Shown in pieces: positions 1 to 60,477 of a DNA stretch of 60,477 bases. The position numbers were made by a program, and so were the translations under genes. The DNA lies in NCBI RefSeq assembly GCF_003344785.1, contig NZ_QPMK01000001.1:1-60477 (forward strand), written 5' to 3'. This stretch comes from Thalassococcus profundi. GTDB lineage: Bacteria > Pseudomonadota > Alphaproteobacteria > Rhodobacterales > Rhodobacteraceae. Position 1 is the first letter of the stretch. Each line of letters begins with the position of its first letter. Below the pieces are notes generated by a model. The model did no database searches. It worked only from the letters and a program-made list of their open reading frames with translations, and had not been told where the DNA came from.

Positions 1-634
1 TCGGCATCAGGAACGGCTGATCGGTGGCGCGCGGCGGCTGCGGGATGTACTCGTCGACAGCGGCCATCAGCTCCTTGATCTTCTCTTCGCCGATCGCCGG
101 CTCGGTGCCGTTCATGGCGTGCAGAGCCGAACCCGCGATGATCGGAACATCGTCGCCCGGGAAGTCGTAGGCGCTGAGCAGTTCGCGCACTTCCATTTCC
201 ACCAGCTCGAGCAGCTCCTCGTCGTCGACCTGGTCGACCTTGTTGAGGAACACGACCATGGCGGGGATGCCAACCTGGCGGCCCAGCAGGATGTGCTCGC
301 GGGTCTGCGGCATCGGGCCGTCGGCGGCGTTCACCACCAAGATCGCGCCGTCCATCTGCGCCGCACCGGTGATCATGTTCTTCACGTAGTCGGCGTGGCC
401 GGGGCAGTCGACGTGGGCGTAGTGGCGGTTCTCGGTCTCGTATTCCACGTGCGCGGTCGAGATGGTGATGCCGCGGGCCTTCTCTTCGGGCGCGCCGTCG
501 ATCTGGTCATAGGCGCGGAAGTCGCCGAAATACTTGGTGATCGCCGCCGTCAGCGTCGTCTTGCCGTGGTCAACGTGACCGATCGTGCCGATGTTGCAGT
601 GCGGTTTGCTGCGCTCAAACTTTGCCTTTGCCAT
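1..634 (-). CDS. tuf: Elongation factor Tu, N-terminal part (runs off the window)
   Basis: EF-Tu delivers aminoacyl-tRNA to the ribosome as a GTP complex. About 211 N-terminal residues are visible of the roughly 390 usual; the rest lies beyond base 1. All GTP-binding motifs seen are intact: GHVDHGKT at residues 19-26, the switch I motif RGITIST at 54-60, DCPGH at 76-80 and NKVD at 131-134. The start is the ATG at 632-634, giving the usual [12 protein letters not shown] beginning. A plausible promoter lies at 692-720. The gene is transcribed away from the lipoprotein gene at 749. Many relatives carry two tuf copies, and which one this is cannot be told here. Confidence 0.98.
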
Positions 635-691
635 CTTTTCCAGACGCCTCGTGCTTGGGGGGCCGTCGCGGCCCGATTTCCATCGGAGCGG

Positions 692-720
692 CACATATTG
701 AGTCGGCGCGGGAAAATCAA
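692..720 (-). promoter_or_regulatory. Candidate sigma70-type promoter of tuf
   Basis: On the minus strand TTGATT is followed by 17 bases and then TATGTG, about 60 bases upstream of the EF-Tu start. The -35 hexamer with its TTG core and the 17-base spacing fit alphaproteobacterial housekeeping promoters. The -10 match is partial, so this is an inference from the bases only. Confidence 0.4.
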
Positions 721-748
721 GCTTGAGATAGCAAATCTGCGGGCAGCG

Positions 749-1420
749 CTACTCCGCCGGGGCGGCTTCGGCGGTCTCCGTGAGCGGCGCGCTCGCGGCC
801 ACCCTGGCCGCCTCGGTCCCTGCTTCGGACGACCGCGCTTCGGCCGCAAGCCGCGCGGCGGTGGCGGCATTGGCCCCGGATCCGCCGAACCATCCCTCGC
901 TGCGCTGCATCTGCCGCATCCATTTCTCGATCTGCAGCGCCGCGTTGACCGACAGGTTCTCCAGCTGCACCTCCTTGGACTGGGTCAGGCCCGATCCCAC
1001 GACTGTGTCCGGGTTCACCGCCTCGAGGACTGTGATCTCCTTGGGTTCGGGGTTGAGCTTTTCGCCCGCGGCATCGTCCCAGACCGTCGCGCGCAGGATC
1101 ATCACCGACTTCGGACTCAGCACCAGGGGGATGCCGGGCTGCGCCAGGACATAGCCTTCGATGCTGACGCCGATGTGGTAGAACTTGTCGCCCTCGTAGC
1201 GCCGGAACCGCGTCTCGAGCGCGCTGTCCAGCGCCGCGATCCACTCGTCGTCCGTGGCCTCGCGGGACACCGGTCCCTTGACGATGTTGGGCGTGACGAC
1301 GATGGCGTGGCCGAGCTTGAAGTCGCCCAGCGGCTCGGTCGGTTTTTCCAAATCCCGCGCGCCATCGGCGCAGGCGGCAAGCGTCAGCAGGACAAGACCG
1401 GCAATGAGGCGACGGATCAT
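749..1420 (-). CDS. Predicted lipoprotein of unknown function
   Basis: The 223-residue product starts with a short basic N-terminus, a hydrophobic stretch and a lipobox ending LAAC, so Cys17 is the likely lipidated residue and the protein should be membrane-anchored. The middle part looks like a soluble domain with strand-rich segments, and the last 50 residues are an Ala/Glu-rich low-complexity tail. The start at 1420 was preferred over an upstream in-frame codon at 1444 because GGGAG lies at a normal distance before it and because it leaves a clean signal peptide. I do not recognise the family. It appears monocistronic, with a palindrome and a hairpin in its upstream region. Confidence 0.8.
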   Translation of the reverse strand: MIRRLIAGLVLLTLAACADGARDLEKPTEPLGDFKLGHAIVVTPNIVKGPVSREATDDEWIAALDSALETRFRRYEGDKFYHIGVSIEGYVLAQPGIPLVLSPKSVMILRATVWDDAAGEKLNPEPKEITVLEAVNPDTVVGSGLTQSKEVQLENLSVNAALQIEKWMRQMQRSEGWFGGSGANAATAARLAAEARSSEAGTEAARVAASAPLTETAEAAPAE

Positions 1421-1503
1421 GGGCAACTCCCTTCGTGTGCCCAAAGGGATAGCCCGGCGGCCGAGGCAAATGCAATCTTGCCGCGGCGTGCAGAGTCAGC
1501 CTT

Positions 1504-1523
1504 CGGAAATCTCGAGATTTCCG
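1504..1523. promoter_or_regulatory. Perfect 20-bp palindrome upstream of the lipoprotein gene
   Basis: CGGAAATCTC is followed directly by its reverse complement GAGATTTCCG, a perfect palindrome centred on an XhoI-like CTCGAG. It lies about 85 bases upstream of the lipoprotein start at 1420. Dyads of this size often bind dimeric regulators, but no binding protein can be named from the sequence. Confidence 0.4.
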
Positions 1524-1525
1524 GA

Positions 1526-1547
1526 CCGTTTTTTTCGAGAAAAACGG
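1526..1547. terminator. A/T-rich inverted repeat, possible terminator or second operator arm
   Basis: CCGTTTTT (1526-1533) pairs with AAAAACGG (1540-1547) across a 6-base loop. It lies directly beside the 20-bp palindrome and downstream of the adenosyltransferase gene on the minus strand, where it could end that transcript. No long T-run follows the stem, so a terminator role is uncertain. Confidence 0.35.
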
Positions 1548-1575
1548 GCGCTCAGTCGCACACGCCCGACAATAT

Positions 1576-1707
1576 GCCCCGCCGCTCGTCGCGGCGCGGC
1601 CTTCCGGGGGCCGGGCCGTCCACTGGACGCCCCGCCGCTAGTCGCGGTTCGCCCTTCCGGGGGCCGGGCCGTCCACTGGACGCCCCGCCGCTAGTCGCGG
1701 TTCGCCC
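1576..1707. repeat. 53-bp tandem repeat, about 2.5 copies, across a stop codon
   Basis: The unit begins GCCCCGCCGCT and repeats at 1576, 1629 and 1682 (partial). Copies two and three are identical over their overlap, and copy one differs at a few positions. Each full copy contains a compact hairpin, CGTCC-ACT-GGACG. The partial third copy includes the last codons and stop of the adenosyltransferase gene; copy two repeats that coding tail out of context downstream. The period is not a multiple of three, as expected for non-coding duplication. Confidence 0.85.
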
Positions 1708-2266
1708 CCGGAACCCACAAGACATCGGACTTGCCGTCGTCGTTGGCGATCCGGGCCGCGACGAAGAACCAGTCGCTGAGGCGGTTGAGGTATTTCACCG
1801 CCGCCGGGTTCACCGACTCCATCGTCGCGAGGTAGACGAGGTGCCGTTCCGCCCGCCGTGCCACGGTCCGGCACTGGTGCAGGTAGGCCGAGGCCGCCGA
1901 CCCGCCGGGCAGGATGAAGCTGCGCAAGGGTTCGAGCCGCGCGTTCATCGCGTCGATCTCGTTTTCCAGCCGCTTGGTCTGGCTGTCGGCCATGCGCAGC
2001 GGCGGGTATTCGCGCTCGGCATCCTTCTCCATGTCCGGCGTGCAGAGGTCCGCGCCCATGTCGAAGAGGTCGTTCTGCACCCGCGCCAGCTGCGCGTCCA
2101 TTTCGGGCGACACATGCAGGCGTGCGAGCCCGACGATGGCGTTCAGCTCGTCGGTCGTGCCGTAGGCGGTGACCCGCATCGAATGCTTGGCCACGCGCGC
2201 GCCGTTGCCGAGCGCGGTGTCGCCGTCGTCGCCGGTGCGTGTGTAGATCTTGTTCAGGACTACCAT
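1691..2266 (-). CDS. Cob(I)yrinic acid a,c-diamide / cob(I)alamin adenosyltransferase, PduO type
   Basis: The enzyme transfers the adenosyl group of ATP to cob(I)alamin to make coenzyme B12. The 191 residues match the PduO/MMAB class, with the N-terminal ATP-binding motif KIYTRTGDDGDT near residues 6-17 and the helical core with CRTVARRAER and the C-terminal RLSDWFFVAAR. The start is an ATG four bases after the stop of the twin-TM gene, so the two are co-transcribed. The cofactor is needed by ethylmalonyl-CoA and methylmalonyl-CoA mutases, which fits the methylsuccinyl-CoA dehydrogenase found elsewhere in the window. The last codons and stop lie inside a 53-bp tandem repeat. Confidence 0.93.
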   Translation of the reverse strand: MVVLNKIYTRTGDDGDTALGNGARVAKHSMRVTAYGTTDELNAIVGLARLHVSPEMDAQLARVQNDLFDMGADLCTPDMEKDAEREYPPLRMADSQTKRLENEIDAMNARLEPLRSFILPGGSAASAYLHQCRTVARRAERHLVYLATMESVNPAAVKYLNRLSDWFFVAARIANDDGKSDVLWVPGANRD

Positions 2267-2270
2267 CGGG

Positions 2271-2474
2271 TCAGCCTCCGCTTCTGAGCCAGACGAACAG
2301 CAGGATCAGCAGCACGGCGATGAATTGCGCCGCCACCCGCAGCTGCATCAGCTTGTTGCCGTATTTGCGATTGAACTCCCCGCCCTTGGCGAAACCGCCG
2401 ATGCCGATCATCAGGATCACCACCACGCCGATCATCACCGCGGCCATCAGAAGAAAAAGGGGGTCGTCTCTCAT
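2271..2474 (-). CDS. Twin transmembrane protein (HIG1-like domain)
   Basis: The product is a 67-residue inner-membrane protein with two hydrophobic helices, about residues 6-25 and 45-63, joined by a short loop with GGEFNRKYGNKLMQLRV. This arrangement and the conserved loop are typical of the small HIG1-type twin-transmembrane proteins of alphaproteobacteria, related to respiratory supercomplex factors. It is the first gene of a two-gene unit with the adenosyltransferase, whose ATG follows its TGA after four bases. A direct role in B12 metabolism is not implied by the sequence; the pairing seems to be a lineage-specific gene order. Confidence 0.8.
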   Translation of the reverse strand: MRDDPLFLLMAAVMIGVVVILMIGIGGFAKGGEFNRKYGNKLMQLRVAAQFIAVLLILLFVWLRSGG

Positions 2475-2544
2475 GTCGCCCTCCGGGGCTTGGGTCAGAT
2501 GCGGGCAGATGTAGCGGATCGCCGGGCAAAAGCGAATGCGACCT

Positions 2545-3369
2545 TCAGCCCTTGCTCAGAATGGCGTCCAGCCAGCGGGTCGGCAGCAGCCGCCGCAGCA
2601 GCCCCATCGCATGGGTCGGTGTGGTGACGTAGTAGCGAGGCCGCGGGCGCCGCGCCTCGAGCGCCTGGACGACCCTGGCCGTGACCGCCGAAGCCGGCCA
2701 TTGCGGTCCGCCCGAGCTGCCCTTGTAGAGCTTGTCATGCAGCGAGTCGCGGTACTGGTCGGCCCGCGCCGAGCGTTCCCAGTCGATCCATTTTTCGAAC
2801 TGGCGGATGGCGTTCTGGCGGAACGCCGTCTCAATCGGGCCGGGTTCGATCAGGACGACGGAAATGTTGGCATCCGCCATCTCCATTCGCAGCACGTCCG
2901 ACAGCCCCTCGAGCGCGAATTTCGTCGCCACATAGGCCCCGCGCCATTTCATGCCCACGACGCCCAGCACCGAGGAATTCATCAGGATGCGCCCGTGCCC
3001 CTGCGCCCGCATCACCGGAAGCGCGCGGGTGGTGAGATCGTGCCAGCCAATGAGGTTGGCCTCGAAGATCGTCCGCAGGGCCGCCGCCGAGACATCTTCC
3101 AGCGGACCGGGGATCGCGTAGGCGCCGTTGTTGAAGAGCGCATCGAGCCGGCCGCCCGTCGCCTCCAGCACCTCGGCCAGACCGCTTTCGATGCTCTCGG
3201 GATCCTCGTAGTCGATGCGCGGGCTGTCAAAGCCTTCTTCCCTCAGCCGCGCGCAATCCTCGGCACGGCGGCAGGAGGCAAAGACGCGCCAGCCCTTGTC
3301 GCGAAGGGTTCTCGCGCTGTCATATCCGATGCCGCTCGAACAGCCTGTGATGAGGATGGATTTCTGCAT
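2545..3369 (-). CDS. Short-chain dehydrogenase/reductase (SDR) family oxidoreductase
   Basis: This is a 274-residue classical SDR. The NAD(P)-binding motif TGCSSGIG is at residues 8-15, NNGAY at 80-84, the catalytic serines at 132-133 and the catalytic pair Tyr146/Lys150 in YVATK. A reductase acting on a hydroxyl or carbonyl substrate is expected, but the substrate cannot be read from the sequence. The start at 3369 was chosen over an upstream in-frame codon because AGGGGG precedes it and the Rossmann motif then starts at the normal distance. It appears to be transcribed alone. Confidence 0.9.
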   Translation of the reverse strand: MQKSILITGCSSGIGYDSARTLRDKGWRVFASCRRAEDCARLREEGFDSPRIDYEDPESIESGLAEVLEATGGRLDALFNNGAYAIPGPLEDVSAAALRTIFEANLIGWHDLTTRALPVMRAQGHGRILMNSSVLGVVGMKWRGAYVATKFALEGLSDVLRMEMADANISVVLIEPGPIETAFRQNAIRQFEKWIDWERSARADQYRDSLHDKLYKGSSGGPQWPASAVTARVVQALEARRPRPRYYVTTPTHAMGLLRRLLPTRWLDAILSKG

Positions 3370-3437
3370 GGCGCCCCCTGTCGACCCTGTCATGCAGAAG
3401 CAGGCGCGACAGGGCAAGGCCCGTCATGGCGTGTCGG

Positions 3438-4067
3438 TCACTCCGCCGAGGCGGTGACGAGAAAATCGGCCATCCAGCCCACGCGGTTGGTCGCGGGGAC
3501 CTTGAGCTTGAGCCAGCCATCGCCGGTATTCTGCAGGACGATCACCTCGTCGCCGCGTCCCAGTTGGTCGACGACGGAAAAATTCGTGCCCGGCCCGTTG
3601 CGCAGGTTGACCCGCGAGCCAGAGACTTCACGCACATCCTGCGTCGCCGTGGCAGTCCGGTTGAAATCGTCGATGGAATAGAGGACGCCAGCGTTCCCGG
3701 CAGTATCGGTTTCTTCGGGCGCGTCCGCCGCATCAGAGCCGGCCACGGTGTCGGTCTCCGATGCCGAGATACCCTCGACAACCAGTGCGGCAAGCTGTTC
3801 GGCATCCGTCTCGGGCTCCGCTTGCGGCGTCGGCGCCCTGTCGACAGAGGCCAGGGTGATATCCAGTTCGGGCACCTCGGTTACCGGAGTCAGCTTGATG
3901 AGTTCGTTGCCGCTGGTGTCGGCTCGTGCCACCACGTCCGCCTCGATGTCGGAGGGCGTGGCCTGCGCGGACGCAAGATCAGGGCCAGCCTGGAAGTCGG
4001 CCCCGCCGCTCATCTCGTAAAAACCCCAGCCCATGAAAGCGAAAGTCAGAAAAATAAAACGCTTCAT
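3438..4067 (-). CDS. SH3-domain (SH3b) containing exported protein
   Basis: The 209-residue product has a hydrophobic N-terminal segment that could be a signal peptide or anchor, a long acidic linker of low complexity, and a C-terminal bacterial SH3 domain (about residues 143-205) with the characteristic VNLRNGPGTNFSVV and a GWLKL strand. Bacterial SH3 domains usually bind cell-wall peptides or act as targeting modules, and no catalytic domain is attached here. A periplasmic role is inferred. It is divergent from parC, leaving a 158-base shared upstream region. Confidence 0.82.
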   Translation of the reverse strand: MKRFIFLTFAFMGWGFYEMSGGADFQAGPDLASAQATPSDIEADVVARADTSGNELIKLTPVTEVPELDITLASVDRAPTPQAEPETDAEQLAALVVEGISASETDTVAGSDAADAPEETDTAGNAGVLYSIDDFNRTATATQDVREVSGSRVNLRNGPGTNFSVVDQLGRGDEVIVLQNTGDGWLKLKVPATNRVGWMADFLVTASAE

Positions 4068-4225
4068 CGAACAACATCCCCCGTCGCGTCCCCGACCCGG
4101 CAGCAGCAGTCATCGGGGCACATTTTCAACTTATCCGATTCCTTTGGCCCGGCTAAGGGAAAAGCTCGGAAATATTCCCCAACCGCGGCTTTACGGGGCC
4201 GGAGCGCGAAGTTATCACAGCATCT

Positions 4226-6649
4226 ATGAGCGACACCGTCGATGACCCCAACATGACCCCGCGCGAGTCCTCCGAGACCCTGCGCCGTGCGATCGGCGAT
4301 CGCTACCTGACCTACGCGCTCAGCACGATCATGCATCGCGCGCTTCCGGATGCCCGTGACGGGTTGAAGCCCGTGCACCGGCGTATCCTATATGCAATGC
4401 GCCGGCTGCGCCTTAGTTCCACCGGCGGCTTCCTGAAATCCGCGAAGATCAGCGGCGACACGATGGGGGATTTCCACCCGCACGGCGACGCGGCGATCTA
4501 CGACGCCATGGCGCGCCTCGCGCAGGATTTCACCATCCGCTATCCGCTGGTGAACGGCCAGGGCAACTTCGGCAACATCGACGGCGACAACCCGGCCGCC
4601 AGCCGCTACACCGAAGCGCGCATGACGATCATGGCCGAGGCGCTGCTCGATGGACTCGACGAGAACGCCGTCGATTATCGCGACAATTACGACGGACGCC
4701 TCAAGGAACCGGTGGTCCTGCCCGCGTCCTATCCGAACCTGCTGGCCAACGGGTCGAGCGGCATCGCCGTCGGCATGGCCACCAACATTCCGCCGCACAA
4801 CATCGCCGAACTGATCGAGGCCTGCCTGCACCTCATCAAGTCGCCCGATGCCCGCGACGACACGCTGCTGCAATACGTCCCCGGCCCCGACTTCCCCACC
4901 GGCGGCACCATCGTGGAGCCGCGCGAGAGCATCGCCCAGACCTACGACACCGGGCGCGGGTCGATCCGGCTGCGGTCGAAATGGGAGGTCGAGGACCTGG
5001 GCCGCGGCCAGTGGCAGGTCGTGGTCACGGAAATTCCCTACCAGGTGCAGAAGTCCAAGCTGGTCGAACGGCTGGCGGAGCTGATACAGACCAAGAAGGT
5101 GCCGATCCTCGCCGACGTGCGCGACGAGAGCGCCGAGGACATCCGCATGGTGCTCGAACCGCGGTCGCGCAGCGTCGATCCGGACGTGCTGATGGGGATG
5201 CTGTTCCGCAACTCGGACCTCGAGGTCCGGTTCAGCATGAACATGAACGTGCTGATCGACGGCGTCACGCCCAAGGTCTGCTCGCTCAAGGAAGTGCTGC
5301 GCGCCTTCCTCGATTTTCGCCGCGACGTGCTGATCCGCCGGTCGCGCCACCGGATGGCCAAGATCGACAACCGGCTCGAAGTGCTCGAAGGGCTGATCAT
5401 CGCCTTCCTGAACCTCGACCGGGTGATCGACATCATCCGCTACGACGACGACCCCAAGGCGGCGCTGATGTACGAGGACTGGTCGCGTGCCCACCAGTCC
5501 GGCATTGCCCGCGCGATGACCGAGGCCGACTATGTCTCGCCGTTGGTCGGCATCGATGTGAAGTCGCTGGAGTTGCGCGACGACCCTGAGGCCATCGCGC
5601 GCGGCGTGCTGGCCGACGACGGCGGCCCGGCGGCGGTGCCGCGGCGCTTTGTCGGGCGGTCCGAAGGGCTGTCGGACGTGCAGGCCGAGGCCATCCTCAA
5701 CATGCGCCTGCGGTCCTTGCGCCGCCTCGAAGAGCTTGAGCTGGTCAAGGAGCGCGACACGCTGATGGAGGAACGCGCGGGCCTCGAGGATCTGCTCGAT
5801 TCCGAAGAGCTGCAGTGGAAATCCATCGCCGAGGAACTGCGCGACGTGCGCAAACGCTTCGGCAAGGATTACGCGGGCGGCGCGCGCCGCACCGTCTTTG
5901 CCGAGGCGACGGACACGCCCGACGTGCCGCTCGAGGCGATGATCGACCGCGAGCCGATCACGGTGGTCTGCTCGAAAATGGGCTGGATCCGCGCCATGAC
6001 CGGCCATATCGCGCTCGACCGCGAGCTGAAGTTCAAGGACGGCGACGGGCCGCGCTTCATCTTCCACGCCGAAACCACCGACCGGCTGCTGGTCTTCGGA
6101 TCGAACGGGCGGTTCTACACGCTGTCGGCGGCCAACCTGCCCGGCGGCCGCGGCATGGGCGAACCGCTGCGCCTGATGGTCGACCTGCCCAACGAGGCCG
6201 AGATCGTCGACCTCTTCATCCATCAGCCCGGGCGCAAGCTGCTGGTGGCCTCTTCGGCGGGCGACGGCTTTGTCGTGCCCGAGGACGAGGTCATCGCCCA
6301 GACCCGCACCGGCAAGCAGGTGCTGAACGTGCGCGGCGACACCCGCGCGAAGGTCTGCAAACCGGTGACCGGCGACGCGGTCGCGGTGGTGGGCGAGAAC
6401 CGCAAGGTTCTGGTCTTCATGCTCGACGAGCTTCCGGAAATGGGTCGCGGCAAGGGCGTGCGGCTGCAAAAGTACAAGGACGGGGGCCTCTCGGATGCAA
6501 CCACCTTCACCCTGGGGGAAGGCCTCTCCTGGCGCGACCCGGCCGGACGCACCCGAACCGAAGCCGACCTCGCCGAATGGACCGGAAAGCGCGCCGGATC
6601 GGGGCGCATGGCCCCGCGCGGCTTCCCCCGCGACAACACCTTCACCTGA
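4226..6649 (+). CDS. parC: DNA topoisomerase IV subunit A
   Basis: ParC is the breakage-reunion subunit of topoisomerase IV, which decatenates daughter chromosomes together with ParE. The 807 residues cover the winged-helix/tower domains and a shorter C-terminal beta-pinwheel region without the GyrA box, favouring ParC over GyrA. The catalytic tyrosine is Tyr128 in [10 protein letters not shown]. The quinolone-region segment reads [12 protein letters not shown], so the position equal to E. coli ParC Ser80 is Ala89. The start codon has only a weak ribosome site. The 3' end overlaps the only ATG available to the following DUF898 gene. Confidence 0.95.
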
Positions 6650-7847
6650 CACTTCGCCCGACCATGACGGGCTGCGCACCGATTTCGCCGGACGCCGCGC
6701 GCCGCTCTTCTGGCTGGCGCTCAAGACCGGCCTTTTCACGGTGCTGACTCTGGGCATCTACCGGTTCTGGATGAAGACCCGGCTGCGGCGCTGGTACTGG
6801 TCGGCGATCCGCCCCGGCGGGCAGCCGCTGGAATACGTGGGCGATCCCATCGAAAAGCTGTTGGGCTTCCTGATCGCGGTGGTGATCCTGGCCTTCTACA
6901 TCGGCATCGTGAACCTGCTGCTGATGTTCCTGAGCTTCTCGCTCTTCCAGGGCAACGGCGCGGCCTACCTGCTGAGCTTCCTTGGGGTGATCCCGTTGTG
7001 GTTCTACGCCCGCTATCGCGCCCGCCGCTACATCCTGGCCCGCACGCGCTGGCGCGGGTTGCGCTTCGGCCTGGCCCCCGGCGCCTGGGGCTACGCGGGA
7101 AGGGCGCTCTGGCACTGGACCGTGACGCTGCTGAGCCTCGGCCTACTGCTGCCGCGCATGACCTTTCATCTTGAGAAATACCGCACCGACCGGACCTCCT
7201 ACGGCACGGCGATGATGGTCCAGGGCGGCCGCTGGCAGATGCTCTACCCGGCGATGCGACCCCTCTTTGGCGCCGCGGCCTTGACCGGTGTGGCGGCGCT
7301 GGCGTTGAATTTCGGGCCGACCCCCGCCCCCGGCATCGGTCTTGCCATGCTGGCGGCGGCGGCGGCGGTCTACGGGCTGGTCCATTACCGGGTCCGCACG
7401 CTCGAGATGCTCACCGCAAACAAGACGCTGGACGGCGTGGCGCTGACGCTCGACGCCAGCCCCTTCCGCATCCTGATGATCCACGTGCTGGGCTACCTGC
7501 TGGCGGGTGTGGCCATCCTGCTGCCGCTGATGGTGCTGGGGTTCGTCATCATGGGCCTGCATTTCGCAGAGCTTGCGACGGAAAGCGGCGCGACGCAGAT
7601 CGTGCTGCTGGAAAACCTGCCGCGCTGGCTGCTGATCGGGGTGTCGGCGATGCTCTACTTCACCATATTCCTGATCTGGTCCGCGCTGACCCACACCTTC
7701 GTCACCATGCCGGTCACGCGGCACTATGCCCGCGGCCTGCGTGTCCTGAACCCCGCGCGGATTGAGGCGATCCGGCAGCGCCCGCGCGACGAGGTGGTGC
7801 AGGCCGAAGGCTTTGCCGAGGCGCTGGATGTGGGGGCGTCTATATGA
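6495..7847 (+). CDS. DUF898 (YjgN-type) polytopic membrane protein
   Basis: The C-terminal 390 residues are a typical DUF898/YjgN membrane protein: several hydrophobic helices and the conserved segments LGIYRFWMKTRLRRWYWSA and RWRGLRFGL. Function is unknown in the family. The only in-frame ATG is at 6495, which would overlap parC by 155 bases and add about 58 Pro/Ala-rich residues that look like an out-of-frame reading of parC. No ATG, GTG or TTG occurs close to the domain start; the nearest candidate is a CTG at 6672. The true N-terminus is therefore unresolved. The stop overlaps the next start in ATGA, so the two genes are translationally coupled. Confidence 0.8.
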   Translation: MQPPSPWGKASPGATRPDAPEPKPTSPNGPESAPDRGAWPRAASPATTPSPDTSPDHDGLRTDFAGRRAPLFWLALKTGLFTVLTLGIYRFWMKTRLRRWYWSAIRPGGQPLEYVGDPIEKLLGFLIAVVILAFYIGIVNLLLMFLSFSLFQGNGAAYLLSFLGVIPLWFYARYRARRYILARTRWRGLRFGLAPGAWGYAGRALWHWTVTLLSLGLLLPRMTFHLEKYRTDRTSYGTAMMVQGGRWQMLYPAMRPLFGAAALTGVAALALNFGPTPAPGIGLAMLAAAAAVYGLVHYRVRTLEMLTANKTLDGVALTLDASPFRILMIHVLGYLLAGVAILLPLMVLGFVIMGLHFAELATESGATQIVLLENLPRWLLIGVSAMLYFTIFLIWSALTHTFVTMPVTRHYARGLRVLNPARIEAIRQRPRDEVVQAEGFAEALDVGASI

Positions 7848-8971
7848 GCACGCTCCTGCGCGTCGGCGCCGCCCCCGCGCCCTTTGCAGCCGAGGCGCAG
7901 TATCTCGACGGCGCGTGCCCGCGGCCCGAACCCGTGCGGCTCGGCATCGACGAGACCGCGCAGGAGCTTGTCATTGCCCGCGACGACGGCATCGACCTTC
8001 GCTGGCCGCTGACGGCGATCCGCGAGGTGCCGGACCAGGCGGGCGGCGACCTGTTCGTGCTGCGGCTGCGCGACGACCCGCTGCAACGGCTGCTGCTGTC
8101 CGACCGCGACCTGGCCCCGCGCCTGCCGAACCTGCGCTGCCGCGCGCCAGTGACCAAGCGGCGGCAGCTGGTCCTCTGGGCGATGGCCGCCGTCGCCTCG
8201 GTCGCGCTGATCATCGGTGTGCTGGTGCCGCGCCTGGCCGACCAACTGGCGGTCTTCATCCCACCCGAGGGCGAACGGGCCCTGGGCGAGGTTACGCTGG
8301 AGCAGATCCGCTCCGCGCTCGACCAGACCGGCGTGGCGCCGGTGCCGCTCTGCGAAGCGCCGGAGGGCATGGCCGCGCTCTCCGCCATGACCGACCGGCT
8401 GACCGACGGCCAGACAATGCCGCTCGAGATCACGGTGAGCGTACTGGACCACGAGATGGTCAACGCCTTCGCACTGCCCGGCGGGCAGGTGGTGCTGTTC
8501 CGCGGGCTGATCGACACGGCAGAGAGACCCGAAGAGGTCGCCGCCGTGCTGGCGCACGAACTGGGCCACGTGGTCAGCCGCGATCCGACCCGCCACGCCC
8601 TGCGCTCCGCCGGGTCCATCGGCGTGCTGGGGCTGCTCTTCGGTGATTTCGCCGGGGGTGCGGTGGTGCTCTTCCTTGCCGAACGGCTGATCGACGCGCA
8701 GTACACGCAAGCCGCCGAGGCCGGCGCCGACGCCTTCGCCCACGACCTGCTGCTGGCCGCCGATGTCGCGCCCGGCGCGCTGGCCGAGATGTTCCGGCGG
8801 ATGCGCGAACTCGGCGGCGAACCCGAGGGGCTGGTGGCGCACTTCCTGTCGCATCCCGCGCTCGGCGACCGCATCGAGGCCGCCCGCGAAGCGACGCCCG
8901 AGGACTTCACCCCCACGCCGTTGCTGGACGACGGCGGGTGGTCCGCGCTGCAAACGATCTGCGACGATTAG
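7844..8971 (+). CDS. M48 family zinc metallopeptidase, membrane-anchored
   Basis: This 375-residue protein has a zinc-binding HELGH at residues 238-242 and a likely third ligand at Glu292 in AEAGADAFA, the hallmark of M48 peptidases. One clear transmembrane helix lies at about 108-128 and a hydrophobic segment at 256-280. The N-terminal 100 residues form a cytoplasmic domain rich in Asp/Arg that I do not recognise. It overlaps the DUF898 gene by four bases, an arrangement suggesting the two membrane proteins act together, perhaps in envelope quality control (inference). Confidence 0.88.
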   Translation: MSTLLRVGAAPAPFAAEAQYLDGACPRPEPVRLGIDETAQELVIARDDGIDLRWPLTAIREVPDQAGGDLFVLRLRDDPLQRLLLSDRDLAPRLPNLRCRAPVTKRRQLVLWAMAAVASVALIIGVLVPRLADQLAVFIPPEGERALGEVTLEQIRSALDQTGVAPVPLCEAPEGMAALSAMTDRLTDGQTMPLEITVSVLDHEMVNAFALPGGQVVLFRGLIDTAERPEEVAAVLAHELGHVVSRDPTRHALRSAGSIGVLGLLFGDFAGGAVVLFLAERLIDAQYTQAAEAGADAFAHDLLLAADVAPGALAEMFRRMRELGGEPEGLVAHFLSHPALGDRIEAAREATPEDFTPTPLLDDGGWSALQTICDD

Positions 8972-9118
8972 GGGGGATGGGCGCCGCGCGACTCGGGCTT
9001 ACCTGTCATAGGGAAGCTGCCGGAATCGGCAAAACGCGGCGTCGGAAGGCGATAACGTGACGATTTTGCCCTGTTTCCCCGGCGCGGCAAGCGGTATCAC
9101 CGCGAGGAACGTGTCAAA

Positions 9119-9137
9119 GCCGCACCTTGCGTGCGGC
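9119..9137 (+). promoter_or_regulatory. Hairpin in the etfB leader
   Basis: GCCGCAC and GTGCGGC form a 7-base stem with a 5-base loop, about 10 bases before the etfB ribosome site. It may affect mRNA stability or initiation. There is no direct evidence for regulation. Confidence 0.3.
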
Positions 9138-9163
9138 CGAACAGCCAAGGGAGATTTCTGCCG

Positions 9164-9922
9164 ATGAAGGTATTGGTGCCTGTCAAACGCGTGATCGATT
9201 ACAACGTGAAGGTTCGCGTCAAGGCGGACGGAAGCGGCGTCGATCTTGCCAACGTGAAAATGTCGATGAACCCGTTCGACGAGATCGCCGTCGAAGAGGC
9301 GATCCGCCTGAAAGAGGCCGGCAAGGCTGATGAAGTGATCGCCGTCTCAATCGGCGTCAAGCAGAGCCAGGAAACCCTGCGCACCGCGCTCGCCATGGGC
9401 GCAGACCGCGCCATCCTGGTGACCGCCGCCGACGACGTGCACACCGACATCGAACCGCTCTCGGTGGCCAAGATCCTTGCCGCCATCGTCAAGGAAGAAG
9501 AGCCGGGCCTCGTCCTCTGCGGCAAGCAGGCGATCGACAACGACATGAACGCAACCGGCCAGATGCTGGCGGCGCTGCTGGGCTGGAGCCAGGCGATGTA
9601 TGCCAACAAGATCGACGTCGAGGGTGACCATGCCGTGGTCAGCCGCGAGGTCGACGGCGGCCTGCAGACCGTAAAGGTCAAGATGCCGGCCATCGTCTCG
9701 GCCGACCTGCGCCTCAACGAGCCTCGCTATGCCTCGCTGCCCAACATCATGAAGGCCAAGAAGAAGCCGCTCGACGAGAAGACGCCCGAGGATTACGGCG
9801 TCGACGTCAGCCCGCGGCTCGAGATCGTCAAGACCGGCGAACCCGAAGAGCGCGCCGCCGGCATCATGGTGGGCTCGGTCGACGAACTCGTGGCGAAACT
9901 CAAAGAAGCAGGAGCTGTATAA
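9164..9922 (+). CDS. etfB: Electron transfer flavoprotein beta subunit
   Basis: EtfB forms with EtfA the soluble flavoprotein that collects electrons from acyl-CoA dehydrogenases and passes them to ETF-ubiquinone oxidoreductase. The 252 residues begin [15 protein letters not shown] and contain the GMDRAILV-like and [23 protein letters not shown] segments typical of the subunit. The start at 9164 was chosen over an upstream in-frame ATG because the family begins exactly here and GGGAG precedes it. Its TAA overlaps the etfA ATG. Acyl-CoA dehydrogenases at 42969 and 56695 are likely electron donors. Confidence 0.96.
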
Positions 9923-10851
9923 TGGCCGTACTTCTGATTGCCGAAATCAACGATGGCGCGCTGGCGATGGATGCCACGGCCAAGGCCGTGACTGCCGCCA
10001 AGGCGCTGGGTGACGTGACCGTTCTGGCCTGCGGCGCCTCGGCCAAGGCCGCCGCCGACGAGGCTGCTACCATCGACGGCGTGGCAAAGGTGCTCTGCGC
10101 CGAGGACGATCTTTACGGTCACCGCCTGGCAGAGCCGGTGGCGGCGCTGATCGCGTCGCTGGCGGGCGACTACAGCCACATCTGCGCGCCCGCGACCACG
10201 GATGCCAAGAACATCCTGCCGCGCGTCGCCGCCCTGCTGGACGTGATGATCCTGACCGACGTGACCGCCGTGGTCGACGCCGACACCTTCGAGCGCCCGA
10301 TCTACGCCGGCAACGCCATCCAGACGGTAAAGTCGAAGGATGAAAAAAAGGTTATCACCTTCCGCACCTCGACCTTCGACGCGGCCGGCACCGGTGGATC
10401 GGCCTCGGTCGAGGCGATCTCGGCAGCCGACAACCCGGGCCTCTCGGAATGGGTGTCGGACAAGGTCGCGGAATCCGACCGCCCCGAGCTGACCTCTGCC
10501 GGCATCGTCGTCTCGGGTGGCCGTGGCGTCGGGTCCGAGGACGACTTCGCTCTGATCGAGAAACTGGCCGACAAGCTGGGCGCCGCCGTCGGCGCCTCGC
10601 GCGCGGCGGTCGATTCGGGCTATGCGCCGAACGACTGGCAGGTCGGCCAGACCGGCAAGGTCGTGGCGCCCGAGCTTTACATCGCCGTCGGCATCTCGGG
10701 GGCGATCCAGCACCTCGCGGGGATGAAGGACAGCAAGATCATCGTCGCGATCAACAAGGACGAAGAGGCGCCGATCTTCCAGGTCGCGGATTACGGTCTG
10801 GTCGCCGATCTCTTCACCGCGGTGCCGGAACTGACCGAGAAGCTCGGCTGA
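9922..10851 (+). CDS. etfA: Electron transfer flavoprotein alpha subunit
   Basis: EtfA carries the FAD of the ETF heterodimer. The 309 residues have the usual N-terminal nucleotide-binding-like domain and the C-terminal FAD domain with [14 protein letters not shown] and the strongly conserved [19 protein letters not shown]. The ATG overlaps the etfB stop by one base, so the subunits are made in equal amounts. A strong hairpin 25 bases after the stop probably ends the transcript. Confidence 0.96.
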
Positions 10852-10875
10852 TCCCGACGCACAGGACAGGACACG

Positions 10876-10901
10876 AAAGGCCCGCCCCACGGCGGGCCTT
10901 T
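10876..10901 (+). terminator. Rho-independent-type terminator after etfBA
   Basis: AAAGGCCCGCC (10876-10886) and GGCGGGCCTTT (10891-10901) form an 11-base perfect stem with a 4-base loop. Only a short T-run closes the stem, as is common in this GC-rich group. Confidence 0.75.
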
Positions 10902-10992
10902 GACGTTTCGGCACCCCGCCGCCCGTCCTGAAAATGTGACTGGCCCTTGGACTGCCGCCGGCCTAAATCTGGATCAACTCACAGGAGATCCC

Positions 10993-11730
10993 ATGCGCTG
11001 GCTGCCCCTCGTTTTTTTTGTCGCTCTTGCTGCCTGCGAGGCGGCCCCGGTCGCACGGCCTTTGCCGGTTCCGGAACGGACACAGCAGACGCCCCAGACC
11101 CAGTCCGGCAACTCCAGTCAGGCCGAACTGCGCCAGCGCGCCGATCGCGCGGCACGAAACTTTGTCGAGGTCGTGGAGACGGTCGAACCTGTCGCCGAAC
11201 GCGAATGTCGCCGCGTGGCGCCACGTATGAACTGCGACTTCCTGATCGTCGTCGACGACCGCCCGGGCCAGCCGCCCAACGCTTTCCAGACCGTCGCCCG
11301 GAACGGCCAGCCGCTGCTGGCCTTCAACCTCGGGCTTATCGCCTCGGTCGAGAATGCCGACGAACTGGCCTTTGTCATGGGGCACGAGGCGTCGCATCAC
11401 ATCATGGGGCATCTCGGGCGGATGCAGCAGAACGCCGCCGTGGGCGCGGTGATCTTTTCCGGTCTCGCCTCCATGTCCGGCGCCAGCGCCGCCAATGTCC
11501 GCACCGCCGAGGAATTCGGCGCCGCAGTGGGCGCGCGGACCTATTCCAAGGATTTCGAACTCGAAGCCGACCGGCTGGGCACGATCATCACGAAGCGCGC
11601 GGGCTACGATCCGATCCGGGGCGCGCGATTCTTCACCCGCATCCCCGATCCAGGCAACCGCTTCCTGGGCACCCATCCGCCCAATGCCGCGCGCATCGAT
11701 ATCGTCCGCCGCACCGCCAGCCAGATTTGA
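10993..11730 (+). CDS. M48 family metalloprotease, lipoprotein
   Basis: The 245-residue product has a lipobox ending in Cys15, so it is probably anchored in the periplasmic leaflet. The M48 zinc motif is HEASH at residues 131-135, with the third ligand Glu191 in ELEAD. This places it with the BepA/LoiP-like periplasmic peptidases that handle outer-membrane assembly, a family-level inference. The start at 10993 follows AGGAGA at good spacing; the longer in-frame extension upstream is not plausible because it overlaps the terminator of etfA. Confidence 0.9.
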   Translation: MRWLPLVFFVALAACEAAPVARPLPVPERTQQTPQTQSGNSSQAELRQRADRAARNFVEVVETVEPVAERECRRVAPRMNCDFLIVVDDRPGQPPNAFQTVARNGQPLLAFNLGLIASVENADELAFVMGHEASHHIMGHLGRMQQNAAVGAVIFSGLASMSGASAANVRTAEEFGAAVGARTYSKDFELEADRLGTIITKRAGYDPIRGARFFTRIPDPGNRFLGTHPPNAARIDIVRRTASQI

Positions 11731-11800
11731 CCTGCATCAAGGCGCAGCCTCGCCGCAAGTGGCAGTCTCGTGTCCAGGCATGGGATGCAAGGAGGCTGCG

Positions 11801-12055
11801 ATGCTTGGACGGACAACCCTGAAACGCCACGCGATCCTGGTGGACCGCATGGCAGCGCAGGCCGGAATCGACCTGCAGGAGGCCGCGATGCGCGGACGCA
11901 TCACGATCGCGGAAATCGAGGACGCGGTCTTGCGCTGTACCGGTTGCGCCCAGCCCTGCGCCTGCGAAAACATGCTGGACAGGATGGACCTGCCGGCGGG
12001 CCAGGTGCCGGACTTCTGCCGCAACTCCGAGGTCCTTTCCGAATTGCGCAAGTGA
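11801..12055 (+). CDS. DUF6455 family Cys-rich small protein
   Basis: The 84-residue protein has five cysteines, Cys46, Cys49, Cys53, Cys55 and Cys73, in the pattern CTGCAQPCAC followed by an FCRN motif. This suggests metal or iron-sulfur binding. It looks like the small DUF6455 proteins found in Rhodobacterales, whose role is unknown. The N-terminal half is helical and charged. The start at 11801 has AAGGAGG upstream; the longer frame extending into the M48 gene is an artefact. It could be co-transcribed with the M48 lipoprotein, 70 bases away. Confidence 0.75.
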   Translation: MLGRTTLKRHAILVDRMAAQAGIDLQEAAMRGRITIAEIEDAVLRCTGCAQPCACENMLDRMDLPAGQVPDFCRNSEVLSELRK

Positions 12056-12114
12056 TCGCGGCTGCCCGACCGCAGCACGAACGTGCCGCGGTTCAGCGCC
12101 GTCTATAGAAATCG

Positions 12115-12150
12115 AAAACGGCGGCCCGCTCTGACGCGCGCTGCCGTTTT
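12115..12150. terminator. Bidirectional terminator between convergent genes
   Basis: AAAACGGC (12115-12122) and GCCGTTTT (12143-12150) form a stem with A-runs and T-runs at both ends. It sits between the DUF6455 gene and the convergent NDUFA9-like gene and can serve both. Confidence 0.7.
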
Positions 12151-12202
12151 AACAGGACAGGCATGCCGTCCAGCAAAGCCGATGCCGCAGCCCGCGCTCG
12201 GA

Positions 12203-13186
12203 TCAGCGCGTGCGCAGGTTTTTCGCCGATTCCTTGATCTCGGAATATTGCCCGGAGGGGCGGAAGCGCCAGAGGTAATCGGGCAGCACCGCCTCCATCG
12301 ACACCGGCGAGATGCCGAGATCGGTGAACCCCTTGGCATCCGGGGCGACCACGTTGTCTCGGCGCAGGTTCGCGACCTGGTCACGGGTGATCTGCGCGCT
12401 GACCAGCCCCAGCGTCAGGGTCTGCCCCAGTTCCATCAGCCGCGCCAGGATGCCCGCCGCCCAGAACGGGATGTTCACCACCAGCCGCCGGCGGCGGATG
12501 ACGCCCAGCATCTCGACCATCAGCTCGCGGAAGGTGTGGACGTCCGGCCCGCCCAGTTCGTAAATGCCCGGCTTTGCCTGACCCAGCACACCCATCACGG
12601 CGGCGCGCGCCACATCGTCCACATAGACCGGCTGGAACCGGGTCTTCGCGCCGACCACCGGCAACAGCGGCCCGAGACGGGCCATCGCCGCGAAGCGGTT
12701 GAAGAATTCGTCCTCCGGCCCGAAGATGATCGACGGTCGCAGGATCACGGCACCGGGGAAATGGTCCAGCACCGCCTTTTCGCCCACCGCCTTGGTCTGC
12801 GCGTATTCGCTTGCCGACTCCGCATCGGCCCCGATGGCCGAGATCTGCACCAGCTGTTCGACGCCGTTTTCGGCTGCAAGCCGCGCCACGCGTGCGGCGC
12901 CTTCGCTCTGCACGGCCTCGAAACTGTTCTTGCCGCTTTCGGCCAGGATGCCCACGCAGTTCACCACGGCGTCCGCGCCCTGCATCACCGCCGCCACCGA
13001 GGCGTCGTCGCGGATGTTGCACAGCACCGGCTCGACCTGGCCCACCACGCCGTAGGGGCGCACGAAGATGGCGTCGTTGGGCCGGCGCACCGCCACCCGC
13101 ACCCGCCAGCCTTGCTTTGCCATGCGGCGCGCGATGTAGCGCCCGACGAAACCGGAGCCGCCGTAGATCGTGACGAGTTTGGCCAT
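12203..13186 (-). CDS. Complex I NDUFA9 subunit family protein (NAD(P)-binding)
   Basis: This is a 327-residue atypical SDR of the NDUFA9-like group. The nucleotide-binding motif GGSGFVGR lies at residues 9-16, followed by the [17 protein letters not shown] and [11 protein letters not shown] segments typical of the group. Mitochondrial NDUFA9 is an accessory subunit of NADH dehydrogenase; bacterial relatives may associate with complex I, but this is a family-level inference and no nuo genes are nearby. The start is preceded by AAGGAG. It is transcribed alone, convergent with the DUF6455 gene. Confidence 0.88.
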
Positions 13187-13302
13187 CGGAATTCTCCTTC
13201 ACACGCGCGTTGCACCGATACCTACCCAGCCCCGGCGCGAGTCACAAGAGAGGCGATGCGCCGCGCCGTCGCAGGCAGAACAGAATGCCCGAAAAAAGCC
13301 CG

Positions 13303-13331
13303 TTGACACCGCCCGGCCGCAGCATTACACG
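13303..13331 (+). promoter_or_regulatory. Promoter of tRNA-Leu
   Basis: A perfect -35 TTGACA (13303-13308) is followed by 17 bases and TACACG (13326-13331), placing transcription start close to 13338, just ahead of the tRNA at 13347. The strong -35 and exact spacing make this one of the clearest promoters in the window. Confidence 0.65.
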
Positions 13332-13346
13332 CGCCGCACGACACCT

Positions 13347-13432
<86 letters not shown>

Positions 13433-13480
13433 ATAATATCATCTAAGTTGATGTTATTAATAAAAAAACCGGATTTAACC

Positions 13481-14059
13481 TCAGATCAATCCACCCTCTT
13501 GGCCACCTTTCTCGCCGTCATGGCCGAGCAAGAACGCTACTTCCTGAAAGAATGAGTGTTCGCCAAACCGCGCCTGCATCGAGGCGACGGAAGCCCGCGC
13601 AAACTTGTCGTGTGTCCGCACAAGTCGGTCAAAGGTTCGCCAGTGCATTCGCTTGGGCTTGCCTTCATGCGGGTTCAGGATGCCGGTTTCCCATCCCAAC
13701 TTTAACCTAATCTTATCTGCCTGCCGCGCAGCGCGGTCTGAGGCGTCCTCACGCTGGGAAGGATATGCCAATTGATTGCAATGACGACAGGTAAAGACAG
13801 CGCCGCCGTAGAGCAACGCCACGCGCCGCCCGCACCCATGCGCTGGGCACCTGAACCAACGTCGTTTGCTGCCCAAATGGCAGGCTGTGGTGTCGAGTTG
13901 TACGGCATAGTCCATATCGCGCCACTCCCCGCCAAAGGGACGGTTGCGATAGATCAATCGTAGATGGTCGCGCGCGACACTGACGCGGATTGATCCGGTT
14001 CTTCGCGCGTCATTCCGCCGCCCTCTCCAAAGCACCTTCCCGCTGTGTCCCCGCGCCAT
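13481..14059 (-). CDS. Zinc-ribbon protein of unknown function, probably 5'-truncated
   Basis: The 192-residue frame contains a conserved core with a zinc-ribbon pair, Cys71-x4-Cys76 (CPAHGC) and Cys91-x2-Cys94 (CRHC), then NQLAYPSQRE and a basic helical C-terminal part. From memory it belongs to a widespread uncharacterised family often seen in accessory regions; full-length members have an additional N-terminal segment before the GSIRV strand that is missing here. The ATG used (14059) has no good ribosome site, and a dispersed repeat lies 35 bases upstream. It may be a 5'-truncated remnant. It faces the tRNA-Leu gene tail to tail. Confidence 0.6.
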   Translation of the reverse strand: MARGHSGKVLWRGRRNDARRTGSIRVSVARDHLRLIYRNRPFGGEWRDMDYAVQLDTTACHLGSKRRWFRCPAHGCGRRVALLYGGAVFTCRHCNQLAYPSQREDASDRAARQADKIRLKLGWETGILNPHEGKPKRMHWRTFDRLVRTHDKFARASVASMQARFGEHSFFQEVAFLLGHDGEKGGQEGGLI

Positions 14060-14094
14060 TTCCGGGCCGGGCGCATCGTCACACCCTATCGCCC

Positions 14095-14166
14095 CTTCAT
14101 CTTGCCGATAAACCTCCAGAGAGCACGAGAGACTGGTCTCTCGTATCGCCCGCCAATGCGGGCGAT
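14095..14166 (+). repeat. Dispersed double-hairpin repeat, copy 1 (leader type A)
   Basis: The leader CTTCATCTTGCCGATAAACC is followed by hairpin 1, ACGAGAGA/TCTCTCGT (14125-14144), and hairpin 2, ATCGCCCG/CGGGCGAT (14145-14166). It lies 14 bases 3' of the stop of the minus-strand gene at 14181 and just 5' of the zinc-ribbon gene. Related copies are at 17226, 23270, 27610, 45241 and 55139. Confidence 0.85.
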
Positions 14167-14180
14167 CCCAAAGCACCACA

Positions 14181-15848
14181 TCACCGCAGCAGCGAATCCG
14201 CCAGCAGCCGCACCACGGTGGCCTGGTCGAGGTAGCCGGTGACCTGCAGTTGCCGCGCATCTTGGTAGCGGCGGATCGCGCGGCGGGTGCGGTCGTCGAA
14301 CTGCCCGTCGACGGCGCCGGGTTTCAGCCCAAGCGCTTCGAGCCGATTCTCCGCCAGCCGCCGGGAAATCGCGTTGAGCCCCAGCGCCGCCTCCTGTGCC
14401 GCCGCCTGCGCGGTGGCTTCGCGCTGTTCGACGCCCTGCTGCTGTTCGGCGATGCGTTCCTGCGCCTCGCCCGCAAAGGCACCATCGGGGAAATCCGCGA
14501 GGTAGCTGCGATAGGCCTGCACCGATCCGACCTCGCGGGCCGCGTTCCAGGCCTGACGGTCGCGCGCGGCGGCCGCGTCGCGGCGCTCGGACTCGATGGC
14601 GTCGACGCGCGACTGCGCCAGTTCGGCGAAGACGCCGTCGGGATAGCGCTCGAGATAGGCCCGCAGCCCGGGCAGATCGCCCTGCGCGCCGGTTTCCTCC
14701 CAGTAGGCGCGGTCGAGCCGTTCGGTCTCGGCCTGCCGGCGCTGTGCCTCTTCCTCGATTTCCGCCGCGCGGCGCTCGGCCTGCCCGTCCAGACGCGCGA
14801 TCATTTCGGTGTCGAGGAAACCGGTCGCGGCAAAATCGTTCTCGTCCTGCCAGGCCTTGACCGCGCCGCGGGTGCCGGGGCCGAAGATGCCGTCGATGCC
14901 GCGGGTGTTGTAATCCAGCAGAGACAGGTCGCGCTGGATCTCGCGGCGGGCGTCGCGGCTGAGCTCCAGCCGCTCCTCGGCGCGGCGGGCATCGCGCAGC
15001 GGGTCGTCCTGGATCGCGCGGATGCGCTGCCGCGCGGCGTTGGCGTGCTGGCCTTCGGGGAAGGCCGACAGGTAATTGCGGTAGCCTTCCAGTTCGTCGC
15101 GCGCAGTCACCTCGTCCCAGAGCTGCTGATCCGCGAGGTCGGGCTGCGGCACCGGGTCGGGCGCCGCCACGATATCGCCTTCGGCGGGCGGCGCCGGCAG
15201 AAACACCCAATCCTCGGGCGCGTAGCCGTCAACCGACAGGCCGCGCGACCTGGCCGCGGCCAGCAGCGTGCGCTCGGGCACGGCAAGGTCACGGCGCACG
15301 AGGCGCGCCACGTCCTCGGGCAGGCCGCGCAGCAGGCTCACCCCCTGCGGCAGGTCGAGATCGTCCGCAACACCCGCGCGCAGGAACCGCGCGTCGGACA
15401 GCTCCGTCTCGCCCTCGCCCAGCACCAGCAGCGCCTGTCCGGGATAGGCCGACAGAACCGCCAGCATCTGGCTCAGGGGAATGGCGGTGTCGAGAACACT
15501 GCCCAGATCGGTCTCTTCTGCCGCGTCGGCGGACAGGAAATAGGTGTCGGTGGCCGAATGGGCGAACCGGCCCGACAGGATAACAACCGCGCGCTCGGTC
15601 TCGGCGTCCAGCCCGTCGAGGAACTGCCGCAGGCCGTCGCGCAGATCCGAGGCCCCGGCATCGACCAGCGACACCACATCGACGTTCTGCCGCCGCAGGT
15701 CGGCGGTGGCGGCGCTCAGATCGCTGCTGCCGGTCAACCGCCCGAACATCGAGCTTTCGCTGGTGTCGACGATCAGGGCATCGCCCTCGGCATGGGCCAT
15801 GCCGGCAAAACCCAGGCAAAGGCAGGTGACACGCAGCAGCGTTTTCAT
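14181..15848 (-). CDS. Secreted caspase-like, peptidoglycan-binding domain protein
   Basis: The 555-residue protein has a signal peptide (cleavage likely after AHA, residue 20). Residues 22-200 resemble the fold order of bacterial caspase-like domains, but the usual His-Gly and Asp-Ala-Cys motifs are not present: the corresponding strands read VILSGRF and LLVLGEGE. Three YL-x2-FP-x-G repeats follow (about 256-280, 396-420, 446-470), with a first peptidoglycan-binding domain at 305-355 and a second at 492-550. It should act in the periplasm at the cell wall; an inactive caspase fold is an inference. The start at 15848 has AAGGAT upstream. Confidence 0.8.
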   Translation of the reverse strand: MKTLLRVTCLCLGFAGMAHAEGDALIVDTSESSMFGRLTGSSDLSAATADLRRQNVDVVSLVDAGASDLRDGLRQFLDGLDAETERAVVILSGRFAHSATDTYFLSADAAEETDLGSVLDTAIPLSQMLAVLSAYPGQALLVLGEGETELSDARFLRAGVADDLDLPQGVSLLRGLPEDVARLVRRDLAVPERTLLAAARSRGLSVDGYAPEDWVFLPAPPAEGDIVAAPDPVPQPDLADQQLWDEVTARDELEGYRNYLSAFPEGQHANAARQRIRAIQDDPLRDARRAEERLELSRDARREIQRDLSLLDYNTRGIDGIFGPGTRGAVKAWQDENDFAATGFLDTEMIARLDGQAERRAAEIEEEAQRRQAETERLDRAYWEETGAQGDLPGLRAYLERYPDGVFAELAQSRVDAIESERRDAAAARDRQAWNAAREVGSVQAYRSYLADFPDGAFAGEAQERIAEQQQGVEQREATAQAAAQEAALGLNAISRRLAENRLEALGLKPGAVDGQFDDRTRRAIRRYQDARQLQVTGYLDQATVVRLLADSLLR

Positions 15849-15976
15849 GGCGGGATCCTTTCCATTCGCGTATCCGGCAAACCTATCCGCGCGCCAGCAG
15901 GTTCCCCGGCGCGCGCGACATGGCCGGCGTCGGGTCACATCTGCGCCCGAGGCCGCTGCTATGCAATAACAGCCGT

Positions 15977-17197
15977 TCAGTCGTAGCTGCGCGTGTCCTC
16001 GATCACCAGCCCGTCGCGCGGCAATCCGCCTGGCGCCACCAGTTCTACGCGGCCCTTGAGCTTGAGCACCTCGGCGACGCTCGCCTCGAAGGCCGACGGG
16101 TCCTGCGCCTTTGTCTCGATGCGCACGGTCATCGCGTCGGCCTCGCCCTCGCGGCTGGCCACGACCCGGGCGCGGGCGATCTCGGGGTGTTTGGCCACCA
16201 GCGCCGCCACCTGCTCGGGGCGTACGAACATGCCCTTGATCTTGGTGGTCTGGTCGGCGCGGCCCATCCAGCCCTTGATCCGCGTGTTGGTACGGCCGCA
16301 TGGGCTGGACCCCGGCATGACCGCGCTCATGTCGCCGGTGGCAAAGCGGATCAGCGGATAATCCGGGTTGAGCGAGGTGACGACGACCTCGCCGACCTCG
16401 CCTTCGGGGACCGGGTCGCCGGTGCCCGGTGTGACGATCTCGACCACCACGTGTTCGTCGAGGATCATGCCCTCCACCGCGGCGCTTTCATAGGCGATGT
16501 TGCCCAGATCGGCGGTGGCGTAGCATTGCAGGCAGGCGATGCCGCGGTCGGCGTAAAACTGGCGCAGGCTCGGGAACAGTGCGCCGCCGCTCACCGCCGC
16601 GCGGGTGATGTCCAGCGTCAGCCCCATCTCGTCGGCCTTTTCGAGGATGACTTTGAGATAGTCCGGCGTGCCCGCATAAGCGGTGACGCCGACGTCATGC
16701 GCGGCGCGGGCCTGCAACTCGGTCTGGCCGGTCCCGGCGGGCAGCACCGCTGCGCCGACTGCCCGCGCCCCGGATTCGAAGATCATGCCGGCAGGCGTCA
16801 GATGGTAGCCGAAACAGTTCTGCACGATGTCGCCCTGGCCGATGCCGCAGGCATGCAGGAACCGGCCCAGGCGCCACCAGTCATGCTCCAGCCCGCCGGG
16901 TTCGTAGATCGGACCGGGGCTCTGGAAGACATGGGCGAAGCCGTTCGCGGCGCGCGTCGTGAAGCCGCCGAAGGGGGCTGCGACCTGCTGCGCCGCGCCG
17001 AGGTCCGACTTGCGCAGAACCGGCAGGGCCGCCAGCGCCTCTGCACCGGTGATCGATCCTGCGTCCACGTCGGCCAGCGACGCGGCGTAGCCCGGCAGCG
17101 TCCGGGCCCGCGCGATCTGTTCGGGAAGGGCTGTGGCCAGCCAGGCGGCGCGTTCGTCGGCGCTGCGGGTTTCAAAGCTGTCGAAATAGCTGCTCAT
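15977..17197 (-). CDS. Phenylacetate-CoA ligase family (AMP-binding) protein
   Basis: This 406-residue adenylate-forming enzyme has the layout of the PaaK family, with the segments QSPGPIYEP, the nucleotide site YATADLGNIAYE, the DEHVVVEIV strand, and the RFATGDMS and RIKGWMGRADQ hinge motifs. It should activate an aromatic or other small carboxylic acid to its CoA thioester. It is the last gene downstream of the LivFGHMK transporter on the same strand, 146 bases from livF, with a dispersed repeat between. Start at 17197 follows AAGGAG. The exact acid is unknown. Confidence 0.87.
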   Translation of the reverse strand: MSSYFDSFETRSADERAAWLATALPEQIARARTLPGYAASLADVDAGSITGAEALAALPVLRKSDLGAAQQVAAPFGGFTTRAANGFAHVFQSPGPIYEPGGLEHDWWRLGRFLHACGIGQGDIVQNCFGYHLTPAGMIFESGARAVGAAVLPAGTGQTELQARAAHDVGVTAYAGTPDYLKVILEKADEMGLTLDITRAAVSGGALFPSLRQFYADRGIACLQCYATADLGNIAYESAAVEGMILDEHVVVEIVTPGTGDPVPEGEVGEVVVTSLNPDYPLIRFATGDMSAVMPGSSPCGRTNTRIKGWMGRADQTTKIKGMFVRPEQVAALVAKHPEIARARVVASREGEADAMTVRIETKAQDPSAFEASVAEVLKLKGRVELVAPGGLPRDGLVIEDTRSYD

Positions 17198-17225
17198 GCG
17201 AAGGCTCCTTTATTGGCGGATGGCG

Positions 17226-17334
17226 CGCAGGGGCGGGAGCGAGGGGCATCGTCCATTGTCCTCGGACCAATGGCGGAAAATGAACGATCCCTCGCGCTCC
17301 CCGGGGGTTATTGAGAACCAGAAAAGACGGGACG
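17226..17334 (-). repeat. Dispersed hairpin repeat, copy 2 (type B, expanded loop)
   Basis: Read on the minus strand it starts with a variant of the type B leader, GGTTCTCAATAACC, then GCGAGGG pairs with CCCTCGC, and the stem is extended by ATCGT/ACGAT around an inner CCATTG/CAATGG hairpin. It therefore carries about 40 extra bases in the loop compared with other copies. It is also the only copy oriented with, not against, the adjacent upstream gene (livF). Confidence 0.75.
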
Positions 17335-17343
17335 TGCGCCCTG

Positions 17344-18168
17344 TCACGCCAGCCACCGCTTGCGGCGGCGGTAGCTGCGCACGTCGCGGAAAGACTTGCG
17401 CCCCTCGTCGGACATGCCGAGGTAGAATTCCTTCACATCCGGGTTCTCGCGCAGGTCGGCGGCAAGGCCTTCCATCACCACCCGGCCGGATTCGAGGATG
17501 TAACCGGTATGGGCGAAGCGCAGCGCCACGTTGGTGTTCTGCTCGGCCAGGAGGAAGGACACGCCTTCGTTCTCGTTCACCGATTTCACGATGCCGAAGA
17601 TCTGTTCCACGAGCTGCGGGGCAAGGCCCATGGACGGCTCGTCCAGCAGGATCATCTCGGGCCGGGACATCAGCGCGCGGCCGATGGCGGTCATCTGCTG
17701 TTCACCGCCCGAGGTGTAGCCAGCCTGGCTCTTGCGGCGTTCCTTGAGGCGCGGGAAATAGGAATAGACCATGTCGAGATCGGCCTCGACCGCGCCCTTG
17801 CCGTCCCGCCGGGTATAAGCGCCGGTCATCAGGTTTTCCTCGACCGTCAGGTGCTCGAAGCAGTGGCGCCCCTCCATCACCTGGATAACGCCCTTTTTCA
17901 CCAGCTCGGCCGGGTCGCGGCCCTGCACGGTGTCGCCCTTGTAGAGGATCGACCCCTTGGTGACCTCGCCGCGTTCGGACTGCAGCAGGTTCGAGATCGC
18001 CTTGAGCGTCGTGGTCTTGCCCGCGCCGTTGCCGCCCAGAAGCGCGGTGATCCCGCCCTTGGGCACGGTCAGGCTCACGCCCTTCAGCACGAGGATCACG
18101 TGGTTGTAGATCACCTCGATGTTGTTGACCTCGAGCAGGGTTTCGCGGGTCGGGGCGGTATCGCGCAT
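17344..18168 (-). CDS. ABC transporter ATP-binding protein, LivF type
   Basis: The protein is one of two ATPases of a branched-chain-amino-acid-type (HAAT) importer. The 274 residues carry Walker A GGNGAGKT at 45-52, the signature variant TSGGEQQM, and Walker B ILLDEPSMGLAP. The start at 18168 was preferred over a longer frame that runs back into the intergenic hairpin. It follows the substrate-binding protein gene after 86 bases containing a very stable hairpin. The substrate is probably a carboxylic acid rather than an amino acid, given the two CoA ligases in the operon (inference). Confidence 0.92.
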   Translation of the reverse strand: MRDTAPTRETLLEVNNIEVIYNHVILVLKGVSLTVPKGGITALLGGNGAGKTTTLKAISNLLQSERGEVTKGSILYKGDTVQGRDPAELVKKGVIQVMEGRHCFEHLTVEENLMTGAYTRRDGKGAVEADLDMVYSYFPRLKERRKSQAGYTSGGEQQMTAIGRALMSRPEMILLDEPSMGLAPQLVEQIFGIVKSVNENEGVSFLLAEQNTNVALRFAHTGYILESGRVVMEGLAADLRENPDVKEFYLGMSDEGRKSFRDVRSYRRRKRWLA

Positions 18169-18218
18169 GGGGGACTCTTTCGCTCCGGCGGACCGGGGTC
18201 TTGGTATGGGCAAGGGGT

Positions 18219-18245
18219 CCGGCGGCGGGGACAGCCCGCCGCCGG
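18219..18245 (-). terminator. Stable intercistronic hairpin after the binding-protein gene
   Basis: CCGGCGGCGGG (18219-18229) and CCCGCCGCCGG (18235-18245) form an 11-base perfect GC stem with a 5-base loop. It lies 10 bases after the substrate-binding protein stop. Such elements often protect the highly expressed binding-protein mRNA and reduce read-through into the next gene. No T-run follows. Confidence 0.65.
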
Positions 18246-18254
18246 AGATCGCGG

Positions 18255-19553
18255 TCAGCTTTCCGCGTCGCAGGTTTCCGACACCGCCCAGGGCGCGTTG
18301 GCCTCGGCGTATTCGGCGGCCTTCTCGGCTTCGAGCGGCTGGATCACCTCGGCGTCGGCCATCAGAAGGTCCGAGACCTTGACGAACTTCTCGCCGTCCC
18401 ATTCCAGCATCCAGCCCCCGGAATGGCCGGTGTGGTTGGCACAGGTGGTCTGGAACGGCGGCACCATGCCGGTCATGCCCAGCTCGGCCAGCCGCTCTTC
18501 GGTGATGTTGAGGTTCTCGAGCCCCCAGCGCAGGTCGGCGGCGGTGATTTCGGCGTTGCCGGTATGCTCCTGCGCGGCCTTGATGCCCTCGGCGAGGATC
18601 ATCGAGATCACCAGGCCGCGGTTGTAGAACACGCCTTCCATCTCTTCGGGGTTCGACATGGAATCGCCCGCATCGACGACGTGCTGCTTGATATCCGCCA
18701 GCACCGGCGCGTCGAGCACCGGGTAGGACCAGCTGATCGACTTGTAGCCGGCGCCATCTGCACCGACAATCTTGAGGTCGGCATCATGCCCGGCCCACCA
18801 GACGCCGATGAAATTCTCCATCGGGAACTTGGTCTTGACCGCTTCGGTGATGGCGCCGGCGTTCATCGCCCCCCAGCCCCACATGACCACGTAGTCGGGT
18901 CGTTCGCGGCGGATCTGCAGCCACTGCGCCGACTGGTTCTGCATCTCCTTGAGGCCCACCGGGATCGGCACCATCTCGAAGCCCTTGTCCGCCGACAGCT
19001 TTTCAAGCAGCGGGAGAGGCTCCTTGCCGTAGGGGTGATCGAGGTGCAGGAAGGCGATCTTCTTGCCCTCGAGGCTGCCTTCCGCCTCCAGATACTGCAC
19101 GATCATGCTGGCCGCATCCCAGTAGCTGGCGGGCGTGTTGAAGGCCCACTGGAACACCTTGCCGTCGGCCATCGGCGAAAAGCCGTAGCCGGGGGCGAGG
19201 ATCGGGATCTCGTCGACGTTGGTCTTGGGCAGCACCTGCAGGGTGATGCCTGTGGACCAGGGCTGCGTGACGATGGCGCGGCCCTTGGTCTTTTCGTAGC
19301 ATTCCACGCCCTTTTCGGTGGAATAGCCGGTTTCGCATTCCTCGAAATTGACCGGAACGCCGCCGATGCCGCCGTCGCGGGCGTTGAGCATCAGCATGTA
19401 GTCGCGCTGCCCGTTCATCAGCGGGATGCCGGTCGCCGCGAAGGGCCCGGTGCGGTAGCTGAGGTTTGGTGCATAAAGCTCCTGCGCCACGGCGGCGGTG
19501 CCCATCACGGCGCCGACCACGGCGGCGGCCGCCAGTCTGGTGAAGTGTTTCAT
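18255..19553 (-). CDS. ABC transporter substrate-binding protein (type I, Leu/Ile/Val-binding-like)
   Basis: The 432-residue periplasmic protein has a signal peptide with likely cleavage after AVA (residue 23). The mature part has the two-lobe Periplas_BP-6 layout, with GGIGGVPVNFEECETGYSTE near the N-terminus and KIAFLHLDHPYGKE in the second lobe. It delivers its ligand to the LivHM channel. The ligand is not deducible; two acyl-CoA ligases in the same operon point to an aromatic or aliphatic carboxylate. It lies between livM and livF, with a stabilising hairpin downstream. Confidence 0.92.
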   Translation of the reverse strand: MKHFTRLAAAAVVGAVMGTAAVAQELYAPNLSYRTGPFAATGIPLMNGQRDYMLMLNARDGGIGGVPVNFEECETGYSTEKGVECYEKTKGRAIVTQPWSTGITLQVLPKTNVDEIPILAPGYGFSPMADGKVFQWAFNTPASYWDAASMIVQYLEAEGSLEGKKIAFLHLDHPYGKEPLPLLEKLSADKGFEMVPIPVGLKEMQNQSAQWLQIRRERPDYVVMWGWGAMNAGAITEAVKTKFPMENFIGVWWAGHDADLKIVGADGAGYKSISWSYPVLDAPVLADIKQHVVDAGDSMSNPEEMEGVFYNRGLVISMILAEGIKAAQEHTGNAEITAADLRWGLENLNITEERLAELGMTGMVPPFQTTCANHTGHSGGWMLEWDGEKFVKVSDLLMADAEVIQPLEAEKAAEYAEANAPWAVSETCDAES

Positions 19554-19651
19554 GTGGTATCCTCCCTTGGATGTCGTTGTTGGTTTGCCGGTTCTTGTTG
19601 GGCCGTTGCCGCCCCGGGAGCAGAATGGGAATGCAACCCACCCCGGCCCGG

Positions 19652-20728
19652 TCAGTGCGGGAACGGCCAGATGATGAGTTTCTCGCGGATCAGCCGCCAG
19701 AGCTGTGCCAGCCCGTGCGGTTCGATGATCAGGAAGAAGATGATCAGCGCCCCCACGATCATGATGTTGAGGTGCTCGACCATCGAGGACGAGACCGGGA
19801 TGCCGAAGGCCGCCGGCAGGGTGTTCAGCACCACCGGCAGCCCGACGATCAGGATCGCGCCCAGGTAGTTGCCAAGGATCGACCCCAGCCCGCCGATGAT
19901 CGCGATGAAAAGAACCCGGAACGACAGCGGAATGTCGAAGAGGTTGGGCTCTGCCGCGCCGCGCCACATGAAGACAAAGAGCGCGCCCGCCACGCCGACG
20001 ATGTAGGACGACACCGCAAAGGCGGTGAGCTTCGATTTCATCAGGTTGATGCCGATGAGCTCCGCCGCGATGTCCATGTCGCGCGTCGCCTTCCAGGTGC
20101 GGCCCAGGTTGCCCCGGGTGAGGTTGATGCAGAGCATCGTCATCAGCGTGACGATGGCCAGCACCACGAAATACTGCACCATGCTGTCCGCCTGCGGTCC
20201 GGCCACGTAAACCCCGAACATCTTGAGGTTGGGCACCTGGATCGCGCCCGAGGCGTTGTAATTGTAAAGCCAGGCCCATTTTTCGAAGAGCCACACCAGA
20301 AAGAACTGCGCGGCGAGCGTCGCGATTGCCAGATAAAACCCCTTGATCCGCAGGGACGGAATGCCGAAGGCCACGCCGATCCCGGCGCTGAACACCCCCG
20401 ACAGCAGGATCGCCACCACCGGGTTCATCCACGGCATGATCGTGACCATCTTGTAGCAGGCATAGGCGCCCACCCCCATGAAGGCGGCGGTGCCCAGCGA
20501 CAGCTGCCCGGCATAGCCGGTGAGGATATTGAGGCCCATCGCAGCCAGCGAATAGATCAGGATCGGGATCAGCAGCGTCTGGAAGGTGAACTCCGACGCG
20601 GTCAGCGGAAAGATCACCCAGGCGAAGGCGAGGATGATCCCGAGCAGGATCGCATCCTGGCGCACCGGGAACAGCGCCTGATCCGCCTGGTAGCTGGTCT
20701 TGAACTGTCCCGCGGTCCGGTAAAGCAT
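19652..20728 (-). CDS. ABC transporter permease, LivM type
   Basis: The 358-residue inner-membrane permease contains about ten hydrophobic helices, the conserved GLNILTGYAGQLSLGTAAFM segment and the cytoplasmic EAA-like region with TRDMDIAAELIGINLMKSK. It pairs with the LivH-type permease. The start at 20728 has AGGAGA upstream; the 49-residue extension of the frame further upstream is not membrane-like. A 416-base gap separates it from livH, long for an operon, and an internal promoter is possible there. Confidence 0.92.
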   Translation of the reverse strand: MLYRTAGQFKTSYQADQALFPVRQDAILLGIILAFAWVIFPLTASEFTFQTLLIPILIYSLAAMGLNILTGYAGQLSLGTAAFMGVGAYACYKMVTIMPWMNPVVAILLSGVFSAGIGVAFGIPSLRIKGFYLAIATLAAQFFLVWLFEKWAWLYNYNASGAIQVPNLKMFGVYVAGPQADSMVQYFVVLAIVTLMTMLCINLTRGNLGRTWKATRDMDIAAELIGINLMKSKLTAFAVSSYIVGVAGALFVFMWRGAAEPNLFDIPLSFRVLFIAIIGGLGSILGNYLGAILIVGLPVVLNTLPAAFGIPVSSSMVEHLNIMIVGALIIFFLIIEPHGLAQLWRLIREKLIIWPFPH

Positions 20729-20891
20729 CGCCGTTCTCCTACTCTCCGAAAGCCGCGAAACGGCCGCCTGGCTGCGCGCACGCTGGTGCGACACCTTCCG
20801 GGCCTTCGCGCCGGCCTTGCCGGACGGGGCGCAGGCCGCCTCTACGGTCGCCCGGACGCTCTCCCGGCGATTCAATCTTGATTAATCCATA

Positions 20892-20908
20892 CGCAAATTT
20901 ATTTTGCG
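20892..20908. promoter_or_regulatory. Inverted repeat CGCAAA-N5-TTTGCG in an AT-rich patch
   Basis: The 6-base arms lie within a locally AT-rich segment between the permease genes, about 165 bases upstream of livM. They could be an operator or part of an internal promoter region. This is suggested only by symmetry and base composition. Confidence 0.3.
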
Positions 20909-20961
20909 AGTCGCATAGTTGGGGTAACATGACGCATCGGCACCCCGGAAGGAGCGAGAGC

Positions 20962-21120
20962 ATGGCGGAAGATGAGGAAAAGCGGCTGCGCCGCCTGATC
21001 TCAGAGGCCGAAGCCGGTGTCGGCCTCGACCAGCCGGACCTGCCGGCAAGCCCGGTGGAGACCTGGATGCGGCTCTGGTGGCAGACGCTGCGCGCGGTGC
21101 TGCCGGCACCGCGCCCGTAA
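20962..21120 (+). CDS. Small hypothetical protein, 52 residues
   Basis: A plus-strand frame begins at an ATG with AAGGAG eight bases upstream. The product is acidic/basic in its first half (MAEDEEKRLRRLISEAEAG) and ends in a Trp-rich amphipathic segment, VETWMRLWWQTLRAVLP, that could touch a membrane. It lies opposite to the surrounding operon in the livH-livM gap. No family is recognised. The good ribosome site and sensible composition support a real gene, but its short length leaves doubt. Confidence 0.42.
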   Translation: MAEDEEKRLRRLISEAEAGVGLDQPDLPASPVETWMRLWWQTLRAVLPAPRP

Positions 21121-21144
21121 ACGGCGGCTGCACCGGACATCCGG

Positions 21145-22098
21145 TCAGACCCGTTCAATGATCTTCTCCCCGAACAGCCCCTGCGGACGGAACAGCAACA
21201 CGATCAGCGCCAGCACGAAGGCGAACCAGGTTTCGGTATTGCCGCCAAGCAGCGGTTGGCCCCAGTAGATCTCGAACACCTTTTCCAGGATGCCGATCAT
21301 CAGCCCGCCGATGATGGCGCCGGTGATCGACTCGAGCCCGCCCAGCATCAGCACCGGCAGCGCCTTGTAGGCGATCACCTCGAGCGCAAAGCTCACCCCC
21401 GCGCGCGCGCCCCAGGCGATGCCGGTGACCAGCGCGATGATCCCGGCGATGAACCACACCAGCACCCAGATCGTCTGCAAGGAGATGCCCACCGACAGCG
21501 CCGCCTGGTGATCGTCGCCCAGCGCCCGGATCGCCCGGCCCATCCGCGTCTTGTTGAGAAACAGCAGCAGCGCCCCCACCAGCAGGGCCGCGACGACGAC
21601 CGCGGTGATGTCCTTCTGTTCGAGGATCAGCAGCCCGCCCCAGGGCTCCAGCACGACCGAGTCGGTGGGGATGCCGAGCTCTTCGGTGATCATCACCTTG
21701 TTCTCTCCGCCAAAGATGATCTCGCCGAACCCGATCAGGAACAGCGTGATGCCGATGGTCGCCATGAAGAGAATGATGTCCGGCTGGCCCACCAGCGGTC
21801 GCAACACGACCCGTTCGATCGTCACCGCGAGCACGAACATCACCGCCAGTGTCAGGCCGACGCTGATCCAGGCCGGCACGCCCATCTCGTGCAGCCCCAC
21901 CAGCGTCAGCGCGGCAAAGACCACCATGATGCCCTGGGCGAAGTTGAAGATCCGGGACGAGCGAAAGATCAGCACGAAGCCCAGCGCAATGAGCGCGTAG
22001 AGGATGCCCGACACCAGCCCCTCCCAAAGTACCTGCAACAGGAAGTCCGGCGCCTCGACCATGTCCACGAAGGGTTTGATGAAGATGTCGTTCAGCAT
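21145..22098 (-). CDS. ABC transporter permease, LivH type
   Basis: The 317-residue permease has about eight hydrophobic helices and the motifs ALGFVLIFRSSRIFNFAQG and RAIRALGDDHQAALSVGI of the LivH group. With LivM it forms the membrane channel of the importer. The TGDD-like cytoplasmic loop contacts the ATPases in this family. It starts 15 bases after the stop of the small secreted protein gene. Confidence 0.93.
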   Translation of the reverse strand: MLNDIFIKPFVDMVEAPDFLLQVLWEGLVSGILYALIALGFVLIFRSSRIFNFAQGIMVVFAALTLVGLHEMGVPAWISVGLTLAVMFVLAVTIERVVLRPLVGQPDIILFMATIGITLFLIGFGEIIFGGENKVMITEELGIPTDSVVLEPWGGLLILEQKDITAVVVAALLVGALLLFLNKTRMGRAIRALGDDHQAALSVGISLQTIWVLVWFIAGIIALVTGIAWGARAGVSFALEVIAYKALPVLMLGGLESITGAIIGGLMIGILEKVFEIYWGQPLLGGNTETWFAFVLALIVLLFRPQGLFGEKIIERV

Positions 22099-22113
22099 GT
22101 GTTTCTCGTCCCG

Positions 22114-22437
22114 TTATTCGCGCCAGCGGCAGGCAACACCTGCAATTTGATCGATTTCCATTGCCGCGAACGAGACATAGCCATAGGTCATGTTCGCATG
22201 TGTGGAAGCGACAGGCGTTCCATCCGCACTGTGCGCGAAACACTGGATACGACCGCCCCCATCTTCGAATATCAATTCAAAGACAGCGTCTTGGAGTGTC
22301 AGCACGCCACGCACGATCACGATGTCTTCATCCGACCGAAAAATCACCTCGTTGTCTTGGCTTTTCACGACATAGCTTTGCGCTTCTGCCAGAACCGGCA
22401 AGCCAATCAATGCGCAGCAAAAGACAATTCGAGACAT
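22114..22437 (-). CDS. Small secreted protein encoded within the ABC transporter operon
   Basis: The 107-residue product has a signal peptide (cleavage likely after AEA, about residue 18) and a mature part of mainly beta-strand character with two cysteines, Cys73 and Cys103 region, that might form a disulfide. No family is recognised. The gene lies 8 bases after livG and 15 bases before livH, which implies co-transcription. A periplasmic accessory to the transporter is possible, but an unrelated inserted gene cannot be excluded. The start at 22437 gives the only sensible signal peptide in this frame. Confidence 0.68.
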   Translation of the reverse strand: MSRIVFCCALIGLPVLAEAQSYVVKSQDNEVIFRSDEDIVIVRGVLTLQDAVFELIFEDGGGRIQCFAHSADGTPVASTHANMTYGYVSFAAMEIDQIAGVACRWRE

Positions 22438-22445
22438 ACACACGC

Positions 22446-23258
22446 TCAATGCGCCACCCCCAGGTAGGCGTCGATCACGTCCTGGTTGCTGCGTACGGCG
22501 TCCGGCGTGCCGTCGCCGATCTTCTTGCCGTAGTCCATCACCACCACCCGGTCGCTGATGTCCATGACCACACCCATGTCGTGCTCGATCAGCGCAATCG
22601 TGGTGCCGAACTCGTCGTTCACGTCGAGGATGAAGCGGCTCATGTCCTCCTTCTCCTCGACGTTCATCCCCGCCATCGGCTCGTCCAGCAGCAGCAGCGA
22701 CGGCTCGGCGGCCAGCGCCCGCGCCAGTTCCACGCGCTTCTTGAGCCCGTAGGGCAGCCGCCCCACCGGCGTCTTGCGGATGTTCTGGATCTCGAGGAAG
22801 TCGATGACCTTCTCCACCACCTCGCGGTTGGCGATTTCCTCGTCCCGCGCCCGGCCCCACCACAACGCCTGCGCGGCGATGCCGGCTGTCATATGCGTGA
22901 GCCGCCCGGTCATGACGTTGTCGAGCACCGTCATGCCCTCGAACAGCGCGATGTTCTGGAAGGTCCGCGCAATGCCCAGCCGGGCGACCTGGTAGGGCTT
23001 CATCGGCGGCCGCTTCTCGCCCTTGTACCAGACCTCGCCTTCGGAGGGCGTGTAGAAGCCAGAGATGATGTTCAGCATCGACGACTTGCCGGCGCCGTTG
23101 GGCCCGATGATGGCGCGGATCTCGCCCTCGTGGATGTCGAAGGAGATATCCTCGATCGCCGTCACCCCGCCGAATTTCAGCGTGATGTTGCGCATCTCCA
23201 TGAGCGTGCCGCCGATCTGCCGCCCGTCGGCGGTCACGTAACCTTCGGTATCCTTCAC
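22446..23258 (-). CDS. ABC transporter ATP-binding protein, LivG type
   Basis: The 270-residue ATPase carries Walker A GPNGAGKS at 52-59, the Q-loop ARTFQNIALFEGMTVLDN, the signature region LPYGLKKRVELARAL and Walker B LLLLDEPMAGMN. The start is taken as GTG at 23258, close to a G-rich ribosome site; a later ATG in TLMEMRN would remove only a poorly conserved lead. A mini-frame, MGKMKRGAS, formed by the end of a dispersed repeat, overlaps this GTG. It is followed after 8 bases by the small secreted protein gene. Confidence 0.92.
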   Translation of the reverse strand: MKDTEGYVTADGRQIGGTLMEMRNITLKFGGVTAIEDISFDIHEGEIRAIIGPNGAGKSSMLNIISGFYTPSEGEVWYKGEKRPPMKPYQVARLGIARTFQNIALFEGMTVLDNVMTGRLTHMTAGIAAQALWWGRARDEEIANREVVEKVIDFLEIQNIRKTPVGRLPYGLKKRVELARALAAEPSLLLLDEPMAGMNVEEKEDMSRFILDVNDEFGTTIALIEHDMGVVMDISDRVVVMDYGKKIGDGTPDAVRSNQDVIDAYLGVAH

Positions 23259-23269
23259 GATGCCCCCCG

Positions 23270-23320
23270 CTTCATCTTGCCCATAAATCTCCGGGGAGCG
23301 CGAGGGGCTGGCCCCTCGCT
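23270..23320 (+). repeat. Dispersed hairpin repeat, copy 3 (type A leader, GC-rich stem)
   Basis: The leader CTTCATCTTGCCCATAAATC is followed by GCGAGGGG/CCCCTCGC (23300-23319) with loop CTGG. It lies between the CoA ligase stop (23410) and the livG start (23258). A further GGCGCCC/GGGCGCC pairing at about 23322-23360 may be its second hairpin. Confidence 0.8.
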
Positions 23321-23409
23321 CCGGCGCCCGACACACGCCTGTCGTCCGGCCAGGGCGCCCGTCACGGGATGGCGGGCGGGGCGATCCGCACAGCGGGAGC
23401 GTCGATCCG

Positions 23410-25374
<1,965 letters not shown>

Positions 25375-25457
25375 GTATGCCAAAACTGATCCTCCCATGC
25401 CCGTTCGCCGGACATCTCCGGCCGTCGCCCGTTTCGGACGCGACCGTTTGAGAGGAT

Positions 25458-25486
25458 ACTTGCGCGGATTGCCGCGCGGCGCAAGT
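25458..25486. promoter_or_regulatory. Inverted repeat upstream of the ligase/transporter operon
   Basis: ACTTGCGC (25458-25465) and GCGCAAGT (25479-25486) are 8-base perfect arms 13 bases apart, 84-112 bases before the ligase start. They surround a TTGCGC that could be a -35 element on the minus strand. The geometry suits a TetR- or GntR-like dimer, but no regulator gene is nearby. Confidence 0.35.
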
Positions 25487-25516
25487 CCGCGCGGCACCGG
25501 TCACGGCAACAGACGG

Positions 25517-25975
25517 TCAGCCCCGGCGCGCCGTTTCCTCGAGGAGCGCCTGCAGCTCGGTCCGCATCGTCGCGACCTCGTCGCGGTAGCGGCCCGCAGG
25601 CAGCGCCGCTTCGGCTTTTGCCAGCGATTCCAGCACGTGTTCCTCACCGTCGCGGATGTTGTCCATGACGTCGTCGTCGATCTCGTCGAAGAAGGCGCGC
25701 ACCGACACCACCGCCTTGTTCACGGTGGACATGAGCCCGCCGTCGCGGTCCGGATCGCCGCCCAGGGCGACCATCGCGGCGGCCAGCCGGTCGGCGTGCT
25801 GATGATGCAGCTCGCGGAACTTCAGCGGCACGCTTCGGAATTCCGGTTCGGCCTTTTCGGTCATGATCTCGTAGCCTGCATGCGCATCGACGGTATGCGA
25901 CAGCGCGTCCTGCAAGGCGTCCAGTTGCGCCGCATCGGCGCGCGGCGGGCGGGCAGTGATGTTCTCAGAGGTCAT
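25517..25975 (-). CDS. Ferritin-like four-helix-bundle protein (DUF2383/PA2169-like)
   Basis: The 152-residue protein is strongly helical, with an N-terminal segment ALQDALSHTVDAHAGYEIMTEKAE, a central helix with FRELHHQHADRLAAAM, and ESLAKAEAAL and YRDEVATMRTELQALLE near the end. This order fits the PA2169/DUF2383 family of ferritin-like proteins. Glutamate and histidine residues on the helices could bind a di-metal centre. Function is not established for the family, though stress-related roles are often proposed. It is transcribed alone. Confidence 0.75.
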   Translation of the reverse strand: MTSENITARPPRADAAQLDALQDALSHTVDAHAGYEIMTEKAEPEFRSVPLKFRELHHQHADRLAAAMVALGGDPDRDGGLMSTVNKAVVSVRAFFDEIDDDVMDNIRDGEEHVLESLAKAEAALPAGRYRDEVATMRTELQALLEETARRG

Positions 25976-26089
25976 TGCGATATCTCCCGGGGCCGGGATG
26001 GCCCGCGAAATGAACGTCGCCGCCCCCGGCGCCGTTCCCGCCCTCGCATGGCACGAGCGGTTTCCCGCAGGGACCTGTAAAAACGGGCG

Positions 26090-26251
26090 TCAGCCCAGCA
26101 GCGCGCGGATCATCGGCAGCACCGTCACCGCGAAGATCCCGACGAGTACACCCGCGCCGAACCGGATCGGCGCACGGCCCAGCTTCGGTCCCGCCAGGGA
26201 CAGCAGCCCGCAGACGCATCCGTAGAAGACAAGCGCCACCAGGTCCATCAT
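26090..26251 (-). CDS. Small membrane protein, 53 residues
   Basis: A short frame begins at tandem ATG codons (26249-26251 and 26246-26248) preceded by GAGGGGAGA. The product has two hydrophobic helices, about residues 3-20 and 33-50, linked by PKLGRAPIRFG, so it is a likely double-spanning inner-membrane protein. It lies between the M20 hydrolase and the ferritin-like gene on the same strand and may be co-transcribed with either. No family is recognised. Confidence 0.6.
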   Translation of the reverse strand: MMDLVALVFYGCVCGLLSLAGPKLGRAPIRFGAGVLVGIFAVTVLPMIRALLG

Positions 26252-26306
26252 TCTCCCCTCTTGGATGCGGTCCAGCCTAGGCCGACCCGCCCATTCCGGA
26301 CAAGCC

Positions 26307-27509
26307 TTACCCCGCCAAAGCCCCCGCGGCCCGCGCCAGCACCCTCAGGCCGGTCACCAGGTCCTCCTCGGCGGTGTCTTCGGCGAAATCGTGGCTGACC
26401 CCGCCGATCGACGGCACGAAGAGCATCGCCACCGGCATCAGCCGCGCCACGTTGGTCGCGTCGTGCAGCGCCCCCGAAGGCATGACCCGCGAGGCGCCGG
26501 GCGCCTCGGCCTCGGCCGCATTGCCCAGGGCGGCCCGCAGTTCGGTGTCCATCTGAACCGGCTCCAGCCCCAGGAGCGGGCCGAAGTCGAGCGCCAGCCC
26601 CATCTCGCCCGCGACCTCGGCGGCGGTGTCGCGGATGATCTCTTCCATGCGCGCCAGGCGGTCGGTGTCGCCGTCGCGCCACTGCATCGAAAAGGTCGCC
26701 CGCCCCGGCACGATGGACGAGGCGTTGGGATGCAGGCTCACATGCCCGATGGTCCAGACCGTCGCCGGGGTGACGACGTTGCGGAACCGCGCGTTGATCC
26801 GTTCGGAAAAGGCGCTCAGCCCCTGGAAGGCGTCGCGCCGGAGCGCCATCGGCGTGGTGCCGGCGTGGTTCTGCTGGCCGGTCAGAGTGATCTTCATGTC
26901 GCGGATGCCGACGATGGCCTCGACCACGCCGATCTTCTCGCCGCTGGTGTCGAGCGTCGGCCCCTGCTCGATATGCATCTCCATGAAGCCGGTGAACCGC
27001 GCCGGATCGACCCAATCGCCCAGCCGGTCGCCCATCCGCGCCCGCGCATCGCCGAAGGTCACGCCGTCGCGGTCGATCAGCCGGTCGGCCACCTCGAGCG
27101 TCTGGTTGCCCCCCCAGATGGCGCTGCCGGTGGTCACGCCAAAGCGGCCCTCCTCGTCCTGGAAGGACACGCAGGACACCGCAGGCCCACCCGCCGCGCG
27201 CGCCGCCCGCGCGATCTCCAGCCCCGCCACCACACCCAGCGCCCCGTCGAGCCAGCCGCCCTCGGGCTGGCTGTCGGAATGCGAGCCCAGCAGCAGCGAC
27301 GGCCCCTCGGCCAACCCGAAGAGCGACCCCGCCGGATCGAAGACCGGCTCCAGCCCAGCCTCGGCCATGCGGCCGGCCAGCCAGTCGCGCGCGGCGATGT
27401 CCGGATCGGTATAGGCCGGACGCGCCACGCCGCGGCCGACGCCGCTGGCGCCGAAGGACCGCAGGTGGTGCAGGTCTTCGAGAAATCGCTGGGGGTCGAC
27501 GGGGATCAT
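26307..27509 (-). CDS. Zn-dependent hydrolase, M20 family (allantoate amidohydrolase / N-carbamoyl-amino-acid hydrolase type)
   Basis: The 400-residue enzyme hydrolyses an amide or carbamoyl bond in the family. Metal ligands are visible in [20 protein letters not shown] (His78, Asp89), FQDEEGRFG (Glu119/Glu120) and EMHIEQGP, and HAGTTPM is the conserved dimerisation-domain motif. Candidates are allantoate amidohydrolase, beta-ureidopropionase or L-carbamoylase; the sequence alone does not choose. No purine or pyrimidine degradation genes are adjacent. The start at 27509 has AAGGAG upstream and the frame before it is spurious. Confidence 0.88.
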
Positions 27510-27609
27510 GGCAGGCTCCTTGCTGGATGCCCGCATCAGACACCGCCGCCGCGCCCAGGTCAAATCGCGGTATCCCGCGTGAAAGCCGGAAGCCTGGTGC
27601 GACCCGCTC

Positions 27610-27660
27610 CTTCTTCGGTTCTCAATAACCCTCGGGGAGCGCGAGGGGCTGGCCCCTCGC
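27610..27660 (+). repeat. Dispersed hairpin repeat, copy 4 (type B)
   Basis: The leader CTTCTTCGGTTCTCAATAAC is followed by GCGAGGGG (27641-27648), loop CTGG and CCCCTCGC (27653-27660). It lies 29 bases 3' of the formate dehydrogenase stop, on the opposite strand orientation. Confidence 0.85.
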
Positions 27661-27689
27661 TCTCGCCATCTACGCGGTCGCGGCGCCGG

Positions 27690-30476
<2,787 letters not shown>

Positions 30477-30638
30477 GGCTGCGCCTCCTGCAAACTTGCG
30501 CTCGTTCTACACTTGCGCAGCCGCGACCCGGGGCGTCAATTCCGACTCCTTGCCTAGAATTTGCGCCAGCGCGTTTCCGATAGGCGACGAATCCCGACGA
30601 CAGGAGACGCGCCCGCTCACGCCTGCCGGGCAAGAAAG

Positions 30639-30663
30639 GGCCGGACCCGTGGCGGGCCCGGCC
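30639..30663 (-). terminator. Terminator of the GMC oxidoreductase operon
   Basis: On the minus strand GGCCGGGCCCG pairs with CGGGTCCGGCC over a 3-base loop, with one G-T wobble, and TTTCTTG follows. It lies 42 bases after the stop of the GMC gene. Confidence 0.75.
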
Positions 30664-30704
30664 TAAGGATCGTCAGGGACCGGCGGACTTCGCCGCCCCG
30701 AGGA

Positions 30705-32276
30705 TCAGAGATTGCCGCGCGACATCTCGGACGCGATATGGTCGGCCTGGCGGATCGCCAGCGCCACGATGGTCAGCGTCGGGTTTTCCGCCGCCCCTGT
30801 GGTGAATTGCGACCCGTCCGAGACAAAGAGGTTCGACACGTCGTGGCTTTGTCCCCAGCGGTTGACCACGCCGTCGCGCGGGTTCTCGGACATCCGGTTG
30901 GTGCCCAGGTTGTGAGTCGACGGATAGGGCGGCGTCGGCATCGACCGGGTGGCCCCGACGGCGTCGTACATCGCCATGCCCTGCTTGTAGGCATGGGCGC
31001 GCATCGCCTTGTCGTTGGGGTGATCGCTGTAATGCACGTTGGCCACCGGCAGGCCGAACTGGTCTTTCACGTCCATGTTCAGCGTCACCCGGTTGGTTTC
31101 CTGCGGCATGTCCTCGCCGACGATCCACATGCCCGCCATGTTCTCGTAGTGATCGAGCGCGGTGGTGAATTCGCGTCCCCAGGCGCCCGGATCGAGGAAG
31201 GCCGCCATGAAAGGCAGGCCGAGGCTCAGGGTCTCGAGCTCGTAGCCGCCGACGAAGCCGCGGCTCGGATCGTGCCGCGCCTCGTCCTGGACGATGCCGG
31301 CCATGGTGGTGCCGCGCCACATCTTCACCGGCTTGTCGAAGATCGCGTAGACCGATCCCGTCAGGTGCCGCATGTAGTTGCGCCCGACCTGGCCCGAGGA
31401 GTTGGCCAAACCGTCCGGGAACATCGACGAGGCCGAGTTGAGCAGCAGCCGGGGCGACTCGAACGAGTTGCCCGCGACGGCCACGATCCGCGCCTTCTGC
31501 ATCTGCAAATTACCGTCCGCGTCGAAATACTCGACTCCCGTGACCTTGCCCGCGTCGTCGTGCAGGATGCGGGCCGCATGGGCCTTTTCCCGCACCTCGA
31601 GGTTGCCGGTCGCCTCGCCGCGCGGGATGTCGGTATAGGCGGCGGACCACTTGGCCCCCCATTTGCAGCCTTGGAAGCAGAACCCGGTCTGCTGGCAGGC
31701 CATGCGGTCGTCGTAATCGGCGGAGTTGATCGCCATGCGGCCGGTATGCACCTCGCCGTAGCCCAGCGCCTTGGCACCGGCCTCGAAGACCTTGAAGTTG
31801 TTGTTGCCCGGCAGCCCGGCGCGGTCGCCCGTGCGGGTCACGCCCAGCTTGGTCTCGGCCTTTTCGTACCAGGGCGCCATTTCGGCGGCGTCGATCGGCC
31901 AGTCGAGCAGGTTCGCGCCCTGCACGTCGCCGTAGTTGGTCTTGGCCTTCCATTCGTGGTCCTGGAACCGGATGGACGCCCCGGCCCAGTGGGTCGTGGT
32001 GCCGCCCACGGCCTTGACGATCCAGGCGGGCAGGCCGCTGAAATCCTTGGCCACGCGCCAGTCGCCCGACGTGGTGCGCGGGTCGAGCCAGGCCAGCTGG
32101 CCAAAGCTTTCCCACTCGTCGTTGACGTAATCCTCGGGCAGGTAGCGCCCGCCCGCTTCGAGCGCCACGACGCTGATGCCCTTCTGGGCCAGTTCGTTGG
32201 CCAGCACGCCGCCACCTGCGCCCGTGCCGATGATGACGACCACGGAGTCGTCGTTCAGATCAAATGGTGCAGCCAT
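30705..32276 (-). CDS. GMC family oxidoreductase
   Basis: The 523-residue flavoprotein has an N-terminal FAD motif GTGAGG at residues 17-22 and the C-terminal GMC signature with NLGTNRMSENP and LFVSDGSQFTTGAAENPTLTI. The GMC family oxidises alcohols, sugars or related compounds. In combination with the gluconate 2-dehydrogenase subunit-3-like gene directly upstream it resembles membrane sugar or sugar-acid dehydrogenases, which usually also need a cytochrome c subunit; none is present here. It lacks its own signal peptide and may be exported with its partner. Confidence 0.9.
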   Translation of the reverse strand: MAAPFDLNDDSVVVIIGTGAGGGVLANELAQKGISVVALEAGGRYLPEDYVNDEWESFGQLAWLDPRTTSGDWRVAKDFSGLPAWIVKAVGGTTTHWAGASIRFQDHEWKAKTNYGDVQGANLLDWPIDAAEMAPWYEKAETKLGVTRTGDRAGLPGNNNFKVFEAGAKALGYGEVHTGRMAINSADYDDRMACQQTGFCFQGCKWGAKWSAAYTDIPRGEATGNLEVREKAHAARILHDDAGKVTGVEYFDADGNLQMQKARIVAVAGNSFESPRLLLNSASSMFPDGLANSSGQVGRNYMRHLTGSVYAIFDKPVKMWRGTTMAGIVQDEARHDPSRGFVGGYELETLSLGLPFMAAFLDPGAWGREFTTALDHYENMAGMWIVGEDMPQETNRVTLNMDVKDQFGLPVANVHYSDHPNDKAMRAHAYKQGMAMYDAVGATRSMPTPPYPSTHNLGTNRMSENPRDGVVNRWGQSHDVSNLFVSDGSQFTTGAAENPTLTIVALAIRQADHIASEMSRGNL

Positions 32277-32301
32277 CTGAGTAATCCTCCCTCGCCCCGG
32301 A

Positions 32302-32826
32302 TCAGATCCAGGAAATGTCGTCGAAACCGCGCGTGATGTAGCCGCCCTGCGTGTAGGACTCGCCCTCGTAGCCGAAGATCGGCCAGACCGCCTTCTGGTT
32401 GTAGAGGCCGGTCACCAGCCCGCCGCGGACGGTCTGGAAGAACTCGCTGTCCTCCATGCCCCGCAGCAGGTCGACGCGATCCTTCTCCCACAGCACGTCG
32501 AGATAGCTGCCATAGCCCTTGCCGCGCGCGGCGGCGTTCAGCGACTCGATGCCCGCTTCGACGAAATCCACGCGTTGCGGATCGTCGTAGCCCTTGACCG
32601 CGACGACGTAATTCTCGTCCGGCACCTGGTCGTGCGGATAGATGTCCCGCGCCATCTGCACGAGCGTCGCCATCGTCTCGGGCTTCAGCGCGTCCATCTC
32701 GGTGGCCCAGGCGGCGTCCTTCGCCGTCAGGTATCCCGCACCCACAACGAAGCTGGCGCCGGCGGTCACGCCGCGCGACAGCAGCTCGCGCCGGGTCATG
32801 CCCCGAGGGGTCTGTGTCCTGGTCAT
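32302..32826 (-). CDS. Gluconate 2-dehydrogenase subunit 3 family protein with Tat signal
   Basis: The 174-residue protein begins with a twin-arginine motif (TRRELL, Arg12-Arg13) and a hydrophobic stretch, so it is probably exported folded through the Tat system, possibly carrying the GMC subunit with it. The rest, with ARDIYPHDQVPDENYV and QTVRGGLVTGLYNQKAVWPIFGY, is typical of the small subunit. It begins with a good GGGAGG ribosome site and lies 25 bases before the GMC gene. The longer frame upstream overlaps the glyoxalase gene and is spurious. Confidence 0.88.
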   Translation of the reverse strand: MTRTQTPRGMTRRELLSRGVTAGASFVVGAGYLTAKDAAWATEMDALKPETMATLVQMARDIYPHDQVPDENYVVAVKGYDDPQRVDFVEAGIESLNAAARGKGYGSYLDVLWEKDRVDLLRGMEDSEFFQTVRGGLVTGLYNQKAVWPIFGYEGESYTQGGYITRGFDDISWI

Positions 32827-32893
32827 GGTTGGTGTCCTCCCTGTCTGACCAATGCAAAAGCGGCGCGCAGGCTCCTCTTCCCGCGCGCCGGGA

Positions 32894-33289
32894 TCACTTG
32901 AAGCGGCCGGAGCGTTCCAGCACCTCGATCTGGTAGCCGTCCGGATCGGCCACGAAAAAGAACCGCCCGACAAGCGTGCCGCCGGGGGCGAATTCCACGA
33001 GCTTGCGTGGGGCGAGGCCCTCGGCCTCGAACCGGGCGTGTTCGGCGTCAAGGTCGTCGACCGACACCGCGAAGTGGCCGTAGCCGTTGCCCAGGTCATA
33101 CGGCGTGGTGGTGCCCTTGTTCACCGTCAGCTCGAGTTCGAAGTCGGATTCGGCGTTGCTGAGGTAGACCAGGGTGAAATCGTCGAAATCCAGCCGGTCC
33201 GCGATTTCCAGACCAAAGGCCTTGCGGTAGAACGCGACCGAGCGGTCCTCGTCCAGAACGCGGATCATGCTGTGTATGGCTTTGGCCAT
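32894..33289 (-). CDS. gloA: Lactoylglutathione lyase (glyoxalase I), VOC family
   Basis: Glyoxalase I converts the methylglyoxal-glutathione adduct to lactoylglutathione. The 131-residue protein has the four metal ligands in register with E. coli GloA: His6, Glu53, His72 and Glu122, within the two beta-alpha-beta-beta-beta modules of the VOC fold. It lies 67 bases upstream of the GMC/Tat pair on the same strand. Link to that operon is possible, as sugar-acid metabolism can generate methylglyoxal, but this is only inferred. A broader VOC function cannot be excluded. Confidence 0.85.
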   Translation of the reverse strand: MAKAIHSMIRVLDEDRSVAFYRKAFGLEIADRLDFDDFTLVYLSNAESDFELELTVNKGTTTPYDLGNGYGHFAVSVDDLDAEHARFEAEGLAPRKLVEFAPGGTLVGRFFFVADPDGYQIEVLERSGRFK

Positions 33290-33393
33290 TTTCCCTCCAG
33301 ACCGGTGAAGTTTTCTGACCGGTTCAGGATGGGCGCAGGGCGGCGTGCGCGGGTAGTAGGGGAATACTACAGCGCCAAAATCCTCGCAGGCGG

Positions 33394-33687
33394 CTATTCC
33401 GCTGCCACCAGGAGGTCGGCCCCGGAGCCGGATTTGGCCAGGTGAATGAGGCAGGTGGTTCGCAGCAGCGAGGTGAAGTTCTCGGGCTCGCCGCGCAGTT
33501 CCAGCACCTCGGCATGCAGTTTCGACAGGAAGCAGGGGGTCGATACACCCTCGGCCTCGGCGATCTCGTCTAGCGTGGCCCAAAAGGCGTTTTCCAGGCG
33601 GATGCTGGTGCTTTGCCCGTTGATCCGAAGCCTGCGCGTGGTGGAGGTGTATCGGGCCGGATCCTGTCCGGCAAAGACCTGGCACAT
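33394..33687 (-). CDS. Ribbon-helix-helix domain protein
   Basis: The 97-residue protein contains a ribbon-helix-helix_4 type domain: a basic strand STTRRLRINGQSTSIRLE is followed by the helices FWATLDEIAEAEGVS and FLSKLHAEVLEL. Such domains form dimers that can bind DNA. No toxin gene is adjacent, so a simple regulator is more likely than an antitoxin. The start at 33687 has AAAGGAG upstream. The C-terminal 30 residues are less conserved in form. It is transcribed alone or with the glyoxalase gene. Confidence 0.78.
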   Translation of the reverse strand: MCQVFAGQDPARYTSTTRRLRINGQSTSIRLENAFWATLDEIAEAEGVSTPCFLSKLHAEVLELRGEPENFTSLLRTTCLIHLAKSGSGADLLVAAE

Positions 33688-33830
33688 GAAACGCTCCTTT
33701 TCGATCACGCATGCGGACGACTGGTTTTCGGTCAGGCTGAAAAGATAGCCGCGGGCCGTCGTGCGAGTCAAAAGCGCGGCGCGCCCTATACGACCAAAGC
33801 ACTAGGCGCGCCCGGACACGCGGCGACCGG

Positions 33831-34709
33831 TCAGCGGTCGCGCAGGGCCAGGGTCGTCTCGCGCAGCCAGGCCACGAATTCCCGGCTCTTGCCGTTCCAG
33901 GCCCGGATTTCCTCGGGTCGGATGAGGTCGCCCACCACGGGCGACTGGGGGCACTTGCAGGCGTGCATCACCTCGTGGATCAGCAGCCCCTGCCGCAGCG
34001 TCGGCGACAGGCGGTTGGCGATCTGGTAGGCGCGGGAGTTCTGGCCGGGAAAAAAGATCGGCAGGACCGAGGCGCCGGAGCGCTGGATCATCTTGGCGGT
34101 GAAGGGGTTCCAGCCGGCCTCGACCGCCAGGCCGAACATCGTCTCGGACGCCGCCACGACGCCCGAGGGAAAGAGCACGATCACCCCGCCCTGGCGCAGC
34201 TGTTCCATGGCGCGGGCGCGCATCTCGAGTCCCTGCTCGCGGGCGTCGTCCTCGTGCGGGAAGGGCACGGGGATCATGAACTCCTCGATCTCCTTCACGC
34301 CGGTGAGCAGCGACCGGGTGAGGATCTTGTAGTCGGTGCGGACCCGGCCGATCAGTTCGGCCAGCACCATGCCGTCGACCAACCCGTGCGGATGATTGGC
34401 CACGACGATCACCGGCCCGGTGCGGGGGATGCGGGCGATCTGCTGTTCGGGCGTCCTCAGCTCGATCCCCATCAAATCCAGCGCCTGGCCGAAAAAGCCG
34501 TGCCCCTCGACCGGGCCCTGCCGTTCGAACCGGCGCACCAGACGCAAGAGCGGCAATTTGCCGGTCATCCATTCCAGCGTGCGGATGGTCAGCGATTTCC
34601 AGGGGTTGGTAAAGGTATTGGCATAGCTCAGCTTGCGCTTGTCATAGGGCGCGTGCTGCGGTTTCGGCGCGCCACTGCGCTGTGCGCTGGGATGGTACGA
34701 ATCCACCAT
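33831..34709 (-). CDS. Lysophospholipid acyltransferase family protein (PlsC-like)
   Basis: The 292-residue protein has the acyltransferase motif NHPHGLVDG at residues 105-113, a variant of NHxxxxD, and the second motif VIVLFPSGVVAASE. It should transfer an acyl chain to a lysophospholipid or related acceptor at the inner membrane. The first 60 residues include a Tyr/Lys-rich lead and no clear membrane helix. It follows the HPr gene on the same strand after 50 bases, and may be co-transcribed with the signalling cluster, although no functional link is obvious. Confidence 0.85.
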   Translation of the reverse strand: MVDSYHPSAQRSGAPKPQHAPYDKRKLSYANTFTNPWKSLTIRTLEWMTGKLPLLRLVRRFERQGPVEGHGFFGQALDLMGIELRTPEQQIARIPRTGPVIVVANHPHGLVDGMVLAELIGRVRTDYKILTRSLLTGVKEIEEFMIPVPFPHEDDAREQGLEMRARAMEQLRQGGVIVLFPSGVVAASETMFGLAVEAGWNPFTAKMIQRSGASVLPIFFPGQNSRAYQIANRLSPTLRQGLLIHEVMHACKCPQSPVVGDLIRPEEIRAWNGKSREFVAWLRETTLALRDR

Positions 34710-34759
34710 GGGGCGTGCGGCGTCCTGTCTTGCGGGCGGCCTGAAAGGCGCGGGGGCGG

Positions 34760-35038
34760 TCAGTTCTGCTCTCCAAAGCGGTCGGAAACCAGCGCGTCGA
34801 TGGCATCCGCCAACGCCGCGGCGTCCGGCCCGCGGGTTTGGACCTCAATAAAGGTTCCCTTGGAGGCTGCCAACATCAAAAGCCCCATGATGCTGTCGCC
34901 GCTGGCGCTCATCCCGTCCTTGCAGACCTCGGCCGTGGCATCGAATCCCTCCACCACCTCGACGAGCTTCGCCGAGGCCCGCGCATGCAGGCCCTTCTCG
35001 TTGATGATCTTCAGTTCGCGGGTCACGGTGTCGGTCAT
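34760..35038 (-). CDS. HPr family phosphocarrier protein (PTS-Ntr type)
   Basis: The 92-residue HPr carries the phosphorylatable His18 in GLHAR and a regulatory serine, Ser49, in GDSIMGLLML, which is the target of HprK. In alphaproteobacteria this protein relays phosphate from PtsP to EIIA-type proteins and regulates nitrogen, carbon and envelope responses rather than sugar uptake. It is the downstream member of the hprK-rapZ-IIA-HPr run. The start follows an A-rich region, with a 15-base gap from the EIIA stop. Confidence 0.95.
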   Translation of the reverse strand: MTDTVTRELKIINEKGLHARASAKLVEVVEGFDATAEVCKDGMSASGDSIMGLLMLAASKGTFIEVQTRGPDAAALADAIDALVSDRFGEQN

Positions 35039-35053
35039 GTGTAGTCCAGCAGG

Positions 35054-35479
35054 TCAGGAAGCACCGGGCGCGTCGCCCTGCGCAACGCCCCGGTGCGATA
35101 CGTTCTGGCTGTCGATATACTTGCGCCCGGCCTCAAGCGCAGCGCGCACGGCGTCAGGTACGCTCTTGTGGCGGGACTTCGCCAGCTTGATCAGCATCGG
35201 CAGGTTCATTCCGTAGAGGATGCGGCGGTCGTCGGGCCGACAGGCCAGAAGGCTGAGGTTCGACGGCGAGCCGCCGAACATGTCGGTCACCACGACGACG
35301 CCCTGGCCCTGGTCCACCGCGTCGGCAGCGGCGCAGATCTCGGCCTCCTTGGCGGGGCGGTCGTGGTCGGCGGCGATTGCGATGGCCTGCACGCCCGGCT
35401 GCACGCCCACCACATGCTCCATCGCCGACAGGTATTCGCCCGCCAGCCCGCCGTGCGCCACGATGACTATCCCGATCAC
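35054..35479 (-). CDS. PTS sugar transporter subunit IIA, mannose-family type (ManX-like)
   Basis: The 141-residue protein has the mannose-class EIIA fold and a likely phosphorylated His9 in VIVAHGG, plus the [12 protein letters not shown] segment. No EIIB or EIIC genes are near, so it works as a regulatory phosphate acceptor from HPr, as in other alphaproteobacterial clusters. Its start overlaps the rapZ stop by four bases (ATGA), which indicates translational coupling. Confidence 0.93.
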
Positions 35480-36411
35480 CCCTGTGACCTTCCGCTTGTG
35501 CTCAGAACCCGCTCTGTCGCGGGCGCGATGCCGCGCCGCTCCAGCTCCCGATGCCTAATTGACACCCGCCAGCCTTTCTCTGCAAGGCCATGGGCGACCT
35601 TTTCCGTTACGGCAACCGACCGGTGTTGCCCCCCGGTACATCCGATCCCGACCGAAAAATGCGCCTTGCCCTCTGCCAGGCATGCGGGAAGCTGGAATGT
35701 CAGCAATCCCAGGACATGGTCGACGAACGGCGCAAAGCGGGCATCCTGTGCGATGTGGTCGGTCACCGCCGGGTCCAGCCCGGTCAATCCGCGCAGTTCG
35801 GCCTTCCAATAGGGATTGTCGAGAAACCGGCAGTCGAGCACCACGTCCACCCCATGCGGCAGGCCGCGCTTATAGGAGAACGAATGCACCGACACCGCCA
35901 TGCCGAGGCCCGTATCTGTGGCGAACCAGCCCTGCAATTCCGCGCGCAGATCGTGCGGCGTCAGTTCGGTGGTGTCGATCAGGATATCGGAACGCGCGCG
36001 CACCGGCTCGAGCAGGGCGATTTCACGGGCGATGCCCTCGGACGGCGAGGCATCGGGCGCCAGCGGATGGCGGCGCCGGGTTTCGGAATAGCGGCGCACC
36101 AGCACATCGGCGGCACAGTCGAGATACAGAAGCTCCAGTTGCATGCCGCCGACGACCGTCAGCCGGGCGTGCAGCGCCAGCAGGCCGTCGGGGGAAAAAT
36201 CGCGGTTCCGCACGTCAATCCCCAGCGCCATCGGCCGCGCCAGCGCCGGACCATCCAGCAGCCGGGGAATGAGGCTCACCGGCATGTTGTCGATCGCCTC
36301 GAAGCCGAAATCTTCGAGCGCGTTGATCGCAGTGGACCGCCCCGCGCCTGACGGGCCGGTGACCAGCACCACGCGCGGCGGATCGGCGGCGGGGGCAGAG
36401 GAGTGGGTCAT
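35476..36411 (-). CDS. rapZ: RNase adapter protein RapZ
   Basis: RapZ is a P-loop protein that in enterobacteria targets RNase E to the small RNA GlmZ and so tunes GlmS. The 311 residues have the Walker A GPSGAGRS at 19-26, the switch-like segment DVRNRDFS and the conserved C-terminal domain with [16 protein letters not shown]. In alphaproteobacteria the RNA partner is unknown. It overlaps hprK upstream and the EIIA gene downstream by four bases each, so the three proteins are likely made in fixed ratio. Confidence 0.95.
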
Positions 36412-36833
36412 GATATTCGTCCTTTGCCCGTCAGATATTGCACGAGCGCGGCGGGAAAATATGCATGCGCAGAATTGTGAAGCAAAGGCAGTTCGCGGTC
36501 CAGCAGAAGGGTGGTCCGTTCGGGGGGCAACCTTTCCGTTTCCGTCTGATCGAGGTCGAGCACTGCCACCAGTACCGAGGGGTCCGCGACCTCGGCCTGC
36601 AACAGGCCCAGGCCCCGCGCCTCGATCAGGCCGCGGAGGGCGGCGGGGGCGGAGGGCGCGAGGCCGTCGCCGATCGCGGTCAGGATCACCCGGTCGTCGG
36701 ACACCAGCCGCGCGCCGCGCGCCATCATCTCGAGCGCCAGCGCCGATTTGCCGGCGCCGGACCGGCCGCGGATCAGGAGCGCACGCGGGCCGACGGCCAC
36801 GGCGGTGGCGTGCAGGATCAAAGGGTCAGGCAT
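36408..36833 (-). CDS. hprK: HPr kinase/phosphorylase, short alphaproteobacterial form
   Basis: HprK phosphorylates HPr on its regulatory serine. The 141 residues comprise only the C-terminal kinase domain of the roughly 310-residue Firmicutes enzyme, which is normal in alphaproteobacteria. Walker A is GRSGAGKS at 23-30, followed by LVSDDRV with the catalytic Asp. The start at 36833 was preferred over a GTG at 36857 because GAGG precedes it. It overlaps rapZ by four bases. The target, HPr Ser49, is encoded downstream in the same run. Confidence 0.92.
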
Positions 36834-36869
36834 GCGGCTTGCCTCGGGCCGGGACACGGCAGGTCTCTA

Positions 36870-38573
36870 TCAGATCGGCAACCCGACGACAAAACGCGCG
36901 CCCAGCGGTTCCGAGGTCACGTCGGCTTCGGTCGGGCGGATGTTCTCGGCCCAGATCACGCCGCCATGGGCCTCCACGATCTGCTTGGAGATCGCCAGGC
37001 CGAGGCCGGAGTTGTTGCCGAAATCGGTCTCGGGCCGTTGCGAGTAGAAGCGCTTGAAAATCTTTGCCAGCGCCTCTTCGGGGATGCCGGGGCCGGTGTC
37101 CTCGACCACCACCAGCACGCGGTTCTCGCGGCGCCGCGCCCAGATGCGGATCGCGTCGCCATCCTCGCAGAAGGAAATCGCGTTGGTGATGAGGTTGACG
37201 AAGACCTGCGCCAGCCGCGCCTCGAGCCCCTGGATCTGGATCGGGCGCTGCGGCAGGTCGATGATGAACTCGATGCCCTGCTTCTTTGCATCCTCGCCCA
37301 GGTACTGCGCGAGGTTGTTCAGCATCTCCAGCAGGTTGAACGGCTGTTCCTCTTCCTTGACCAGTTCGGAATCGAGCCGCGACGCGTTGGAAATGTCGCT
37401 GACCAGGCGGTCGAGCCGGCGCACGTCGTGTTCGATCACGTTCAGGAGCTTGTCGCGGTGATCCTCTTTCTTGACGATGCGCAGGCTGCCGATGGCAGAG
37501 CGCAGGGAGGCCAGCGGGTTCTTGATCTCGTGCGCCACGTCGGCAGCGAATTGTTCGTTGCTGTCGATCCGGTCGTAGAGCGCGCCGACCATGCCGCGCA
37601 GCGCGCCCGACAGGCGCCCGATCTCGTCGGGGCGGGCGGTGAGGTCGGGGATGCGGATGCGGCCGGGCGCGACCGAGCGCTTGTTGCGGTCGCGGCCGAT
37701 CTCGGCGGCGTCGGCGAGGTCGGAGATCGGGTTGGCGATGGTCGAGGCCAGCACGATGCTCAGGCCGATGGACACCAGCGTGGCGATGACGAACATCTGC
37801 AGCACCCGTTCCCGTTCGGTGCGCACGGCAGCGTCGATCTCGACCGCGGCGCTTTCCAGCGCGACGATGCCCTGCAGCGTGTCGCCCTGCAGGATCGGGG
37901 TGAAGGCGGTAAAGATCGTCTCTCCGCGCGGGCCGCTGCCGGACTCGACGCGCGTCTGCATCGGATCGCCCGCTTCGATCATGCGGCGCAGGCGGTCCTC
38001 CTGCGACCGCGGCGCATCCTCTCCAAGCGCGCCGAACACTGCAGAGACCCGGTGCCAGAGACCGGCGAGAAAATCGGTGATGACGGCGTTCCGGTCGTCT
38101 TCGGCGGCCTCGGCGGTCTGGAAGACCGGCAGGGTGCCGACGGCCTCTCCGACCAGGAAATTGCCAGCGTCGAAGATCATCAGCTGCGCGCCTTCGCGCA
38201 GGTCGATGCCCGCGACCGTTGCCGAGACGTCGATGCCGTCGCTCGATGCCAGGCTGACCGGCGCGCCGCGCGGCAGCTGCGCCTCGAAGATGTCGGCGAT
38301 CAGTTCCGCTTCGGTCAGCATCGCGTTGGAGCGCTGTACCGCGAGCGTGTCGCGCGAGGAGTTGAGGTAGAGGATTCCGGCGACCAGCACGTTCAGCGCG
38401 ATGAGGTTGAAGGTGATGATCTTGCGCGTCAGCGGCGAGCGGTTGAGCGAAAACAGGCCGCGCCGCGCCCGGCTGGCCTGCAATTCCTTCTCGACCGTGC
38501 TGTCGGGGGCGATCCAGTCATCGCCCAGCACGACATCTGCATCCCTGCGTTCGCCGGGGACGTCATCGCGCAT
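36870..38573 (-). CDS. chvG: Sensor histidine kinase ChvG (ExoS-like)
   Basis: ChvG senses acid or envelope conditions and phosphorylates ChvI. With the start at 38573 it has 567 residues: transmembrane helices near 51-71 and 259-279, a periplasmic sensor domain between them, a HAMP region, the phosphorylated histidine in FAADVAHEIKNP (about His348) and the HATPase domain with NLITNAISF and GLGLAIS. This start has GAGAGG at good spacing. An earlier GTG at 38606 would overlap chvI by four bases, so the two genes are coupled or nearly so. Confidence 0.95.
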   Translation of the reverse strand: MRDDVPGERRDADVVLGDDWIAPDSTVEKELQASRARRGLFSLNRSPLTRKIITFNLIALNVLVAGILYLNSSRDTLAVQRSNAMLTEAELIADIFEAQLPRGAPVSLASSDGIDVSATVAGIDLREGAQLMIFDAGNFLVGEAVGTLPVFQTAEAAEDDRNAVITDFLAGLWHRVSAVFGALGEDAPRSQEDRLRRMIEAGDPMQTRVESGSGPRGETIFTAFTPILQGDTLQGIVALESAAVEIDAAVRTERERVLQMFVIATLVSIGLSIVLASTIANPISDLADAAEIGRDRNKRSVAPGRIRIPDLTARPDEIGRLSGALRGMVGALYDRIDSNEQFAADVAHEIKNPLASLRSAIGSLRIVKKEDHRDKLLNVIEHDVRRLDRLVSDISNASRLDSELVKEEEQPFNLLEMLNNLAQYLGEDAKKQGIEFIIDLPQRPIQIQGLEARLAQVFVNLITNAISFCEDGDAIRIWARRRENRVLVVVEDTGPGIPEEALAKIFKRFYSQRPETDFGNNSGLGLAISKQIVEAHGGVIWAENIRPTEADVTSEPLGARFVVGLPI

Positions 38574-38602
38574 GGTAATCCTCTCGGCCAGCGCCATGGA
38601 GA

Positions 38603-39304
38603 TCACTCTTCGTTATAACGGTACCCAATACCATAGAGCGTCTCGATCGCCGAGAAATCATCGTCGGCGCTGCGCATCTTCTTGCGCAGACGCTTGATGT
38701 GGCTGTCGATGGTCCGGTCGTCGACATAGACCTGGTCGTCATAGGCCACGTCCATCAGCTGGTCGCGCGACTTGACGAAGCCGGGGCGCTGCGCCAGCGC
38801 CTGCAGCAGCAGGAATTCGGTCACGGTCAGCGACACGTCCTGGCCCTTCCAGGTCACCGAATGGCGCAGCGGGTCCATGGTCAGCGACCCGCGGGTCATC
38901 AGCTTGGTCTCTTCGGTGTCGCCGACGATGTCGCCCGCCACCGCCTCCTGGCGGCGCAGCAGCGCGCGGATGCGTTCGACCAGCAGACGCTGCGAGAACG
39001 GTTTCTTGACGTAGTCGTCGGCGCCCATGCGCAGGCCCAGAACCTCGTCGATCTCGTCGTCCTTGGAGGTCAGGAAGATCACCGGCATCTTGGATTTCTG
39101 CCGCACGCGCTGCAGCAGGTCCATGCCGTCCATGCGCGGCATCTTGATGTCGAAGACTGCCATGTCCGGCAGCTTCTTGTTGAACGCATCCAGCGCCGCC
39201 TGACCGTCGTTATAGGTTTCGACCTCGAAGCCCTCTGCCTCCAGAGTCATGGACACCGACGTCAGGATATTCCTGTCGTCGTCCACCAGGGCGATTTTCG
39301 ACAT
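38603..39304 (-). CDS. chvI: Response regulator ChvI (OmpR family)
   Basis: The 233-residue regulator has the receiver domain with phosphorylated Asp52 in AVFDIKMP, the Lys in YVKKPF, and an OmpR-type winged-helix DNA-binding domain with [18 protein letters not shown]. It controls envelope, exopolysaccharide, motility or acid responses in relatives. It is divergently transcribed from pckA over a 351-base region, as in rhizobia and other alphaproteobacteria. Its upstream region contains a candidate promoter at 39348-39376. Confidence 0.97.
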
Positions 39305-39655
39305 GGTTGATTTCCTTCAACTGCTCTTGTTGCCTGTTTTTTTCCGCACTATGCGTTGTTTTCATCCTTGCAACAATAGCCAAGTGCGAATCAGCCAACG
39401 GTCCGCCGGTCATTGCAGCCGAAAATTCTCAAAGAATGACTAAATTGCCTCACCTTTCGCGGCGGGTGCGAAACTTGGTTGCGCTAAACCTTTTCCTGGT
39501 ATCGCTAACTGTGCGTTTGCGCGCTGTTCACCGTCGAAGACCCCGTGCTAAGACCGATACATTCGGACGTGTCCTGCGCCCGATGGCCCGCCCGAATTGT
39601 CGACCGCGGGCCCAGGAAGGATCGCCGCCTCACAGCGGCTACAGGAGCTTGGCAA
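39305..39655. other. Divergent chvI / pckA promoter region
   Basis: This 351-base region separates chvI from pckA. It is more AT-rich than its flanks, with a T-run near 39337. It holds a candidate chvI promoter at 39348-39376. For pckA the region around 39470-39510 (TTGGTTGCGC and TATCGC) could contain the promoter, but no good pair was found. I see no gene in it. Confidence 0.6.
39348..39376 (-). promoter_or_regulatory. Candidate promoter of chvI
   Basis: On the minus strand TTGTTG is followed by 17 bases and CATAGT, about 45 bases before the chvI start. The spacing is ideal and both hexamers match at most positions. Confidence 0.42.
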
Positions 39656-41254
39656 ATGACATTCGGACGGGTGAACCCGCAATTCCGCCTCGAGGATCAA
39701 GGTATCGAGGGTCTGGGAAATGTCTATTACAACCTGATGGAGCCGGCATTGATCGCCGAGGCGCTGAAGCGCGACGAAGGCACGCTGGGCAAGGGCGGTG
39801 CGTTTTTGGTGTCCACCGGCACCTTTACCGGACGGTCGCCGAAGGACAAGCACATCGTCAAGACCGACAGCGTCGCCGACAACATCTGGTGGGAGAACAA
39901 TGCCGCGATGTCGCCCGAAGGGTTCGACGCGCTCTACGCGGACATGGTCGCCCACATGAAGGGTCGCGACTACTTCGTGCAGGACCTCGTCGGCGGCGCC
40001 GATCCGACCCATGCCATCGACGTGCGGGTGATCTCGGAGCTGGCCTGGCACAACCTCTTCATCCGGCACATGCTGCGCCGTCCCGACCGCGAGGACCTCG
40101 ACGCCTTTACCGCCGACTGGACGATCATCAACTGCCCCAGCTTCAAGGCCGATCCCAAGAAGCACGACTGTCGGTCCGAGACGGTCATCACCATGAACTT
40201 CGACCGTAAGATGATCCTGATCGCCAACACCGAATACGCGGGCGAGAACAAGAAATCCGTCTTTACCCTGCTGAACTACCTGTTGCCGGAAAAGGGCATC
40301 ATGCCGATGCACTGCTCGGCCAACCACGCGGTCGGAAACCCGGTGGACACCGCCGTCTTCTTCGGCCTCTCAGGCACCGGCAAGACCACGCTGTCGGCCG
40401 ACCCGGGACGCGTCCTGATCGGCGACGACGAACATGGCTGGTCGGACCGCGGCACCTTCAACTTCGAAGGCGGCTGCTATGCCAAGACCATCAGCCTGAG
40501 CCGCGAGGCAGAGCCCGAGATCTACGACACCACCACCAAGTTCGGTACGGTGATCGAGAACATGGTCTTCGATCCCGAGACCTTCGAGCTGGATTTCGAG
40601 GATGACAGCCTCACCGCCAACATGCGCTGCGCCTACCCGCTGGAATATATCTCCAACGCGTCCAAGTCGGCGCTCGGCGGGCATCCCAAGAACATCATCA
40701 TGCTGACCTGCGACGCCTTCGGCGTGCTGCCCCCGATCGCGCGGCTGACACCGGCGCAGGCGATGTACCACTTCCTGTCGGGCTTCACCGCCAAGGTGGC
40801 CGGCACCGAACGGGGCGTGACCGAACCGCAGCCGACCTTTTCCACCTGCTTCGGCGCGCCCTTCATGCCGCGCCGGCCAGAAGCCTACGGCAACCTGCTC
40901 AAGGGCAAGATCGCCAAGCACGGCGCCACCTGCTGGCTGGTGAACACCGGCTGGACTGGCGGCGCCTACGGCCAGGGTCAGCGGATGCCGATCAAGGCCA
41001 CCCGCACGCTGCTGACCGCGGCGCTGGACGGCACCCTGGCCGGGGCCGAGTTCCGCAAGGACCCGAACTTCGGCTTCGACGTGCCGGTGACGGTGCCGGG
41101 CGTGCCCGAACTGCTGCTCGACCCGCGCCGGACCTGGGACGACAAGGCGGCCTATGACGCGCAGGCGGAAAAGCTCGTGCAGATGTTCGCCGACAATTTC
41201 GAGCAATATGTGCCCTTCATCGACGACGACGTGAAGGCCGCCGCCATCGGCTGA
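39656..41254 (+). CDS. pckA: Phosphoenolpyruvate carboxykinase (ATP)
   Basis: PckA converts oxaloacetate and ATP to phosphoenolpyruvate and CO2, the first step of gluconeogenesis from organic acids. The 532 residues include the P-loop GLSGTGKT at 237-244, the metal-binding DDEHGW and the adenine-binding [11 protein letters not shown]. The start at 39656 has AGGAG upstream and begins MTFGRVNP; the longer upstream frame is not conserved. A hairpin after the stop may end the transcript. The location next to chvIG and the PTS cluster is conserved in alphaproteobacteria. Confidence 0.97.
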
Positions 41255-41268
41255 GGACCAAAGACCCG

Positions 41269-41298
41269 GGCCGCTGGCGCCGAGGCGTTCCAGCGGCC
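41269..41298 (+). terminator. Hairpin downstream of pckA
   Basis: GGCCGCTGG (41269-41277) and CCAGCGGCC (41290-41298) form a 9-base stem with a 12-base loop, 14 bases after the stop. There is no T-run, so it may be a weak terminator or a 3' stabiliser. Confidence 0.5.
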
Positions 41299-41485
41299 AC
41301 CGATCCCCGCCCGGCCAAGCGGGAGACATTGCGCTGCGCGCACGGGTCCAAGATGCGTCAACTCTCCCGCGTTGGCCGCGAATGTCCCGGTTTCTCGCTT
41401 TGACAGCGGCGCCGCACCGGCGCAACGCCGCCTTCGCCTGTCATGACCCGTTGAAAACCGCCCCCGCCCGGCGCATCATGGTGTC

Positions 41486-42019
41486 ATGATCCGCACCCTC
41501 GCCCTCGTCTGCTGCCTCGCCGCCCTCCCCGCTTCGGCCGATCCCGGCACCGCGCGCTTCAGCGACAAGCTCCTGTCGCTGACCCAGGGCGTGTTCTGCG
41601 AGGTCGAATCCAGCGAATCCGTCGAGGCCCCCGGAACTGTCGCCGGCCGCATCGAGCTTTACGACGAGGTGCCGGAATTCCAGTGGCTGAGCACGCGGGT
41701 GCCGGCGGTGCTCGGTCTCAGCTTCGGCATCAAGACGCAGACCGACGGGCGGCTGCTGCAGGGGGTGGTCATCACGCTCACGCATCCGCCCTTCAAGGAC
41801 AGCGGCGCCACCGAACAACGCTATGTCACCAGCATGGGCGGCACGGGCGTCTCGATCAACGCCTATACCTTCGACCTGCCCGAAGAGATGGTCCAGGGCA
41901 CCTGGACCTTCACCGCAACGCAGGGCGGGCGGGAGATCTACAAGGCCAGTTTCGACGTGGTCTCGCCGCTGCAGGAACCCGAAATCGCCGGCTCCTGCGG
42001 TTTCGCGGCCATCTCCTGA
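41486..42019 (+). CDS. DUF3859 domain-containing secreted protein
   Basis: The 177-residue product has a short signal peptide (cleavage likely after ASA, residue 18) and a beta-rich body with VPAVLGLSFGIKTQ, VVITLTHPPFKDSG and GTWTFTATQGGREIYKASFDV, which fits the DUF3859 family. The single domain resembles an immunoglobulin-like sandwich. Two cysteines, one near residue 38 and one near the end, could pair. The role is unknown. It converges with the TauE/SafE gene over a short hairpin. Confidence 0.75.
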   Translation: MIRTLALVCCLAALPASADPGTARFSDKLLSLTQGVFCEVESSESVEAPGTVAGRIELYDEVPEFQWLSTRVPAVLGLSFGIKTQTDGRLLQGVVITLTHPPFKDSGATEQRYVTSMGGTGVSINAYTFDLPEEMVQGTWTFTATQGGREIYKASFDVVSPLQEPEIAGSCGFAAIS

Positions 42020-42021
42020 AC

Positions 42022-42045
42022 CGTAGGGTGGGTTTGCAACCCACC
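42022..42045. terminator. Palindromic GGGTGGGTT hairpin between convergent genes
   Basis: GGTGGGTT (42027-42034) and AACCCACC (42038-42045) form a perfect 8-base stem with loop TGC. The CGTAGGGTGGGTT form is a widely dispersed repeat in proteobacteria. It lies 3 bases after the DUF3859 stop and 6 bases from the TauE stop, so it can act in both directions. Confidence 0.6.
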
Positions 42046-42051
42046 GGCCCG

Positions 42052-42822
42052 TCAGCCGAAGAAAGCCCGTCGCAGCAGGTTCAGCCCGGCGATCAGCAGC
42101 ACCGCCAGCGTCGCCTTGCGGAACAACGTCTGGTCGATCCGGTCCTGGATGCGCCCGCCGATCCACATGCCCACCACCGCCGATGGAATAAGCGTCGCCG
42201 AGAACACCGCCGTGCGCGCGTCGAGCACGCCCGATCCCACATGCGCCGCCGTCAGCGCCACCGCACCCAGCCCGTAGATCACGCCCTGGATGCGCATCTG
42301 TTCGCGCTTTTCCGTGCCGAGCGCGGTGAGATAGGCCACCACCGGCGGTCCCCAGACGCCCGAAAGGCCGCCGATGAAGCCCGCGAAGGCGCCGATGCCA
42401 AGCTCCAGCCTGACGCTCGGTCCGCCCGGCAGCTCGCCCTTCCAGCCCAGCAGCTGTGCACAGGCAAAGGCCGCCACCGGCCCGCCGATCAGCGCCAGCA
42501 TCACGGCGACCGGCAGCACAGTGACCAGCTGCGCCGAAATCAGCAGCATCACCAATCCGACGCCTAGGAACAGGCGGAAGCGATACATCGACCCCAGCGC
42601 CGCGCCCGCCCCCTGGCGCAGTGCCTGCATGCCGTTGGTGACAAGCGTCGGCAGGATCAGGCCGGCCAGGGCCAGTTCCGGCGCGATGACCGAGCCCATG
42701 CCCGAGATCATGATCATCGGCATGGCAAAGCCCACCACGCCCTTGACGATGCCCGCCAGCAGGGCAATTCCAAGACATAAGGCGAATGCCGGGGCCGGTA
42801 CGAGGTCGAAAAGCGTCTCCAT
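42052..42822 (-). CDS. Sulfite exporter TauE/SafE family permease
   Basis: The 256-residue membrane protein has about seven or eight hydrophobic helices and the two repeats that mark the TauE/SafE (4-toluene sulfonate uptake permease-like) family, with LLAGIVKGVVGFAMPM in the first half and GFIGGLSGVWGPPVVAYL in the second. Members export sulfite, sulfoacetate or other organosulfur anions, but the substrate here is unknown. The start at 42822 was chosen because the longer frame upstream is not membrane-like. It is divergent from mcd with 146 bases between. Confidence 0.85.
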   Translation of the reverse strand: METLFDLVPAPAFALCLGIALLAGIVKGVVGFAMPMIMISGMGSVIAPELALAGLILPTLVTNGMQALRQGAGAALGSMYRFRLFLGVGLVMLLISAQLVTVLPVAVMLALIGGPVAAFACAQLLGWKGELPGGPSVRLELGIGAFAGFIGGLSGVWGPPVVAYLTALGTEKREQMRIQGVIYGLGAVALTAAHVGSGVLDARTAVFSATLIPSAVVGMWIGGRIQDRIDQTLFRKATLAVLLIAGLNLLRRAFFG

Positions 42823-42968
42823 CCCGGTCTCATAGCAAAGCCCCGCTGCGCCCACCGCAAAATTCGACCGCGCAAGAATTGAACAATTGGACGCAGACTG
42901 GGGTATTTTTGTTGCGCTGCACCTGCAAAGTAGGTATGCGGGGCGGAACATTGGAAAGGACGTGACTC

Positions 42969-44657
42969 ATGGCCCACGACGGACAAGACCTGACCCTGGA
43001 ACAGCCTGTGCTGCTGCCCGACCTCCTGACCCTGACCAAGGCCGCCGTCGCCCCGGTGGACACGGTCTACGACACCGCCCGCAGCGCGCTGCGCGACAAG
43101 GTCACCGAGAACGGCCGCGTCTCCGGCGCCCTGATCGAAGCGCACCAGACCGCGGCGCACGGGCTGGCGTGGCTCGCCACCTACCGCGAATCGCTTCGGC
43201 AGATGCAGAACTGGGCCGAGAAACTGGTCGAAGAGGGCAAGTTCGGCGAGGTCGAACAGCTGATCCTCCAGATCGCCTTCGGCGAATACCTGGGCCAGAT
43301 CGTCGGCGGCATCCCGATGAGCCAGGGCGAGATCATCCGCCTGCGCGACCTTGGCCTCGGCTCCGACGCGGTGATGACCCTGTGCACCGGCGATGTCACC
43401 ACCCTGATGACACGCGGCAACACCCAGGCCGCCCGCGAACGGCTGGTGACGCTCATGCAGGAGCGCAATGCCGATGTGACCGTGGGCGCCACCGGGCTCG
43501 ACGACGAGCTCGAGATGATCCGCGACCAGTTCCGCCGCTTTTCGGTCGAAAAGGTCCTGCCGCATGCCCACGACTGGCACCTCAAGGACGAGCTCATCCC
43601 GATGGAGATCATCGAGGAACTGGCCGAGATGGGCGTCTTCGGCCTGACCATCCCCGAGGAATACGGCGGCTTCGGCCTGTCCAAGGCGTCGATGTGCGTG
43701 GTCTCCGAGGAACTGTCGCGCGGCTATATCGGCGTGGGCTCCCTCGGCACCCGGTCCGAGATCGCGGCGGAACTGATCATCGCCGGCGGCACCGAGGAGC
43801 AGAAACAGAAATGGCTGCCGCAGCTCGCCAGCGCCGAGACCCTGCCGACGGCGGTCTTCACCGAACCCAACACCGGTTCCGACCTCGGCAGCCTGCGCAC
43901 CCGCGCGGTCAAGGACGAGAGCGACGACTACAAGATCACCGGCAACAAGACCTGGATCACCCACGCCGCGCGCACCCATGTGATGACCCTGCTGGCGCGC
44001 ACCGATCCCGACACGACCGATTACAAGGGCCTGTCGATGTTTCTGGCGGAAAAGACCCCCGGCACCGACGACGCGCCCTTCCCCACCGAGGGCATGACCG
44101 GCGGCGAGATCGAGGTTCTGGGCTACCGCGGCATGAAGGAATACGAGCTTGGCTTCGACGGCTTCCACGTAAAGGGCGAGAATCTGCTGGGCGGCGAAGA
44201 GGGCAAGGGCTTCAAGCAGCTGATGGAGACGTTTGAGTCGGCCCGCATCCAGACTGCCGCCCGCGCCATCGGCGTGGCGCAATCGGCGCTCGACGTGTCG
44301 ATGCAATACGCCCAGGACCGCAAGCAGTTCGGCAAATCGCTGATCGCCTTCCCGCGCGTGTCGGGTAAACTCGCCATGATGGCGGTCGAGATCATGGTGG
44401 CCCGCCAGCTGACCTATTACTCGGCCTTCGAGAAGGACGAAGGCCACCGCTGCGACATCGAGGCCGGGATGGCCAAGCTGCTCGGCGCGCGGGTCGCCTG
44501 GGCGGCGGCCGACAACGGCCTGCAGATCCACGGTGGCAATGGCTTCGCGCTTGAGTATAGCATCAGCCGAATCCTCTGCGACGCCCGGATCCTCAACATC
44601 TTCGAGGGCGCCGCAGAGATCCAGGCGCAGGTGATCGCCCGTCGCCTGCTGGGCTAG
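42969..44657 (+). CDS. mcd: (2S)-methylsuccinyl-CoA dehydrogenase
   Basis: Mcd oxidises methylsuccinyl-CoA to mesaconyl-CoA in the ethylmalonyl-CoA pathway for acetyl-CoA assimilation, passing electrons to ETF. The 562-residue length, with an N-terminal extension of about 170 residues before the acyl-CoA dehydrogenase fold, is characteristic. The core shows FTEPNTGSDLGSL, GNKTWITHAA, YAQDRKQFGKSL and LQIHGGNGFALEYSISRIL. A related acyl-CoA dehydrogenase with a similar extension is the main alternative. The start has AAAGGA upstream. Ccr and Ecm genes are not in the window. Confidence 0.87.
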   Translation: MAHDGQDLTLEQPVLLPDLLTLTKAAVAPVDTVYDTARSALRDKVTENGRVSGALIEAHQTAAHGLAWLATYRESLRQMQNWAEKLVEEGKFGEVEQLILQIAFGEYLGQIVGGIPMSQGEIIRLRDLGLGSDAVMTLCTGDVTTLMTRGNTQAARERLVTLMQERNADVTVGATGLDDELEMIRDQFRRFSVEKVLPHAHDWHLKDELIPMEIIEELAEMGVFGLTIPEEYGGFGLSKASMCVVSEELSRGYIGVGSLGTRSEIAAELIIAGGTEEQKQKWLPQLASAETLPTAVFTEPNTGSDLGSLRTRAVKDESDDYKITGNKTWITHAARTHVMTLLARTDPDTTDYKGLSMFLAEKTPGTDDAPFPTEGMTGGEIEVLGYRGMKEYELGFDGFHVKGENLLGGEEGKGFKQLMETFESARIQTAARAIGVAQSALDVSMQYAQDRKQFGKSLIAFPRVSGKLAMMAVEIMVARQLTYYSAFEKDEGHRCDIEAGMAKLLGARVAWAAADNGLQIHGGNGFALEYSISRILCDARILNIFEGAAEIQAQVIARRLLG

Positions 44658-44676
44658 ACAAGACGGAAGAGGTTCC

Positions 44677-45144
44677 ATGATCCGACGTACCCTGACCACC
44701 GCCGCGCTCTGCGCGCTGCCCGCCATCGCGCAGGCCGCCGACATCGACGCGATGCTGGAGCGGCTGGAGATCGCGAGCGAAGCCGCGGCAGAAGAGCTCA
44801 CGGATTTCTATCGCGAGCGCCTGCCGGAATATGAAGACAAGATCCCGGACCTGAGCTGGGGCGAGCCGATGCGCGAGGCCAACCGCTGCATCCTGCGCAA
44901 TATCGAGGCCGCGGGCGGCGATGCGGCGGTGACCGAATACGTCGAGGCCAACGAAACCTGGGCGGAATACGAGATCACCACCCTGCGCGACATCGGAGAA
45001 GAGATGCCGCCGGTGCTGCTGTCGGAACTCGTGGCCCAGCTGGGCCAGAGCTGCGGCGCCAGCGCCATCACCGTAAAAAAGATCGAATCCTCGGGCTTCG
45101 GCGAAGTGATGCGCCAGCCCGACATGGCCGAACGGCTGATGTAG
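44677..45144 (+). CDS. Secreted hypothetical protein next to mcd
   Basis: The 155-residue product has a signal peptide (cleavage likely after AQA, residue 20) and a helical mature part containing YEDKIPDLSWGEPMREANRCI and LVAQLGQSCGASAITVKKI, with two cysteines, Cys71 and Cys128 region, that could form a disulfide. No family is recognised. It follows mcd by 19 bases, so co-transcription is likely; a role in the ethylmalonyl-CoA pathway would be odd for a periplasmic protein. A strong terminator follows at 45183. Confidence 0.72.
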   Translation: MIRRTLTTAALCALPAIAQAADIDAMLERLEIASEAAAEELTDFYRERLPEYEDKIPDLSWGEPMREANRCILRNIEAAGGDAAVTEYVEANETWAEYEITTLRDIGEEMPPVLLSELVAQLGQSCGASAITVKKIESSGFGEVMRQPDMAERLM

Positions 45145-45182
45145 CGATCGCGCTTCCGCCCTCGCGGGCGTCCTTGCAAACC

Positions 45183-45213
45183 AAAGCCCCGCCGGCACTG
45201 CCGACGGGGCTTT
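45183..45213 (+). terminator. Strong Rho-independent terminator after the mcd operon
   Basis: AAAGCCCCG (45183-45191) pairs with CGGGGCTTT (45205-45213) over a 13-base loop that can itself pair (GCC/GGC), with TTTTT at the 3' end (45211-45215). It is 38 bases after the last plus-strand stop. Confidence 0.85.
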
Positions 45214-45240
45214 TTCAGATCAGGGCCAAAGCGCGCGCCC

Positions 45241-45311
45241 CTTCTTCGGTTTTCAATAACCCTCGGAGAGCACGAGAGGCAGAGCCTCTCGTATCGCGCG
45301 GCACGCGCGAT
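45241..45311 (+). repeat. Dispersed double-hairpin repeat, copy 5 (type B)
   Basis: The leader CTTCTTCGGTTTTCAATAAC is followed by hairpin 1, ACGAGAGGC/GCCTCTCGT (45272-45292, loop AGA), and hairpin 2, ATCGCGCG/CGCGCGAT (45293-45311, loop GCA). It abuts the stop of the minus-strand GcvT-family gene (45315) at a distance of three bases. Confidence 0.88.
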
Positions 45312-45314
45312 TCC

Positions 45315-47816
45315 TCACCCATCCACCCGGATCACGGCATTCGACGGATCGTAGGGGCTGTCCTCGGTCACCTCGGCGTCCCAGAGCTTGTCGAACATCT
45401 TGACCTTCAGCTTCGTGCCCGGCACCGCCAGTTCGGGTTTCACATAGCCCATGCCGATGCTCTTGCCGAAGGCCACCGAATAGCCGCCAGAGGTCAGGCG
45501 TCCGACGCGCGTGCCGTCCTCGGCATACAGCGCCTCGCGGCCCCAGGGGTCGGCGTCGTCCGGCCCGGCGATCAGCAGCGTGCAGCACTTGCTGCGGATG
45601 CCCTTGGCTTCCATCGCGGCCTTGCCCTGGAAGTCCTTTCCCAGGTCCACGAAGCGCGGCAGATCGGCCTCGAGCGGCGTGGCGTCGCGGCCCAACTCGT
45701 TGCCGAAGGCGCGGTAGCTCTTTTCCTGCCGCAGCCAGTTCTGCGCCCGTGCGCCGACCAGCTTCATCCCGTGGGCCTCGCCCGCCTTTTCCAGCAGGTC
45801 GAAGAGGTAGTTCTGCATCTCGATCGGGTGATGCAGCTCCCAGCCCAGCTCGCCGGTATAGGCGACGCGGATGGCCCGGACCGGGCACATGCCCAGCTCG
45901 ATCTCGCGGCACGACAGCCACGGGAAACGCTTGTTCGACAGGGCGGTCGCCGGATCGGCGTCCTTGATGACCGCGTTCAGCACGTCGCGGGATTTCGGCC
46001 CGGCGATGGCGAAGACGCCCCATTGCGTGGTGACGTTCTGTATCTCGATATAGCCGAACTCGCCCGCCTTGTCGGCGGCGCATTTGCGCAGGAAATCGGC
46101 GTCGTAATCGGTCCAGGCACCGGCAGAGACGAGGTAGTACTCGTCCTCGGCCAGACGCACGATGGTGTATTCGGTGCGCGTGGTGCCCTGCGCAGTCAGC
46201 GCGTAGGTCAGGTTGATGCGGCCCACCTTGGGCAGCTTGTTGCAGGTGAACCAGTCGAGGAACTGTGTCGCACCCGGCCCCTTGACCACGTGCTTGGTGA
46301 AGGCCGAGGCGTCGATCAGGCCCGCGGCCTCGCGGATCGCCTTGGCCTCGTCCACGGCATATTGCCACCAGCCGCCGCGGCGGAAGCTGCGGGCGTCGTG
46401 GTCGAAATTCTCGTCCGCATCCAGCGGGCCGAAGTAGTTGGGACGTTCCCAGCCGTTGACATGGCCGAACTGGGCGCCGCGGGCCTTCTGGCGCTCGTAG
46501 GCCGGAACGGTGCGCAGCGGACGGCAGGCGGGGCGTTCTTCGTCCGGGTGGTGCAGGACGTAAACGTGGTCGTAGGCTTCCTCGTTCTTGCGCGCGGCGT
46601 ATTCCGTGGTCATCCAGGAGCCGTAGCGCTTGGGATCGAGCGACGCCATGTCGATCTCGGCCTCGCCGTCGACCATCATCTGGGCCAGGTAATGCCCGGT
46701 GCCGCCGGCCGCGGTGATGCCGAACGAAAAGCCCTCGGCCAGCCACATGTTGCGCAGGCCCGGGGCCGGACCCACCAGCGGGTTGCCGTCCGGCGTATAG
46801 CAGATCGGGCCGTTGAAATCGTCCTTGAGACCCACGGTTTCCGCGGAGGGAATGCGGTGGATCATGCTCATGTATTCCTCTTCGATCCGCTCCAGATCGA
46901 GCGGGAAGAGGTCGGCGCGGAAGCTGTCGGGCACGCCGTATTCGAAACGTGCCGGCGCATTGCGCTCATAGGGGCCGAGGATCCAGCCGCCGCGTTCCTC
47001 GCGGACGTACCACTTGGCGTCCGCGTCGCGCAGCACCGGGTGCTGGTCGTGGGTCTTGCGGTACTCGACCAGCGCCGGGTCCGGTTCGGTGACGATGAAC
47101 TGGTGCTCGACCGGGATGGCGGGGATCTTGATGCCCAGCAGCTTGGCCGTGCGTTGCGCGTGGTTGCCGGTGGCGGTGACCACATGCTCGGCGTGGATCA
47201 CGCTCTTTTCGTCCGACGGCACGAGGTTGCCGCCCTTTTCGACCATCTTGGTGATGCCCACGTCCCAGTGGTCGCCCGTCCAGGTGTAGCTGTCCACCTG
47301 CCACTTGCGCTCGATCATCACGCCGCGCTGCCGCGCCCCCTTGGCCATCGCCATGGTGACGTCCGCCGGATTGATGTAGCCGTCGGTCGGGTGGAAGATC
47401 GCGCCTTTGAGGTCGCTGGTGTTGACCAGGGGCCAGCGCTCCTTGACCTGGGCCGGGGTCATCCATTCGAACGGCACCCCGCAGGTTTCCGCGGTGGTGG
47501 CATAAACCATGTATTCGTCCATGCGGGCATCGGTCTGCGCCATGCGCAGGTTGCCGACCACATAGAACCCGGCATTGAGCCCGGTCTCTTCCTCGAGCGT
47601 CTTGTAGAACTTGATCGAGTAGTCGTGGATGTGGGTCGTGGCGAAGGACATGTTGAAATAGGGCAGCAGTCCCGCCGCGTGCCAGGTGGAGCCGGAGGTC
47701 AGCTCGTCGCGTTCCAGCAGCATGACGTCATCCCAGCCCGCACGGGCCAGGTGATAGGCGATGGAGGTGCCGACGGCGCCGCCGCCGACAACGAGAGCTT
47801 TGACGTGGGTTTTCAT
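45315..47816 (-). CDS. GcvT-family FAD-dependent oxidoreductase (dimethylglycine/sarcosine dehydrogenase type)
   Basis: The 833-residue protein fuses an FAD oxidoreductase (GGGAVG near residues 11-16, His46 in WHAAGLL, the usual covalent-flavin position) with a GcvT folate-binding domain (about 430-700) and a GcvT C-terminal barrel (about 720-825). Such enzymes demethylate N-methyl compounds and pass the carbon to tetrahydrofolate. Dimethylglycine, sarcosine or a related methylamine are candidates; I cannot choose. The start at 47816 has GGAG upstream. An inverted repeat at 47879-47899 may be its operator. Confidence 0.87.
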   Translation of the reverse strand: MKTHVKALVVGGGAVGTSIAYHLARAGWDDVMLLERDELTSGSTWHAAGLLPYFNMSFATTHIHDYSIKFYKTLEEETGLNAGFYVVGNLRMAQTDARMDEYMVYATTAETCGVPFEWMTPAQVKERWPLVNTSDLKGAIFHPTDGYINPADVTMAMAKGARQRGVMIERKWQVDSYTWTGDHWDVGITKMVEKGGNLVPSDEKSVIHAEHVVTATGNHAQRTAKLLGIKIPAIPVEHQFIVTEPDPALVEYRKTHDQHPVLRDADAKWYVREERGGWILGPYERNAPARFEYGVPDSFRADLFPLDLERIEEEYMSMIHRIPSAETVGLKDDFNGPICYTPDGNPLVGPAPGLRNMWLAEGFSFGITAAGGTGHYLAQMMVDGEAEIDMASLDPKRYGSWMTTEYAARKNEEAYDHVYVLHHPDEERPACRPLRTVPAYERQKARGAQFGHVNGWERPNYFGPLDADENFDHDARSFRRGGWWQYAVDEAKAIREAAGLIDASAFTKHVVKGPGATQFLDWFTCNKLPKVGRINLTYALTAQGTTRTEYTIVRLAEDEYYLVSAGAWTDYDADFLRKCAADKAGEFGYIEIQNVTTQWGVFAIAGPKSRDVLNAVIKDADPATALSNKRFPWLSCREIELGMCPVRAIRVAYTGELGWELHHPIEMQNYLFDLLEKAGEAHGMKLVGARAQNWLRQEKSYRAFGNELGRDATPLEADLPRFVDLGKDFQGKAAMEAKGIRSKCCTLLIAGPDDADPWGREALYAEDGTRVGRLTSGGYSVAFGKSIGMGYVKPELAVPGTKLKVKMFDKLWDAEVTEDSPYDPSNAVIRVDG

Positions 47817-47878
47817 GGGGCGCGACTCCGTTGCGATTTGCCCGTGCATACCCGGTTGCAAACCCCGCCGCGAAACTG

Positions 47879-47899
47879 TCCCGACACGTCATGTCGGGA
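47879..47899. promoter_or_regulatory. Inverted repeat upstream of the GcvT-family gene
   Basis: TCCCGACA (47879-47886) and TGTCGGGA (47892-47899) are perfect 8-base arms separated by 5 bases, 63 bases from the start at 47816. The symmetry suits a dimeric regulator; none can be named. Confidence 0.35.
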
Positions 47900-48430
47900 A
47901 AACGACGCGCCCCGAGAATTTCGGACGAGTCAGCGCGGCGCGATCAGGACGTCGGGCGCGGCGACATTCACAGCCGACAAAGCCCGCGCCACGTCGCTGC
48001 GGGGGCGTGTTCGAGATGGCAGGGGCCGACACGGTGCCGCGGCCGGCTGTCCGGCCGAAGAGGTGCTGCGGCATGCGCCGGTCTGGGCGTCCAGGTACGG
48101 GTTCGACAGACGACAGCGCGCTTGCGGTCGAACTCCGGCCGCTCCGGCCGCCGGATCGACGCAACAGGCTTCGGCCTCCCCACCCTCAGGCCGCGTGTCG
48201 CGCTTTGCGATACGGTCGGTTCCGACGGAAACCGACACATGGACCACACCGGAAAACCGCCATCAATGGGCCGGCGCGCCCGGTCGAAGGGCTGCGCGGC
48301 AGCGCAGACTCCAACGCCGCTGCACAGGTTTGCGGCATGGTCCGCGCCCGGATCTGCATCATCCTTCAGCGCCGGAACGGTCGGCGAAAACGGTCCAGCG
48401 GTTTCATGCTGATCGCCGCAAGACATACCC

Positions 48431-48458
48431 TTTCACTACAGTCAATCCATGCCTATAA
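48431..48458 (+). promoter_or_regulatory. Candidate promoter of mreB
   Basis: TTTCAC and CTATAA lie 16 bases apart, about 58 bases before the mreB start. The -10 is good, the -35 weak. Confidence 0.35.
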
Positions 48459-49562
<1,104 letters not shown>

Positions 49563-49592
49563 TCCGCGCACCTTTGATGTAAAGGGGCTCAA

Positions 49593-50522
49593 TTGGCACG
49601 CGACCGCATCAACGGCGAAGACTACACCGGCCCGCTGAAGCGCCTGCTTTTGGCGGTTCTGATCCTGTGCCTGGTCGGTCTGTTCCTGTTCTGGCGCATC
49701 GACAGCCCGCGGGTCGAACGGTTCCGCGCGCAGGTGATCGACACGGTGGTGCCCAGCTTCGACTGGGCGATGGCGCCGGTCACGGCCTCGGTCAAGCTCC
49801 TGCGCGATTTCCGCAGCTACCAGAACATCTACGAACAGAACCAGGAGCTGCGGCGCGAACTGCGGCAGATGACCTCGTGGAAAGAGGCGGCCCTGCAGCT
49901 CGAGCAGGAAAACGCCCGGCTGCGCGATCTCAACAACGTGCGGCTCGATCCGCGGCTGACCTACATCACCGGCGTGGTTCTGGCGGATTCCGGCTCGGCC
50001 TTCCGGCAGACGGTACTGATCAACGTCGGATCCCGCGACGGCATCGTCGACGGCTGGGCGACGATGGACGGGATCGGGCTGGTGGGCCGCATCTCGGGGG
50101 TCGGCGACAACACCAGCCGGGTCATCCTGCTGACCGATTCCACCAGCCGCATCCCGGCGACGATCCAGCCCTCGGGCCAGCGGGCGCTCATCATAGGTGA
50201 CAACACCGCCGCGCCGCCCATCGATTTCCTCGAGAACCCCGACATGGTGCGCCCCGGCGACCGCATCGTGACCAGCGGCGACGGCGACGTCTTCCCCCCC
50301 GGCTTGCTGATCGGTCAGGTGGCGCAGGATCCCGGCGGACGGCTGCGGACGCGGCTGGCGGCGGATTACGAGCGGCTCGAATTCCTGCGCGTGCTGCGTG
50401 ACCACGGCGCCCGCAAGGTCAGCCAGCCCAGCGCCCTGATCCTGCCGGACGAACCGCCCGGCACCAACACGCCACCGCCCGAAGAAATCGCCCCCGACAC
50501 CGCGGAGGCCGCCGATGGTTGA
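49593..50522 (+). CDS. mreC: Rod shape-determining protein MreC
   Basis: MreC links MreB to the PBP2/RodA synthase in the periplasm. The 309-residue protein has one transmembrane helix (about 18-37), a coiled coil (about 75-115, with RELRQMTSWKEAALQLEQENARLRDL split over two helices) and a beta domain with GLVGRISGVGDNTSRVILLTD. The last 30 residues are proline-rich. The only suitable start is a TTG at 49593, with AAAGGGG six bases upstream, an unusual start for this operon. Its end overlaps mreD by eight bases. Confidence 0.93.
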   Translation: MARDRINGEDYTGPLKRLLLAVLILCLVGLFLFWRIDSPRVERFRAQVIDTVVPSFDWAMAPVTASVKLLRDFRSYQNIYEQNQELRRELRQMTSWKEAALQLEQENARLRDLNNVRLDPRLTYITGVVLADSGSAFRQTVLINVGSRDGIVDGWATMDGIGLVGRISGVGDNTSRVILLTDSTSRIPATIQPSGQRALIIGDNTAAPPIDFLENPDMVRPGDRIVTSGDGDVFPPGLLIGQVAQDPGGRLRTRLAADYERLEFLRVLRDHGARKVSQPSALILPDEPPGTNTPPPEEIAPDTAEAADG

Positions 50523-51054
50523 CCAAGGCGCCGCCCGGACCTGGACCATGCGCGCGGCCTTCGTGCTGATCTGCCTGGTGATCGTGTTCTTCCACCTGCT
50601 GCCGCTCGAGACGACGCCGCGCCGCTGGGCCGCGCCGGACCTGATCGTGGCGCTCTGCTTTGCCTGGGCGCTGCGCCGGCCCGACTACGTGCCGACCTTT
50701 GCGGTGGCCGGGGTGATGCTGCTGGCCGACCTGGTGTTCCAGCGTCCGCCGGGTCTCTGGGCGGCGCTGGTGGTGCTGGCGGTGGAATGGCTGAAATCCC
50801 GCGAACGGCGGCACCGCGATAACACATTTGTGCTGGAGTGGATCACCGTCGCGGGGTGCCTGCTGGCCATCACATTGGTATACCGCCTTATCCTTCTCTT
50901 GCTCATCGTGGCACCCGGCACCATGTTCCTCACGCTGATCCAGTATGTCATGACACTCGCCTTCTATCCGGTGGTGGTGGTTCTTTCGCACCTGATCTTC
51001 GGCGTGCGCCGCTCCACCCCCGGAGAGGTCGACCGGCTGGGGCATTCGTTATGA
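50515..51054 (+). CDS. mreD: Rod shape-determining protein MreD
   Basis: MreD is a small inner-membrane partner of MreC. The 179-residue product has about five hydrophobic helices and a short charged C-terminus. It overlaps mreC upstream by eight bases and mrdA downstream by four (ATGA), so translation is coupled through the operon. Sequence conservation of this subunit is low, and identification rests on membrane pattern and position. Confidence 0.9.
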   Translation: MVDQGAARTWTMRAAFVLICLVIVFFHLLPLETTPRRWAAPDLIVALCFAWALRRPDYVPTFAVAGVMLLADLVFQRPPGLWAALVVLAVEWLKSRERRHRDNTFVLEWITVAGCLLAITLVYRLILLLLIVAPGTMFLTLIQYVMTLAFYPVVVVLSHLIFGVRRSTPGEVDRLGHSL

Positions 51055-52970
51055 GACGCACCCCGAGAGACAGCGCAGAAAGCGTGCGCAAGATCTCCCG
51101 CCGCGGCCTGATCCTGGGTGGTGCGCAGCTGGGCTTTGCCGGAATCCTCGGCCTGCGCATGCGCTTCATGCAGGTCGATCAGGCCGACGAATTCCGCCTG
51201 CTGGCGGAAGAGAACCGGATCAACATCCGCTTGATCCCGCCGTCGCGCGGGCAGATCTTCGACCGCAACGGCGTGGTGATCGCCGAGAACGCGCCCAGCT
51301 ACCGCATCACCATGGTGCGCGAGGATGCCGGCAACGTCGAGGACGTGATCGCGCGCCTGTCGACCCTGGTCGAGCTTGACGAGGACGAGCTGAACCGCGC
51401 GCTGACCGAGATGGACCGTTCGGCGCCGTTCCTGCCAATCACCGTCGCCGACCGGGTCAGCTGGGAAGACATCAGCCGCGTCGCCGTCAACGCCCCGGCC
51501 CTGCCCGGCGTGACCCCCGAGGTCGGCCTGTCGCGCTTCTATCCGCATCACGAGACCTTCGCCCATGTGGTCGGCTACGTCGGCCCGGTCAGCGAGCGCG
51601 ACCTCGCGCGGTACGAGGACCCCGAACCGGTGCTGCGCATCCCCCGCTTCCAGATCGGCAAGGTCGGGGTCGAGGCCAAGTACGAGGAACAGCTGCGTGG
51701 CGATGCCGGGGCCAAGCGGGTCGAGGTCAACGCCGTGGGCCGGGTGATGCGCGAGCTCGACCGCCGCGAGGGCGACGCCGGCACCGACATCCAGTTGACG
51801 CTGGACAGCGGGCTGCAGGAATACTGCAAGGCGCGGCTCGGCCAGGAATCCGCCTCTTGCGTGGTCATGGACCTCGAACACGGCGACATCCTCGCCATCG
51901 CATCGTCGCCCTCCTACGACCCCAACAAGTTCGTGCGCGGCATCTCGGTCGCGGATTATTCCGTGCTGCGCGACAACAACCACCGGCCGCTGGCCTCCAA
52001 GACCGTGCAGGACGCCTATCCGCCGGGCTCGACCTTCAAGATGATCTGCGCGCTGGCGGCGCTGGAATCAGGGATCATGTCCGCCGATGACACCGCCTAT
52101 TGCCCCGGCCATCTCGAGGTCGGATCGCGGCGCTTCCACTGCTGGAAACGCGCCGGACATGGCTGGGTCAACCTCGAGGAAAGCATCCGCGAAAGCTGCG
52201 ACGTCTATTATTACGAACTGGCGCTCAAGGTCGGGATCGAACGCATCGCCGAGATGGCCCGCCGCCTGGGCCTGGGCGAAGCGCCCGACGTGCCGATGTC
52301 GGCGGTGACGGCGGGGCTGGTCCCCGACAAGGAATGGAAGCTGCGCGAACGCGGCGCGTCCTGGCTGATCGGGGATTCGGTCAACGCCTCCATCGGGCAG
52401 GGTTTCGTGCTCTCCTCGCCGTTGCAGCAGGCGATCATGACCGCGCGCATCGCCACTGGGCGCAACATCGGCCCGCGGCTGGTCAAGCGCATTGACGGCG
52501 TGGACACGCCGTCGCGCGGCGGCGAGAGCATGGGCATGAACGAAAACCACCTGCGCCAGGTGCGCAAGGCGATGCATGCGGTGTCCAACAACCGGCGCGG
52601 CACCGGCTACCGGTCGCGCATCGTCTCCGAAGGCTACGAGATGGCCGGCAAGTCCGGGACCAGCCAGGTGCGCAACCAGGTCGTGCGCAACGAGGACGTG
52701 CCGTGGGAACAGCGCGACCACGCGCTTTTCGTCAACTTCGCACCCTACAACAATCCCCGCATCGCCGTGTCTGTCGTGGTCGAACACGGCGGCGGCGGTT
52801 CTGCCGCCGCGGCGCCGATCAACCGCGACGTGACCCTGCAGGCGCTCTACGGCGGGACCCCGCCGCTCGAAGCCTATCCCTCCGCCGACCGCAGCCGCAT
52901 CAAGGCGCAGCAGGAACGCTTTGCCCGCGAACGCGAAGAGCGGCTCAGCAACGCGTCGAGCCGCGCATGA
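51051..52970 (+). CDS. mrdA: Penicillin-binding protein 2 (elongation transpeptidase)
   Basis: PBP2 cross-links peptidoglycan during cell elongation with RodA. The 639-residue protein has a single N-terminal membrane anchor (about 19-35), a pedestal domain with RGQIFDRNGVVIAENAPSY, and a transpeptidase domain with catalytic Ser327 in STFK, a second motif SCD in ESCDVYYYEL and the KSGT box at 534-537. The start is the ATG in the overlap with mreD; the longer frame is spurious. The end overlaps rodA by four bases. Confidence 0.96.
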   Translation: MRRTPRDSAESVRKISRRGLILGGAQLGFAGILGLRMRFMQVDQADEFRLLAEENRINIRLIPPSRGQIFDRNGVVIAENAPSYRITMVREDAGNVEDVIARLSTLVELDEDELNRALTEMDRSAPFLPITVADRVSWEDISRVAVNAPALPGVTPEVGLSRFYPHHETFAHVVGYVGPVSERDLARYEDPEPVLRIPRFQIGKVGVEAKYEEQLRGDAGAKRVEVNAVGRVMRELDRREGDAGTDIQLTLDSGLQEYCKARLGQESASCVVMDLEHGDILAIASSPSYDPNKFVRGISVADYSVLRDNNHRPLASKTVQDAYPPGSTFKMICALAALESGIMSADDTAYCPGHLEVGSRRFHCWKRAGHGWVNLEESIRESCDVYYYELALKVGIERIAEMARRLGLGEAPDVPMSAVTAGLVPDKEWKLRERGASWLIGDSVNASIGQGFVLSSPLQQAIMTARIATGRNIGPRLVKRIDGVDTPSRGGESMGMNENHLRQVRKAMHAVSNNRRGTGYRSRIVSEGYEMAGKSGTSQVRNQVVRNEDVPWEQRDHALFVNFAPYNNPRIAVSVVVEHGGGGSAAAAPINRDVTLQALYGGTPPLEAYPSADRSRIKAQQERFAREREERLSNASSRA

Positions 52971-54106
52971 GTTATCTCGAATATACCGTCAAGACGGTGC
53001 CCGCGGGTTTCCGCAAGGTGCTGTATCTCAACTGGCCGCTGGTCATCCTGCTGACGGCGGTGGCGGGCGTCGGGTTCCTGATGCTCTACTCGGTGGCCGG
53101 CGGGTCCTTCAGCCCCTGGGCCGAACCGCAGATGAAGCGCTATGTCCTCGGGCTCATCGCGATGTTCGTGGTCGCCATGGTCCCGATCTGGTTCTGGCGC
53201 AACATGGCGGTGGTGGCATACATCGTCTCGGTGCTGCTGCTGGTGGTGGTCGAGTTTTTCGGAGCCGTCGGCATGGGCGCGCAGCGCTGGATCGACCTCG
53301 GCTTCATGCGGCTGCAGCCGTCAGAGCTGATGAAGGTCACCATGGTGATGCTGCTCGCGGCCTATTACGACTGGCTGCCGATCAAGAAGACCTCGCGCCC
53401 GCTCTGGGTCCTGTTGCCGGTGGTGCTGATCCTGCTGCCGACAGGGCTGGTGCTCACCCAGCCCGACCTCGGCACCGCGCTGCTGCTGATCATCGGCGGC
53501 GGGCTGATGATGTTCATCGCCGGCGTTCACTGGGCCTATTTCGGCATGGTGATCGCCGCCGGATCTGGCTTTGTCGCGATGGTGTTCCGCAGCCGCGGCA
53601 CCGACTGGCAGATGCTGAAGGACTACCAGTTCCGCCGGATCGACACCTTCCTCGACCCAAGCTCGGACCCTCTGGGCGCGGGGTATCACATCACCCAGGC
53701 CAAGATCGCCATGGGCTCCGGCGGATGGACAGGGCGCGGCTTCATGCAGGGCACGCAAAGCCGGCTGAACTTCCTGCCTGAAAAGCACACCGATTTCATC
53801 TTCAACACCCTGGCCGAGGAATTCGGCTTCGTCGGCGCCGTCTCGCTGCTGATCCTCTACGTGCTGATCCTCGTTTTCTGCATCTTCTCCGCCCTGCAGA
53901 ACCGCGACCGGTTCTCGTCGCTGCTGACACTCGGGATCGGGCTCACGTTCTTCCTCTTCTTTGCCGTGAACATGTCGATGGTCATGGGCCTGGCGCCGGT
54001 CGTCGGCGTGCCGCTGCCGCTGGTCAGCTACGGCGGCTCGGCCATGCTGGTGCTCATGGTCGCCTTCGGCCTCGTGCAAAGCGCCCATATCCACAGACCG
54101 AGGTGA
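52967..54106 (+). CDS. rodA: Peptidoglycan glycosyltransferase RodA
   Basis: RodA polymerises lipid II into glycan strands as the SEDS partner of PBP2. The 379 residues contain about ten hydrophobic helices and the SEDS motifs AQRWIDLGFMRLQPSELMK, TQPDLGTALLL, KHTDFIFNTLAEEFGFVG and PVVGVPLPLVSYGGS. The start overlaps mrdA in ATGA. It ends the rod-shape operon, though the next gene starts two bases later. Confidence 0.96.
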   Translation: MSYLEYTVKTVPAGFRKVLYLNWPLVILLTAVAGVGFLMLYSVAGGSFSPWAEPQMKRYVLGLIAMFVVAMVPIWFWRNMAVVAYIVSVLLLVVVEFFGAVGMGAQRWIDLGFMRLQPSELMKVTMVMLLAAYYDWLPIKKTSRPLWVLLPVVLILLPTGLVLTQPDLGTALLLIIGGGLMMFIAGVHWAYFGMVIAAGSGFVAMVFRSRGTDWQMLKDYQFRRIDTFLDPSSDPLGAGYHITQAKIAMGSGGWTGRGFMQGTQSRLNFLPEKHTDFIFNTLAEEFGFVGAVSLLILYVLILVFCIFSALQNRDRFSSLLTLGIGLTFFLFFAVNMSMVMGLAPVVGVPLPLVSYGGSAMLVLMVAFGLVQSAHIHRPR

Positions 54107-54108
54107 CC

Positions 54109-55044
54109 ATGCCCGTAACCGTCCTCTTTGCCGCCCGGCCCGACCGCTGGGCGCATTACGAAGCCCCGCTGCGCAGTGCGCTGGACGCCACCGGACTCGA
54201 TTACGACCTGCGCACCGAGGCCGCGCCCGAAACCGTCGACTACATCGTCTACGCGCCCAACAGCGCGGTGCGGGACTTCACCCCCTACACGCGGCTCAAG
54301 GCCGTGCTGAACCTCTGGGCCGGGGTCGAAGGCGTGGTCGGCAACGACACCTTGACCGTGCCGCTGACGCGGATGGTCGACGACGAGGGGCTGGGCCAGG
54401 GCATGGTCGAATACGTGACCGGCCACGTGCTGCGCCATCACCTCGGCATGGACGCGCATATCGTCAACCCCGAGAACCGCTGGGACGCCAGCCCGCCGCC
54501 GCTGTCGCGTGACCGCCCGGTGGCGATCCTCGGCTTCGGTGCGCTGGGGCAGGCCTGCGCGCGGCAACTCGTCTCCCTGGGCTTTCCGGTCCGCAGCTGG
54601 AGCCGGTCGGGCCACGAACAGGACGGTGTCGAGAGCTTTTCGGGTGCCGACGGAATCGACGCTGCCCTGAGCGGCGCGCAGATCGTCGTGCTGCTGCTGC
54701 CCGACACACCCGCCACCCGCGGCGTGTTGAACGCCCGCACCCTGGCCCTGACGGCGCGGGGGGCGGCGATCGTCAACCCCGGCCGCGGTCCCCTGATCGA
54801 CGACGCCGCCCTGATCGCGGCGCTCGACAGCGGCCAGATCGGCCATGCCACGCTCGATGTCTTCCGCACCGAACCCCTGCCGCAGGACGATCCCTACTGG
54901 ACCCACCCCAAGGTCACGGTGACCCCGCACATCGCTTCAGAAACCCGCCCCGACAGCGCCAGCCGCGTCATCGCGGAAAACGTGCGCCGCGGCGAAGCCG
55001 GAGAGCCGCTCCTGCACCTCGTGGACCGCGGCGCCGGCTACTGA
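54109..55044 (+). CDS. D-isomer specific 2-hydroxyacid dehydrogenase, glyoxylate/hydroxypyruvate reductase A type
   Basis: The 311-residue enzyme has the NAD(P)-binding motif GFGALGQACA in VAILGFGALGQ, the GRGPLIDDAAL segment, the DVFRTEPLP stretch with the catalytic Glu region and the C-terminal PHIASET with the catalytic His. It matches the GhrA class that reduces glyoxylate and hydroxypyruvate. The start at 54109 has GAGG at good spacing; a GTG at 54103 overlapping the rodA stop is an alternative. Its tie to the cell-shape operon appears to be only by transcription. Confidence 0.88.
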   Translation: MPVTVLFAARPDRWAHYEAPLRSALDATGLDYDLRTEAAPETVDYIVYAPNSAVRDFTPYTRLKAVLNLWAGVEGVVGNDTLTVPLTRMVDDEGLGQGMVEYVTGHVLRHHLGMDAHIVNPENRWDASPPPLSRDRPVAILGFGALGQACARQLVSLGFPVRSWSRSGHEQDGVESFSGADGIDAALSGAQIVVLLLPDTPATRGVLNARTLALTARGAAIVNPGRGPLIDDAALIAALDSGQIGHATLDVFRTEPLPQDDPYWTHPKVTVTPHIASETRPDSASRVIAENVRRGEAGEPLLHLVDRGAGY

Positions 55045-55138
55045 CCCCGCTCCGGACGCAAACCCGCGATTTGCGCGACGGCAAGGCCGGAGGCTGGCGC
55101 CCACCGCCCCGGCGCGGAACGCCCGACACGGGGCGCCC

Positions 55139-55268
55139 CTTCATCTTGCCGATAAACCTCCAGAGAGCACGAGAGACAGCGTCTCTCGTATCGCCCGTCG
55201 GGCGATGCTGCTGCGCCGATGCGCAAGCGCATCGGACGGCGTCTCTCGTATCGCCCGGAACGGGCGAT
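55139..55268 (+). repeat. Dispersed double-hairpin repeat, copy 6 (type A, compound)
   Basis: The full unit has leader CTTCATCTTGCCGATAAACC, hairpin 1 ACGAGAGAC/GTCTCTCGT (55169-55189) and hairpin 2 ATCGCCC/GGGCGAT (55190-55206). A CCGATGCGC/GCGCATCGG palindrome (55216-55235) and a 60-base-shifted second copy of the 3' half (from 55239) with ATCGCCCG/CGGGCGAT (55250-55268) follow. The last hairpin ends at the base before the final stop codon complement of the thioesterase gene. Confidence 0.88.
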
Positions 55269-55678
55269 CATCCGCCCTTGCGATAACGGAACACGCCCGT
55301 CCCCTTGGCGATCACCTCGCCGGTCTCGTCCACCACCGTCGCTTCGGCAAAGAAGGTGCTGCGCCCGCCGCCGGTCTGCCAGCCCTCGCCGATCAGCAGC
55401 GCGCCCCTGGGCCGCGACAGGTACTGCACGTTGAGCGACAGGGTCAGCGCCATCTGCCGCACCTCCGGGTCGCCGGTCCAGCAGCCGGCGTAGCCCATCA
55501 CCGTGTCCAGCAGCGACGCATGCACGCCGCCATGCGGATTGCCGTGGCGGTTCTGCGTGAAGGTCTCCAGCGGCAGTTCGAACCGCGCCCAGCCCTGCCG
55601 CCAGCCGGTCATGCGCATGCCCAGATGTGCCGCGAAAGGATAGACGGCCTCGTCGAACCGGGGATCGAGATCGCTCAT
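55268..55678 (-). CDS. PaaI-type hotdog thioesterase
   Basis: The 136-residue protein has the hotdog motif HGNPHGGVHASLLDTVMG, where HGG and the Asp/Glu-bearing helix form the active site of PaaI-like thioesterases, and ending strands RPRGALLIGEG and AKGTGVFRYR. It probably hydrolyses acyl-CoA products or blocked intermediates of the operon. It overlaps the phosphotransferase gene by four bases. The substrate cannot be given. The stop lies against a dispersed repeat. Confidence 0.87.
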   Translation of the reverse strand: MSDLDPRFDEAVYPFAAHLGMRMTGWRQGWARFELPLETFTQNRHGNPHGGVHASLLDTVMGYAGCWTGDPEVRQMALTLSLNVQYLSRPRGALLIGEGWQTGGGRSTFFAEATVVDETGEVIAKGTGVFRYRKGG

Positions 55679-56691
55679 GCCTGCGCCGCCTCCAGACCCA
55701 AAGCGGCAAAGCGCGGCACGAAGGCCCCGAGGCGCGCCGCCTTTTCCGGGTTGGACGCATTGCCGTCCAGCCCACGTCTCTTGACCCCCTGCAGGATCGC
55801 CGCCATGCGGAAGAAGGCAAAGGCCACGTAGAAGCCGAAGCCGTCGATCCGGTCCAGCCCGCGCCGGGCGCAGTAGTCGGCGACAAAGGCCTCGTCCGAG
55901 GGCAGGCCCAGCGCCACGCGGTCGAGCCCCGCGAGCCCCCGCCCCTCGGGCCCCGGTGGCAGCTGCCATTGCATGATGACACCCGCGAGGTCGGCATAGG
56001 GATGGCCGATGGTCGACAGTTCCCAGTCCAGAACCGCACGGCACGCCGGTCCGTCCTCGGCAAAGAGCATGTTGTCGATGCGATAGTCGCCGTGTACCAG
56101 CGTGCGCCGGCCGTCCTCCGGCGGCAGGTGCCTGCCCAGCCAGTCGATGAGCCGGTCCATGTCGGGCACGGCGCTGGTTTCCGAGGCGCGGTATTGCTTG
56201 GTCCATCGGCCCAGCTGGCGTTCGTAGTAGTTGCCAGGCGGGCCGTAGTTCGACAGGCCCACGGCTTCGATATCGACATCATGGATCGCCACCAGAACCC
56301 GGTTCATCTCGGCCATGATGGCGGCGCGCTCTTCTGGCGTGGCCTCGGGCATGGAGGGATCGTCGATGTTGCGCCCCGGCACATGGTCCATGACGTAGAA
56401 GGCCGACCCGATCACCGTGTCGTCCTCGCAAAGCGCCAGCATCTCCGGCACCGGCACCGCTGTATCCCTCAAGGCCCGCTGCACGCGGAATTCGCGGTCG
56501 ACCGCATGGGCGGATTTCAGCAGCACGCCGGGCGGCTTGCGCCGCAGCACGTAAGCGCCCGAGGAACTGTCCAGCCGGTAGGTCGGGTTGGACTGGCCGA
56601 CGTCGAATTTCCGCGCCGTCAGCGGCCCGCCAAAGCCCGGCACGTGCTCCGCCATCCAGTCGGCCACCGCGTCAAGCTGCGCCTCGTCCAT
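55675..56691 (-). CDS. Phosphotransferase family protein (aminoglycoside-phosphotransferase-like, ACAD10/LvaA type)
   Basis: The 338-residue kinase has the Brenner motif HGDYRIDN at 200-207 and the metal-binding DWE at 222-224, and resembles the kinase domain of ACAD10/11. Together with the acyl-CoA dehydrogenase encoded just upstream (3-base gap), this recalls the LvaA/LvaC pair of levulinate catabolism, in which a 4-hydroxyacyl-CoA is phosphorylated and converted to a 3-hydroxyacyl-CoA. The substrate here is inferred only from context. An antibiotic resistance role is unlikely. Confidence 0.85.
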   Translation of the reverse strand: MDEAQLDAVADWMAEHVPGFGGPLTARKFDVGQSNPTYRLDSSSGAYVLRRKPPGVLLKSAHAVDREFRVQRALRDTAVPVPEMLALCEDDTVIGSAFYVMDHVPGRNIDDPSMPEATPEERAAIMAEMNRVLVAIHDVDIEAVGLSNYGPPGNYYERQLGRWTKQYRASETSAVPDMDRLIDWLGRHLPPEDGRRTLVHGDYRIDNMLFAEDGPACRAVLDWELSTIGHPYADLAGVIMQWQLPPGPEGRGLAGLDRVALGLPSDEAFVADYCARRGLDRIDGFGFYVAFAFFRMAAILQGVKRRGLDGNASNPEKAARLGAFVPRFAALGLEAAQA

Positions 56692-56694
56692 GGC

Positions 56695-57930
56695 TCAGCC
56701 CTTGTTGCCGGTGTATTTGCGCAGCTCGGCGCGGGCGACCTGCCGGCGGTGCACCGCATCCGGGCCGTCGGCAAAGCGCAGGGTGCGGACATGGGTCCAC
56801 ATATGCGCCAGGTCGAAATCCTGGCTGATGCCGCCCGCGCCGTGCAGCTGCATCGCCTCGTCGATCACCTTGCCGGCCATCAGGGGGGCCACGACCTTGA
56901 TCTTGGAGATCCACGGCTGCGCCGCGCGCACACCTTGGGTGTCCATCATCCAGGCGGCCTTGAGGCACAGCAGCCGCGCCATCTCGATCTCCATCCGGGC
57001 GTTGGCGATGATGTCGTAATTGGCGCCGAGCTCGACCAGCTTCTTGCCGAAGGCTTCGCGCGAAAGGCCACGTTCGCACATCATCTGCAGGGCCTTCTCG
57101 GCCTGCCCGATGGCGCGCATGCAATGGTGGATGCGCCCCGGCCCCAGCCGGCCCTGCGCCACTTCGAAACCGCGGCCTTCGCCCAGCACGACGTTTTCCG
57201 CCAGCACCCGCACATCGGTGAAGCGCAGGTGCAGGTGGCCGTGCGGCGCGTCGTCCTGGCCGAAGACCTGCATCGGGCGGAGCTTTTCCACGCCGGGCGT
57301 GTCCGGGTCCATGACGAACATCGTGTGCCGCGCGTGTTTGGCAGCATCGGGGTCGGTCATCGCCATGACGATATACAGACCGCAGCGCGGGTCGCCCGCG
57401 CCGGAAATCCACCACTTCTCGCCGTTGAGAACGTAAGCATCCCCGTCCCGCACCGCGCGGAATTTCAGCTGCGCCGCATCGGAGGAGGCGATATCGGGCT
57501 CGGTCATCACGTAGGCCGAGCGGATCTCGCCCTCGAGCAGCCGGCCCAGCCAGCGGTCCTTGTGGGCCTGCGTTCCGTAGCGTTCCAGCACCTCCATGTT
57601 GCCGGTGTCGGGCGCGTTGCAGTTGAAGACCTCGGCGGCGATGCCGACCTTTCCCATTTCCTCGGCAAGATAGGCGTATTCCACCGTGCTGAGGCCATAG
57701 CCGCGCTCCGACTCCGTCAGCCAGAAATTCCACAATCCCCGCTCTTTCGCCTTGGCCTTCAGCCCATCGAGGATCTCCAGCTGCCGGTCGGTGTGGCGGA
57801 ACCGGTCGCCCGAGGGATGCTTGCCCACCTCGGCGTGAAATTCCGCGTCCAGCGGCGCGATCTCGTCCTCGACCATGCGCCGCACCTTGTCGATCAGCGG
57901 GCGGACTTTGTCCGTGATGCCCAGATCCAT
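56695..57930 (-). CDS. Acyl-CoA dehydrogenase family protein (ACAD10/11 / LvaC-like)
   Basis: The 411-residue protein has the acyl-CoA dehydrogenase order of domains: helical N-terminus, the beta domain with TEPDIASSDA and GEKWWISGAGDPRC, and the C-terminal helical domain with GRIHHCMRAIGQAEKAL and LHGAGGISQDFDLAHMW. Its form is closest to ACADs that act beside an aminoglycoside-phosphotransferase-like kinase. In that setting the ACAD may act on a phosphorylated 4-hydroxyacyl-CoA rather than oxidise a simple acyl-CoA. It lies 3 bases from the MaoC-like gene upstream and 3 bases from the kinase gene downstream. Confidence 0.9.
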   Translation of the reverse strand: MDLGITDKVRPLIDKVRRMVEDEIAPLDAEFHAEVGKHPSGDRFRHTDRQLEILDGLKAKAKERGLWNFWLTESERGYGLSTVEYAYLAEEMGKVGIAAEVFNCNAPDTGNMEVLERYGTQAHKDRWLGRLLEGEIRSAYVMTEPDIASSDAAQLKFRAVRDGDAYVLNGEKWWISGAGDPRCGLYIVMAMTDPDAAKHARHTMFVMDPDTPGVEKLRPMQVFGQDDAPHGHLHLRFTDVRVLAENVVLGEGRGFEVAQGRLGPGRIHHCMRAIGQAEKALQMMCERGLSREAFGKKLVELGANYDIIANARMEIEMARLLCLKAAWMMDTQGVRAAQPWISKIKVVAPLMAGKVIDEAMQLHGAGGISQDFDLAHMWTHVRTLRFADGPDAVHRRQVARAELRKYTGNKG

Positions 57931-57932
57931 GC

Positions 57933-58376
57933 CTAGTCCTCCAATGCGATGCGGGTGATCCAGGCGGCGACCAGCGCCGGCCTGTCCGATCCCTCGCGTT
58001 CCATGCTCACGTCCCAGTGCACCGTCAACTGCCCAGGCGCCTCGTCCACGGCCGAGACGGTAAAATGCCCGCGCACCCGCGATCCCACCGGCACCGGCGA
58101 GACAAAGCGGATGCGGTCGAAGCCGTAGTTGATGCTGGCGGTCATGCCCGGCAGGTTTGGCGTCACCTGGTAGGACATGGCCGAGAGCATCGACAGCGTC
58201 AGGAACCCATGCGCCACGCAGCCGCCGAAGGGCGTCTCCGCCGCCGCGCGCTCTGCGTCGAGGTGGATGAACTGCCAGTCCTCGGTGGCGTCGGCGAAGG
58301 CGCGCACGCGGGCCGCGTCCAGCGTCATCCAGTCCGAGGTCTGCGGCGGCAAAAGCCGCAGGTCGTCAGCCAGCAT
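57933..58376 (-). CDS. MaoC family dehydratase
   Basis: The 147-residue hotdog protein has the MaoC/R-hydratase signature FADATEDWQFIHLD and FGGCVAHGFLTLSML. Such enzymes hydrate enoyl-CoA to (R)-3-hydroxyacyl-CoA or act in reverse. Placed between the ligase and ACAD genes it would work on the CoA intermediates of the pathway. It overlaps the ligase gene by 11 bases and is 2 bases from the ACAD gene. Confidence 0.88.
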   Translation of the reverse strand: MLADDLRLLPPQTSDWMTLDAARVRAFADATEDWQFIHLDAERAAAETPFGGCVAHGFLTLSMLSAMSYQVTPNLPGMTASINYGFDRIRFVSPVPVGSRVRGHFTVSAVDEAPGQLTVHWDVSMEREGSDRPALVAAWITRIALED

Positions 58377-60000
58377 CGGGCAGCGTGTAATCCGCGAAGC
58401 GCTCGCGCAGGGTCAGTTTCGACACCTTTCCGGTGGCGGTCATCGGCAGATCCTCGACAAAGGCGATGTCGTCGGGCAGCTGCCATTTCGCCATGCTGCC
58501 CAGCATCATCTCGTGAATCTCCGCCAGCGTCGGCGGGTCGTTTGCATACTTCGGCACCACCACCAGCAGCGGGCGTTCGTCCCACTTGGGATGCGCGATG
58601 GCGATCACCGCGCAATTGGCGACCTTCGGATGCGCCATGGCAATATTCTCGAGGTCGATGGAGCTGATCCATTCGCCGCCCGACTTGATCAGGTCCTTGC
58701 TGCGGTCCTGGATCGACAGGAAGCCGCGTTCGTCGATATGCGCGACGTCGCCGGTGCCGAACCAGCCTTCGGCGTCGATGGCCTGGGCGCTCGCCTCTTC
58801 GTTGTTGAAATAGCCCGAGACGATGGCGTTGCCGCGCACGTAAAGCTCGCCCACGGCCTTGCCGTCATGCGGCAGGCGGTTGCCCTCTTCGTCGACGATC
58901 TTGAGCTCGACACCGAACATGCGGCGGCCCTGCTTGCACTTGAGCCGGAGCTGTTCCTCTTGCGGCAATTCCCGGTGCGGCGCGGAGAGAAACCCGTGCG
59001 TGCCGATGGGCGACATTTCGGTCATGCCCCAGGCGTGGCAGACATCGACGCCGGAGTTCTCGAAGCCCTCGATCATGCTACGCGGCGCCGCCGAACCGCC
59101 GACGACGACCTGGGCGAACTTGCCCGGGTTGCGCCCGCGCTTGTCGATCTCGGCGCGCAGGCCCAGCCAGACCGTGGGCACGCCCCAGGCCGAGGTGACG
59201 CCCTCGGCCTCCATCAGGTCGAAAAGCGATGCACCGTCGAGTTTCGGCCCCGGCATGATCAGGCTCGCGCCGGTCAGGGGCGCGGCATAGGGCAGGCCCC
59301 AGGCGTTGACATGGAAGAGCGGCACCACGGGCAAAATGCGAGCGCCTTCGGTGAGACTGTCCTTGAGCGCGATGGATTCCCCCATCGCGTGCAACACAGT
59401 GGAGCGGTGGGTATAGAGCGCGCCCTTGGGGTTGCCGGTGGTGCCGGACGTGTAGCAGAGCGCGGCGGCGGTATCCTCGGGCAGCTGGGGCCAGTCGAAG
59501 GTGGTGTCCTGCCCGTCCAGCAGCTCTTCGTAGCAGAGCAGGTTGAGCGGGCTTTCCGGCATGTGCGCCCGGTCGGTCATCGCCACCAGGTGCAGGCCCT
59601 TGGGAAGCTGGTCGGCGATGCCCTCGACGATCGGCAGGAAGGTTGTGTCGAAGCACAGAACCCGGTCGCCCGCGTGGTGGATGATATAGAGCATCTGCTC
59701 GGCCGAGAGGCGCGGATTGATCGTGTGGCAGACAGCCCCCATGCCCGAAACGCCGTAGTAAAGCTCGAAATGCCGGTGGCCGTTCCACGCCAGCGTCGCC
59801 ACCCGGTCGCCCTGAGCGATCTCGAGGCCCGTCAGCCCATGCGCCAGCTGCGCGGCGCGCGCGTAGGCCTCGGCATAGGATTCGCGATGCAGGTCGCCTT
59901 CGGTCCGCACCGACACGACCTCGCCGCCCGGATGCGCCTCTGCCGCGTAGCGCAGGATCTCGATGATCGACAGCGGCTGGTTCATCATCATGCCTTGCAT
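58366..60000 (-). CDS. Long-chain / short-chain fatty acid-CoA ligase type AMP-binding protein
   Basis: The 544-residue ligase activates a carboxylic acid with ATP and CoA. The phosphate motif [11 protein letters not shown] lies at 183-193, with WGMTEMSP and the hinge [29 protein letters not shown] split around residues 415-445, and [10 protein letters not shown] near the end with the catalytic Lys. Length and layout resemble the ligases related to DmdB (methylmercaptopropionate-CoA ligase) in roseobacters, so a DMSP-derived substrate is possible but unproven. The start at 60000 has AAGGGAGG upstream; the longer frame crosses the divergent promoter. Confidence 0.9.
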
Positions 60001-60098
60001 CCGGCCCTCCCTTGCCTTCTGCTGAACTGGTCTAGGTACACTGCGCAGCCGCTCCGTCGCGTGCAACCACATTTCCCCGAACCGGCAGAAAGTCCTCC

Positions 60099-60477
60099 AT
60101 GTCCGCAACGTTCCAACGCATCGCCCTCGCCCGCCGCCCCCAGGGACATCCCGTCCCCGAGGATTTCGACCTGCGCACCGAGCCGATGCCCGAGCCGGGT
60201 GACGGCGAGGTTCTGGTCGAGGTGACCCACCTGTCGCTCGATCCCTACATGCGCGGACGCATGGACGAAGTGAAAAGCTACGCGCCGTCGGTCGAGATCG
60301 GCGGCACGATGACCGGACAGGGCGTTGGCCGGGTTCTGGCGTCCAGGGCCGACGGGTTTGCGACGGGCGACCTCGTGACAGGCATGACCGGCTGGGCCAG
60401 CCATGCCTGCCTGCCGGGGTCCGAGTTGCGCAAACTCTCGGACGACCTGCCGCCTTCGACGGCGCTTGGCGTGCTGG
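60099..60477 (+). CDS. NADP-dependent medium-chain oxidoreductase, N-terminal part
   Basis: About 126 N-terminal residues of a zinc-free medium-chain dehydrogenase/reductase of the CurA/leukotriene B4 dehydrogenase type are visible; the rest runs off the window. The beginning MSATFQRIALARRPQGHPVPEDF and the segment VEVTHLSLDPYMRGRM are typical, followed by TMTGQGVGRVLAS. These enzymes reduce enones and other activated double bonds with NADPH. It is divergent from the acyl-CoA operon over 98 bases, so both may share regulation. Confidence 0.85.
   Translation, partial: MSATFQRIALARRPQGHPVPEDFDLRTEPMPEPGDGEVLVEVTHLSLDPYMRGRMDEVKSYAPSVEIGGTMTGQGVGRVLASRADGFATGDLVTGMTGWASHACLPGSELRKLSDDLPPSTALGVL

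Follow-up and report, generated by a model that had tools for sequence, protein, structure and literature searches.

The 60,477-nt stretch of the Thalassococcus profundi genome analyzed here (referred to as the window) contains six intergenic copies of a short dispersed repeat, located at 14095, 17226, 23270, 27610, 45241 and 55139. These positions had been given in an earlier note made from the sequence alone, and all six were recovered; the intergenic status of the copies was likewise borne out by home-made gene calls based on codon usage. A 24-nt core pattern applied with up to three mismatches yields exactly six matches in the window, compared with 0.00 expected from 100 dinucleotide shuffles. 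The part previously described as a leader proved to be composite, comprising a truly conserved leader and a 6-nt purine arm, overlooked at that time, which mirrors the 5' arm of the adjacent hairpin. In 72 copies from the same genome the elements follow one order, namely the leader, a third arm of six purines (RH), a three-nt spacer (L1), six purines (R), a loop (L2) and six pyrimidines (Y), with R pairing to Y.

Five of the window copies lie on the plus strand. Copy 1 (type A) starts with a type 1 leader at 14095-14117 that has 0 mismatches to the leader pattern, followed by the RH arm AGAGAG at 14118-14123, which is the mirror of R, the hairpin at 14127-14142 (R GAGAGA, loop CTGG, Y TCTCTC), and a second, variable hairpin at 14145-14166, whose arms form a perfect palindrome. 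The other type A member, copy 6 (55139-55206), has a type 1 leader (55139-55161), RH AGAGAG (55162-55167), R GAGAGA (55171-55176), Y (55182-55187) and a second hairpin (55190-55206), and continues on the same strand into a tail at 55207-55268 in which a third hairpin is joined by a repeated 3' half (GTCTCTCGT with another variable hairpin); similar tails were found in other type A copies. Copy 5 (type C, 45241-45311) combines a type 2 leader (45241-45261) with RH GGAGAG (45265-45270), R GAGAGG (45274-45279), Y (45285-45290) and a second hairpin (45293-45311). The second hairpin is absent from two type B copies, copy 3 (23270-23319; leader 23270-23292, RH GGGGAG 23293-23298, R GAGGGG 23302-23307, Y 23312-23317) and copy 4 (27610-27660; type 2 leader 27610-27630, RH GGGGAG 27634-27639, R GAGGGG 27643-27648, Y 27653-27658); a model of the leader and hairpin, R1, matches copy 3 at 23262-23319. 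Copy 2, the 17226 copy, is also of type B and occupies 17239-17326 on the minus strand, with the leader running from 17326 to 17306, RH GGGGAG at 17302-17297, R GAGGGA at 17293-17288 (one mirror mismatch), Y at 17246-17241, and a long loop that holds an additional hairpin of its own. Replacement of the loop by a long insert bearing its own hairpin was also seen at loci L023, L032 and L063, and these inserts, like that at 17239-17326, resemble the tail at 55207-55268. A separate tandem pair of 53-bp repeats, 92% alike, is present at 1576-1681.

The three stem pairs quoted in the earlier note are correct, whereas its statement that most copies add a second hairpin does not hold, as this hairpin directly follows the first in three of the six (14095, 45241 and 55139). 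The predicted RNA folds of five window copies are more stable than those of shuffled sequences (z from -2.8 to -3.2), and the fold of the 23270 copy is not (z -0.52).

At the level of the whole genome (4.78 Mb in 94 contigs), the core pattern has 72 matches and its reversed control has 0. The leader patterns alone, allowing up to three mismatches, have 116 (type 1) and 63 (type 2) matches, which overlap the 72 core matches, again with 0 matches for the reversed control. The two leader types proposed previously are therefore real, but their interpretation as two sublineages needs qualification: both carry type A, B, C and all-G hairpins, so that leader and hairpin are either modules exchanged by recombination or have co-evolved within both leader groups. 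The leader is bipartite, with two to three free letters inside an otherwise conserved stretch. Variants include a TCCA leader in the genome G009 and, in the genome G104, a frequent form ending in CTCA that has no GC hairpin directly after it (L454, L459 and L461). At L201, L202, L211, L215 and L234 of the window genome, two leaders face each other as an inverted head-to-head pair with some 20 nt between them; in the four type 1 inverted pairs that were read, one leader is followed by a triplex-type module and the other by type D, a short module without RH (CGCCGGAGGC).

The hairpins behind these leaders form four classes of RH/R arms: type A (AGAGAG/GAGAGA), type B (GGGGAG/GAGGGG), type C (GGAGAG/GAGAGG) and all-G arms of G4 to G6. 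L2 measures 4-5 nt in 68 copies. The RH/R mirror is perfect at all six positions in 66 of the 72 copies and has a single mismatch in the other 6; for this mirror core the reversed-pattern control is uninformative (7 control vs 6 matches). Most of the leaders without a core match, as read in 40 stretches, precede either the same plan with other arms (six, five or four G, or G-tracts in which a whole variable hairpin replaces L1) or the type D module. A loose pattern for such hairpins in L1, which misses several copies seen by reading, retrieved 23 segments, of which 8 are tandem short-loop copies; among the remaining 15, RH and R are equally long in 13 and all three arms are equal in 8. The second hairpin accompanies 37/37 type A and 11/11 type C copies and 0/18 type B copies with an intact nearby Y (6.3% in shuffles; 6 of the 72 copies fall outside these classes). 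Although its presence thus depends strictly on arm type (A or C, 48/48), it is hypervariable, with 27 different arm sequences in 48 copies.

The hairpin covaries. Across 65 aligned copies, which were chosen for diversity and not at random (24 from the window genome and 41 from other genera, drawn from 68 window-genome copies and 85 listed matches), 99.8% of the R:Y cells are paired, and five of the nine pairs have changes on both sides. Such double changes account for 44 cells, compared with 10.1 in shuffles, and the covariation score is 0.251 vs 0.128 in shuffles. The paired stem changes reported for the window, and the selected structure deduced from them, are thereby supported in a diverse set of copies. 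Because the third arm changes together with the other two, the claim of selection becomes stronger than originally put. Between DNA and RNA, a choice that the earlier note had left open, the evidence leans to DNA.

The covariation of the third arm was measured in a way that avoids circularity: copies were anchored on the leader, R and Y were assigned by Watson-Crick pairing only, and RH was read at a fixed distance. In the first set of copies, 154/168 mirrors are perfect, and mirror identity amounts to 953/984 letters vs 576/984 for a direct repeat. Among copies with 6-nt arms, 138/145 mirrors are perfect, compared with a permuted mean of 64.3 and a maximum of 79 in 2000 permutations. This permutation test leaves shared ancestry in, and types A, B and C may represent a few masters copied often; when each of the 11 distinct RH/R pairs is counted once, the excess diminishes (58 vs a mean of 48.3, reached in 1/2000), with 4 perfect mirrors vs 1.2 in permutations (reached in 36/2000). 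The letters switch together at three positions in the 145 copies, RH3/R4 being A/A in 37, G/G in 108 and mixed in 0, RH5/R2 being A/A in 129, G/G in 15 and C/A in 1, and RH1/R6 being A/A in 24, G/G in 116 and mixed in 5. A fourth switching position, RH 4, is represented by one copy, L300, in the sister genome G067 (GGGAGG/GGAGGG). A larger set contains 378 leader-anchored copies, of which 108 fall outside the 3-nt L1 geometry; among the 270 within it, 241 mirrors are perfect. In the first set, RH and R are equally long in 29 of 32 all-G copies (6/6 in 13, 5/5 in 13 and 4/4 in 3). The imperfect mirrors, which make up 4 of 13 parsed copies in the genome G018, include misparsed type D modules and decayed copies; in G067, 5 of 10 parsed copies are perfect. 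Some substitutions match no triplet, such as C facing A (one copy of the larger set) or G. In two copies (L286 and L387) a T faces A, an allowed alternative in purine-motif triplexes (PMC4666352).

Two conventional sources of a third covarying arm were considered. A second Watson-Crick hairpin between RH and Y was ruled out, as the A-containing arms are mirrors and not direct repeats. Pairing of RH with the end of the leader was also ruled out as the cause of the covariation, the usual leader ends in the window genome (CTCC and CCTC) being constant while RH varies. Neither a second Watson-Crick stem nor any copying process known to us would yield a mirror arm. As judged from the letters, the RH/R/Y geometry is the arrangement predicted for a class I purine-motif intrastrand triplex; this motif requires a mirror arm antiparallel to R (PMC4666352).

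The repeat is widespread in its family. The R1 model, built from the repeat and used to search related genomes as had been proposed, matches 114 genomes, among them the window genome, in a sample of 149 from the family. Its copy counts are lower bounds, as no more than 37 candidates per genome were scored in this sample and 39 in a class-wide one. In the class-wide sample R1 matches 6/142 genomes; two of them belong to the family (the window genome and one more), and the other four matches are weak, with a best E-value of 1.5e-5. Named records place the repeat in Roseobacteraceae/Rhodobacteraceae. In the same-genus genome G067, at least 4 of 27 R1 loci align on both flanks with element loci of the window genome (the pairs L047/L305, L233/L314, L046/L319 and L216/L320), while its other loci align on one side or on none when compared with 125 window-genome loci. 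These shared orthologous sites argue for a long residence of the element.

A contig scan with a pattern in which the first three letters of RH are free found at least 115 stretches with 122 distinct matches. Among the matches listed, the free letters complete the mirror in 87/91 cases with a leader-like stretch and in 24/31 without one. The leader is recognized here by a crude filter, one MAG contributes several matches, which are therefore not independent, and the 31 leaderless matches lie mostly outside the family. The background for comparison in these stretches is GGG at 1.6% of positions (non-overlapping) or 3.4% as calculated from the G frequency, with G at 32%. By record title (80/115 stretches), the matches listed from outside the family include gammaproteobacterial MAGs, Actinobacteria, Chloroflexi and Devosia. 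The same mirror hairpin was seen, sometimes in tandem, behind another leader (about GAGCCCTCAGCS) at L084, L089, L111, L112, L116, L120, L121 and L152, all gammaproteobacterial MAGs by record title, and at L158, L178 and L179. In actinobacterial records (Clavibacter, Frondihabitans, Nonomuraea and others) the match is confined to roughly the hairpin portion of the query.

The elements sit at the 3' ends of genes, avoid divergent gaps and are indifferent to gene direction. In the window genome, 54 of 120 elements are in convergent gaps, 33 (<<) and 26 (>>) in co-directional gaps and 6 in divergent gaps, with one unknown; the baseline of 363 intergenic gaps of 60-500 nt, taken from 8-kb loci that were each themselves selected by an element, comprises 68 convergent, 211 co-directional and 84 divergent gaps. 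Copies from other genomes that are not of type D are distributed as 42 convergent, 30 >>, 26 << and 7 divergent, with 8 having an unknown side, and the type D copies from these genomes as 8 << and 5 >>. In all six annotated plasmid regions of Roseobacteraceae that were examined, the match, in several cases partial, starts 10-77 nt past a co-directional stop; two further regions that were examined proved to be actinobacterial. A terminator scan of 13-30 kb in the window, a range that covers the copies at 14095, 17226, 23270 and 27610, gave 11 sites vs 9.6 in shuffles, none of which is formed by the hairpin of the element. Two overlapping minus-strand sites (17350-17331 and 17342-17324) end at the leader of the 17226 copy. 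A search against Rfam 15 returned only tRNA, both for the window at the gathering score and for 12 element loci at E-values up to 0.1.

The orientation of the element follows replication in one genome. In G009, a near-complete genome with a 3.56-Mb contig, GC skew flips within 1.14-1.23 Mb and again within 2.69-2.85 Mb (20 sampled points), and 73 of 81 leader matches lie on the negative-skew strand (Fisher p 5e-14); likewise, 27 of the 29 R1 matches listed (of 33) have their purine strand on that strand. The G-rich strand carries 62% of coding, and the orientation of the element relative to genes is mixed (<< 9, >> 9, >< 9 and <> 2, as read from low-scoring, short flanks); the polarity is thus not accounted for by the direction of genes. 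In the sampled stretches of this genome, four type D copies and two leader-only copies keep the same polarity (6/6). As copies without RH are equally polar, the polarity is not due to the triplex, which suggests that it is carried by the leader. The polarity is weak in the window genome, with 29+/11- vs 21+/24- (p 0.027) for the 85 elements among the matches listed on five contigs that lie near a stretch sampled for skew, and 21/9 vs 10/18 (p 0.017) among the matches listed at an absolute skew of at least 0.015. It is not significant in G104, a genome of irregular skew, at 28/21 vs 7/13 (p 0.12; 69 of 80 matches listed).

A published description of this repeat was not found in the open-licence PMC literature, most subscription papers being outside its reach. 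Hoyne and Maher reportedly described intrastrand triplex motifs (PIT elements) in 2000. The mirror-arm geometry of the class I triplex makes the PIT/BoxC repeat the nearest known kind, from which the present repeat differs by its class, with RH first, its leader and its several covarying arm types. As described by Holder et al. (2015, PMC4666352), the Escherichia coli element PIT/BoxC/TM_ECO likewise has a pyrimidine arm and a pair of purine arms on a single strand, uses G.G:C, A.A:T and (T.A:T) triplets, is G-rich and occurs in dispersed copies with short loops (3 and 3-6 nt there; for most of the present copies, 3 and 4-5 nt). Its arms are arranged as Y-R-RH (class II) and are 9 nt long, whereas the arms here are arranged as RH-R-Y (class I), are 4-6 nt long, come in several covarying types and follow a conserved leader. 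Neither the window nor any of 471 loci contains an exact match to the TM_ECO/BoxC class II pattern (CCCTCNCCC N3-6 GGGNGAGGG N3 GGGNGAGGG). That source also gives the ITxF definition of an intrastrand triplex as three consecutive arms with matching triplets, a stem of 6-15 nt and loops of 1-6 nt (PMC4666352). Five of the six window copies conform to it, with arms of 6 nt, L1 of 3 nt, L2 of 4-5 nt and a perfect mirror; copy 17226 departs from it by its long loop and one mismatch, and the all-G arms of 5 nt (39) and 4 nt (12) among the 270 parsed copies lie below its minimum stem. According to the same source, the E. coli motif forms a stable triplex in vitro that was not supported by footprinting in vivo, and it is without promoter or terminator activity in earlier work cited there.

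Paired DNA uptake sequences that act as terminators (Kingsford et al. 2007, PMC1852404) resemble the present repeat in that some leaders form head-to-head inverted pairs. The leader differs from them in being longer and bipartite, with free letters, an attached hairpin module and polarity in G009, and in having 63-116 matches per pattern in the window genome rather than 1000 or more.

We propose that the repeat is a family-wide, REP-like intergenic DNA element under selection for a fork-oriented triplex-type DNA fold, with the polarity residing in the leader, and we give this reading roughly even odds (a probability of about 0.5). R and Y would pair as a hairpin and RH would be retained as the mirror image of R; when the purine-rich strand becomes single-stranded, RH would turn back and lie, in antiparallel orientation, in the major groove of that hairpin, and G.G:C, A.A:T and occasionally T.A:T triplets would build a class I purine-motif intrastrand triplex. 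Selection would act on this DNA fold, and the element would be read or kept facing one way with respect to the replication fork. In G009, where the GC skew is clear, the strand with the leader and purines would serve as template for the leading strand, provided that the latter is the one of positive skew. The polarity is probably set by the leader, either as a sequence read by a protein or through spreading of the element via single-stranded DNA at forks, and the 3' ends of genes may be the sites that tolerate or use the structure. Formation of the triplex in cells, its placement at the level of DNA rather than RNA, and the fork as part of the mechanism are what we infer from these patterns. 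An argument for DNA is that purine-motif triplexes cannot form in RNA, according to earlier work cited in PMC4666352; on the other hand, a pyrimidine-motif triplex is conceivable in RNA of the complementary strand, and the arms are only 4-6 nt long.

The main rival is that the repeat is a relic or passenger of single-stranded DNA transposition of the REP or IS200/IS605-like kind, in which the fold served as the recognition structure of a transposase and the polarity arose from insertion at forks. REPs are short hairpin repeats with many intergenic copies at the 3' ends of genes. The present elements are similarly numerous between genes and located at gene 3' ends; their leader has a genome-specific flavour, leaders and hairpins mix as modules, and orientation follows replication in G009. 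REP/BIME sequences associated with RAYT (TnpA-REP) differ from them in lacking the third mirror arm and the leader of about 20 nt. No Y1 transposase (Y1_Tnp, PF01797) was matched in the window genome, which is estimated to be 100% complete, whereas 5/14 control genomes were positive. Two to three free letters within a conserved leader would be unusual for recent copies, and the long residence indicated by sites shared with the sister species also speaks against this explanation, which we consider somewhat unlikely.

Unlikely, too, and slightly more so, is an element acting at the 3' ends of RNA, where the hairpins would end or protect transcripts as terminators or exonuclease barriers and the third arm would either assist, as part of a pyrimidine-motif triplex formed by the complementary RNA, or be of little matter. 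Such a role would suit the location at gene 3' ends, the avoidance of divergent gaps and the position of the plasmid matches shortly past co-directional stops, and the leader end reads on the other strand as GRRR-TATTT, a weak U-tract after a short hairpin. Orientation in co-directional gaps is, however, neutral (33 vs 26, and 26 vs 30 for non-D copies in other genomes), because of which a strand-specific RNA role is not favoured; in G009 orientation follows replication instead, and the terminator scan of 13-30 kb gave no more sites than shuffles and none formed by an element hairpin. In addition, an RNA third arm would contain C runs, which are unfavourable at neutral pH.

It is quite improbable that the repeat is a polar signal of chromosome architecture similar to AIMS or KOPS, with a leader that would be recognized by a repair enzyme or translocase as it travels along the chromosome. 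AIMS are octamers enriched on leading strands and increasing towards the terminus (PMC5993296), and strand polarity by replichore is shared by the leader in G009, where it is strong whatever module comes after; a bipartite leader with free central letters also resembles a protein site. The present motif is no octamer as in that source: it spans about 20 nt, has roughly 60-120 matches per pattern and genome, has its leader and purines on the strand of negative skew in G009, and shows, among the three genomes, only weak polarity in the window genome and none of significance in G104. That an ordinary GC-rich hairpin acquired its mirror by accident of G-tracts and common descent is very improbable. 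In its favour, all-G arms are trivially both mirror and direct, and distinct RH/R types are few; against it, the arms that contain A (types A, B, C and L300) form mirrors without being direct repeats, and the three unconstrained letters match in 24/31 of the leaderless matches listed.

The proposed fork-oriented DNA fold leads to a more far-reaching statement, that a family-wide, replication-oriented DNA element with three co-evolving arms exists in which selection maintains an intrastrand triplex in living cells. We advance this statement tentatively and would not give it even odds. If true, it would amount to evidence from evolution for such a triplex being kept by natural selection in vivo. 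The several arm types, in which the third arm tracks the hairpin at every letter, offer natural variants for a direct test. The polarity observed in G009 would link an unusual DNA fold to the replication fork. The analysis also puts a name to a repeat without an Rfam model that is matched in more than three-quarters of the sampled genomes of its family (114/149).
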